36,605 nucleotides of DNA, from positions 1 to 36,605 of the forward strand of contig NZ_FLUY01000704.1 in assembly GCF_900092655.1 (NCBI RefSeq). Reading direction: 5' to 3'. Both the position numbers and the translations under genes were made by a program. The notes below the pieces were generated by a model. The model was not told where the DNA came from and did no database searches. It was given only the letters and a program-made list of their open reading frames with translations. The stretch comes from Candidatus Thiosymbion oneisti. GTDB lineage: Bacteria; Pseudomonadota; Gammaproteobacteria; Chromatiales; Chromatiaceae. Positions 1-36,605 of this stretch are shown here, one piece after another (position 1 is the stretch's first letter; every line of letters starts with the position of its first letter).

Positions 1-109
1 TTGTTCGTCTCCAACTCCTCGCCGCAACTCCTCACCGCGTTAATATTGGCGATGGCGGCAAGCGTCGAAGCCGTCCGACCAGACCGCTCTTTCCCGCGAA
101 AGCGCTGAA

Positions 110-134
110 GGCGGGATGCGCTGCGCTTTCCCGC
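110..134 (+). repeat. REP-like palindrome, copy A
   Basis: A short imperfect palindrome pairs GGCGGGATGCGCTGCG with a GCTTTCCCGC arm. Nearly the same sequence recurs at 3003-3033, and in the opposite orientation at 3807-3837. It lies just past the 3' end of the DUF29 gene. Small palindromes scattered between genes like this are typical REP elements, which RAYT transposases mobilise; a RAYT-like gene lies at 4055-5143. Confidence 0.7.
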
Positions 135-151
135 TACGCGGGCTCGATAAG

Positions 152-598
152 TCACTCCGGCCAAAAATCGCTATCTATGATCGTTTCAAAGCCGAATGGA
201 CATACCTCAGGAAAAGTCGATTCGTCCAGATTGGTTTCCCTGGTAGCTACGAGTACCGCCGTAGTAAAAGCATCCCGGAGGATCGTATCGAGATGTGACT
301 TCAAGCCCGGATTGGACTCCAGCACCCGACGGACGCGGTAACGCTGCTCCTTGATGGTCGCCTGCCAACTCCTTCCGCGCCCCTTGGCCTGGTATTGCCA
401 CTTCAGCAGATGAGCCAAGAGGACAATCAACCGACTTTCGAGCTCCCTCCATTCGCTTTTCCCCACCGCTTCGATCTCCTCGGCAACATGTTCCCAGTCC
501 ACTTCGCTGAAGCGGTGGGTACGAATCAGCTCCGCATTCCGCAAGGCCCAGGTGTAGGCGTCTTGCTCATATAACAGCGATAAGGAAGTGTCAGACAT
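152..598 (-). CDS. DUF29 domain-containing protein
   Basis: A 148-residue soluble protein with the look of the DUF29 family: an N-terminal LYEQDAYTWALRNAELIR segment, then VDWEHVAEEIEAVGKSEWRELESRL, a helix with LLAHLLKWQYQ, and a C-terminal half ending near FGFETIIDSDFWPE. The length matches the family (about 140-160). The family is common in cyanobacteria and purple bacteria and its function is unknown. I chose the ATG at 598 (MSDTS) because DUF29 proteins usually start close to the LYEQD segment. An in-frame ATG at 622 would add eight residues. No strong ribosome binding site precedes either. It lies 71 bp downstream of the FlgD-like gene on the same strand, so it may be the last gene of that cluster, but no functional link is evident. 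Confidence 0.85.
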   Translation of the reverse strand: MSDTSLSLLYEQDAYTWALRNAELIRTHRFSEVDWEHVAEEIEAVGKSEWRELESRLIVLLAHLLKWQYQAKGRGRSWQATIKEQRYRVRRVLESNPGLKSHLDTILRDAFTTAVLVATRETNLDESTFPEVCPFGFETIIDSDFWPE

Positions 599-669
599 TG
601 TTTCGTCTTGAAAATTTACCACTACCGAATTCTAGTCGGGCGCTTGACCCGACCTCAAGAACAGCCTCA

Positions 670-1803
670 TCACGGCTGCTTAACCACTTTCAGCTTGCGG
701 CTCGCGATCGCGAACTGGTTCTTGGGTGTGATGATATTCACGGTGAGTACGTGCTCACCCTCCGGTACCCCGCTCACGTCCAGCGGATAGTTGAAAGGAA
801 TGTAACCGCGCTCCTCTTCCGCGTAATAGACCGTATCGATAAAGAGTATGATCTCGAATCTTTGGCCAAGTAGTATCTCCCGGTCTTCTTGGCTCGGAAC
901 ATCGATGCGAACGACGACGGCGTCCTTGACCTCCGGGACGGCCTTCTCTTCGGATTTGTCAAATTCAGGAAAGCTCAAAGTGGCCGCGAGCTCCCGGTCC
1001 TGGAGGCGTGATGCCAGGAAATGCGGAGAGACTCGCCGCCGGTTGACCATGGGTCGATCTGCCTTCTTGGGCCTCGCAGTGCTCAATCCGTGCTTGTAGG
1101 TGCGGTAATCAAGGGTACTGTTGCCATAGGCGATGACGCTGGTCTCCGGCAACGTGAAGTAGCTGATGACGATCTTGTGATCCTCCAGGTCCCAAAGGTT
1201 GATGAGATTATCCCGGTCCTTGCCGTTCCAGTATTCGGTGATGGTTCCGGCGATCCGTGGCTCCCAATCCACCAGCGTTCTCAAGAGGGCACTGCTCGCC
1301 ACGCCGGCCCACACGCTGACTCGGGAGGGCTTTGACAATCGGTAAGACAGGGTTCCCCCTTCGCGGTCAATGCGCCCCTCGGTGATCTCGAATGGCTCAC
1401 CGCCGCTGAAGGTGATCGGGTCGTAGACAATCTGGGAACCGGTTGCGTCTTCTGCCTCGATGGTGAAGAAGTACGCCTCGTTGGGTACGACCCTAGCGTC
1501 CAGGTCCTTGCCATCCCACGCCAGCTTGTGTGACCCCTGGCCCTGCTCGGCATCCTCGATCAAGACCCGGATCAATTCACGGTCGGGGTCGAAGACCTTG
1601 ACGGTGACCTTGGCACTCCGGGACAACCGATAGCTCAGCTCGACCGTTTGCTCCCTGGAGGGATCAAATGAGCTCGTGGAGACGGTGACATCATAGATGG
1701 TCAAGGTTTGGGAAGGGGTCGTATCGGGTGCCTGCTGCGCCAAGCACACCGAAGCCATTGACCACAGAGCGATGAGCCAGACGAACCACTCCAAGGTCGG
1801 CAT
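670..1803 (-). CDS. secreted FlgD-Ig-like domain protein
   Basis: A 377-residue exported protein. Residues 1-22 form a signal peptide (MPTLEWFVWLIALWSMASVCLAQ). At least two FlgD-type Ig-like modules follow. The first runs from about 35 to 115 (YRLSRSAKVTVKVFDPDREL then HKLAWDGKDLDARVVPNEAYFFTIEA). The second runs from about 130 to 225 (LSYRLSKPSRVSVWAG then EYWNGKDRDNLINLWDLEDHKI). The C-terminal third is beta-rich and ends with a PEGEHVLTVNIITPKNQF module. The WxGKDxxG turn is the hallmark of these modules. The start at 1803 gives a clean signal peptide; an upstream ATG at 1908 would put 35 odd residues before it and overlap the preceding gene. It sits 25 bp after the TolB-like gene, so the two are probably cotranscribed. 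The same type of module ends the PKD protein at 10162-13593. The specific role is unknown; an extracellular structural or binding part is likely. Confidence 0.75.
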   Translation of the reverse strand: MPTLEWFVWLIALWSMASVCLAQQAPDTTPSQTLTIYDVTVSTSSFDPSREQTVELSYRLSRSAKVTVKVFDPDRELIRVLIEDAEQGQGSHKLAWDGKDLDARVVPNEAYFFTIEAEDATGSQIVYDPITFSGGEPFEITEGRIDREGGTLSYRLSKPSRVSVWAGVASSALLRTLVDWEPRIAGTITEYWNGKDRDNLINLWDLEDHKIVISYFTLPETSVIAYGNSTLDYRTYKHGLSTARPKKADRPMVNRRRVSPHFLASRLQDRELAATLSFPEFDKSEEKAVPEVKDAVVVRIDVPSQEDREILLGQRFEIILFIDTVYYAEEERGYIPFNYPLDVSGVPEGEHVLTVNIITPKNQFAIASRKLKVVKQP

Positions 1804-1828
1804 TCTTTGCCACTTTAGAATCACCGGC

Positions 1829-2752
1829 TTATCTCCAATGCGGATCACGGATATCCACCCGTTTTTCTCCAAAGGGCCGCAGCTGCTCCACGCGCCCCGT
1901 GCCGACATCGACTAGCTCCAGGTCCATATATCCTTGCTTCACTGCGACATAGAGAACCTTCTCTCCATCCGGGGACCAGGCTGGGTGCATCTCCGCTCCG
2001 GGTGAGTCTGTAAGTCGGCGCAAGGAGCTACCGTCAGCACGGATCGACCAGAGATCCGATTGACCGGAGCGATTGGACGAGAAGACGATGCGTTCTCCGT
2101 CCGGGGACCAAGCCGGTTCCGTGTCCTCGCCGCCGGTGGGCAGCAAGGTTCTCGCAGTGCCGTCCACCAAGGATACAATCCACAATTGCCTCAGCAGGCT
2201 CGTCCCCATACCGGGAACCGTGATGGTCATGGTGGAAGAATACACAAGATTGTTGCCCAGCGGCGATAGCACGGGCGAATCCTGTACTCCTCTTTGGAGG
2301 ACGACAGGCTCGATCTTCCCCGTTCCTAACCAATAGCGCCTGATCTCGGCGCTTTCCTCTTTCTCCGAAAGATCGTAGGCCACGTAAAGCAACGATTTGC
2401 CATCAGGAGACCAAACCGGTGCGGCATATTGCCCGGCGGGGAGGGGCAACCTCTCCGTCTTTCCTGGAGGCAGATCCGCCAACCAAAGCTCGCCATGGCT
2501 GTTGGCGTAGGCTACTTGCGAGCCATCCGGGGAGAGTGCCGGCGTAAGCTCATCGATACCTGTCGCGGTGAGCTGTACCGGTTTCCGGCTCGCCATATCC
2601 AGCTCGAACAGGTTCCAGTTCTCACCCACAAACGCAACAAAGGCGATTCTTCCCTGTTCCACTCGATCCTCGGCGCGACCGGAATCTGCGAAGGCACATA
2701 AAGCGATTCCGCACATCAGGAGGCTCCAAGGCCAAGACACGTATTGGATCAT
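1829..2752 (-). CDS. exported TolB-like beta-propeller (PD40/WD40-like) protein
   Basis: A 307-residue protein with an N-terminal signal peptide (MIQYVSWPWSLLMCGIALCAFADSGRAE) and then repeated blades ending in the PD40 signature: ALSPDGSQVAY, VWSPDGKSLLYV, VLSPLGNNLVYS, AWSPDGERIVFSSNRSG and AWSPDGEKVLYVA. This is the propeller found in the C-terminal domain of TolB and in many periplasmic sensor or scaffold proteins. The N-terminal TolB domain is absent, so this is not TolB itself, and no pal or tolA lies nearby. The start at 2752 was chosen for the signal peptide; the reading frame stays open upstream but encodes a non-protein-like stretch. It is the first gene of a pair with the FlgD-like gene (25 bp gap). 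It probably acts in the periplasm or at the surface as a binding module. Confidence 0.8.
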   Translation of the reverse strand: MIQYVSWPWSLLMCGIALCAFADSGRAEDRVEQGRIAFVAFVGENWNLFELDMASRKPVQLTATGIDELTPALSPDGSQVAYANSHGELWLADLPPGKTERLPLPAGQYAAPVWSPDGKSLLYVAYDLSEKEESAEIRRYWLGTGKIEPVVLQRGVQDSPVLSPLGNNLVYSSTMTITVPGMGTSLLRQLWIVSLVDGTARTLLPTGGEDTEPAWSPDGERIVFSSNRSGQSDLWSIRADGSSLRRLTDSPGAEMHPAWSPDGEKVLYVAVKQGYMDLELVDVGTGRVEQLRPFGEKRVDIRDPHWR

Positions 2753-2958
2753 CGAACGATTTTCAGTGTTGGTTATAGGCCCCCGTCGCCGGCGGTCGGC
2801 GTGGACCGCGCCTGACGCAGGACGCGCAGCCAAGCGGTCCCGTCGGGGCAGGAGAGGAGTGCATCGCCGAGATCCTCCAGCCGCGGGGGATCGGAAATCG
2901 CTGTGCGATTCGTAGTTTTCTCTTTCGTATTCTAACCCACCACGACAAGCGGCCAACA

Positions 2959-2976
2959 GCTAACTTAATGGCATTG
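2959..2976 (+). repeat. solitary MITE-type terminus
   Basis: GCTAACTTAATGGCATTG matches the right end of the 124-bp element at 19742-19865 except for one missing T and one C/T difference. No facing partner end is seen nearby. It may be a relic of the same family of miniature elements, inserted upstream of the TolB-like gene. Confidence 0.45.
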
Positions 2977-3002
2977 CCTTGCAAAGGAGCCTTGATTCTA
3001 AA

Positions 3003-3033
3003 GGCGGGATGCACTGCGCTTTCCCGCCCTACG
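3003..3033 (+). repeat. REP-like palindrome, copy B
   Basis: Same orientation as copy A (GGCGGGATGCACTGCG, then CTTTCCCGCCCTACG) and inverted relative to copy C at 3807-3837. Its right edge overlaps the 3' end of the toxin gene: the toxin stop codon (3029-3031 on the minus strand) is made from the CTA of the CCCTACG tail of the repeat. Confidence 0.75.
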
Positions 3034-3358
3034 CGCGCTCTTCTTGCATGATCTTCCTGATCTCATCAGCACTGATATCCGACTGCTCTATCTTTGAGTA
3101 AATGGCTACCAGCAAGACATCATCCTCTGTTTGAAGATAGTAGATGATTCGATAACCGCCGCTGGTACCACGTTGGGCATCACGATTAGGTGCCCGCACC
3201 TTGTAAAGCGTATAGCCCGTACCGGAGATCTGATCGCCTGGATATTCGCCTGAATCCAGTTGCTCAAAGACAGGTGTAATGTCATGACGGATACGCCTGT
3301 ATTTCCGGCTCAAGCGTCTGAGCTGGCGCTTGAACGCTTCAGTGTACTGTAGCGCCAT
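3029..3358 (-). CDS. type II toxin, RelE/ParE superfamily
   Basis: A 109-residue basic protein with the RelE fold signature: an N-terminal strand (MALQYTEAF), two basic helices (KRQLRRLSRKYRRIRHDITPVFEQL), then TGYTLYKVRAPNRDAQRGTSGGYRIIYYL and the closing LLVAIYSKIEQSDIS strand with an acidic C-terminal helix. RelE-type toxins cleave mRNA on the ribosome. The KVR and GGYRIIYY positions correspond to the usual basic catalytic and substrate-binding strands. The start at 3358 is the family-typical position; an earlier ATG at 3388 would overlap the antitoxin gene. The antitoxin gene lies five bases upstream in the usual antitoxin-first order. The stop codon is supplied by REP copy B, so the C-terminus may be slightly altered. 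Confidence 0.85.
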   Translation of the reverse strand: MALQYTEAFKRQLRRLSRKYRRIRHDITPVFEQLDSGEYPGDQISGTGYTLYKVRAPNRDAQRGTSGGYRIIYYLQTEDDVLLVAIYSKIEQSDISADEIRKIMQEERA

Positions 3359-3363
3359 ATCCG

Positions 3364-3594
3364 CTAGTCTGCATCGATACCGTCCCACAGGGTACTGATC
3401 GGCTGTATACGCCTGGCCTTGGCGTCACCTAGTCCTTCTCGGAAGCTCTCAGCTGCCGTAGGCCACGGCTCATCCTCTTCTATGCCCTCACGAAACGAGT
3501 GGACCAAGCGCAACAACAGCGGGCGATAACGCTTCGGTGTACGTTCAATTTCGGCATATAGCTGTTCAGTGGTATCCGGTGTCTCGGTTGCCAT
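3364..3594 (-). CDS. antitoxin partner of the RelE-like toxin
   Basis: A 76-residue acidic protein immediately upstream of the toxin gene. The N-terminal [39 protein letters not shown] reads as a helical segment. It is followed by the acidic [25 protein letters not shown], which resembles toxin-wrapping tails of RelE antitoxins. The tandem arrangement (antitoxin first, gap of about five bases) and the small acidic product support the role; I cannot assign it to a named DNA-binding fold. As in other such modules it probably represses its own promoter upstream of 3594, but no operator palindrome stands out. Confidence 0.7.
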
Positions 3595-3731
3595 CGTGAA
3601 ACCTCATGCTTACGGGAGATTGTAGCAGTAGTGACACCGCCCTTCTTTAGCTGCTAAGGAACCGGAGCCTTCCTTCGCGATTATCCGTTCCTGTTCCTAC
3701 CTCTCGACCTTACGCAAACAGTATATACAAG

Positions 3732-3812
3732 GTGCATGTGAAGCAGGAGATCGAGAAAGGGCTGTCCGATATCGAGGCAGGCTGTACCGTTCTACACGAT
3801 CAGGACCGTAGG
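3732..3812 (+). pseudogene. 3' remnant of an antitoxin-like gene cut by a REP element
   Basis: The plus strand encodes VKQEIEKGLSDIEAGCTVLHDQ, which looks like the C-terminal helix of many small antitoxins (EI.KGL.DIEAG..V.H). The reading frame then runs directly into REP copy C at 3807 and becomes meaningless. No convincing N-terminal half lies upstream. It is best read as a gene fragment left after rearrangement. The assignment rests on one short motif and is weak. Confidence 0.35.
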
Positions 3813-3837
3813 GCGGGAAAGCGCAGCGCATCCCGCC
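3807..3837 (-). repeat. REP-like palindrome, copy C (inverted)
   Basis: CGTAGGGCGGGAAAGCGCAG followed by CGCATCCCGCC is the reverse complement of copies A and B. With copy B it brackets the toxin-antitoxin pair and the antitoxin remnant as an inverted pair about 0.8 kb apart. It directly adjoins the 3' end of the broken RAYT fragment at 3845-4039, the position where REP sequences usually flank RAYT genes. Confidence 0.75.
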
Positions 3838-3844
3838 GCGTCGG

Positions 3845-4039
3845 TCATTCCAGACCCAATTCCTTTACAACTTTCGGAATCCGGGCCGAGAACTGTGCCT
3901 CGATGTCGTGCCAACAGGTGGAGAAACCGTCAGCCCCCAAAGGCAAGGGCCACACCGCGTGAAGGTGATCGGGTAAGACAACGACCGCATCGATGATGAA
4001 AGGTCGGCGACGGCGGGCATCGGTAAAGACGATTCGCAA
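3845..4039 (-). pseudogene. truncated REP-associated tyrosine transposase (RAYT) fragment
   Basis: The 64-residue frame contains PFIIDAVVVLPDHLHAVWPL, the HUH metal-binding motif (H25, H27) of Y1-type transposases in the form usual for short RAYTs. It is followed by the FSTCWHDIEAQFSARIPK segment that normally comes next. Full-length short RAYTs have about 150-180 residues. Here the N-terminal beta strand and the C-terminal region with the catalytic Tyr are missing, so it cannot be active. It abuts REP copy C on one side and the full-length transposase gene on the other. Confidence 0.7.
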
Positions 4040-4054
4040 TCTGACTCAACCCCA

Positions 4055-5143
4055 TCACGCCGCCTGTTTGGCTACAAACACCGCTCGCGCAGCCTGGATG
4101 CCACGCAGATACTTGGCCTGACGCCGGGCACAGAGATTCACGAGTGATGCCGGTGCGCCGACCGCCGTTCCAAACGCCTTAAGAAGACGTTCGGAATAGC
4201 CGGTAAACTGCTCCCCATTGATGCCCAAGCGCGTGAAGATCTTGGGTTCTCGTGCTTCGATGTATCCAGACTTATCCTCACGTAACGCCTGACCCGTCCA
4301 ATCGACCAGCTCCAGGTAATCATCGAAGGCAAACGGCACCGCCCAGGGGGTCTGTGCGGCGGCATCGAAGGGCATCAGCGGGGCCCGGGGTAAGACCTGC
4401 GTCTCGGTTTCCGGCCGTAACCGCTCCCCATCGAGCGTTACCTCAGGCGCTGTGACGGTTGCGATCTCCTGTGAGCCGGTTTCGGATGCAACCTCCTCGG
4501 GTAACTCAACGACACGCTCCTGAATCGAGGTGTAGTCCGAGGCCTCCGGCGTCTCGGCAAGCCTCGCCCGCACCGGATTCAGATCCACATAGGCCATCGC
4601 CGCCAGCAACGCCTTCTCATCGAGCAACGCCTGGCTCTTGAAGCGTCCTTCCCAAAATCGCCCCTTCACCCCATCTTCTGCATTGGCCCGGCGGGCAATA
4701 TGCTCGTTGAGGGTGCGCATAAACCAGGACAAATCATGTAATCGCCCCCGGTAGACCTCGGCAAGTTCTTCAACCTTGGCAATTTCCGCTCGGCTCATCG
4801 ACCCCCGTGACTCCGAGAGATAACGTGTCACCAACAAGGGCCCGGTGAAGAGCGCCGTCCAGCGCCTCAACACCTCCTCTATCGACCACCCCAAGGCTCG
4901 TTCCCGATCGATGCGTACCACAAGGTGATAGTGATTACTCATCACCGCATAGGCGGCCACGTCGATGGCAAGCAGGGCAGCAAGCTGCTGCATGCGTTCA
5001 ACGATCCAGCCGCGACGGTGTTCGAAATTCAGGCCTGAGAACGGGTCCTCACCACACAAGAAGGCACGGCGTACACAGCGGCATACGCAGTGATACCAAG
5101 GGGTGTCCTCAAGGGAGACAAGAACGGAGCAGGGGGCAGTCAT
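4055..5143 (-). CDS. IS200-like (Y1_Tnp/RAYT-type) transposase with C-terminal extension
   Basis: A 362-residue protein. The N-terminal HUH single-strand transposase domain shows the start motif TPWYHCVCRCVRRAFL (about residues 14-29), the metal-binding HYH at 71-73 in AYAVMSNHYHLVV, and the AYVDLNPVRA motif with candidate nucleophile Tyr185. Residues beyond about 200 form an extension of unknown role with a lineage-specific tail. This longer class is chromosomal, usually single-copy and lacks the hairpin ends of true IS200 elements. RAYT relatives cut and move REP palindromes, and three REP copies lie within 5 kb. The ATG at 5143 gives the family-typical MTAP start. All key residues look intact. 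Confidence 0.85.
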   Translation of the reverse strand: MTAPCSVLVSLEDTPWYHCVCRCVRRAFLCGEDPFSGLNFEHRRGWIVERMQQLAALLAIDVAAYAVMSNHYHLVVRIDRERALGWSIEEVLRRWTALFTGPLLVTRYLSESRGSMSRAEIAKVEELAEVYRGRLHDLSWFMRTLNEHIARRANAEDGVKGRFWEGRFKSQALLDEKALLAAMAYVDLNPVRARLAETPEASDYTSIQERVVELPEEVASETGSQEIATVTAPEVTLDGERLRPETETQVLPRAPLMPFDAAAQTPWAVPFAFDDYLELVDWTGQALREDKSGYIEAREPKIFTRLGINGEQFTGYSERLLKAFGTAVGAPASLVNLCARRQAKYLRGIQAARAVFVAKQAA

Positions 5144-5255
5144 GATGGACCCTCTGTGGTTTCGGTGTCGAGAGGAAGCTCAGCTTGGGGTGGGGAAGAT
5201 GTCAAACAAAATGGGTGTCCTTTAAATTCCATCCCCTTTTTTTACGTGGGTTTCT

Positions 5256-5483
5256 TCAATTTCCCTTCAACGCATAATATACACACGTGGCAAAGCTAAG
5301 AAAGAACACGACAGAAAAAACCAGCCTGATCCAAAATCGCTGCGTATAAGTAACAACATCACTATCAGGGAATGACCCCAACCATGCGGCCTGTATAGCC
5401 CACCATAGAAAGACTACACAAGCTAATAATGACAACGCAGAAAGCCCAAACATAATCAACTTCTTCTTCAATCGCCGCTCCAT
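5256..5483 (-). CDS. small two-TM membrane protein, candidate immunity protein
   Basis: A 75-residue protein with two hydrophobic helices: about residues 9-31 (LIMFGLSALSLLACVVFLWWAI) and 50-70 (FWIRLVFSVVFFLSFATCVYYAL). The N-terminus is basic (MERRLKKK), which predicts a cytoplasmic start. The gene lies 90 bp downstream of the RHS gene on the same strand, and both it and the RHS C-terminal tail are noticeably more AT-rich than the RHS body. Position, size and composition are those of a toxin immunity gene. This is inference: I recognise no family. Confidence 0.55.
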   Translation of the reverse strand: MERRLKKKLIMFGLSALSLLACVVFLWWAIQAAWLGSFPDSDVVTYTQRFWIRLVFSVVFFLSFATCVYYALKGN

Positions 5484-5573
5484 AAAGCTACACCATGTAA
5501 CTATTCAGGACCCCACTCATATAAAAAACAAATACTTACAACTCAACGGGGGCGATAAAAGCCGGAAAATACG

Positions 5574-8500
5574 TCATTTCCGCACATTTTGATGCTGGGA
5601 GTCATCAATGCGGCATTCATCCAGAACATCATCTACAAATCCCTTACAATCGTTAAAAAATGGAATGAAACGACCAAGATCACGGCCTGGACGAATTAGA
5701 TTATTTACACATTGCTCATCTACAGGATATGGAATGGGGATTTGACGGGCATTAGGCTCAATCGATTGACCAGAATGATCAATAGTTTCGACTGGGACGC
5801 CTGGTAAATCTTTGTTGTCACCTTGTCCTGGAACGTTACCTCCTTGCGGCCCCATACCTGCTTCAAGCATATCTGTCTTAATCCAATGATGCTTTGCACC
5901 AGTATAATTAAGAATGGAAGCAATACCATCAAGATTAACAGGCCGCTCATGCCTGGTTACTTCCAGTCCAAACGGGTCAATCCAGAACAAGGGATTTCCA
6001 CCCACGTATGCGTAGGTATTTAACCCCCCTCCTAGCCCAATAGGATCAGACTGCACATACCGCCCAATCGCCGGATCATAATCACGGAAGTAGTTATAGT
6101 GTCGTTCGGTCTCGGCATCGAAATACTGACCGGGAAAGCGCAAGTTCAAAACGAAAGACGTACCATTGCCATCCGGGTCTTGATTCGGTGTAGCCTTACC
6201 GAAAGGGTCACTGATCCAACGCCAGACAAGGGTTTGGTTCTGATCACTGACCAGTCGGGGTGTACCGAGATGGTCGGTGTGGATGTAGTAGAGGGTGCCA
6301 TTACGGGCAGTGGCAACGGGAATGCTGTCGAAATAGAGGATTTCTTCGCGTGCATCGCCCGTAGCTGCGTCGTAGACCCCGAGCAGTTGACCTCCGGGTC
6401 CATAAAGGAAATGACTGGTCCGCCCGCCGACGGTCTTGACAACCCGCTGGCCCTCGGCATTGTAGAGATAGGTTGCGATGGTGGCGGTGCCCTGCTTGAC
6501 CTCGGCAAGACGGTTAGCCTGATTGTAGATGTAGGTGAAGCGGTCATCCTGGATCAGGTTGCCGGCGGCATCATAGCTGTAGCTGCCGGGATCGGTGCCG
6601 GTGGTCTCTTGCAGTCGGTTGCTGTCTGTCGCATAGCGATAGTTGGTAACGCCGGCGCCAATGGTCTCCAACAATCGGTTGCCCACCGCGTCATAGCTGA
6701 AATCGATGGCACCGTAGGGTCCGTCGGCATCGATGAGGCGGTCCAGCGCATCATAGACAAAGCTTTGGGTGTTGGCAGCATTGAGGGCATCGGTCCAGTC
6801 GGTGATGTTATCTGCGGCATCGTAGCCGTAACCGAAATCCTGGATGCCGCCGACGGTGATACTAGTCGCACGGTAATCGGTATCAAAAGCCTCGGCGTGA
6901 TCGAGGCCGGAACCGTCGCTCCAGGTGGTAGCCGGACCGAATGGCAGGTAGGCGATGTCGCTCAGGACCGGCAGGCCGTCCGCGGTAATAATCTGTATCC
7001 GCCCCTGGCCGTCATAGCCGTACACGACAGTGAGGCCACTCGGGTAGGTCAGACTGGTCAGACGATCGGCACTGTCATAGCCATAGCCGAGGCTGTAGGT
7101 CCAGCTCTGGATGGTTCGGGTCTCGGAGACGCGGTTGCCGCGGGCATCATAGACGAAGCGGGTCTGTCCGCTCTGGTCATCATAGCTGGTCAGGCGCCCG
7201 GTGCCGTTTGTGCCCTGGTCGTAGAAGTAGCTCCGGTCCTCGCCCGCGGTCGGAAAACTGGTGCCGATACGCCGGTTAAGCTTATCGTAACCGTGGGTGA
7301 CAGTGATACCGCGGCTATCGGTCCGCTTGGTCAGGTTGCCGTTGGCATCGTACTCGGTGCCGGTGATTCCCGTATCTGGGCTATCGAGTCGGTCCTGGCG
7401 GTCGAGATTGTCGTAGCCGTAGCCGGTGATCAGGCCACGGGGATCGGTGACGCCGGTCAGATTGCCAACACGGTCGTAGGCATAGTGGGTGATACCGGTT
7501 GCGGCATCGGTGAGCTGGGCAATGCGATCTAGGGCATCATAGGCGCGGCTCGTGGTCTGGCCCAGGGGATCGGTGACCGTCGTTAGATTACCGTTGGAAT
7601 CATAGTCCAAATGCGTCGTTTGACCCATGCCAGCAACGATTTGGATGGCCTGGGATAACTCGTCATAGACGAGGGTTTCCCTGTAGAAGATTTGATTCGT
7701 GCTGTCTTTGCGTTCGGTGCCGGTCCGGTTGCCGAGCTTGTCGTAGGTATAGGTCTGCTGGTCGCCGTTGGAATCAATGATGCCGGTTTGGCGGTTTACC
7801 ACATCGTATGTCCGTTCGATGCGCACACCGGTGGGGTCGAGGTCTGCGGTTCGGTTGCCGGCCTTATCGTACTCGTACTGGTAGGTAGCGGAACCGGGCA
7901 GGGTCTCGGTGGTGAGCTGGTCGGCGGCATCATAGCCATAGGTCTGGGTATTGCCGGCGACATCGGTGACCGACGTCAGGTTGCCATTGCGGTCATAGCC
8001 ACGGGTCTCGGTCTGGGCCAGGGCATTGGTCATGCCGGTCTGCCGATTGCGGCTATCATAGGCGTAGGTGATAGCGTGGCCGCGCGGATCGGTGGTGCTG
8101 GTGAGGTTGCCGTTGGCGTCATAGGTGAATTTGGTTTCACCGCCCAAGGCATCGAGGATCTTGATACGGCGGTTCAGACCGTCGTATTCGAATCTCGTAG
8201 TACGACCCTCGGCATCGGTCACGCTCAGCAGATTGCCGACCGCGTCGAATGTCATAGTTGCGGTGTTGCCGAGTGCGTCGGTGACACGGGTCAGATTACC
8301 GGCGGCGTCAAAGCTGTAGCTGGTCGTGTTGCCCCGAGGGTCGGTGGCGGATGTAAGCCGGCCCTGGGTGTCGTAGGTCAGGACAGCCCGGTTGCTCTGG
8401 GCGTCGATGATCTTGATGAGATTGCCGCGGCTGTCGTACTCGAAACGGGTGACATTACCTTCGGCGTCGGTCTCGCTGGTGACCTGACTGTAGGTCGACT

Positions 8501-9662
8501 CGTAGGTATAGGTGGTCACCTGGCTAAGCGCATCGGTCTCGGTAAGTAGGTTGCCGTTGGCATCGTAGGTGAAGGCCGTGGTGTGACCGTTGCCGTCGGT
8601 CCGGCTCAGACGGTTATAGTTATCATCCCAGGTCGATCGGGTGACACGCCCGAGCGGATCGGTGATCTCGATCGGATTTCCGGTTTCGTTGAACTTGTAG
8701 ACGGTGATGTTTCCACGCTCGTCGGTTACCCGGGTCTCGGTATCGGTATCGCTGACATAGTTGAACCGGATAGTCGCACCATCGGCGAAGACTTGGCGGG
8801 TAACCCGGTCTTCGTTGTCATAGGTATTGGTGACGACGGTGTTGCCCCGTGGATCGACGACTGTCAACAGATCGCCATCGGCGTTGTAGCCGTAGGCCAT
8901 GACACCGCCGATCGGGTCTGTCACGGCAACTAGGTCGCCGTTCTCATCGTAGCTATAGGAGTAGGTGCGGCCCAGGGGATCTGTCACGCTGGCGACCTTG
9001 CCGTTGGCGCCCTTGGCGAAGCTCAAGGTTCGCCCTGCATCGTCGGTGACGCTCGTCAGGAACCCGGTGCCGTCGTATGTAAAGTGCAGGGTGTTGCCAT
9101 AGCGGTCGCGACGCTCGATGATGCGGCCATTCACATCGAACTTTTCGACATCGCCGTAGCGCCCGGTCAGGGTGATGCTCCCGTCTGAATTGAGGTCGAG
9201 CGTTTGGTAGGTACCGGCGGCAGCCTCGAAGGTGCCGTCCGGGTTTCGGGTGAAGCGCTTGCGCTTACCGTCCCCTTGGCGGACGATCGCATAGGTCTGC
9301 TCACCGTCGGTGACGGCGATGGCGGTGGCCGTCAGGTTGCTGTGCCAGCCGCGGCCGAAGGGGCCATCGATACGGTCCTGACAGTGGTAGGTGCGGGTAA
9401 GCCCGAGCTTAGGACCGGGCCCTGGGATATCAAAGTCAGTATAAAGTTCTATGTTGTCGCCGGTAGCGGCGTTCACAGGGTTGCCCAAAGGGCATTGGTT
9501 GTCGTCCGGCGTCGGGTTGTCCTTTTCTCCATCCCCCTCCTCTGGGTTAAAACCTTGATGTCCAGTATCCCAAGGAGGCGTGTCGTAGGCTGCTACTGGG
9601 GAGACGGCTAGAAAGAGCGCAAGAACGGCAAGGATGCCGAAAAGATCGCGGACAGAGCTCAT
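5574..9662 (-). CDS. Sec-exported RHS/YD-repeat protein with polymorphic C-terminal tail
   Basis: A 1,362-residue protein. It has a signal peptide (about 1-25, ending PVAA), a short linker, and a DUF6531-like start (CPLGNPVNAATGDNIELYTD). A long array of YD repeats (G.LTSVTD..G / Y.YD..GN) follows from about 150 to 1090. The RHS core module runs from about 1130 to 1233 (HTDHLGTPRLVSD, then FRDYDPAIGRYVQSDPIGL and the closing DPFGL). RHS shells encapsulate the C-terminal domain. The tail is 129 residues (nt about 5577-5963), AT-richer than the body. It contains a GAKHHWIKTD segment, DHSGQS, and NDCKGFVDDVLDEC, resembling the H then N-C..FV layout of permuted NlpC/P60 or LRAT-type folds (inference). 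The ATG at 9662 shares its A with the TGA of the upstream gene. There is no PAAR or VgrG feature; export is by Sec, not an obvious type VI route. Confidence 0.85.
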   Translation of the reverse strand: MSSVRDLFGILAVLALFLAVSPVAAYDTPPWDTGHQGFNPEEGDGEKDNPTPDDNQCPLGNPVNAATGDNIELYTDFDIPGPGPKLGLTRTYHCQDRIDGPFGRGWHSNLTATAIAVTDGEQTYAIVRQGDGKRKRFTRNPDGTFEAAAGTYQTLDLNSDGSITLTGRYGDVEKFDVNGRIIERRDRYGNTLHFTYDGTGFLTSVTDDAGRTLSFAKGANGKVASVTDPLGRTYSYSYDENGDLVAVTDPIGGVMAYGYNADGDLLTVVDPRGNTVVTNTYDNEDRVTRQVFADGATIRFNYVSDTDTETRVTDERGNITVYKFNETGNPIEITDPLGRVTRSTWDDNYNRLSRTDGNGHTTAFTYDANGNLLTETDALSQVTTYTYESTYSQVTSETDAEGNVTRFEYDSRGNLIKIIDAQSNRAVLTYDTQGRLTSATDPRGNTTSYSFDAAGNLTRVTDALGNTATMTFDAVGNLLSVTDAEGRTTRFEYDGLNRRIKILDALGGETKFTYDANGNLTSTTDPRGHAITYAYDSRNRQTGMTNALAQTETRGYDRNGNLTSVTDVAGNTQTYGYDAADQLTTETLPGSATYQYEYDKAGNRTADLDPTGVRIERTYDVVNRQTGIIDSNGDQQTYTYDKLGNRTGTERKDSTNQIFYRETLVYDELSQAIQIVAGMGQTTHLDYDSNGNLTTVTDPLGQTTSRAYDALDRIAQLTDAATGITHYAYDRVGNLTGVTDPRGLITGYGYDNLDRQDRLDSPDTGITGTEYDANGNLTKRTDSRGITVTHGYDKLNRRIGTSFPTAGEDRSYFYDQGTNGTGRLTSYDDQSGQTRFVYDARGNRVSETRTIQSWTYSLGYGYDSADRLTSLTYPSGLTVVYGYDGQGRIQIITADGLPVLSDIAYLPFGPATTWSDGSGLDHAEAFDTDYRATSITVGGIQDFGYGYDAADNITDWTDALNAANTQSFVYDALDRLIDADGPYGAIDFSYDAVGNRLLETIGAGVTNYRYATDSNRLQETTGTDPGSYSYDAAGNLIQDDRFTYIYNQANRLAEVKQGTATIATYLYNAEGQRVVKTVGGRTSHFLYGPGGQLLGVYDAATGDAREEILYFDSIPVATARNGTLYYIHTDHLGTPRLVSDQNQTLVWRWISDPFGKATPNQDPDGNGTSFVLNLRFPGQYFDAETERHYNYFRDYDPAIGRYVQSDPIGLGGGLNTYAYVGGNPLFWIDPFGLEVTRHERPVNLDGIASILNYTGAKHHWIKTDMLEAGMGPQGGNVPGQGDNKDLPGVPVETIDHSGQSIEPNARQIPIPYPVDEQCVNNLIRPGRDLGRFIPFFNDCKGFVDDVLDECRIDDSQHQNVRK

Positions 9663-10132
9663 CACTCGATTCCCTCCTGCTTCGTCTCCATCACGGCCTC
9701 CACCTGTTGGGCAAAGCCTTCGACTTGACCGCTAAGGTCATCGATTTCGTTCATCAGGTCGGGATTATTATCGAGGTAACTTCTGACAGCTCTACCATCG
9801 GTGTTCATGAACCGCATGTAGTCATCGTAGGTTGTCGCGTAGCTCGCATAGCGCTGCTCTCGTTGCGCTCGATACGTCTGCTCCACTGCCTGGAGAGCGC
9901 TACTCAGTTCCTCTTTGGACGCGTTCTGATTCCGGTTCGCGACCCGTGCTTTCTCGCGCCATTCCCGTACAGAGAGCGCCATCAGATCGCGAGACAGGGT
10001 GCAGTACTCCTCCACGGTCAAAGCCATGGCTGGAACGGCCACGATTATCGCCAAGAGCAGGCCAACCACGACGGAAGCCGTCAACCGATGCGGAGCATGT
10101 TTCCCGGCTTGCGCAACGAACAGGAATCTCAT
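9662..10132 (-). CDS. small exported helical protein of the RHS cluster
   Basis: A 156-residue protein. After a basic N-terminus it has a hydrophobic signal segment at about 18-37 (LTASVVVGLLLAIIVAVPAMA). The remainder is predicted helical and charged (EEYCTLSRDLMALSVREWREKARVANRNQ, EELSSALQAVEQTYRAQREQRY, and a C-terminal IDDLSGQVEGFAQQVEAVME), suggesting a periplasmic coiled-coil. I do not recognise a family. Its stop TGA overlaps the RHS start codon, so translation of the two is probably coupled. It lies 29 bp after the PKD protein gene. A purine-rich GGAAGG precedes the ATG. It could be a chaperone or tether for the RHS protein; that is context only. Confidence 0.65.
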   Translation of the reverse strand: MRFLFVAQAGKHAPHRLTASVVVGLLLAIIVAVPAMALTVEEYCTLSRDLMALSVREWREKARVANRNQNASKEELSSALQAVEQTYRAQREQRYASYATTYDDYMRFMNTDGRAVRSYLDNNPDLMNEIDDLSGQVEGFAQQVEAVMETKQEGIE

Positions 10133-10161
10133 GGCCTTGATCCTTCCCCAAACATGTCTGC

Positions 10162-13100
10162 TCAGTAGAAGACGCGCACCCGCATATAGCGAACCAACGA
10201 TTGACTACCTTGGGCGTCGATAGCCTTGAGCGCGAGGCGGTAGTCCCCCTTGTCGACGAAGATGTTCTCCTCGTTGCGGCCGTTCCATTCGACTGTCTGC
10301 GTGCCGGCGCTCACTGGTTGGCTGATGGTCCTCATCAATCGATTGGAGCCCGCACGGAAGACCTGCAGGACGGCCGTCGCATCCTTCGACACATCGAAGG
10401 TAATGGTGACCGTGGGTGTATCCGGTGTCAGGAAATCCGGCGTTGCCGGGTCGAAGTAATTGGGCTCAGCCGAGAAGTTGGTGATCCGCGGCGCACCCTC
10501 GACGAAGATGCCGTTATTGGGCAGCTTGAAAGCGGTGACTCCGAAGATGAACTGGCGCCCCGGAGGTGGGTGGGCGAAGTTGCCGAAAGCATCGGCCCCA
10601 TCCCACTTGAGGTGGTGCAGGCCACGCCCGAGCGGCCTGCGATCCATCAGCCGCACCACCTCGTTGGCGAGCCTGAATACCCGCACCGAGACGGTCACCT
10701 CGGCTGCACGAGTCAAGGTCATATCGACATCGAGGAAGTCGTCCTCCAGCGGCTGGAAGACGTACTGACAGTTAGAGCAGCTCGATCCTTCCATGCGCCA
10801 GCTCGGGTTGAACAGTTGACCGCCGCTGGTTTGGGACTCATCGAGCGTCCGCGTCTGTCCGTTAGCGTCTTCGTATTCCAAGACGGCGAAGTAGACACCC
10901 TCTGTTACGAACACACCCGTGTCCGCAGTGCAGTCCCAGGTATCGGTGTAGGAACCGGCAGCCCGGCTCTCGCGATTGACCAGCGTGCGCACTCGGTCAC
11001 CGGCCTTATTCTTCAGGAAAATGGTAACCGGCGTCGTCCCGCCGATCCTTGTGCGGATGTCGACTGAGCTTCCGCCAACGGGTGCGGAACAGGTATCTGT
11101 CAACAGTTCCAGTCGAGTGTCGATCGTGACCTTGACCTCGATTGTGTCGACGCCGGTCAGTCCGTCATTGTCTATCACTCGGAAGGCAACGACATAGAGA
11201 CCCGGCGAGCTGTAGGTGAAATTTGTCGAAGCTGAGGTGGGCGACGAGGCATCGTAGACGCCGTCACCGTCGAGATCCCACTCATACTGCACAATGGTGC
11301 CGCCGCCATCGCTGCCTGTCCCGTTGAAGGAGACGGAGCAGGGTGCATTGCAGTTTACGGGGCTGCTCGGAGATGTGATCGTGGCGGTTGGCGACCCGCG
11401 TGGTCCGACTCTCACCGCAGTCGCAGTTGCACTTGCCATTGCCGTCAGGCCATCGTTATCGGTCACCCGGAAAACGGCATTAAAAGTCCCCGATGAGGGA
11501 TAGGTGTGGCTGGTACTTCCAGTCGTTGTCGAGGAGAAATCGAATACCCCGTCGCCCTCGAAATCCCACTCATAGAGCACGATCCGGCCGTCGGCGTCGC
11601 TACCCACGCCAGTGAAGTTGACCGTAAGCGGTACCTGGCCGTTCGAGGGATCGATGCTCGCCGTAGCCGCTGGAGGATTCCCGGTTATCGTGATTCTGAC
11701 GGACGCGACGGCCGTCTCGTTCTGGTCGTTCAGTACCTCCAGGACGGCATCGAACACCCCCTTGGATGTATAGGTATGGGTGTAATTTTGCTCACCGGGA
11801 TCGTTCGTATCGAAGATTCCGTCACCTTGGAAATCCCAGCGGTATCGCAGTATCGCTCCCCCGCTGTACTCGGCGTTAGTCGTGAAGTTAACGGTCAGCG
11901 GAACGGGCCCGGTCGTCGGGCTAGCCTCGGGCAGGGCCCGAAAGACAGATACCCTGAAATCAGAGCGCACTTGGGCAAGATTTCCGGCCTTGTCCTGCAC
12001 TGCCGCGTGCAGGGTATGAAGCCCTGCAGACAGATCACTCGTAAGCTGGTAGGTCGCGCCATATTCGTCGATGGCGAACGAGTCGCCGATTGCTACGCCA
12101 TTCAGCTGCGCAGTGAAACTGCTTGTGTCGATTCCCGAACCATCGTCGTCGAAGGTTACATTGATGTTCGGACGCAGCGTATCTGCGACCGCGCCATCGA
12201 CCGGCGCCGTGATGCTGATCGTCGGCGGTGTGCTGTCGGCGAAGACGGAGGTGTTGTCCCCATCCTGGTACTCACCGTCATCCACCTCGATGCGAGCGAT
12301 ATAGTTACCCTCCACATCCGGCGTGAAGCGGGCAATCGCTTGGTCCGCAGCGGCGATATCGGCATCTGCCGCGTTACTTGCGGATGGCCGTGCGACCAGG
12401 CTCCACTGGTAGGTGATCGGCGCCGGTCCGGAATCCGGGTCCCGGCTCAGGCTGCCGTCGAGGGTCGCCTCCTCACCCGGCTTGACGGAAAAATCAGTGC
12501 CCGCGTCCGCAATCGGCGGTACGTTCGTTTCCAGGACGGACACCGAAACGCCGTCGGTATCGGATTGGTTGCCGTTGTGGACCACGAGATCCAAGGTATA
12601 GGTCCCCAATGCATCCGGCATGAATCCGGCCTCGGCGCTGTCGCTGTCCGTGATGTCCGCGTCCGTCAAGGCGCTGGTTCTCGGAACTCCCGTAAAAGAC
12701 CAGGAATAGGTCAGCGGCAGGCCGTTCGGATCATCGCTGCCGGTACCATCCAAGGTTACCGCGGTTCCAGAGGGCACTTCCTGGTCGCGTCCGGCATCGG
12801 CGTTCGGCGGCGCATCGAGGTGAGTAGCGGAGACGGTAACCTGATCCGGCACGCTGGCCGCCTGCCCGTTATCGACGGTGAGTGCAAAGACGTAATCACC
12901 CTCCACATCGGGTACGAAGGTGGGATCAGGCCGTCCCGGATCGTTCAACGCGGCAGTGCTCCCCGCCGGGACACCGGTAGTTGCCCAGCCGAACCTGAGC
13001 ATGCCCCCGCCGGGGTCGTAGCTGGCACTGCCATCGAGCTTGACCTCGGTGTCGGTCAAGGCATTGCTGTCGGCCCCGGCGTCGGCTATGGGAGCGGAAC

Positions 13101-13593
13101 TCGGATAATAGGCCGTCGCCTCATATGCCAAACTCCGCCAGCGGGCGACGGCCTTGCGGTACGCCTGCCACCATCCCGGCGGCCGTGGCCTCTCCTCGAG
13201 CAGCCGGCGTTGGACCTCATTGACGAGCTCGACCCTGATCTTGAGCGAACGCCCAGATCCGAAATCGGACGTATTCAGCTCGAAATAGGGGATGCCCTCC
13301 GCGCTCACGGCCTGGGCATTGGCGACCAGGATACCTTCCGGTGCTTTGATAGCGAAGGCGAGGAGAATGCTATCTGCCGGGAAAGGGGCGGAGGAGACAT
13401 TGCGCAGGCGGACGTGGAGCCGCCGTATTTCAGGCCGGGAGGTCCGTTTGAGCGGCTGGGGTTCGACCCGGACTACCGAGGGATCGATGGCCTCGAGGCC
13501 GTGGATTCGGAGCTCGGCCTGTACCGGAAAAGCGGACAGTGCCCAGCAAAAGGCCAATGCCCAGTAGCCAAACAGAAGAATAGGCTTTCTCAT
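10162..13593 (-). CDS. secreted multi-domain PKD / Ig / FlgD-like protein
   Basis: A 1,143-residue protein with a signal peptide (about 1-27, MRKPILLFGYWALAFCWALS to QAE). After an N-terminal beta domain come three PKD/REJ-like modules at about 175-455, each opening with the pattern ADAG.D....G..V.LDG..S.D. An Ig-like module follows (about 460-555, PTISITAPVDGAVA). Three canonical PKD domains come next, with YRWDFQGDGIFD, YEWDFEGDGVFD and YEWDLDGDGVYD turns that look like calcium-binding loops. Three FlgD-Ig modules follow (WDCTADTGVFV, LKWDGADAFGNF, VEWNGRNEENIFV). No membrane anchor, sortase or type I signal is seen. It is the first gene of the RHS cluster, 29 bp before the small exported protein gene. 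A surface or extracellular adhesin or scaffold is the reasonable inference. Confidence 0.8.
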   Translation of the reverse strand: MRKPILLFGYWALAFCWALSAFPVQAELRIHGLEAIDPSVVRVEPQPLKRTSRPEIRRLHVRLRNVSSAPFPADSILLAFAIKAPEGILVANAQAVSAEGIPYFELNTSDFGSGRSLKIRVELVNEVQRRLLEERPRPPGWWQAYRKAVARWRSLAYEATAYYPSSAPIADAGADSNALTDTEVKLDGSASYDPGGGMLRFGWATTGVPAGSTAALNDPGRPDPTFVPDVEGDYVFALTVDNGQAASVPDQVTVSATHLDAPPNADAGRDQEVPSGTAVTLDGTGSDDPNGLPLTYSWSFTGVPRTSALTDADITDSDSAEAGFMPDALGTYTLDLVVHNGNQSDTDGVSVSVLETNVPPIADAGTDFSVKPGEEATLDGSLSRDPDSGPAPITYQWSLVARPSASNAADADIAAADQAIARFTPDVEGNYIARIEVDDGEYQDGDNTSVFADSTPPTISITAPVDGAVADTLRPNINVTFDDDGSGIDTSSFTAQLNGVAIGDSFAIDEYGATYQLTSDLSAGLHTLHAAVQDKAGNLAQVRSDFRVSVFRALPEASPTTGPVPLTVNFTTNAEYSGGAILRYRWDFQGDGIFDTNDPGEQNYTHTYTSKGVFDAVLEVLNDQNETAVASVRITITGNPPAATASIDPSNGQVPLTVNFTGVGSDADGRIVLYEWDFEGDGVFDFSSTTTGSTSHTYPSSGTFNAVFRVTDNDGLTAMASATATAVRVGPRGSPTATITSPSSPVNCNAPCSVSFNGTGSDGGGTIVQYEWDLDGDGVYDASSPTSASTNFTYSSPGLYVVAFRVIDNDGLTGVDTIEVKVTIDTRLELLTDTCSAPVGGSSVDIRTRIGGTTPVTIFLKNKAGDRVRTLVNRESRAAGSYTDTWDCTADTGVFVTEGVYFAVLEYEDANGQTRTLDESQTSGGQLFNPSWRMEGSSCSNCQYVFQPLEDDFLDVDMTLTRAAEVTVSVRVFRLANEVVRLMDRRPLGRGLHHLKWDGADAFGNFAHPPPGRQFIFGVTAFKLPNNGIFVEGAPRITNFSAEPNYFDPATPDFLTPDTPTVTITFDVSKDATAVLQVFRAGSNRLMRTISQPVSAGTQTVEWNGRNEENIFVDKGDYRLALKAIDAQGSQSLVRYMRVRVFY

Positions 13594-13971
13594 CCTGCGG
13601 CCTTCCTACGAGACGACCCCTCTGTCAGATCCCAGGTGATCACGTCTTAATTGCAGCTACAGCCTACACCGTAACAAATTTGAGGTTGTCCGAGAGCAGT
13701 TTGAGGTCATCCATGATACGGGTAATCCTGGTACGCCTTCAGTACCCTGTCAAGCTCCACCCCGGTCCGGAAGGTAAAGCAGAACAATCCAGTCCTGCGG
13801 CACAACGCGGCCAACCTGTAGCGCGCCGAAGGATTGATTGGGTGACAGGTGTTCATCTACGCAAATCCCGACAGAAACCATGTGCGACGGGTAGCGCTGG
13901 GTTTATACTGCGCCGATTCGAGCTTCCCCTCATCCGAAACAATTTCCAAGCCTGTATCGAGGAGGACCGGG
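13594..13971. other. divergent intergenic region between the PKD protein and gpmI
   Basis: These 378 bases separate two divergent genes and should hold both promoters. On the plus strand TATACT at 13904-13909 is a plausible -10 for gpmI, but no good -35 lies at the right distance. GGAGG at 13961-13965 is a good ribosome binding site for the ATG at 13972. Between 13680 and 13850 the minus strand can encode short protein-like pieces (such as ELDRVLKAYQDYPYHG), but nothing I can assign. Confidence 0.4.
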
Positions 13972-15621
13972 ATGGAAGAACTCAGGAAAAACGGGGCCTT
14001 CGATGGACCGGAAGGACCGCTGGTGCTGGTGATCATGGATGGGGTCGGGATCGGCAAGTACCCGGAAAGCGATTTCGTCAAGATCGCACATACCCCCAAT
14101 CTGGACTGGCTGCGCACGCATGCGGTCTACACCCAGGTCAAGGCCCATGGGACGGCGGTCGGCCTGCCGGACGACACCGACATGGGAAACTCGGAGGTCG
14201 GTCACAATGCGATCGGCTGCGGTCGTGTCTTCTCGCAAGGGGCGGCACTGGTCGACCAGGCCATCGCCTCCGGCTCCCTATTCGAGGGTGCGGTCTGGAA
14301 GGAGCTGGCGGCGAATGTCAAAGACCACCAATCGACACTGCACTTTATCGGTCTGTTTTCGGACGGCAACGTGCACTCCAACCTCAACCACCTGGAGGCG
14401 ATGTTGCGCCGGGCCAAGGCAGAGGGGGTCCAAAAGGCCCGCATCCACCCTTTGATCGACGGGCGCGATGTGCCCCCGACCTCGGTGCTGGATTATGTCG
14501 AACGCTTCGACAAATTCCTGGAAGGCATCAATGCGGATGGCACCCTGGACTATTGTGTGGCGTCGGGCGGTGGGCGCATGCACATCACCATGGACCGCTA
14601 TAACGCCGACTGGAGCATGGTCGAGCGCGGCTGGAATACCCACGTCAGGGGCCAGGGCCGCTACTTCGCCACCATGCGCGAGGCGGTGGAGACTTTCCGC
14701 AAGGAAAAGCCGGGCATCCTCGACCAGGATCTGCCGGCCTTCGTCATCGCGCACGACGGCGCCCCGGTGGGGCCGATCCTGGCGGGAGACAGCGTCATCT
14801 TCTTCAACTTCCGCGGCGACCGCTCCCTGGAGATCACCAAGGCCTTCGAGGCCGAGGCGCTGAGCGAGTTCGACCGCGGTCCCAAACCGGATGTGCGGTA
14901 CGCCGGTATGATGCAATATGATGGCGACCTTTGCGTACCGGAGAAGTATCTGGTATCGCCACCGGCGATCGATCGTACCATGAGCGAATACCTCTCCAAC
15001 GCAGGGGTCAAGCAATTCGCCATCTCCGAGACCCAAAAATACGGCCACGTCACCTACTTCTTCAACGGTAACAACTCGGGCAAATTCGCCACCGAAACCT
15101 GGCGGGAGATCCCCTCGGACATCTGCCCGTTCGAACAGGCACCGCGGATGAAGGCGACCGAGATCACCGATGCCGTGGTGACGGCGATCAAAAGCGGCGA
15201 GTACCGATTCATCCGCCTGAACTATCCGAACGGTGACATGGTCGGCCACACAGGTGTAACCGATGCCGTGAAGACAGCTATCGAGGCCGTGGACGAGGGC
15301 GTCGGCAGGATCATGGAGGCGGTAAAAAATGCCAAAGGCATCGCGGTCTTCTCGGCGGACCACGGCAACTCCGACGATATGTACGAGGCGGACAAAAAGA
15401 CCGGCCAGCTGAAGCGGGACGCCGCCGGCAAGTTTCTGCCCAAGACGGCACACTCCCTCAACCTAGTGCCAGTGATCGTCTACGACCCGACCAATGGATC
15501 CCGGGCGCGCCTAGCGCAGGTCGCGGATCCCGGCATCGCCAACCTGGCGGCTACCTGCATGACACTCCTCGGCTTCCAGCCCCCAGCGGATTACACGCCG
15601 AGTCTGGTGGAAGTCGGATAA
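13972..15621 (+). CDS. gpmI: 2,3-bisphosphoglycerate-independent phosphoglycerate mutase
   Basis: A 549-residue cytoplasmic enzyme that interconverts 3- and 2-phosphoglycerate in glycolysis with two Mn ions. It belongs to the alkaline phosphatase superfamily. The metal ligand Asp23 lies in VLVIMDGVGIG, and the nucleophile Ser74 in DTDMGNSEVGHNAIG. The phosphotransferase insert carries LIDGRDVPPTS, GRMHITMDRYNADWSMVERGW and FFNFRGDRSLEI. The C-terminal metal site has YPNGDMVGHTG and FSADHGNSDDM. All key motifs are intact. The start at 13972 follows GGAGG by six bases; the frame is open further upstream but without protein-like sequence. The length is slightly above the usual 510-550. It stands alone and divergent from the PKD cluster. 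No clear rho-independent terminator follows. Confidence 0.97.
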   Translation: MEELRKNGAFDGPEGPLVLVIMDGVGIGKYPESDFVKIAHTPNLDWLRTHAVYTQVKAHGTAVGLPDDTDMGNSEVGHNAIGCGRVFSQGAALVDQAIASGSLFEGAVWKELAANVKDHQSTLHFIGLFSDGNVHSNLNHLEAMLRRAKAEGVQKARIHPLIDGRDVPPTSVLDYVERFDKFLEGINADGTLDYCVASGGGRMHITMDRYNADWSMVERGWNTHVRGQGRYFATMREAVETFRKEKPGILDQDLPAFVIAHDGAPVGPILAGDSVIFFNFRGDRSLEITKAFEAEALSEFDRGPKPDVRYAGMMQYDGDLCVPEKYLVSPPAIDRTMSEYLSNAGVKQFAISETQKYGHVTYFFNGNNSGKFATETWREIPSDICPFEQAPRMKATEITDAVVTAIKSGEYRFIRLNYPNGDMVGHTGVTDAVKTAIEAVDEGVGRIMEAVKNAKGIAVFSADHGNSDDMYEADKKTGQLKRDAAGKFLPKTAHSLNLVPVIVYDPTNGSRARLAQVADPGIANLAATCMTLLGFQPPADYTPSLVEVG

Positions 15622-15696
15622 GGCACTCGATCTACCGGTTGCCGGCTACCGGCCCGTGGTTTGAACCGCAAAGGCGCAAAGGACGCAAAGTCTTTT

Positions 15697-15796
15697 GTAG
15701 GTTGGGCAAAGCCTGCCAGGGACGGCGGCGTGCCCAACAGGATGTTCAAAGAGCGCAAAAAGCCCGCGTAGGTTGGGGTGAGGAATGAACCCCAAC
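15697..15796. repeat. two REP-like hairpins downstream of gpmI
   Basis: The first hairpin pairs GTTGGGC (15701-15707) with GCCCAAC (15732-15738). The second pairs GTTGGGGT (15772-15779) with ACCCCAAC (15789-15796). Each is preceded by GTAG or GCGTAG, as in the other GTAGG-type repeats of this window. The preceding stretch 15664-15690 is a degenerate direct repeat of CGCAAAGG units. They could also serve as a transcription barrier after gpmI. Confidence 0.6.
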
Positions 15797-15874
15797 GCTA
15801 TAGTTGAGATAGAGCTTATTGGTATGCGTTACCGGCATGTATCGGTCGCAGGAGAGACTTGAGTCCTTAGATAT

Positions 15875-15980
15875 TTGACATTCGGCTGCAAGCAACCCAA
15901 TGCCGCGGTCCGGCTCCTCAGCAACTTTCAAGCTCAGTGCCACGCAGCATTGGGCGCCTGAGCCCAAGCGTTAGCTCCAA
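15875..15980 (+). other. attC-like recombination site, upstream
   Basis: This segment folds like an integron attC site. CCCAATGC (15896-15903) pairs with GCATTGGG (15948-15955), and GGCT (15884-15887) pairs with AGCC (15961-15964). The outer TTGACATTC pairs imperfectly with AAGCGTTAG. The right end, CCCAAGCGTTAGCT, matches the usual 3' end of such sites with the cut in G/TTAG (15970). The left core is degenerate. The pattern shares its CAACCCAA left stem sequence with the second site at 16604-16690. Confidence 0.55.
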
Positions 15981-16000
15981 CAAAACCGAGGTGTTCTCAA

Positions 16001-16609
16001 ATGCCATTTAGTCAGTTTAAAAATATTACCGAGGTTCAAAAAGAATACAAAATAAAGTACGAGGAAGGTATTTTTATATCGGCGCTGGATATAGTCGTTC
16101 CTCAAGCTTTTATAGAAGAGTTTAGGTTTAATAAAGAGAATATTGATATATTTTCTTCTGAAGCTTCTCGAAGCGAACTGATAATATCTCCGTTGCTAAG
16201 AGAGATATATAAAAGACACAGTAAAAATTATTCGTTTTGGATACAAAAACCAATATCATTTAACGAAGTATTATCTGGAACACCTGACTATATTTTTTCA
16301 AAAAGATCAGCACTCGGGAAGACAGTCCTTGAAACCCCAATCGTTATTGTCGTTAAAGCAAAAAAGAACGACTTTGAACAAGGCTGGGGACAATGCCTGG
16401 CTGAATTAGTAGCATCACAAAAGATCAACAACAATGAAACAAATTCGGTATATGGAGTGGTTACTGATGGAAATTTATGGCAATTTGGTCGATTGCAAGA
16501 GCATCTTTTTACAAAAAACGAAAAAAACTACACCATCGATAATATGCAAGAATTATTTGGAGCACTAGAACATCTTGCAACCCTAGTCGAACAAGAGAAA
16601 TGGAACTAA
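16001..16609 (+). CDS. PD-(D/E)XK nuclease-like cassette gene, catalytic Glu replaced by Lys
   Basis: A 202-residue protein, strongly AT-rich compared with its neighbours. The layout fits a restriction-endonuclease-like fold: SEL at 59-61, GTPDYIFS with Asp96, then IVIVVKAKKNDFEQGWGQCLAEL (116-135), followed by YGVVTDGNLWQFGRL. In relatives that I remember, the equivalent motif reads VVEAKK..FE.GWGQC, with the E-x-K pair catalytic. Here Lys119 (AAA at 16355-16357) stands where Glu is expected, one base change from GAA, so the protein may be inactive or a binder. GAGGTG precedes the ATG at good spacing. The gene starts 31 bases after one attC-like site and its stop codon lies inside the next, as in integron cassettes. 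It has no recognisable partner gene. Confidence 0.65.
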   Translation: MPFSQFKNITEVQKEYKIKYEEGIFISALDIVVPQAFIEEFRFNKENIDIFSSEASRSELIISPLLREIYKRHSKNYSFWIQKPISFNEVLSGTPDYIFSKRSALGKTVLETPIVIVVKAKKNDFEQGWGQCLAELVASQKINNNETNSVYGVVTDGNLWQFGRLQEHLFTKNEKNYTIDNMQELFGALEHLATLVEQEKWN

Positions 16610-16690
16610 CATGCGGCTTAACCGGGCAACCCAAAGCGGTGCACCTTTCGGCTTACCGCTTTGGGCTGCCGGTTAGCCTTGACGTTATAT
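16604..16690 (+). other. attC-like recombination site, downstream
   Basis: A long imperfect inverted repeat closes the cassette. GGCTTAACCGGGCAACCC through AAAGCGGT (16615-16640) pairs with ACCGCTTTGGGCTGCCGG through TTAGCC (16655-16678), with single unpaired bases as in attC sites. The outer TAAC (16607-16610) pairs with GTTA (16684-16687). The TAA stop of the nuclease-like gene lies in the left core, typical for cassette genes. A plain terminator is the alternative, but no U-tract follows. Confidence 0.6.
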
Positions 16691-16700
16691 TTCAAAGGCA

Positions 16701-17096
16701 ATGAACAAAATACGTCTTCCGGTGGTGTTGATCCTCCTTTTCATCGGCTGCGTCAGCACGGCGACAAAGGCAGCAGAGGGGACACAAGTCAAGCATATTG
16801 TCTTGTGCTGGCTCAAGGAATCCGGCAATCCTGCCCATCGGCACAAGATTATCGAGACATCGCGTTCATTCCGCAAGATCCCACGTGTCCTAAAGGTAAG
16901 TGCCGGCGAGGTGATTCCGAGTGATAGAGAAATTGTCGATGACAGCTTTGATGTCGCTATCATGCTCACTTTCGCCAACACGGATGATATGAACGCCTAT
17001 CTGGAGCACCCCTTGCACAAGGATGCTGTCCAAAAGGTCCTTCTGCCTCTGGTCAGGAAGATCGTGGTGTATGACTATACGGAGGTAGTGTTCTAA
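16701..17096 (+). CDS. exported Dabb (stress-responsive alpha/beta barrel) domain protein
   Basis: A 131-residue protein. The N-terminal hydrophobic segment MNKIRLPVVLILLFIGC ends in a possible lipobox (FIGC, imperfect), otherwise cut near KAAEG. The mature part is a single Dabb dimeric ferredoxin-like domain: VKHIVLCWLKESGNP, SFRKIPRVLKVSAGEVIPS, DVAIMLTFANTDDMNAYLEHPLHKDAV and a closing IVVYDYTEVVF. These are the standard Dabb landmarks. Dabb proteins bind or convert small aromatic or polyketide-like molecules; the substrate here is unknown. It begins 11 bases after the attC-like site, so it could be a neighbouring cassette or the chromosomal flank. No attC-like fold follows it, and GC is closer to the genome. 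Confidence 0.8.
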   Translation: MNKIRLPVVLILLFIGCVSTATKAAEGTQVKHIVLCWLKESGNPAHRHKIIETSRSFRKIPRVLKVSAGEVIPSDREIVDDSFDVAIMLTFANTDDMNAYLEHPLHKDAVQKVLLPLVRKIVVYDYTEVVF

Positions 17097-17162
17097 CTCC
17101 GTTGCTACCGAATCGGAGAACCTTCTCTCTGGCTTCTACACTCCAGCGTAGGAGCAAATCCA

Positions 17163-17212
17163 GACGCTCCAGCGTCATGAAAAACCTTGGCCGCTGGAGC
17201 GTGGGAACGAGC
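17163..17212. repeat. GCTCCAGCG-type palindromic repeat
   Basis: GACGCTCCAGCGTC (17163-17176) is close to a palindrome and is followed by CGCTGGAGCGTGGGAACGAG (17192-17211). The same words recur several times at 36465-36605, also with GCTCGTTCCCACGCTCCAGC, so this is a dispersed repeat family. Confidence 0.65.
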
Positions 17213-17310
17213 CGACAAAACCATTAACTCGGATAGCTGTCAAGTCTCCCCGCTTTTAGCTGCCGGCTATGGCAAGTGTTGGATTCACAGAAGAAATAAG
17301 ACGAATTCGA

Positions 17311-17682
17311 ATGATTGGATTGCTGACTATAATAAAAACAAACTGGCTTGCTTTCACACTGTTTACTCTTGTAGTCATAACGTTTTTATCTCTCTGGCCA
17401 CTCGATGAATTACCATCAGTACCGGGAACCGATAAAGCCCATCACATAATAGCTTATGCGATATTGGTGTTACCGACAGCATTACGTAAACCAAACAGAT
17501 GGCTATTATTCGCTTTGTTTTTTATAGCCCACGGTGGTGCGATTGAATTATTGCAGCCGTACGTAAATCGTTATGGAGAATGGTTGGATATGCTTGCAAA
17601 TACCGCAGGTGTAGTTTGTGGCTTTATTATCGCAGAGATTGTTAATTTCTTTTTCCCTGTCATTCCAAACCGTTCCAGGTAA
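17311..17682 (+). CDS. VanZ family integral membrane protein
   Basis: A 123-residue protein with three to four TM helices. It carries the VanZ-like pattern: W.LDELPSVPGTDKAHHIIAYAILVLP, an AHGGAIELLQPYVNRYGEWLDMLANTAGV segment (the conserved G..iE..Q....R..e..D...N..G signature), and a final helix FIIAEIVNFFF. VanZ proteins are small membrane proteins, first linked to teicoplanin resistance, whose role outside Gram-positives is unclear. I took the ATG at 17311 (MIGLLTIIKTNW) as start; an in-frame ATG at 17269 would add 14 residues, and neither has a strong ribosome binding site. It is AT-richer than the maf gene that follows. The region just after its stop carries a repeat-like AATCTGTGAAAATCTGCGTG. 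Confidence 0.8.
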   Translation: MIGLLTIIKTNWLAFTLFTLVVITFLSLWPLDELPSVPGTDKAHHIIAYAILVLPTALRKPNRWLLFALFFIAHGGAIELLQPYVNRYGEWLDMLANTAGVVCGFIIAEIVNFFFPVIPNRSR

Positions 17683-17754
17683 TGGCTGTGAAAAATCCAA
17701 CAATCTGTGAAAATCTGCGTGATCTGCGGATTAAATACGCGTTTGCTTTGCATC

Positions 17755-18357
17755 ATGCCCTATCCACCACTAATTCTAGCCTCCAGCTCCCCCTTTCGCC
17801 GCGCCCTGCTGGAACGTCTAGGGATACCCTTCACCACCGCCGTGCCCGATGTGGACGAGACCAGGCGACCGGATGAGTCTCCCCAGGAGCTGGTGGTGCG
17901 GCTGGCGGAGGCAAAGGCAAGGGCGGTAGCCGAGGATCATCCGAACGCCCTCATCATCGGCTCGGATCAGGTGGCTTACCTGGACGGTGCAGTAATCGGC
18001 AAACCGGGGAACCGCGCCCAGGCCATCGCCCAGCTCACCCGCGCATCCGCACGCCAAGTCGCCTTCTACACGGGCCTGTGCCTGCTCAATACCGCTACCG
18101 GACGCACACAGCTCTGCTGCGAGCCCTTCCGGGTCCATTTCCGGCAGCTGTCGCGTGCCCGTATCGAGGCCTATATCGATCGCGAGCGGCCCTTCAACTG
18201 CGCCGGGAGCTTCCGATCCGAGGGCCTCGGCATCGTGCTGTTCGAGCGCCTCGAGGGCGAGGACCCGAACGCACTCGTGGGTCTACCCTTGATCCGGTTG
18301 ATCTCCATGTTGGAATCGGAGGGAATCGATCCCCTGGAGTCCTTGAGAGATACCTGA
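17755..18357 (+). CDS. yceF: Maf family nucleotide pyrophosphatase, YceF-type
   Basis: A 200-residue enzyme of the Maf/HAM1 fold that hydrolyses non-canonical nucleotides; the YceF branch prefers 7-methyl-GTP. Landmarks are [21 protein letters not shown] at the N-terminus, the [24 protein letters not shown] segment, [19 protein letters not shown] with Asp71, and [31 protein letters not shown] near the C-terminus. The R-RPDE spacing and the GSFRSEGLG segment fit the YceF rather than the YhdE subgroup. The start at 17755 (MPYPPLIL) is family-typical. In many gammaproteobacteria this gene sits next to sppA and a HAD gene ahead of yceD-rpmF-plsX. Here sppA is only 1.6 kb away but on the opposite strand, so the neighbourhood seems rearranged. 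Confidence 0.9.
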
Positions 18358-18409
18358 TGGGTGCAATCCTGAATCATTCGGCGTTGCCGGGAAGGATGGT
18401 GTCTAATGG

Positions 18410-18488
18410 ACAGTATTTACAGGATTACCCAAGATTTACAGGATTTTTTTATTTAATGAAGGCATTCTGTGAATCCTGTAAATCCTGT
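18410..18488. repeat. ACAGGATTTACAGGATT inverted repeat element
   Basis: ACAGTATTTACAGGATT (18410-18426) and AATCCTGTAAATCCTGT (18472-18488) are inverted repeats matching at 16 of 17 positions, with another ATTTACAGGATT at 18434-18445. The 79-base unit lies between the convergent maf and channel-like genes. It looks like a miniature element or REP unit. Confidence 0.6.
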
Positions 18489-18532
18489 ACTATTTAAGGA
18501 TCTTGCATGGCGGCAAGCAGCAATATCACACC

Positions 18533-19699
18533 CTACAGAATTAACCAGGTTGGTATTACCAACATCCAAAGGAGTACCGGCCAGTACAACAGCTTAGGAA
18601 TCAAATTATCTCGGTAACGGATGATGTCCGTATAGCGGGATCTTCCCAACACGAAAATGAATGTATTCGCAAGGGATAAGAATATCTTCAGATACATTAT
18701 CAGGTAAAAATATTCCATGTATACCAAGCCTGAGCCGGCAAACTGGCTCCTTACCTGAACATGAGCAAGCAATATGATAAAGAGGACTGCCGAATAGGTA
18801 GCAATTGCACCGGTTACACTGAACCCAATATGCTCAGCTAGATCTTTTTTTCTCGACACAGCAAGCAGTTGTGCGAAAAGTAGTAACGCCACGATAAAAA
18901 GCGGGACCAAATTGATGATAAACGCATCGATGAATTTTCGATGAATCCTGATATTAAAAAAAAGATCAATGAACAAATAATCTTCAGCACTGGTGGACGA
19001 TTCGGGATCCGGCCCATAATATCCGAAATTCGTATCATAAGGTATTTCCTTATAACTGAAGAATGTTTCATCGACATTCCATTCACCATGCACCATTTCA
19101 AAATCCAATCCGAAGGTGCGCTTATTCGTCTTTTTATATGCACCAAAGTCCGGGGTTAGAAGGATGTCATTTGAGGTCTGCTTCGACCAGAGCCGCAGCC
19201 AGACTGTTACCGTATCGAGTGGATAGTGTGAATAATCGAAGGATTGCCGGACAGTTACATCGAAATACCATCCCACCAAATCGTATTGAATGCCATCCCG
19301 TTTTATGGGTAACTCATAAGATTTGGTTAAAAGAGTGTCTGCTGAGTTTACCTGTTCCGCAAAGACGATACCTTTTTCGAAGTCCTTTGGGAAATCATTG
19401 GGATATGTTTGCCAGACAAAACCCGTAACATTCACATCAGTGGCAGTAACGAATGCCAGTGACTGTATGAAAAAAGCCGTTGGTATTGGATAGGGCCTAT
19501 GCCCGGTCTTAAATTGGGCAACGTCATGACGGTGTCGATGGGATTGGAGGAAACCTTCTAATTGCGATTTATTGCGAATTATATGTGCATTTCCCTCATA
19601 CGGATGGGAGTGGTTCGACCACTTATAAGTCATCACAGCAACAGCCATTACTGAAACGAGAAAAGATAAAATCCATAAACGTATAATATGCTTTTCCAT
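18533..19699 (-). CDS. divergent pentameric ligand-gated ion channel-like membrane protein
   Basis: A 388-residue protein. It has an N-terminal hydrophobic segment (7-25) and then a beta-rich extracytoplasmic domain of about 220 residues. The domain includes VNVTGFVWQTYP (90-100), DVTVRQSFDYSHYPLDTVTVWLRLW (147-171) and LFFNIRIHRKF just before the membrane. Four C-terminal helices lie at about 258-280 (with a Pro in FIINLVPLFIVALLL), 291-312, 327-350 and 370-388. This order, the YPLD turn and the Pro in the first helix of the bundle match prokaryotic pLGICs. There is no cysteine in the whole protein, as bacterial members lack the Cys-loop disulfide. The extra N-terminal helix may be an uncleaved signal anchor. 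The gene is rather AT-rich and stands alone. The assignment is by pattern; a generic membrane sensor is the alternative. Confidence 0.55.
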   Translation of the reverse strand: MEKHIIRLWILSFLVSVMAVAVMTYKWSNHSHPYEGNAHIIRNKSQLEGFLQSHRHRHDVAQFKTGHRPYPIPTAFFIQSLAFVTATDVNVTGFVWQTYPNDFPKDFEKGIVFAEQVNSADTLLTKSYELPIKRDGIQYDLVGWYFDVTVRQSFDYSHYPLDTVTVWLRLWSKQTSNDILLTPDFGAYKKTNKRTFGLDFEMVHGEWNVDETFFSYKEIPYDTNFGYYGPDPESSTSAEDYLFIDLFFNIRIHRKFIDAFIINLVPLFIVALLLFAQLLAVSRKKDLAEHIGFSVTGAIATYSAVLFIILLAHVQVRSQFAGSGLVYMEYFYLIMYLKIFLSLANTFIFVLGRSRYTDIIRYRDNLIPKLLYWPVLLWMLVIPTWLIL

Positions 19700-19731
19700 T
19701 CTCCAATTCCCTTAATTGTCAAATCCTGCGA

Positions 19732-19875
19732 GATTACAGACCAATGCCATTAAGTTAAGCATCACCGGCGCCGTTCGTGATTGATTGAGCGCTGCTTTTC
19801 GTCGTCCTCTCCCCAACCCCTCTCCCGCCGGGAGAGGGGCTTTGAGGCTTAACTTAACGGCATTGGATTACAGAC
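19732..19875. mobile_element. 124-bp MITE with 19-bp inverted ends and 10-bp target duplication
   Basis: The element spans 19742-19865. Its ends CAATGCCATTAAGTTAAGC and GCTTAACTTAACGGCATTG are inverted repeats matching at 18 of 19 positions. GATTACAGAC is present directly outside both ends (19732-19741 and 19866-19875), a perfect 10-bp target duplication. It carries no gene, only an inner hairpin, CCCCTCTCCC/GGGAGAGGGG, at about 19816-19839. A related single end lies at 2959-2976. It is a non-autonomous element; no matching transposase is seen in the window. Confidence 0.8.
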
Positions 19876-19966
19876 TGGTATATAGTTTCAGATAATCCTG
19901 AACTGTTTGGCACAGCCTGGAGGACCGGACTCGCGAAACTTCAGACCCACCAGCGGCGGGTAAACT

Positions 19967-20953
19967 TCAGCGCACGATCGGGTAACCGTCGGCCCCACTC
20001 AAGCGCATCAGGGATGCGGCGATTGCGGCGCCGAGGCGATCCGCCAGGTGTTCGAGCAGGTCCTTCTTGGTGCTGTACTTGACGATCTTCTCCGCTCCGA
20101 TCAGCTCGCGTGCCACATAACTGCTGCTGCCGAGCCCGTCGGCCAGACCAAGCGCCACGCTCTCTTCGCCACTCCAGAAGAGGCCGCTGAAGAGCGCATC
20201 ACCCCCCTTGAGGTGCTCGCCCCTACCCGCGCGCACGACCTCGATGAACTGCCGGTGCAGCTGGTCGAGGACCCCCTGGAGGAATGCGCGCTGTTCCTCA
20301 TGCAGGGGCGAGAAGGGATCCAGGATTCCTTTATTTTGGCCCGCCGTCAGTAGGCGGCGCTCGATGCCCAGCTCCCGGAGGGCCTCGACGAAGCCGAAGG
20401 CATCAATGCGCACACCGATGGAGCCGATCAGGCTCGCCTTGTCCACATAGATGGCGTCGGCGGCAACAGCGATATAGTAGCCGCCCGAAGCACACAGATC
20501 CGCCGCCACCGCGTAGACCGGGGTGTCCGGATGCTGCTTGCGCAGCCGCCGGATCTCGTCGTTGATGTAACCGGCCTGCACTGGGCTGCCCCCAGGGCTG
20601 TTGATGCGCAGGATGATGCCCTTGGTGTTGTCGTCCTCATAGGCCCTACGCAAGGCCTTGATGATGCGATCCGCGCTGGCACCGGTCTCCGGGGCGATGA
20701 GGCCCTTCACCTCCACCAGTGCCGTATGCTCCTCACCGGGGGCAACGTGGGTGATGAAGTCGTCGGGCCAGAACAGCACCAGCAAGGCAATCAGGTAGGC
20801 GAAGGTCAAGAGCTTGAAAACGACACCCCAGCGGCGGCTTCGCCGCTGCTCCTCGAGGTGGTCCAGCACCACCCGATTCACCAACGCCTGTTCCCAACCT
20901 TCGTCCCCCGGGGCGGGCATGGCCTCCCGCCGTTTCCAGAACCGCCAGCTCAT
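19967..20953 (-). CDS. sppA: membrane-anchored S49 signal peptide peptidase
   Basis: A 328-residue serine protease of the short (about 36 kDa) SppA/SohB type that degrades cleaved signal peptides and misfolded envelope proteins. A cytoplasmic N-terminus precedes one TM helix (about 43-62, WGVVFKLLTFAYLIALLVLF), so the catalytic part faces the periplasm. The motifs GIILRINSPGGSPVQAGYI, ADLCASGGYYIAVAAD with Ser156, IYVDKASLIGSIGV and TAGQNKGILDPFSPL with candidate general base Lys208 are all intact. The first bases overlap the last four of the HAD gene (ATGA), so the two are translationally coupled. This sppA-HAD pair normally neighbours maf and rluC in gammaproteobacteria. Confidence 0.92.
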   Translation of the reverse strand: MSWRFWKRREAMPAPGDEGWEQALVNRVVLDHLEEQRRSRRWGVVFKLLTFAYLIALLVLFWPDDFITHVAPGEEHTALVEVKGLIAPETGASADRIIKALRRAYEDDNTKGIILRINSPGGSPVQAGYINDEIRRLRKQHPDTPVYAVAADLCASGGYYIAVAADAIYVDKASLIGSIGVRIDAFGFVEALRELGIERRLLTAGQNKGILDPFSPLHEEQRAFLQGVLDQLHRQFIEVVRAGRGEHLKGGDALFSGLFWSGEESVALGLADGLGSSSYVARELIGAEKIVKYSTKKDLLEHLADRLGAAIAASLMRLSGADGYPIVR

Positions 20954-21615
20954 ACCACCTCCTCCCGCTCGAACCAGGATCGCAGCTCAGGGAGCGTCTC
21001 CAAACAATCCAAGGGCCGTTGCGCGAGCAATCGCCCCCGTTCGTGAACCCCATAGCAGACTGCCAAGGCACTGGTACCGGCATTGCGTGCCATCTGCATA
21101 TCGTATTCGGTATCCCCGACCATCAGGGTCTCCGCACCGGTCACCCCGAGCTCGTCCATGATCTGCAACAGCATCTCCGGATGGGGCTTGGAGCAAGCCT
21201 CATCGGCGCAGCGGGTAGCGTGAAAACGGTCGGCAAGACCCGTATCGCCGAGGATGGGATCAAAGCCCCAGCGGCTCTTGCCGGTGGCCACGGCCAACAG
21301 ATAATCCCTTTGCAACAACCAGTCCACCAGCTCCTGAGCGCCGGGGAACAGGGGCGAGGGAGGTCCATCAGCGCCACCGTCATGGTAGTGGAACCGATAG
21401 CGGTCGGTGACTCGGCTGCGCTGGGTATCATCGGCCTCGGGCCAAAGTCTGACCATGGCATCAGCGAGGCTAATCCCAATGATATCGCGCGCGGCCTCGT
21501 GGCTGGGCGGTTGCTTACCCATGTCGGTGAAGGCCGCCTGGATAGAGGCCACGATCTTGGCCTCCGAATCCATGAGGGTCCCGTCCCAGTCGAATACGAT
21601 CAACTTGAAGTCCAT
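20950..21615 (-). CDS. HAD-superfamily (Gph-like) hydrolase
   Basis: A 221-residue phosphatase of HAD subfamily IA. Motif I is IVFDWDGTLMDS (nucleophile Asp9, Asp11), with a helical cap at about 20-95. Motif II is VATGKSRWG, motif III is the Lys of CSKPHPEM, and motif IV is GDTEYDMQMARNAG. This is the phosphoglycolate phosphatase-like set, but the substrate is not predictable; genes of this type are regularly found beside rluC and sppA. The start ATG at 21615 lies only two bases from the end of an IS1-like remnant (21618-22073). The normal upstream sequence and ribosome binding site have therefore been replaced, and no Shine-Dalgarno is visible. A promoter inside the remnant (21673-21700) points at it. 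Confidence 0.88.
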   Translation of the reverse strand: MDFKLIVFDWDGTLMDSEAKIVASIQAAFTDMGKQPPSHEAARDIIGISLADAMVRLWPEADDTQRSRVTDRYRFHYHDGGADGPPSPLFPGAQELVDWLLQRDYLLAVATGKSRWGFDPILGDTGLADRFHATRCADEACSKPHPEMLLQIMDELGVTGAETLMVGDTEYDMQMARNAGTSALAVCYGVHERGRLLAQRPLDCLETLPELRSWFEREEVV

Positions 21616-21672
21616 TGGGTGGTGGCTAATTCTTAAATGATGGCATAGTCAACTGGCTGGCAAGAGATCCGT

Positions 21673-21700
21673 ATTATAGCGGTGCAGGAAGAGCTTTAAA
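21673..21700 (-). promoter_or_regulatory. candidate outward promoter in the IS remnant
   Basis: On the minus strand TTTAAA (21700-21695) lies 16 bases before a perfect TATAAT (21678-21673), pointing at the HAD-sppA pair. The predicted start of transcription is near 21666, about 50 bases before the HAD start codon. It could replace the native promoter lost at the IS junction. Confidence 0.5.
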
Positions 21701-21706
21701 CAGACC

Positions 21707-22003
21707 TCATGCATAATGATGCATTTGGAGAAAGAGAGCGTTTTTTCCTTTTAACCAAGCACGCAATGTTTGGCGACAGATCCCATGACTCCTTTCGATC
21801 CCACGCATGCTTGATCGTTCTTGATAAGCTTTTATAATGAGGTCTTTCGCTTCCTCTGTATAACATACTTGGGGTTCAAGCACACCATAGGCCCCACAGG
21901 TTTTACAATGATATTGCTGGTTGCCGCATGCATTGATGCCATTTTTTCTCAGTTCGTTGCTGTGACATTTGCGGCATGTGTGCATTTTTGTTCCAATAAT
22001 CAT
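21707..22003 (-). pseudogene. InsA-like IS1 transposase subunit, orphan
   Basis: A 98-residue frame with the InsA architecture: a zinc ribbon (C-R-K-C at about 9-12 and C-K-T-C at about 33-36) and then a helix-turn-helix (AKDLIIKAYQERSSMRGIERSHGICRQTLRAWLKG). The InsA part of IS1 binds the ends and needs fusion by frameshift to InsB, which holds the DDE catalytic site. InsB is absent, and the last residues (NALFLQMHHYA) look like read-through into the deletion junction. Alone, InsA acts as an inhibitor and repressor in IS1. A TATAAT (22050-22045) near the right end could drive it. Confidence 0.75.
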
Positions 22004-22061
22004 AACTGAAAACTCCTTGGTTAAATTTACAAATGGATCACTATATTATATCATTTAATAA

Positions 22062-22634
22062 TTAGCCACCACCGTCGGCGGTCTGGCGTTCCCGACAATA
22101 GACCAAGGGACGGATGACACGGATGTCTCCCTTATCGTTCAGATACCGCGCCTTCATGGTCCGCAGTTGCCCACTGTGGAAGAAGGATAGCAGCAGACTC
22201 TCGGCCAGATCGTCCAGGTGCTGAGCCAGGGCCAGCACCCCGTAGCCCTCGCGCCGGCAGGTGCCGTACATGATGCCCCGCTTCATGCGGGCACAGTAGG
22301 CACAGAAGGAACCCCCGTCCATCCGTTCCCTGGTCTGCTCCAGGATGGGATGTTGCTCATAGAACCAGGTCACGCCCAGGCGGTCGTAGTAGGCTGTGAG
22401 CGGGCCGGGGTCGAATCCGGGTATCTGCAGATCGACTGTGACCACCCCGAGCGCAAAACGCACCGGGGCATAGGTCCGCAGGTGGCGCAAAACAGCGAGC
22501 AGCGACAGTGAGTCCTTGCCGCCGGAGACGCCGAGCAGGATGCGGTCGCCGTCGCGGATCATGGCGTACTCGGCAATGGCCCTCCCCACCCGGCTCAGGA
22601 GTGACCTGGGCGGTTGGATGCCGGGCCGGCTCAT
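22062..22634 (-). pseudogene. ttcA-like PP-loop tRNA thiolase, truncated by the IS1 end
   Basis: A 190-residue frame with the PP-loop ATP-pyrophosphatase motif SGGKDS (about 37-42) and a first Cys pair in GGSFCAYCARMKRGIMY, followed by LALAQHLDDLAESLLLSFFHSGQ and IRPLVYCRERQTAD. This is the TtcA family, which 2-thiolates cytidine 32 of tRNA with an iron-sulfur cluster; the exact subgroup may be TtcA-like rather than TtcA. The family goes on for another 60-100 residues containing the last cluster Cys. Here codons GGT GGT GGC TAA from the IS terminus end the protein directly after ADxGGG. No C-terminal remainder lies beyond the IS remnant. It is probably nonfunctional. Confidence 0.85.
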
Positions 22635-22730
22635 GGACCCGGCGGCCGGTCCGACACCGACACCGAACAGCCTGGAACGGCTATACTTGCGACATCATTC
22701 GCTTGGGCATCAACCAGCATGGAGTTCATT

Positions 22731-23666
22731 ATGCAAGAAATCGTCGTTATCGGCATCGTCGTGCTCGCGGTCGTCATCATCGTCCTGGGCGTCAAACAGG
22801 TCTCTCAGGGCTCCGAATACACGGTCGAGCGGCTGGGACGCTACACCCGCACCCTGACGCCTGGGCTACACGCCATCATTCCTATCATCGACCGGGTCGG
22901 CTCCGAGCAGAATATGATGGAGCAGGTACTCGACGTCCCGTCCCAGGAGATAATCACCAAGGACAACGCCATGGTCACGGTGGACGGAGTGGTCTTCTTC
23001 CAAGTCCTGGACGCGGCCAAGGCGGCCTACGAGATCACCGGTCTCAAGCACGCCATCCTCAATCTGACCATGACCAACATCCGCACCGTCATGGGCTCCA
23101 TGGATCTGGACGAGCTGCTGTCCCAACGCGACAAGATCAACACCCGGTTGTTGACGGTGGTGGACGATGCCACCACGCCCTGGGGCGTGAAGGTGACCCG
23201 CATCGAGATCAAAGACATCTCCCCGCCCCGGGATCTGGTGGACGCCATGGCGCGCCAGATGAAGGCCGAGCGCGACAAGCGGGCTTCCATCCTGGAGGCC
23301 GAGGGTTCGCGCCAGGCAGCGATCCTCACGGCCGAAGGTGAGAAACGGGCGGCGATTCTGGCGGCTGAGGGCGAGCGGGAGGCGGCCTTCCGCGAGGCGG
23401 AGGCCCGGGAGCGCCTGGCCGAGGCGGAGGCCAAGGCGACCACGGTGGTCTCAGCGGCCATTGCCAAAGGCGATGTCAATGCCATCAACTACTTCGTCGC
23501 CCAGAAATACACCGAGGCCCTGCAGCAGATCGGCAGCGCCGAGAACCAGAAGGTCGTCATGCTGCCGTTGGAAGCATCCAGCCTGATCGGCTCCCTGGCC
23601 GGCATCGGAGAGATCGCCCGCGCGGCCCTCCAGCGCCCCGGCGGAAAGCCATCGGTACCGGAATGA
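22731..23666 (+). CDS. SPFH/band 7 membrane protein, QmcA-like
   Basis: A 311-residue protein. One N-terminal TM helix (about 3-21, EIVVIGIVVLAVVIIVLGV) is followed by an SPFH domain (VSQGSEYTVERLGRYTRTLTPGLH, then LDVPSQEIITKDNAMVTVDGVVFFQV, RTVMGSMDLDELLSQRDKIN and WGVKVTRIEIKDISPP). A long Ala/Glu-rich coiled coil occupies about 190-255 (repeats of AEGEKRAAILAAEGE). This is the stomatin/QmcA type, which forms oligomeric membrane rings and often works with a NfeD partner and FtsH. The start at 22731 has GGAG six bases upstream. The nfeD gene follows 6 bp downstream, so the pair is an operon. Confidence 0.92.
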   Translation: MQEIVVIGIVVLAVVIIVLGVKQVSQGSEYTVERLGRYTRTLTPGLHAIIPIIDRVGSEQNMMEQVLDVPSQEIITKDNAMVTVDGVVFFQVLDAAKAAYEITGLKHAILNLTMTNIRTVMGSMDLDELLSQRDKINTRLLTVVDDATTPWGVKVTRIEIKDISPPRDLVDAMARQMKAERDKRASILEAEGSRQAAILTAEGEKRAAILAAEGEREAAFREAEARERLAEAEAKATTVVSAAIAKGDVNAINYFVAQKYTEALQQIGSAENQKVVMLPLEASSLIGSLAGIGEIARAALQRPGGKPSVPE

Positions 23667-23672
23667 GCCGGC

Positions 23673-24149
23673 ATGAACACGGGCTGGATCACCATGGTCG
23701 GTCCCTGGCACTGGGTCCTGGTCGCCATCGTCCTGCTCATTTTGGAGGCCTTCTCACCCGCGGCCTTCTTCCTATGGCTGGCGATCGCGGCTGGAACCGT
23801 GGGGCTGGTGCTGGCGGTCTTTCCGGCGCTGGACTGGCAGGTCCAACTGGTGCTGTTCGGCGTCTTCAGCATACTGAGCCTGATCCTCGGTCGGCGCTAC
23901 CTCAAACGCCATCCCATCGCCACCGACACGCCCACCCTCAACAAGCGCGGGCACCAATACATCGGACGGATCTTCACCCTGGACCAACCCATCGTGAACA
24001 GTACCGGAAAGCTGCGGGTAGACGACACCATCTGGAAGATCAGCGGACCTGATTCTGGCGAGGGGACCCAAATGCGGGTGACGGATGTCGATGGTGTGGT
24101 GTTACTCGTAACCCCTGTGGACGAGGATTCGCGGTCCGCAGCCTCCTGA
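23673..24149 (+). CDS. NfeD family membrane protein
   Basis: A 158-residue protein with two or three TM helices (about 14-32, 36-52 and 59-74) and a C-terminal soluble OB-fold (about 85-150, RGHQYIGRIFTLDQPIVNSTGKLRVDDTIWKISGPD then GTQMRVTDVDGVVLLVTPV). This is the short NfeD form (YbbJ/YbbK-like) that pairs with SPFH proteins. It has no ClpP-like protease domain. It follows the QmcA-like gene after six bases. Confidence 0.9.
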   Translation: MNTGWITMVGPWHWVLVAIVLLILEAFSPAAFFLWLAIAAGTVGLVLAVFPALDWQVQLVLFGVFSILSLILGRRYLKRHPIATDTPTLNKRGHQYIGRIFTLDQPIVNSTGKLRVDDTIWKISGPDSGEGTQMRVTDVDGVVLLVTPVDEDSRSAAS

Positions 24150-24296
24150 TCCCGCAAAGGCAACCAGCGCCTAATCCGTTCTTTTCCTGGCAGTGCTTAA
24201 CATATAGTGGTCGTGTAGTTCTTCCAGCGGGGAAGAAAAAGGTTCAACTAAAATCAGTGTATTAGTTTCTAGACAGCCTCTCAGGCACAGCCTAAC

Positions 24297-25061
24297 GTGT
24301 GTACCCTGGTGATCCTGCGGCGACCCGGCCACCACTGGCCCCTGCTGCTGGCCGCGAACCGCGACGAAGTACGCCATCGCCCCGCGGAGCCCCCGGCGCG
24401 CCATTGGCCGGACCGACCCGCGGTCGTGGCCGGTCTCGACCACACGGGAGGCGGGAGCTGGTTGGGCATGAATGACCAGGCAGTGGTGGCAGCGGTCATG
24501 GACCGGACCGGTTCCCTGGGTCCGGCTCCCGGAAAACGCAGCCGCGGTGAGCTGGTCCTGGAGGTTCTGGACCACGCCGAGGCCAAATCGGCAGCCGGCG
24601 CCCTGGCCGATCTCGACCCGGCCGCCTACCGGCCCTTCAACCTCCTGGTAGCCGACACCCAAGACGCCTATTGGCTGCGCCATGGAGGCGATGGAGAGAT
24701 TCGGGTCCATCCGATCCCCCCTGGACTGCACATGCTCAGCGATACCGAGCTGGACGACAGCGGCCACCCGCGCATCCGCAGCTATTTGCAGCGTTTTCGG
24801 AGCGCCGAGATACCTGACCCCCGGCACGGCCGCTGGCAGGCCTGGAAGGACCTGCTGGCGAGTCGGACCTACCCGGCGGAGGCAGGCCCCACCGCCGCCA
24901 TGAATCTGGAAGAACGTCCCAACGGTTTCGGCACCCTCTCCAGCGCCCTCATCGCCGTGCCGGCCTATCCGAGATTCGCATCGCCACCACGCTGGCTTCA
25001 CGCTGAGGGGCCCCCGGATCGCTTTCCTTTCGAGCCCGTTGATCTAGGGCGGGCCGGGTAG
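24297..25061 (+). CDS. NRDE (TANGO2-like) family protein
   Basis: A 254-residue protein starting at GTG with Cys as second residue (MCTLVILRRP), the expected exposed nucleophile of an Ntn-type fold. The family signature AANRDEVRHRPAEPPARHWP follows (residues 18-37), then GGGSWLGMN, AYRPFNLLVADT, GLHMLSDTELDD and a C-terminal LSSALIAVP. Members occur in bacteria and eukaryotes, with proposed roles in haem or lipid handling; the activity is not established. The GTG at 24297 is the only start that gives Met-Cys. The 147 bases upstream carry no recognisable promoter. Confidence 0.88.
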   Translation: MCTLVILRRPGHHWPLLLAANRDEVRHRPAEPPARHWPDRPAVVAGLDHTGGGSWLGMNDQAVVAAVMDRTGSLGPAPGKRSRGELVLEVLDHAEAKSAAGALADLDPAAYRPFNLLVADTQDAYWLRHGGDGEIRVHPIPPGLHMLSDTELDDSGHPRIRSYLQRFRSAEIPDPRHGRWQAWKDLLASRTYPAEAGPTAAMNLEERPNGFGTLSSALIAVPAYPRFASPPRWLHAEGPPDRFPFEPVDLGRAG

Positions 25062-25178
25062 GTCGGGTTAGCCGCAGAGACGCGGCCTAGCCCGACGCAG
25101 AGGTGGCGGATCATGCCCTGGGCAGGATCTATCCGATGCACCGGATCGAAATCGGGATCGCAACCGGAATCTCGACTT

Positions 25179-25223
25179 CGATCCCGATCCCGATCCCGAT
25201 TCCGATCCCGATTCCGATTCCGG
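25179..25223. repeat. degenerate hexanucleotide tandem repeat
   Basis: About seven units of CGATCC or CGATTC follow each other without interruption. Similar words lie just upstream with less order. It is intergenic, so unit-number change would not alter a protein. Confidence 0.75.
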
Positions 25224-25286
25224 GCATGCTGCATCCCAATCGACCTGGCTACCCGGCTGATGCGGTTTGCTGAGTGCCAACAGGCT

Positions 25287-25346
25287 CGTAGGGTGGGCTG
25301 TGCCCACCAGCCAGGCAGGATGTTGGTGGGCACAGCCCACCCTACG
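25287..25346. repeat. perfect 22-bp inverted repeat, GTAGGGTGGG type
   Basis: The arm at 25287-25308 begins CGTAGGGTGGGCTGTGCCCA and ends CC. Its exact reverse complement lies at 25325-25346. Each arm is itself nearly palindromic (GGTGGGCTGTGCCCACC). Relatives lie at 30811-30880. This is a REP pair (BIME-like). Confidence 0.8.
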
Positions 25347-25402
25347 ACGACCGGCTACGGATCATCCCCACGGAATTGCGGGAACCAGGGAAATTCCAGC
25401 AT

Positions 25403-28400
25403 TCACTCCTTGACGGTGTCTCCCCATTCGACTTTTCGCCCAATAGTGGTCTGGATGGCGTCGATCTGGGTGCCCTTGAAGAGCTCGAACAACCGCTCCG
25501 CCTCGAAGCGGGGTTTCGGGTCGAGGTTCGAGTCGGCGAGGTCATCGAGGCCGGGGAAAGTCATAGTGTAATCGGTCCGTCCGGGGGTACGGCAGAGCAT
25601 GATGTGTTGCTTGAAGTCGCGCCAGAATTCGGAGCCGTCGATGTTTTTTTCCACCTGCTCACGGAATGCCGAATTCCCGTATTCCAAGGCGCGGTCCTCC
25701 ATCAGCCGCAGTTGCACCGACAGCCGGAAATGCTCCGAGGCGGCGGCGATGGAAATCCAATCGGCGGCCAGCATCAGCTCGGTGCGGTCGACCATGAAAT
25801 CCTCGAAGAAGGCGCCTTGGATGGCGAAGATCTCCTGCAGGCGTTCCTCACTCGGCTCGCCCGAGAGGATGAGGAGCAAGTCGTCCCAGCCGTCGGTCAG
25901 GAAGAGGCAGTCATTGGCATGTAATAACCCACCGATCTGCTCGATCTGCAACCGACGGTCCGGCAAATCTTTATGTCCATTGTAGGAATCATTCCTTTTG
26001 TCCCGCGCTCGCAGCAGGCGGCAGAGGGCATCGACACGGGCGTAGCGTTGGGTCAGGGTAACCGAGAGGATCGCCAGTACAGGTATCCGTTCGTCGTCCG
26101 GAAAGGGATCAGTGCGATCCAACCGCACAGGGACTGCTTGCTCGCGACGCACGAAGAAGGCCGGAAACTCCTCGTCCTCCCATTTTGGTTCCGGCGGAGC
26201 ACAGTCGGGCTGGGGGAACTGGGGAAGTGTGCAGCGGTACATGGGACGGGTTTTGATCCAGGTCACTAGGTCGTAACGTCCTAAGACCCCCTCGTAATAG
26301 CGCTTTCCGTGCTGCCCGGATGTCTCTTCCTCCTGCGGTGGTCGGCAGACGGTACGTTCCCCAGCCCAGTGGTAATCTTTTTTCGCGAAGCGGTCCAGCC
26401 AATAGGTCAGGCGATCCGGATCTTCTCCACCCGGCTTTTTTTCCTTGGTGGGATAGCTGCCGGCGATTGCAATGCGGCCAATGAGATAATAATCGGGCAC
26501 ATGGAGGTCATTGCCAGGCCGGAACGCTTCGATCAGACGCCGTATCCGCTTGTCCGCATCCCCTTTATCCGCCAGACGAGTACCCTCCAGGTACCCCATG
26601 AGGGGGTAGACAGGGTTGCCGGGCTTTAGCTTACAATCCCTGAGAATCTCGATCAGCCGGTCCAGCTTTCTGCGGAGCAATTTGTCCAGGGTGCGCAGGC
26701 GCTCTTCATATCGTTGGGAAGAGGAGTCGGGATTAATTGTGCGCTCGGAATAGAATTTCAGTCCACGGTGTCTAAACCAAGCATAGAGATCGCGCCAGGT
26801 GAGTGCCGTGTATCGCTCAGCAATTCCCGGCGCTTCTTTGTTGAACTCAATGCGCTTTTCTTCTTTGCGCATGGCGCTGGGAGGAAATCTACCGAACAGG
26901 TCGTCTTCGAGTTCTCCGATGTACTCTTTCAGCCAATCCTGATCACGCGGCTTTTCATCCTGCTGGTAGCCAAGCCATTTTTGCAGCTTGTCTTGTAGTG
27001 CGGAATCCAACTCCGACCAGCGCGGCTTGTCCTCGAATAGATACTCCAGTTGGTGTACAACGATGAGCAAGTAGTGAAAGGCAGACTGACTCTGATCGTA
27101 ATGGAGCTCGAGGGCGAGCTGGTAGAACTCCCGACCCAGGGCGGCGTGGCACTGTAGATTCGCGATCCAGTTGCGGCCCTGTTCGCGTGGTCCGCCTTGA
27201 TCATCGAAAAAATCGATCGCTCGGGCCAGCATACACTGCCAGGCGATGTCATAGATGTGCCGGAAGATAGTCGGTTTGGTTCCTTCGGTTTCGTTGCCAT
27301 CGAAGTAATGGTCAACGAACCACTGCTTGGTCTCTTTTTCTTCCATTCCTTCGCAAGGGTATCCTGGTTGGCGCTTCTGCTCGACCAAGCGATCATAAAG
27401 ATGCCCTTGCACGGATTTAGGCAGGCGCCGCGAGAAGCGGGGGAAACACCAAGGTGCCCGGCTTACCCCTTGATCCTGGCTGTTGGATTTCTCGTCGGAT
27501 GCCTCGTCACTTATGTCATCCTCGGAGCGCATCTGGCGCCAATGGCGGAAATCCGCGGCCGCATCGGAATGTCGGGCCAATTCACACAGACGTCGACCCA
27601 GGGAACGCCAGTAGTGCAGTTGGGAGCGGTTGGGTCCATGTAGGCGATCCAGGAAATCGAGCATGGCCTCCGTCAAGTCGAGCACGCCTTTCTCTAATAG
27701 GGTATCCAAGGGGGGAGACGGATCCAGGTGGTGGATTGCATTGAGCCAGGTTGCGGTGACCCGTAGCCGCAGATACCAATCACGCTCCCGGTCCAGGAAA
27801 CCCCCGTGGCGCTCCAGATGGTAGGTGAGCTCCAGGTCGTAACATCCATCCGGGCGGTCGAAGAAGATCTCCAGGCCGGTGCCGGCGCCGGTAATCTCCT
27901 CGAACAGCGCTAATAAATAGCCGTGACCCTCCACGGTGGCGGCCAGCAGATCGCAGGCGAGCTCGCGGATCAGAGAATGGCGAAAATGCGAGGACAGGCG
28001 TCTTTTATCCTCGTGCTTGTCGAAGCTGCGCAGGCAGTGGTCGAACAGCCGCAGTAGGCGCCCGAAGGGGTCCTGACAGGCGATCAGCATGTCCTCGTCG
28101 CCATTTCTGTAGCGGCGATTCACGGCCTCATGGGCCACTTCATGGGCGAGCACACTCTGCAAATCCGGCCGTTCCGGCATCCAGTAGGAGGAGTTGATGA
28201 ATGAGGTGTGCCGTGCGTCCTCGTGCTCGGCCGAGGTTTGGTGGAGATGGGTAAAGGAGCGGGAGGTAAAATCGTGATTCCAACGGTGCATCATCGGTCC
28301 CCGGCTGGCAGGGAGAGGGGCGGCTATACGCTGGGAGTCCAGCAGCATGGTGATCGACCGTCCCATGTCACGGCAGCGGTCCGTCAGGAAGCCGGTGTAG

Positions 28401-29140
28401 ATCCCTTGCTCCCGGCGTCTGGTCAGGCTGGGCCTGGGGTGGTCCTGAAACCCCATATCCAGATCGCGCTCGAACTGTGCCTGCAGATCCCGCAGGCGCT
28501 GAACATAGTCGTAGATCTTGCGTGTCACCCCGGCGCGCAGGACCATGAACCGGGCCAGACGTTGGGTCCCGCCCTGCTCCTTCGGATAGGGATCGGAATC
28601 AATGACCCGAAAGGCCCATAGGGCCCACCAGCAGAGGGTCAGGCGATCCGCCACCAGATCGGCCTTGATGTCTTGCAGGGTCCTCAGGATCAGATAGTGG
28701 CGCTTTTGATCCAGACTCCAGTGGCCTTGGTTCCAAAATTCCCGGATCTTGGCTTGGAGCTTTCGCGTTGGGTCGTGCTTATCCTCTGATGCTTCATCTG
28801 ATGCTTCATCGTCGGCGACAAGGCCCGGTATGGGATAAGGCACGACCCATTTCGAGGCGAGTTCCTTGGCGGAGAAATCCGGTCGGCACAACTCCTGATA
28901 CCAATCAACGCCTTCGGTCTCTTCTTTCGACCTGCCCCAGATGTATTTCTCTTCCCGGCGCAGGAAACGGTACAGAACGGGCGCGTGCAGGTGATGAATC
29001 AGATTGACCTGGGTGTGACGGTACTCGACCAACAGGGTATCAATACGTTCGAAGGTATCGACCCAGGCCACAAGGCCCAGTATCTGGCGCGGATCGGTCT
29101 TTTCTGGAATGTTGCCCGTCTCTTCGGCTTTCGTCATCAT
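25403..29140 (-). CDS. large HExxH zinc metalloprotease-like protein of unknown family
   Basis: A ~1,245-residue protein with no signal peptide or TM helix, so probably cytoplasmic. The motif SVLAHEVAHEAVNRRY gives HEVAH at about 333-337, after 330 residues that are mostly helical. A candidate third ligand lies about 56 residues later in RELACDLLAATVEGHG, a spacing and context like M48-type gluzincins (E..AD). The middle is helical and unrecognised. The last ~250 residues carry strands typical of paired ferredoxin-like lobes (GRYDLVTWI, PVLAILSVTLTQRYA, DCLFLTDGWDDLLLILSG, then EIFAIQGAFFEDFMVDRTELML). Two SDEASDE acidic spots, at about 113 and in the middle, look like linkers. ATG codons at 29140 and 29137 both follow AGGAG. 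It is the third gene of a set with the five-TM and coiled-coil genes upstream. I do not recognise the full-length family. Confidence 0.7.
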   Translation of the reverse strand: MMTKAEETGNIPEKTDPRQILGLVAWVDTFERIDTLLVEYRHTQVNLIHHLHAPVLYRFLRREEKYIWGRSKEETEGVDWYQELCRPDFSAKELASKWVVPYPIPGLVADDEASDEASEDKHDPTRKLQAKIREFWNQGHWSLDQKRHYLILRTLQDIKADLVADRLTLCWWALWAFRVIDSDPYPKEQGGTQRLARFMVLRAGVTRKIYDYVQRLRDLQAQFERDLDMGFQDHPRPSLTRRREQGIYTGFLTDRCRDMGRSITMLLDSQRIAAPLPASRGPMMHRWNHDFTSRSFTHLHQTSAEHEDARHTSFINSSYWMPERPDLQSVLAHEVAHEAVNRRYRNGDEDMLIACQDPFGRLLRLFDHCLRSFDKHEDKRRLSSHFRHSLIRELACDLLAATVEGHGYLLALFEEITGAGTGLEIFFDRPDGCYDLELTYHLERHGGFLDRERDWYLRLRVTATWLNAIHHLDPSPPLDTLLEKGVLDLTEAMLDFLDRLHGPNRSQLHYWRSLGRRLCELARHSDAAADFRHWRQMRSEDDISDEASDEKSNSQDQGVSRAPWCFPRFSRRLPKSVQGHLYDRLVEQKRQPGYPCEGMEEKETKQWFVDHYFDGNETEGTKPTIFRHIYDIAWQCMLARAIDFFDDQGGPREQGRNWIANLQCHAALGREFYQLALELHYDQSQSAFHYLLIVVHQLEYLFEDKPRWSELDSALQDKLQKWLGYQQDEKPRDQDWLKEYIGELEDDLFGRFPPSAMRKEEKRIEFNKEAPGIAERYTALTWRDLYAWFRHRGLKFYSERTINPDSSSQRYEERLRTLDKLLRRKLDRLIEILRDCKLKPGNPVYPLMGYLEGTRLADKGDADKRIRRLIEAFRPGNDLHVPDYYLIGRIAIAGSYPTKEKKPGGEDPDRLTYWLDRFAKKDYHWAGERTVCRPPQEEETSGQHGKRYYEGVLGRYDLVTWIKTRPMYRCTLPQFPQPDCAPPEPKWEDEEFPAFFVRREQAVPVRLDRTDPFPDDERIPVLAILSVTLTQRYARVDALCRLLRARDKRNDSYNGHKDLPDRRLQIEQIGGLLHANDCLFLTDGWDDLLLILSGEPSEERLQEIFAIQGAFFEDFMVDRTELMLAADWISIAAASEHFRLSVQLRLMEDRALEYGNSAFREQVEKNIDGSEFWRDFKQHIMLCRTPGRTDYTMTFPGLDDLADSNLDPKPRFEAERLFELFKGTQIDAIQTTIGRKVEWGDTVKE

Positions 29141-29212
29141 TCCGCTCCTAGGCGATCGGCTTCGAAATTCGGCTCGCGACTGAGAGGCTGCATAAGAGCT
29201 GACCCATTGATT

Positions 29213-29238
29213 GTCATTTCGAGCGAGGCGAGAAATCT
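29213..29238 (+). repeat. TCATTTCGAGC-type dispersed repeat
   Basis: GTCATTTCGAGCGAGGCGAG followed by AAATCT is a near-palindromic word found between genes in many bacterial genomes (from memory). It lies in the 210-bp gap between the five-TM gene and the metalloprotease gene, which therefore may carry an inserted repeat or its own promoter. Confidence 0.5.
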
Positions 29239-29350
29239 TACGCCCAAACAACCTTCCGTGGCTGAGTTTCAGGTCTGGGCGCATGCGGATGCTACGTCCG
29301 TCAAAACTCTGGACGGTGGTAGCAGGTACGCCGCCTAAGACCTTAGCTAG

Positions 29351-30367
29351 CTACAGCACTCCAAACAAGGGAATGGCGAAAGTGAGATTTATGCCGGCGA
29401 CGGCAACTACCAGAGGTACCGACAGCTGGGGCAGGGTTTGCAGGAGATAGGTATTCTCAAGAGCATGGGTGAGATAAGGTAAGCGCGACAGATATTTCAG
29501 AGACACGCGACACTCCCGCTCAAAGGCACAGACGGCATGCCATAGAAAACCCGCGGCAAACACGGTCCATACCAAGATTAGGAGAACTGCCTCTTTCGCT
29601 TGAAACAAAAAGGCCAGTATGACCAAAACGAGCACGACCAGCTGACCCGCGACCACGGGGCCGCAACGGGTAGTGAGCCAGCGCCGAAAGCCCCGGTCGC
29701 ACCAGATGTCAGCTAGGGACGGTTTAACCAGGGATGGTTTGGAGGCAAAATAGTCCTTCAAGGCTGCGCGTTCCAGAGCCGCTTGGACGCTCCCGTCGTT
29801 CGCTGCGGACCGGTATCCTCTGCCGTAGGGTAGACAGGTGCCGAGTCGGCGTCCTAGACGTCGTAGGCCATGTTTGCCATGGGACAGCAAGGCTCGAAAG
29901 AGGCTGCACTCGCCGGATCTCGCAACCAACTCAGGTGCCCCACCGTAGAGTGCATCCATCTGTGGCGGCCAAGTGCCCCACAGATCGGAGAGTACCTCGC
30001 GGCGTAGCACGTAGAAGACGAGAAAGGGATAGAGCCAGACCATCCAGACAAAGACCACGAGCGATATCCCGAGGGAGTACCACAGGCTAGGTGAGTTGGA
30101 GCCCGAGTTAGGCGAGTTGGAGCCCAGGGAAAAAATCACGGAGAACACGAAAAACAGGGCGAATCCGAGAAACCACCAGCGCAGCCCGTTCGGCCACAGA
30201 TAGATGGCATCCGATCTCCCTACGTCTGCTCCACCCGTGCCCCCATCCCGCCACAACACAAAAGGTGTGGGCCAGGAGTAGTACCAACTTGGATGGCGCA
30301 ACCGCGACCGCCAGCGCCAAACAAACACCGACGACCGCCGGCGCAACGCGCGCAAACGCTCTTTCAT
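29351..30367 (-). CDS. five-TM membrane protein of the metalloprotease locus
   Basis: A 338-residue protein. After an Arg/Trp-rich N-terminus (RALRRRSSVFVWRWRSRLRH) come TM segments at about 63-82 and 96-120, a soluble loop of about 115 residues with many Gly and Arg, and TM segments at about 237-256, 259-281 and 314-337. The loop includes DALYGGAPELVARSGECSLFRALLSHGKHGLRRLG. The second segment is preceded by a short repeat of SNSPNSG. I recognise no family. The ATG at 30367 is preferred, 28 bases after the stop of the coiled-coil gene; an ATG at 30442 would overlap that gene. The gene lies between the coiled-coil gene and the metalloprotease gene on the same strand. It may anchor the protease complex or be its substrate or effector; that is inference. 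Confidence 0.65.
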   Translation of the reverse strand: MKERLRALRRRSSVFVWRWRSRLRHPSWYYSWPTPFVLWRDGGTGGADVGRSDAIYLWPNGLRWWFLGFALFFVFSVIFSLGSNSPNSGSNSPSLWYSLGISLVVFVWMVWLYPFLVFYVLRREVLSDLWGTWPPQMDALYGGAPELVARSGECSLFRALLSHGKHGLRRLGRRLGTCLPYGRGYRSAANDGSVQAALERAALKDYFASKPSLVKPSLADIWCDRGFRRWLTTRCGPVVAGQLVVLVLVILAFLFQAKEAVLLILVWTVFAAGFLWHAVCAFERECRVSLKYLSRLPYLTHALENTYLLQTLPQLSVPLVVAVAGINLTFAIPLFGVL

Positions 30368-30395
30368 TCGGAGCAGGTTCAAGTAAGGATAGGAC

Positions 30396-30668
30396 TTATC
30401 GGCGGAAAGGGTGCTCCCGCTCCCAACGCCACTCCGGATCAATCAGCCCGGTGCCGGTGGGGACATACCGCGGCGGCTCCGATCCTCGGTCCCCTCCACC
30501 CAAGACCATGAACCCCTGTATCTGATTCTTCAGCATTTCCATCTGGTCCCGGTCACGGGAAGCCCGCTCGCGAATCCCCTTGACATCCGTTTGCAAACTC
30601 TCGATGTTGGATTCGATACGGCCTACTGCGTCTGCCAACTGCTGGATAGTTTCGTTAAGACGCATCAT
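30396..30668 (-). CDS. small coiled-coil protein of the metalloprotease locus
   Basis: A 90-residue (89 from the second ATG) protein. Residues 3-53 form a heptad-patterned helix (LNETIQQLADAVGRIESNIESLQTDVKGIRERASRDRDQMEMLKNQI) and the rest is a Gly/Pro-rich tail (GGGDRGSEPPRYVP, ending EREHPFRR). It reads like a small oligomerising or tethering protein. AGGAG precedes the tandem ATG codons (30668 and 30665). The five-TM gene follows. No family is recognised. Confidence 0.65.
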   Translation of the reverse strand: MMRLNETIQQLADAVGRIESNIESLQTDVKGIRERASRDRDQMEMLKNQIQGFMVLGGGDRGSEPPRYVPTGTGLIDPEWRWEREHPFRR

Positions 30669-30810
30669 TTCACTCCTCTTTATTCGGGAAAGTAGACAGC
30701 GGCTCCTTAGCCGCTAACCACGGGTCAGGGGATGCAGAGCAGTATGCCGGATGAGCATAGGAAACGCGCCGGTGACAACAGACGGGGGATAAGCACAGAT
30801 CCCCGCGTAA

Positions 30811-30880
30811 CCGTAGCCCACCGGGAGGGTGCGGTAGTGGTGGGCACAGCTCAAGTTGGTGGGCGTAGCCCACCCTACGG
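30811..30880. repeat. GTAGGGTGGG-type repeat, degenerate
   Basis: CCGTAGCCCACCGGGAGGGT, then GGTGGGCACAGCTC and GGTGGGCGTAGCCCACCCTA, repeat the arms of the perfect inverted pair at 25287-25346 with several changes. The two copies bracket the metalloprotease locus. Confidence 0.65.
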
Positions 30881-31283
30881 GTCCTGCTCGACGTGCCGCA
30901 ATTTGGGTTAGGTGGGAAAGGGCCACGATTGGGACCTGAGAAGGATAAATGCCAACAGCCCCCTTGGCATCAGACCCATTCCGGGTTTTGCGGAACCGGC
31001 GCTGCTCCCTTGGGACTCTCTGCCAACCAAGGTTTTACCGAATCAACACCCACGGCAGCTATGCTGCATTTCATCTGGCCCTATATGCCATTTTTCAAAA
31101 CCTGTCTGGCAAAAAAGGTAAACCCTTGTCTATAAAGCTGTACCCAATCTGCTCGGAACAGAGATTTGGCATATAAATCAATGCATTACGTTTTTTCCAG
31201 ACAGGTTCTCAGTCTTATCAACGACTTGTCTGACGAAAAATCGCAACAAATATAATTACACCATAAGAATACAGCCATAACAA

Positions 31284-31350
31284 GGTTGCGTTAAGACGCC
31301 GGCACTGACTTAGCAGACGATCAGTGCGCCTTTGGGCGTCGAACGCAACC
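31284..31350. repeat. 67-bp inverted element, GGTTGCGTTAAGACGC type, copy 1
   Basis: GGTTGCGTTAAGACGCC at the left pairs with GGCGTCGAACGCAACC at the right. A second copy lies at 36098-36165, so the two copies bracket the RND pump and CDGSH genes. Outside both right ends is CGTC. Confidence 0.7.
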
Positions 31351-31411
31351 CGTCAAACCCTGTCCCGACGTAGGAGGGATCTTTCTTGTCCCGACGCAGG
31401 AAGGATCTTTA

Positions 31412-34400
31412 TCATTCAGGATTGCTCAACCCAGGCTGTGGCTTGTTATTCGCTTTGAACAAAATGGCGTACAGGGTAGGGACCACGATCAAGATGAGTA
31501 GGGTCGCGAAGCCCAGGCCGACCATCATGGTGATCGCCATGTTGACAAAGAAGACATCGGGCAGGAGGGGGATTAGGCCCAGGATGGTGGTGCCGGCGGC
31601 CAGGATCACGGGGCGCATGCGGCTTACGCCCGAGTCCAGAATGGCCGCGTGGGGGGCCTTGCCGGCAGCGATTTGCTGGTCGATCTCCTCGATGAGTACG
31701 ATGGCGTTCTTGATCAGCAGACCGATCAGGGATAAAGCGCCAAGCAGGGACATGAAGTCGAAGGAGGCGTCGAGGCCGAGGAGGCCGGCGGTGATGCCGA
31801 TGACCGCCAGGGGTACGGTGAGCCAGATGATCAGGGGTTGGCGCAGCTTGCCGAACAGCAGGATACTGACCAGGATCATGGCTATGAAGGAGGGGGGCAG
31901 GACGCCGAACAGGGAGCCCTGGGCGTTGGTCTGATCCTCGTATTCGCCGCCCCAGGTCAGGCTATAGCCGGGGGGCAGCTCGATGGCCTCGATCTGCGGG
32001 CGCAGGCGTGCGAACAAGGGAGCGGCCAGCGGGCCCCTGGGATTGGCGGAGGCGATGATGGTCTGCATCCGGTCCCGTCCACCGATGACCTGGTTCTCCC
32101 ACTGGATCTCGAAACCGCTCACCACCTGGGCGACCGGGATGGCGCGCTCCAGCACCGGACTCCAGACCTGAATGTCCTGGATGTTGGTGACATCGGCCCG
32201 CTCCTCGGCCATGGCCCGGGCCAGGATGGGCAACATGCGCTCGCCGTCGCGGTACAGACCAACCCGGGTACCGTCAAAGGCGTACTGGAGGGCGTTGGCC
32301 AGATCCACGCGAGTGATACCGAGCTGACGCCCCACCTGCTCGTTGAACAGGGGACGTAGCACCTTGACCGGTTCGCGCCAGTCGTCGCGGACCTCCTTGG
32401 AGCCGGGGTCGGCGCGCATCAGGGCCTTGGCCTGTTCCGAGAGCGTGCGTAACACCTCCGGATCAGGGCCGTGGAAGCGGGCCTCGATCTTGCTGTCGCG
32501 ACCGGGGCCGATCAACATGCGCTTGAGAATGGGGTCGGTCCAGTAGAGCTCCTCGCGCAGGAATGCTTCGACCTGTTCCCATACCTGGTCGATTTGCTCC
32601 CGAGTCTCGGTCTGGACGATGATCTGGGCGTAGGCCGAGGTGGTATCCTTGGTATCGTAGACCAGGGTAAAGCGCTGATGGGGTCCGCCGATGGCCGAGC
32701 TGGTCTGGGTCACGCCCTCAAGCCCGCGCAGATACTCGGACACCCGCAGGGTATCCTCACGCGTCTTGCGGATATCCGTGCCCTCCGGCTCCCAGACGTC
32801 GACGAAAAACAGGGGGGTGTTCGAGTTGGGGAAGAAGGCCTGTTTGACGAAACCGAAGCCCCACAGGGAGAGTACGAACAGTCCCCCGACCGTCACCACC
32901 GTCACCCAGCGGAAGCGCAGGGCCGTACTCGCCAAGCCACGATAGATGCGGAAAGGGGCGGCGGCATAGGCATCCGTCTCCTGACCGGCGGCCTTGCCGG
33001 GCTTGAGCAGCAGGGCGCACAACAGGGGTGTGGTGCTGATGCCCGTAATCCAGGACAGGGTCAGAGAGATCAAGATGACATAGAAGAGGGAGTTGGCGAA
33101 CTCCCCGGTGGCATCCTGGGAGAAGCCGATACCGGCAAAGGCCAGGATCCCGATGACGGTGCCCCCCAAGAGGGCCCAGATGGTCTTGCTGACGGTCTCG
33201 CTGGCCGCCCGCACCGGGTCCATGCCGGCATTGATGCGGATCAGCATGCCCTCGGCGACCACAATGGCGTTGTCCACCAGCATCCCCAGGGCAATGATCA
33301 GGGCGCCCAGGGAGATGCGTTGCAGCTCGATGCCGTAGATAGCCATGATGAACAGGGTGCCGGCGACGGTAATCAGGAGCACGGCGCCGATGATCATCCC
33401 AACCCGCAGGCCCATGAACAGCAGCAGCACAACGAGTACGATAAGCACCGCCTGGGCTACACTGACCACAAAGCCGTTGACCGATTTATCCACTTCCTGG
33501 GGCTGGTCGTAGATGGCTTCGAGCTGCATGCCGACCGGGATGTTTGCCTCGAGCCCCGCGAGCCTGCGGCCAATGGCCTCGCCCACTTCCACCACGTTTT
33601 TGCCCGCCTGCATGGAGATCCCGATGGTGAGCGCCGGCTTTCCCTTGTGGTAGTAATACTTGGTCGGGACGTCGACGTAAGCGCGGTGAATTTCGGCGAT
33701 GTCGCCCAACCGCACCAGCCGTTTGTCCGCCGAGCTCACGAGCACGTCGCCGATGGACTGTACCGAGACCGATTCCCCGGTGGGCCAAATGCGCAGGTAT
33801 TCGTCCCCGACGTCTACATTGCCGGCATCGGCGGCGATATTTTGGGACTGGAGCACGTTGCGGATACCCGCCAACGAGATCCCCAACTCGCCGAGCCGGG
33901 CGCGGGAGAGTTCCAGATAGGCGACCTCCTGCTGTTTGCCGTCGATGACGATCTTGCGCACGCCGGGCACCAGCACCAACTCTTTCTTCAGGTAGTCGGC
34001 GGTGTCCCACAGGTCGCGCCAGCTGTAGCCCTCGCCGCTCAGGGCGAGATAAACGCCGTACACGTCGGCGAAACTGTCCACCACCACGGGGGGCTGGGCA
34101 CCCGGCGGCAGTTTGTGCAGCATATCGGCGATCTTGCGCCGCAGCTCGTCGTAGATGCCGGGAAAATCCTTGCCCCGATACTTGTCCTTGAACTCGATGG
34201 TGACGTCGGACAGGCCGGGACGGGAAATGGATTTCTTGATCCATTTCACCTGCTCCATGAGCTGAATGGCCTCTTCCACGTGATAGGTCACCTCGTCCTG
34301 CACCTGCCGGGCCGATGCCCCCGGATACAGGGTGATGACCTTGGCCAGCTTGACGGTAAAGGCGGGATCTTCAAGCCTGCCCATGCCCTGAAAGCCCCAG

Positions 34401-34477
34401 ATGCCTCCCCCCAACAGGATGACCACCAACAGCCAGGAGATGACCGGAGTCTTGACCGAGTACTCACCGATGTTCAT
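31412..34477 (-). CDS. RND efflux transporter, inner-membrane permease
   Basis: A 1,021-residue, 12-TM proton-driven pump of the AcrB/HAE1 group. It starts NIGEYSVKTPVISWLLVVIL (TM1), has a periplasmic loop with LYPGASARQVQDEVTYHVEEAIQ, and TM2-TM6 with LRVGMIIGAVLLITVAGTLF and LIIALGMLVDNAIVVAEGML. A second large loop and TM8-12 follow, including LSLIGLLIKNAIVLIEEIDQ. The TM4 proton-relay motif reads VDN instead of the VDD of classical AcrB. The TM10 Lys is present in GLLIKNA. The length is standard. It follows its membrane-fusion partner by 143 bases on the same strand. No outer-membrane channel gene or regulator lies in the window; a TolC encoded elsewhere would be needed. The substrate cannot be read from sequence. 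Confidence 0.93.
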   Translation of the reverse strand: MNIGEYSVKTPVISWLLVVILLGGGIWGFQGMGRLEDPAFTVKLAKVITLYPGASARQVQDEVTYHVEEAIQLMEQVKWIKKSISRPGLSDVTIEFKDKYRGKDFPGIYDELRRKIADMLHKLPPGAQPPVVVDSFADVYGVYLALSGEGYSWRDLWDTADYLKKELVLVPGVRKIVIDGKQQEVAYLELSRARLGELGISLAGIRNVLQSQNIAADAGNVDVGDEYLRIWPTGESVSVQSIGDVLVSSADKRLVRLGDIAEIHRAYVDVPTKYYYHKGKPALTIGISMQAGKNVVEVGEAIGRRLAGLEANIPVGMQLEAIYDQPQEVDKSVNGFVVSVAQAVLIVLVVLLLFMGLRVGMIIGAVLLITVAGTLFIMAIYGIELQRISLGALIIALGMLVDNAIVVAEGMLIRINAGMDPVRAASETVSKTIWALLGGTVIGILAFAGIGFSQDATGEFANSLFYVILISLTLSWITGISTTPLLCALLLKPGKAAGQETDAYAAAPFRIYRGLASTALRFRWVTVVTVGGLFVLSLWGFGFVKQAFFPNSNTPLFFVDVWEPEGTDIRKTREDTLRVSEYLRGLEGVTQTSSAIGGPHQRFTLVYDTKDTTSAYAQIIVQTETREQIDQVWEQVEAFLREELYWTDPILKRMLIGPGRDSKIEARFHGPDPEVLRTLSEQAKALMRADPGSKEVRDDWREPVKVLRPLFNEQVGRQLGITRVDLANALQYAFDGTRVGLYRDGERMLPILARAMAEERADVTNIQDIQVWSPVLERAIPVAQVVSGFEIQWENQVIGGRDRMQTIIASANPRGPLAAPLFARLRPQIEAIELPPGYSLTWGGEYEDQTNAQGSLFGVLPPSFIAMILVSILLFGKLRQPLIIWLTVPLAVIGITAGLLGLDASFDFMSLLGALSLIGLLIKNAIVLIEEIDQQIAAGKAPHAAILDSGVSRMRPVILAAGTTILGLIPLLPDVFFVNMAITMMVGLGFATLLILIVVPTLYAILFKANNKPQPGLSNPE

Positions 34478-34620
34478 AGCGTAAGCCTGTGTGCTGGTGC
34501 TTCACGCGAAGCGAATCGATCACAGCGCGACGGCGGTTGGTATGCCGATACCCTCGCCCGCGGTCCGGCATCGGCACGGTCGGTCGCGAAGGTTTGTCCG
34601 TCGCTCTCGGAGCTCGGTCT

Positions 34621-35769
34621 TCACGAGCCCGGACCCTCATCGGATCTGGGTTCCGCCTCCTCGTGTTCCGGGAGTAGCCGTACCTGCATGCCCTCGGCGA
34701 GATAGCCGACACCGGCGACGACGACCCGCTTGCCGATCTCCAGGCCAGCTTTGATCTCGATGGAGCTCCCGCGCATGCGTCCCACCTCCACCGGGGTTTT
34801 CGTCACCTTCATGTTCGCCTCATCCACCACCCACACGAAGGGCTCCAAATCCGAGTCCGCGGTGACGGCGGCGACGGGCAGGAACAGCAGCGGTGCTCCG
34901 TCGGTGACGCCGCTGAAGTCGGCCGTAACGGTGGCAGTCATGCCGGGGAGCACCAGAAAATCCTTTGGAGCGGGCATGGTGAAGGTGACCGCGAAGGTCT
35001 GGGTAGCGGGATCGGCGCGGGTGGCAATCTCGCGCAGGGTCAGGTCGAATTCCTCACCGGGCCGGCTATCGAAGGAAGCAGTAACCGGGATCGCGCCGGG
35101 CTCGGGGCCTTCGCCGCCGGAGGCACGGATGCCGAGGATAACGGTCTCGGGAACATTGATCTTGACCTCCAACCGGGAGCGGTCATGAATCGCGAATATC
35201 GCCTGTTTGGCCTGGACCTCCTCGAAGGGCTCTACGTAACGCTTGGCGATCGTGCCGGCAAAGGACGCCTTCAGCCTGGTGTAGGCAAGATCCTGATTGG
35301 CTCGCTCCAGGGCCGCCCGGGTATTCTTCCACGCGGCCTCTTTGGCATCGTAATCGGACCGGGAGATAAAGCCCTTCTTTACCAGCTCCTTGGCCCGCTT
35401 GAAATCCTTTTGGGCGCGGTCGAAACTGGCCTGGGCGTCCTTGACTGCGATCTTGTAGTCCGTGGGATCCAGGGTGGCCAGGATCTGCCCCTTCTTCACC
35501 CGATCTCCCTCTTTAACCGCCAGCTTCTGAACGGTTCCCGCTACCCGGAAGGCCAGCTCCGCCTTGTGCAGGGCGTCGATGCGAGCCGGAAAGCGGCGGA
35601 TACCGCCGACATCCGGCGCCTGCACCAGGGCGGTCTTGACCGGGCGGCTAACCTCTTTCGCAACCGTCGGTTCGTCCTCCGTGCAGGCAGAGAGCAAAAC
35701 CGGGACGAAAAAGGCAGCCGAAACGAATGAAAGGAGTCGGTGGCGGGTCGGGCGGGAATACTGGTCCAC
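34621..35769 (-). CDS. RND periplasmic membrane-fusion lipoprotein
   Basis: A 382-residue periplasmic adaptor of the HlyD/AcrA type. A lipoprotein signal ends in LLSAC. The halves of the lipoyl domain flank a coiled-coil hairpin: VAGTVQKLAVKEGDRVKKGQ and YTRLKASFAGTIAKRYVEPFEEVQA around AQASFDRAQKDFKRAKELVKKGFISRSDYDAKEAAWKNTRAALERANQDL. Beta-barrel and membrane-proximal domains follow (EVKINVPETVI, DPATQTFAVTFTMP, VLPGMTATVTADF, VGYLAEGMQVRLL). A GTG at 35769 after GAGG gives a normal lipoprotein signal. Another GTG at 35814 would add 15 residues. No ATG start exists. It lies upstream of the permease, in the usual order, and divergent from the CDGSH gene with an 89-base shared promoter region. 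Confidence 0.9.
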   Translation of the reverse strand: MDQYSRPTRHRLLSFVSAAFFVPVLLSACTEDEPTVAKEVSRPVKTALVQAPDVGGIRRFPARIDALHKAELAFRVAGTVQKLAVKEGDRVKKGQILATLDPTDYKIAVKDAQASFDRAQKDFKRAKELVKKGFISRSDYDAKEAAWKNTRAALERANQDLAYTRLKASFAGTIAKRYVEPFEEVQAKQAIFAIHDRSRLEVKINVPETVILGIRASGGEGPEPGAIPVTASFDSRPGEEFDLTLREIATRADPATQTFAVTFTMPAPKDFLVLPGMTATVTADFSGVTDGAPLLFLPVAAVTADSDLEPFVWVVDEANMKVTKTPVEVGRMRGSSIEIKAGLEIGKRVVVAGVGYLAEGMQVRLLPEHEEAEPRSDEGPGS

Positions 35770-35858
35770 AGTTGTACGTCCTCGCGGTCCGGGTAGAGGT
35801 TGATAGGCTAACACGGTGTTATCCTACAAGAGAACCATAACCCAAACGGAGAAAACCG

Positions 35859-36098
35859 ATGCAAGAACCCGAATGCCCGAAAGCAGGCCCTTATACCCTC
35901 GAGCTGGACGTGGGCACCTATTGGTGGTGTGCCTGCGGTCGCTCCAAGAATCAGCCGTTCTGCGACGGCTCACACCGGGGAACCGGCATCCAGCCCATGG
36001 AGCTGGAGCTCACCGAGGCGCAGAAGGTGTGGTTGTGCGGTTGCAAGCGCAGCGGGGACAAGCCTAGGTGCGACGGCGCGCACAAGAAATTGGTGTAG
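35859..36098 (+). CDS. double-CDGSH iron-sulfur protein
   Basis: A 79-residue protein with two CDGSH-type [2Fe-2S] sites. Site 1 is C24-A-C26 then PFCDGSH (Cys35, His39). Site 2 is C60-G-C62 then PRCDGAH (Cys71, His75). Each has the Cys3-His ligand set of the mitoNEET/Miner2 family; in the second the Ser of CDGSH is Ala, a common variant. Such small cytoplasmic bacterial members have redox or cluster-transfer roles that are not well defined. GGAG precedes the ATG. The stop codon TAG touches the GGTTGCGTT repeat. Confidence 0.93.
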   Translation: MQEPECPKAGPYTLELDVGTYWWCACGRSKNQPFCDGSHRGTGIQPMELELTEAQKVWLCGCKRSGDKPRCDGAHKKLV

Positions 36099-36165
36099 GT
36101 TGCGTTAAGACGCTGGCACCGGCATCACAAGAGATCACCGAGCCTTTATGCGTCGCAACGCAACC
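36098..36165. repeat. GGTTGCGTTAAGACGC element, copy 2
   Basis: GGTTGCGTTAAGACGC at the left and CGTCGCAACGCAACC at the right match the ends of the copy at 31284-31350, while the centre differs. The left edge coincides with the stop codon of the CDGSH gene. Confidence 0.7.
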
Positions 36166-36195
36166 CGTCCGGTCCCCCAAACAGAGCCAAATCGT

Positions 36196-36306
36196 TCAGG
36201 ATTGCTTGCGGGACAGACCGCGATGCGTTTGGACGTACTCTCGCAAGGCGGCGTTTATGTGGGTTTGGTATTTGCCACCTTGGGCTTCGAACCACTCCAA
36301 CTGCAT
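36196..36306 (-). pseudogene. decayed BrnA-like antitoxin remnant
   Basis: The minus strand encodes LEWFEAQGGKYQTHINAALREYVQTHR in a 36-residue frame. This is very close to the C-terminal ribbon-helix-helix part of BrnA-type antitoxins (LEWFKAQGKGYQTRINAVLR, from memory). Upstream, at about 36310-36400 in another frame, NPDLLEMGPRADFP could be the N-terminal acidic part. At least one frameshift and sequence drift therefore separate the halves. No BrnT-like toxin gene lies upstream within the window. Confidence 0.5.
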
Positions 36307-36462
36307 GACAAAATTGTAGTTACAGTCGATGATATTGGGAAGTCGGCGCGGGGACCCATTTCCAGTAGGTCAGGGTTAGACTCTCCCGTCCACATCATCG
36401 CCAAGGGCTAAGAGGCTGTCTAAAAATTAAGATACTGATTTTAAGACATAAAATCTGAAATT

Positions 36463-36605
36463 TCGCGCTCGTTCCCACGCTCCAGCATGGGAACGCCATC
36501 TTGTCCGCTCCAGCGGACTCAGCTCCTCTAGGCGTTGGCTGTTAGCCTACCGAGGCGCTTAATCGACGCTGGAGCGTCGGGATCTGCTCCCACGCTGGAG
36601 CGTGG
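36463..36605. repeat. cluster of GCTCCAGCG / GTTCCCACGCTCC repeats at the window end
   Basis: GCTCGTTCCCACGCTCCAGC, CGCTCCAGCGGACTC, GACGCTGGAGCGTCGG and CTCCCACGCTGGAGCGTGG follow each other to the last base. They share words with the repeat at 17163-17212. The cluster may continue beyond the window. Just before it, 36411-36430 carries AGAGGCTGTCTAAAAATTAA, which resembles an insertion sequence terminus, but no partner is seen. Confidence 0.6.

Follow-up and report, generated by a model that had tools for sequence, protein, structure and literature searches.

A gene cassette flanked by two attC sites and lacking a nearby integrase in the genome of Candidatus Thiosymbion oneisti

The sequence analysed here, referred to as the window, is a stretch of 36,605 bases which constitutes the entire contig NZ_FLUY01000704.1 (C1009) of the genome of Candidatus Thiosymbion oneisti, a nematode symbiont (G000; 4.33 Mb in 1891 contigs). 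The genus Candidatus Thiosymbion is placed in the Chromatiaceae. Among the genomes used for comparison, the sister genome G003 belongs to the Candidatus Thiosymbion ectosymbiont of Catanema sp. and G002 to the ectosymbiont of Robbea hypermnestra; all Candidatus Thiosymbion genomes compared are drafts or metagenome assemblies. The features described in this paragraph are encoded on the forward strand. The upstream chromosomal gene, located at positions 13849–15621, encodes a 2,3-bisphosphoglycerate-independent phosphoglycerate mutase (iPGM; Pfam PF01676/PF06415) and is also found beside a G003 locus that is free of the cassette described below. An intergenic left flank (15770–15877) is common to the window and to this cassette-free G003 locus, with 91% identity to G003:C1:1361091-1361194. 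It is followed by a decayed attC site (site 1, 15874–15976), a gene coding for a protein of 202 amino acids (16001–16609), and a second attC site (site 2, 16604–16690). Downstream lies a gene encoding a Dabb-domain protein (16701–17096; PF07876, E 4.6e-20), which starts 11 nt after the R′ box of site 2 and whose product has a signal-like start. No close relative of the Dabb gene was found in 91 related genomes of the genus and the family. The possibility that this gene represents a second cassette was rejected, as no attC was found behind it.

Several further elements were noticed in the window. The 362-aa protein encoded at 4055–5143 on the reverse strand resembles, by eye, a REP-associated transposase (RAYT) and has no Pfam match at E 0.001; at the same threshold, no Pfam match was obtained for the 1293-aa protein encoded at 25403–29284, also on the reverse strand. 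At 21618–22073, inverted repeats of 24 nt (96%) enclose a 98-aa ORF, assigned by eye to a zinc-ribbon/helix-turn-helix family. This segment resembles a short IS-derived element and ends within a ttcA-like gene at 22062–22634 (names given by eye). A dispersed repeat beginning with GCTGGAGCGT is present at 17126–17201; an inverted copy lies at 36467–36603, at the contig end, and at least 20 more copies occur in G002.

The second of the two attC sites is the better preserved. It consists of an R″ box AACTAAC (16604–16610), a long, imperfectly paired hairpin containing an extrahelical base, and an R′ box GTTATAT (16684–16690). Site 1 has the same orientation and comprises an R″ core TGAC (15876–15879), a hairpin, and an R′ box GTTAGCT (15970–15976) with the G^TT crossover at 15970/15971. 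The outer bases of its R″ box are missing, and the box reads ATTTGAC instead of GCCTAAC. In single-stranded DNA folding, the bottom strand gave a better fold than the top strand at both sites, as in attC. For site 2, none of 200 dinucleotide shuffles gave a bottom-strand fold as good as that of the site (z = −6.5). The fold of site 1 is modest, with three of 200 shuffles as good (z = −2.6).

The window was searched with a covariance model of attC built from 27 attC sites; their sources were plasmid-borne class 1 integrons and, in other genera of the class, integrase loci. No sequence from Candidatus Thiosymbion was included in the model, because circularity had to be avoided, and the known pairing of the R and L boxes was imposed. 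The set of 27 sites gives good support to this pairing: 87% of the cells are paired, and the covariation score is 0.362 compared to 0.128 after shuffling. The search of the whole window with filters off returned site 2 as the sole significant match, at 27.7 bits and E=3.8e-5, the E-values of covariance models being rough. The R″/R′ and L″/L′ boxes and the extrahelical base were aligned in this match, and the next best match in the window reached 8.5 bits. Site 2 is an attC recombination site. Site 1 was aligned in the correct register and scored 5.9 bits; the low score is due to the loss of the outer bases of its R″ box. In the consensus fold the outer core pairs TGAC/GTTA of site 1 are kept, one of them as a G–T wobble. 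A search with the strict consensus R″/R′ pattern matched neither of the window sites, since each departs from the consensus. The scan of the window against Rfam gave no match; Rfam is not known to hold an attC family.

Site 1 is identified as attC by homology and not by its model score. A search with the 104-nt consensus of related loci detected copies of an attC repeat of the genus in G000 (27 copies), G003 (at least 40) and G002 (10); G001, G029, G055 and G088 gave none. Site 1 shares 95% identity with this repeat over 97 nt (15878–15974), and other copies of the repeat reach up to about 48 bits with the attC covariance model. When 79 distinct copies were lined up, most of them were found to share a further stretch of about 45 nt preceding the R″ box. 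The copies with an intact right end diverge from each other at the R′ box, which is the point of crossover by the integron integrase; other copies among the 79 are cut at many positions. In G003, copies of the repeat are located 1.3–2.2 kb from the start of the intact integrase gene. Many unrelated genes are flanked by this repeat as well. These comparisons assign site 1 to the lineage's own attC repeat, as a copy from which the outer part of R″ has been lost. With all searches pooled and a spacing of 4 kb, the attC sites of G003 number at least 132 and form at least 43 clusters, of which only about eight lie near an integrase gene or an integrase remnant.

The gene located between the two sites has a GC content of 0.34 (16001–16500), compared with 55–60% in the surrounding region. 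Its start codon ATG at 16001 is found 31 nt after the G of GTTAGCT (15970), and GAGGTG is its putative ribosome-binding site. The stop codon TAA (16607–16609) is situated inside the AACTAAC box of site 2. An earlier reading of this DNA, made from the sequence alone and hereafter called the sequence-only reading, had described an AT-rich gene whose flanks both fold as imperfect hairpins and end in a GTTA core, with the start codon about 30 bases past the first site and the stop codon in the left core of the second, and had regarded this as cassette geometry. All of these points were borne out. The same reading had also claimed that the two stems share the word CAACCCAA, and this was upheld in part. 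The word is indeed present (11/12), but the sharing is coincidental, because the consensus of the site 1 repeat is GACCCAA and site 2 of G003 reads CAGCCCAA. As confirmation, the reading had asked for two covariance-model hits in the same orientation, at about 15875–15980 and 16604–16690. The two sites do have the same orientation; site 2 is strongly supported by the model, and site 1 is recognised through homology. One gene, two attC sites in the same orientation, a start codon after R′ and a stop codon in the second R″ together make up an integron gene cassette.

Assignment of the cassette protein to a family was not obvious from Pfam, NCBIfam and PDB sequence searches, which revealed no clear family. 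The PADLOC model PD_DExK (PDLC01472) matches the protein with an E-value of 9.7e-49, and it matches 27 of the 27 aligned family members. The AlphaFold model of the protein has a pLDDT of 93. The restriction endonucleases DrdV and BpuSI were among its Foldseek matches at low TM-scores, as were mitoribosomal proteins. In the alignment of 27 relatives, Asp96 is invariant and Glu119 and Lys121 are near-invariant, which corresponds to the PD-(D/E)XK pattern. The product of the cassette gene is predicted to be a PD-(D/E)XK nuclease-like protein. In the window copy, codon 119 has changed from GAA to AAA, which replaces Glu by Lys; the copy in G003 keeps Glu. With Lys119 in the catalytic position, and provided that the family is catalytic, the protein encoded in the window has probably lost its activity.

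A genome scan based on the close members of the alignment placed the family in many phyla. It is present in several copies per genome, with eight members in G000, 17 in G003 and 34 in G055. An attC beside a family gene was found at only a handful of loci across the phyla. The clearest other case is a Desulfobacteraceae genome, in which an attC is located on each side of the family gene (L253). Within Candidatus Thiosymbion, about a third of the family copies, as counted by eye, adjoin attC. As attC accompanies few of the family loci, the gene is an occasional passenger of integrons and not an integron component.

Comparison with the sister genome allowed the left edge of the insert to be placed. 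The iPGM gene and the intergenic sequence that follows it match G003 up to window base 15877 and then depart, and the homology of the left flank ends exactly at the start of the site 1 unit (15877/15878). The corresponding place in G003 is a near-empty locus (G003:C1:1360.9-1361.2k) from which the cassette is absent. After the left flank, this locus contains a repeat and then a piece of 31 nt which resembles the beginning of the Dabb gene (26/31 nt alike by eye). Because the downstream flank in G003 is rearranged, through the repeat insertion and the Dabb remnant, the pre-insertion site is not readable base for base.

The unit that extends from attC1 to the R′ of attC2 (15878–16687) was found elsewhere in G003, at G003:C9:348943-349714, with 93% identity, and the homology starts and stops at precisely those bases. 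There the unit is part of an array of about nine attC sites on the same strand, and the integrase of the array survives as an IntI N-terminal remnant at 360280. The attC1 of the G003 unit has a deletion of 38 nt. The cassette genes of G000 and G003 are 98.2% identical with a pS of 0.056, whereas the iPGM genes of the two genomes are 86.4% identical with a pS of 0.338. This difference implies that the cassette moved recently, much later than the lineages split, and the movement would have taken place between or within the two lineages. Among the relatives, a 98% copy of the cassette gene was found in G003 only. The sequence-only reading had pointed to related strains as a place to look for the empty site; the near-empty G003 locus answers to it, with a rearranged downstream flank. 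It had also named the presence of the gene in all relatives without these hairpins as evidence against a cassette. The gene is not fixed in this way, and its 98% copy in G003 lies in an attC array.

The search of the window contig with the IntI model gave no match. The statements of the sequence-only reading that no integron integrase is encoded in the window, and that the two sites of like orientation form a cluster of attC sites without an integrase, are in line with this result. In G003, an intact integrase gene is located at C11:532233-533174 (459 bits), and this genome further carries several integrase remnants adjoining attC clusters. No intact integrase gene was found among the 1891 contigs of G000, which yielded only fragments. 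Three fragments on contig C108 correspond to IntI residues 166–253, 291–315 and 1–36, the first two with adjoining attC sites, and one on contig C113 corresponds to residues 1–70 and contains two stops. These data are only suggestive of G000 being without an intact integrase gene, because such a gene could have been missed in an assembly of 1891 contigs. A stretch of about 200 nt is repeated in G000 with 93–95% identity (C108:13988-14198, C113:2674, C729:7024 and C1821:3557), and at C108 and C113 it overlaps or touches the first codons of the integrase fragments. These stretches are possibly copies of the attI/intI promoter region.

We propose that the window contains a two-attC cluster of attC sites lacking integron integrase (CALIN), that is, an integron cassette stranded in the chromosome and placed there by an IntI acting in trans. 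The probability of this reading is estimated at roughly 0.85. An IntI encoded elsewhere in the cell would have recombined the folded bottom strand of the cassette attC, and the cassette would have entered a non-attI place between the iPGM gene and the Dabb gene. The element may then have frozen through the loss of R″ in site 1, the reduction of the integrase to fragments and the replacement of the active-site Glu by Lys. The intact gene would yield a small PD-(D/E)XK nuclease-like protein, translated from its own GAGGTG ribosome-binding site or read from the upstream gene. The right edge of the insert fits a crossover in the R′ box of site 2. The left edge coincides with the R″ side of site 1, where the integrase does not cross over. 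Since truncation occurs at many points among the repeat copies, this edge is read as the result of decay or illegitimate recombination. Cleavage of the top strand by the integrase at R″ was also considered as the cause of the left edge; given the many positions at which the repeat copies are cut, this idea was dropped to unproven.

Instead of a single cassette, a whole integron with attI, integrase and array might have decayed in place between the iPGM and Dabb genes, leaving the attC pair as its last remnant. The integrase remnants that adjoin several attC clusters in G003 are compatible with such a course, as is a 5.5-kb insert in G003, containing attC and the stretch found beside the G000 integrase fragments, at a locus that is short in G000. 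The presence of a decayed attC1 on the left side likewise implies that the locus once contained more than a single bare cassette. However, the window contains no attI-like or integrase piece, and its left flank is continuous between iPGM and attC1 and agrees with the G003 locus that lacks the cassette. We regard the decay of a whole integron at this place as the less likely course.

A far smaller chance is given to the view that the hairpins are transcription terminators or REP-like palindromes flanking an acquired AT-rich gene. REP-like repeats abound in the genome, including the vicinity of the cassette, and site 1 taken alone scores poorly with the attC model, but a T-run follows neither hairpin, site 2 fits the attC model with its R″/R′ boxes and extrahelical base (E 3.8e-5), and site 1 belongs to an attC repeat which adjoins an intact integrase gene; this view is largely refuted. 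Least probable of all, and mostly refuted, is a nuclease gene that is itself mobile, of the IS200/IS605 type or nuclease-driven, with the hairpins as its own ends: its product is nuclease-like and its family is widespread among bacteria and multi-copy, but most family members have no adjoining attC or common hairpin and the identical attC repeat flanks many unrelated genes, which shows that the hairpins go with integrons and not with the gene.

Two lone attC clusters of G003 were compared with the same locus in G000, and both loci are short in G000. At the first one (G003:C1:457-460k versus G000:C95:22044-22155), which lies between a gene recognised by eye as bL17-like and the gene next to it, 1.6 kb of cassette sequence in G003 stand against 0.1 kb in G000. 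The G003 group at this locus comprises two small ORFs with one clear and one decayed attC, and it is absent from G000. The second locus measures 5.5 kb in G003 versus 0.5 kb in G000. For the lone attC locus L288, only repeat matches were obtained in G000. The presence and absence observed at the two loci indicate that cassette groups are gained and lost at ordinary chromosomal positions in the genus. As a tentative extension, to which we assign somewhat less than even odds, an integrase acting in trans might have spread single cassettes and short arrays to dozens of intergenic places, with turnover between sister species. If this is true, insertion outside the integron would rank among the main ways in which the genome of a natural symbiont changes, and would not be a laboratory curiosity. 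Taken alone, the window element adds one to the stranded cassettes already known. Considered with its relatives, it allows the question whether cassettes move out of integrons and settle in the chromosome to be put in a natural system.

The genus attC repeat can be compared with the VCR of Vibrio cholerae, which is the lineage-specific repeat attC of a sedentary chromosomal integron. In both cases one attC is repeated tens of times, with about 90% or more identity, beside the IntI of the lineage. The copies in Candidatus Thiosymbion differ in being scattered over at least 43 clusters and not collected in one large array. The PADLOC entry PD_DExK (PDLC01472) is listed as a CRISPR-associated PD-(D/E)XK nuclease. 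The window differs from it in that no CRISPR locus was noticed there and in that its copy of the protein carries Lys in place of the catalytic Glu.

A CALIN is a cluster of attC sites lacking an integron integrase, for which the IntegronFinder definition requires at least two attC sites (PMC9024848). The window agrees with this in having two attC sites of the same orientation around one gene and no integrase nearby. It differs in being of minimal size and in that one of the sites has decayed below detection by the model, so that a standard program might list a single site or miss both. CALINs that lie apart from the integron have been described, among others at seven loci in Xanthomonas (PMC12444791). 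The same source attributes the integrase-driven insertion of cassettes at attG in E. coli experiments to Loot et al. (2024, Nat Microbiol). Insertion at attG, as outlined there, would place cassettes at many chromosomal positions outside the integron, and to that extent it resembles the insertion proposed for the window. The difference is that it was demonstrated experimentally in E. coli, whereas for the window it is deduced, and that the left junction of the window element is not an R′ crossover. Our literature search found no paper naming Thiosymbion together with integrons. Since both CALINs off the integron and integration at attG are already known, the genus is a new, well-populated instance of an already known kind of element.
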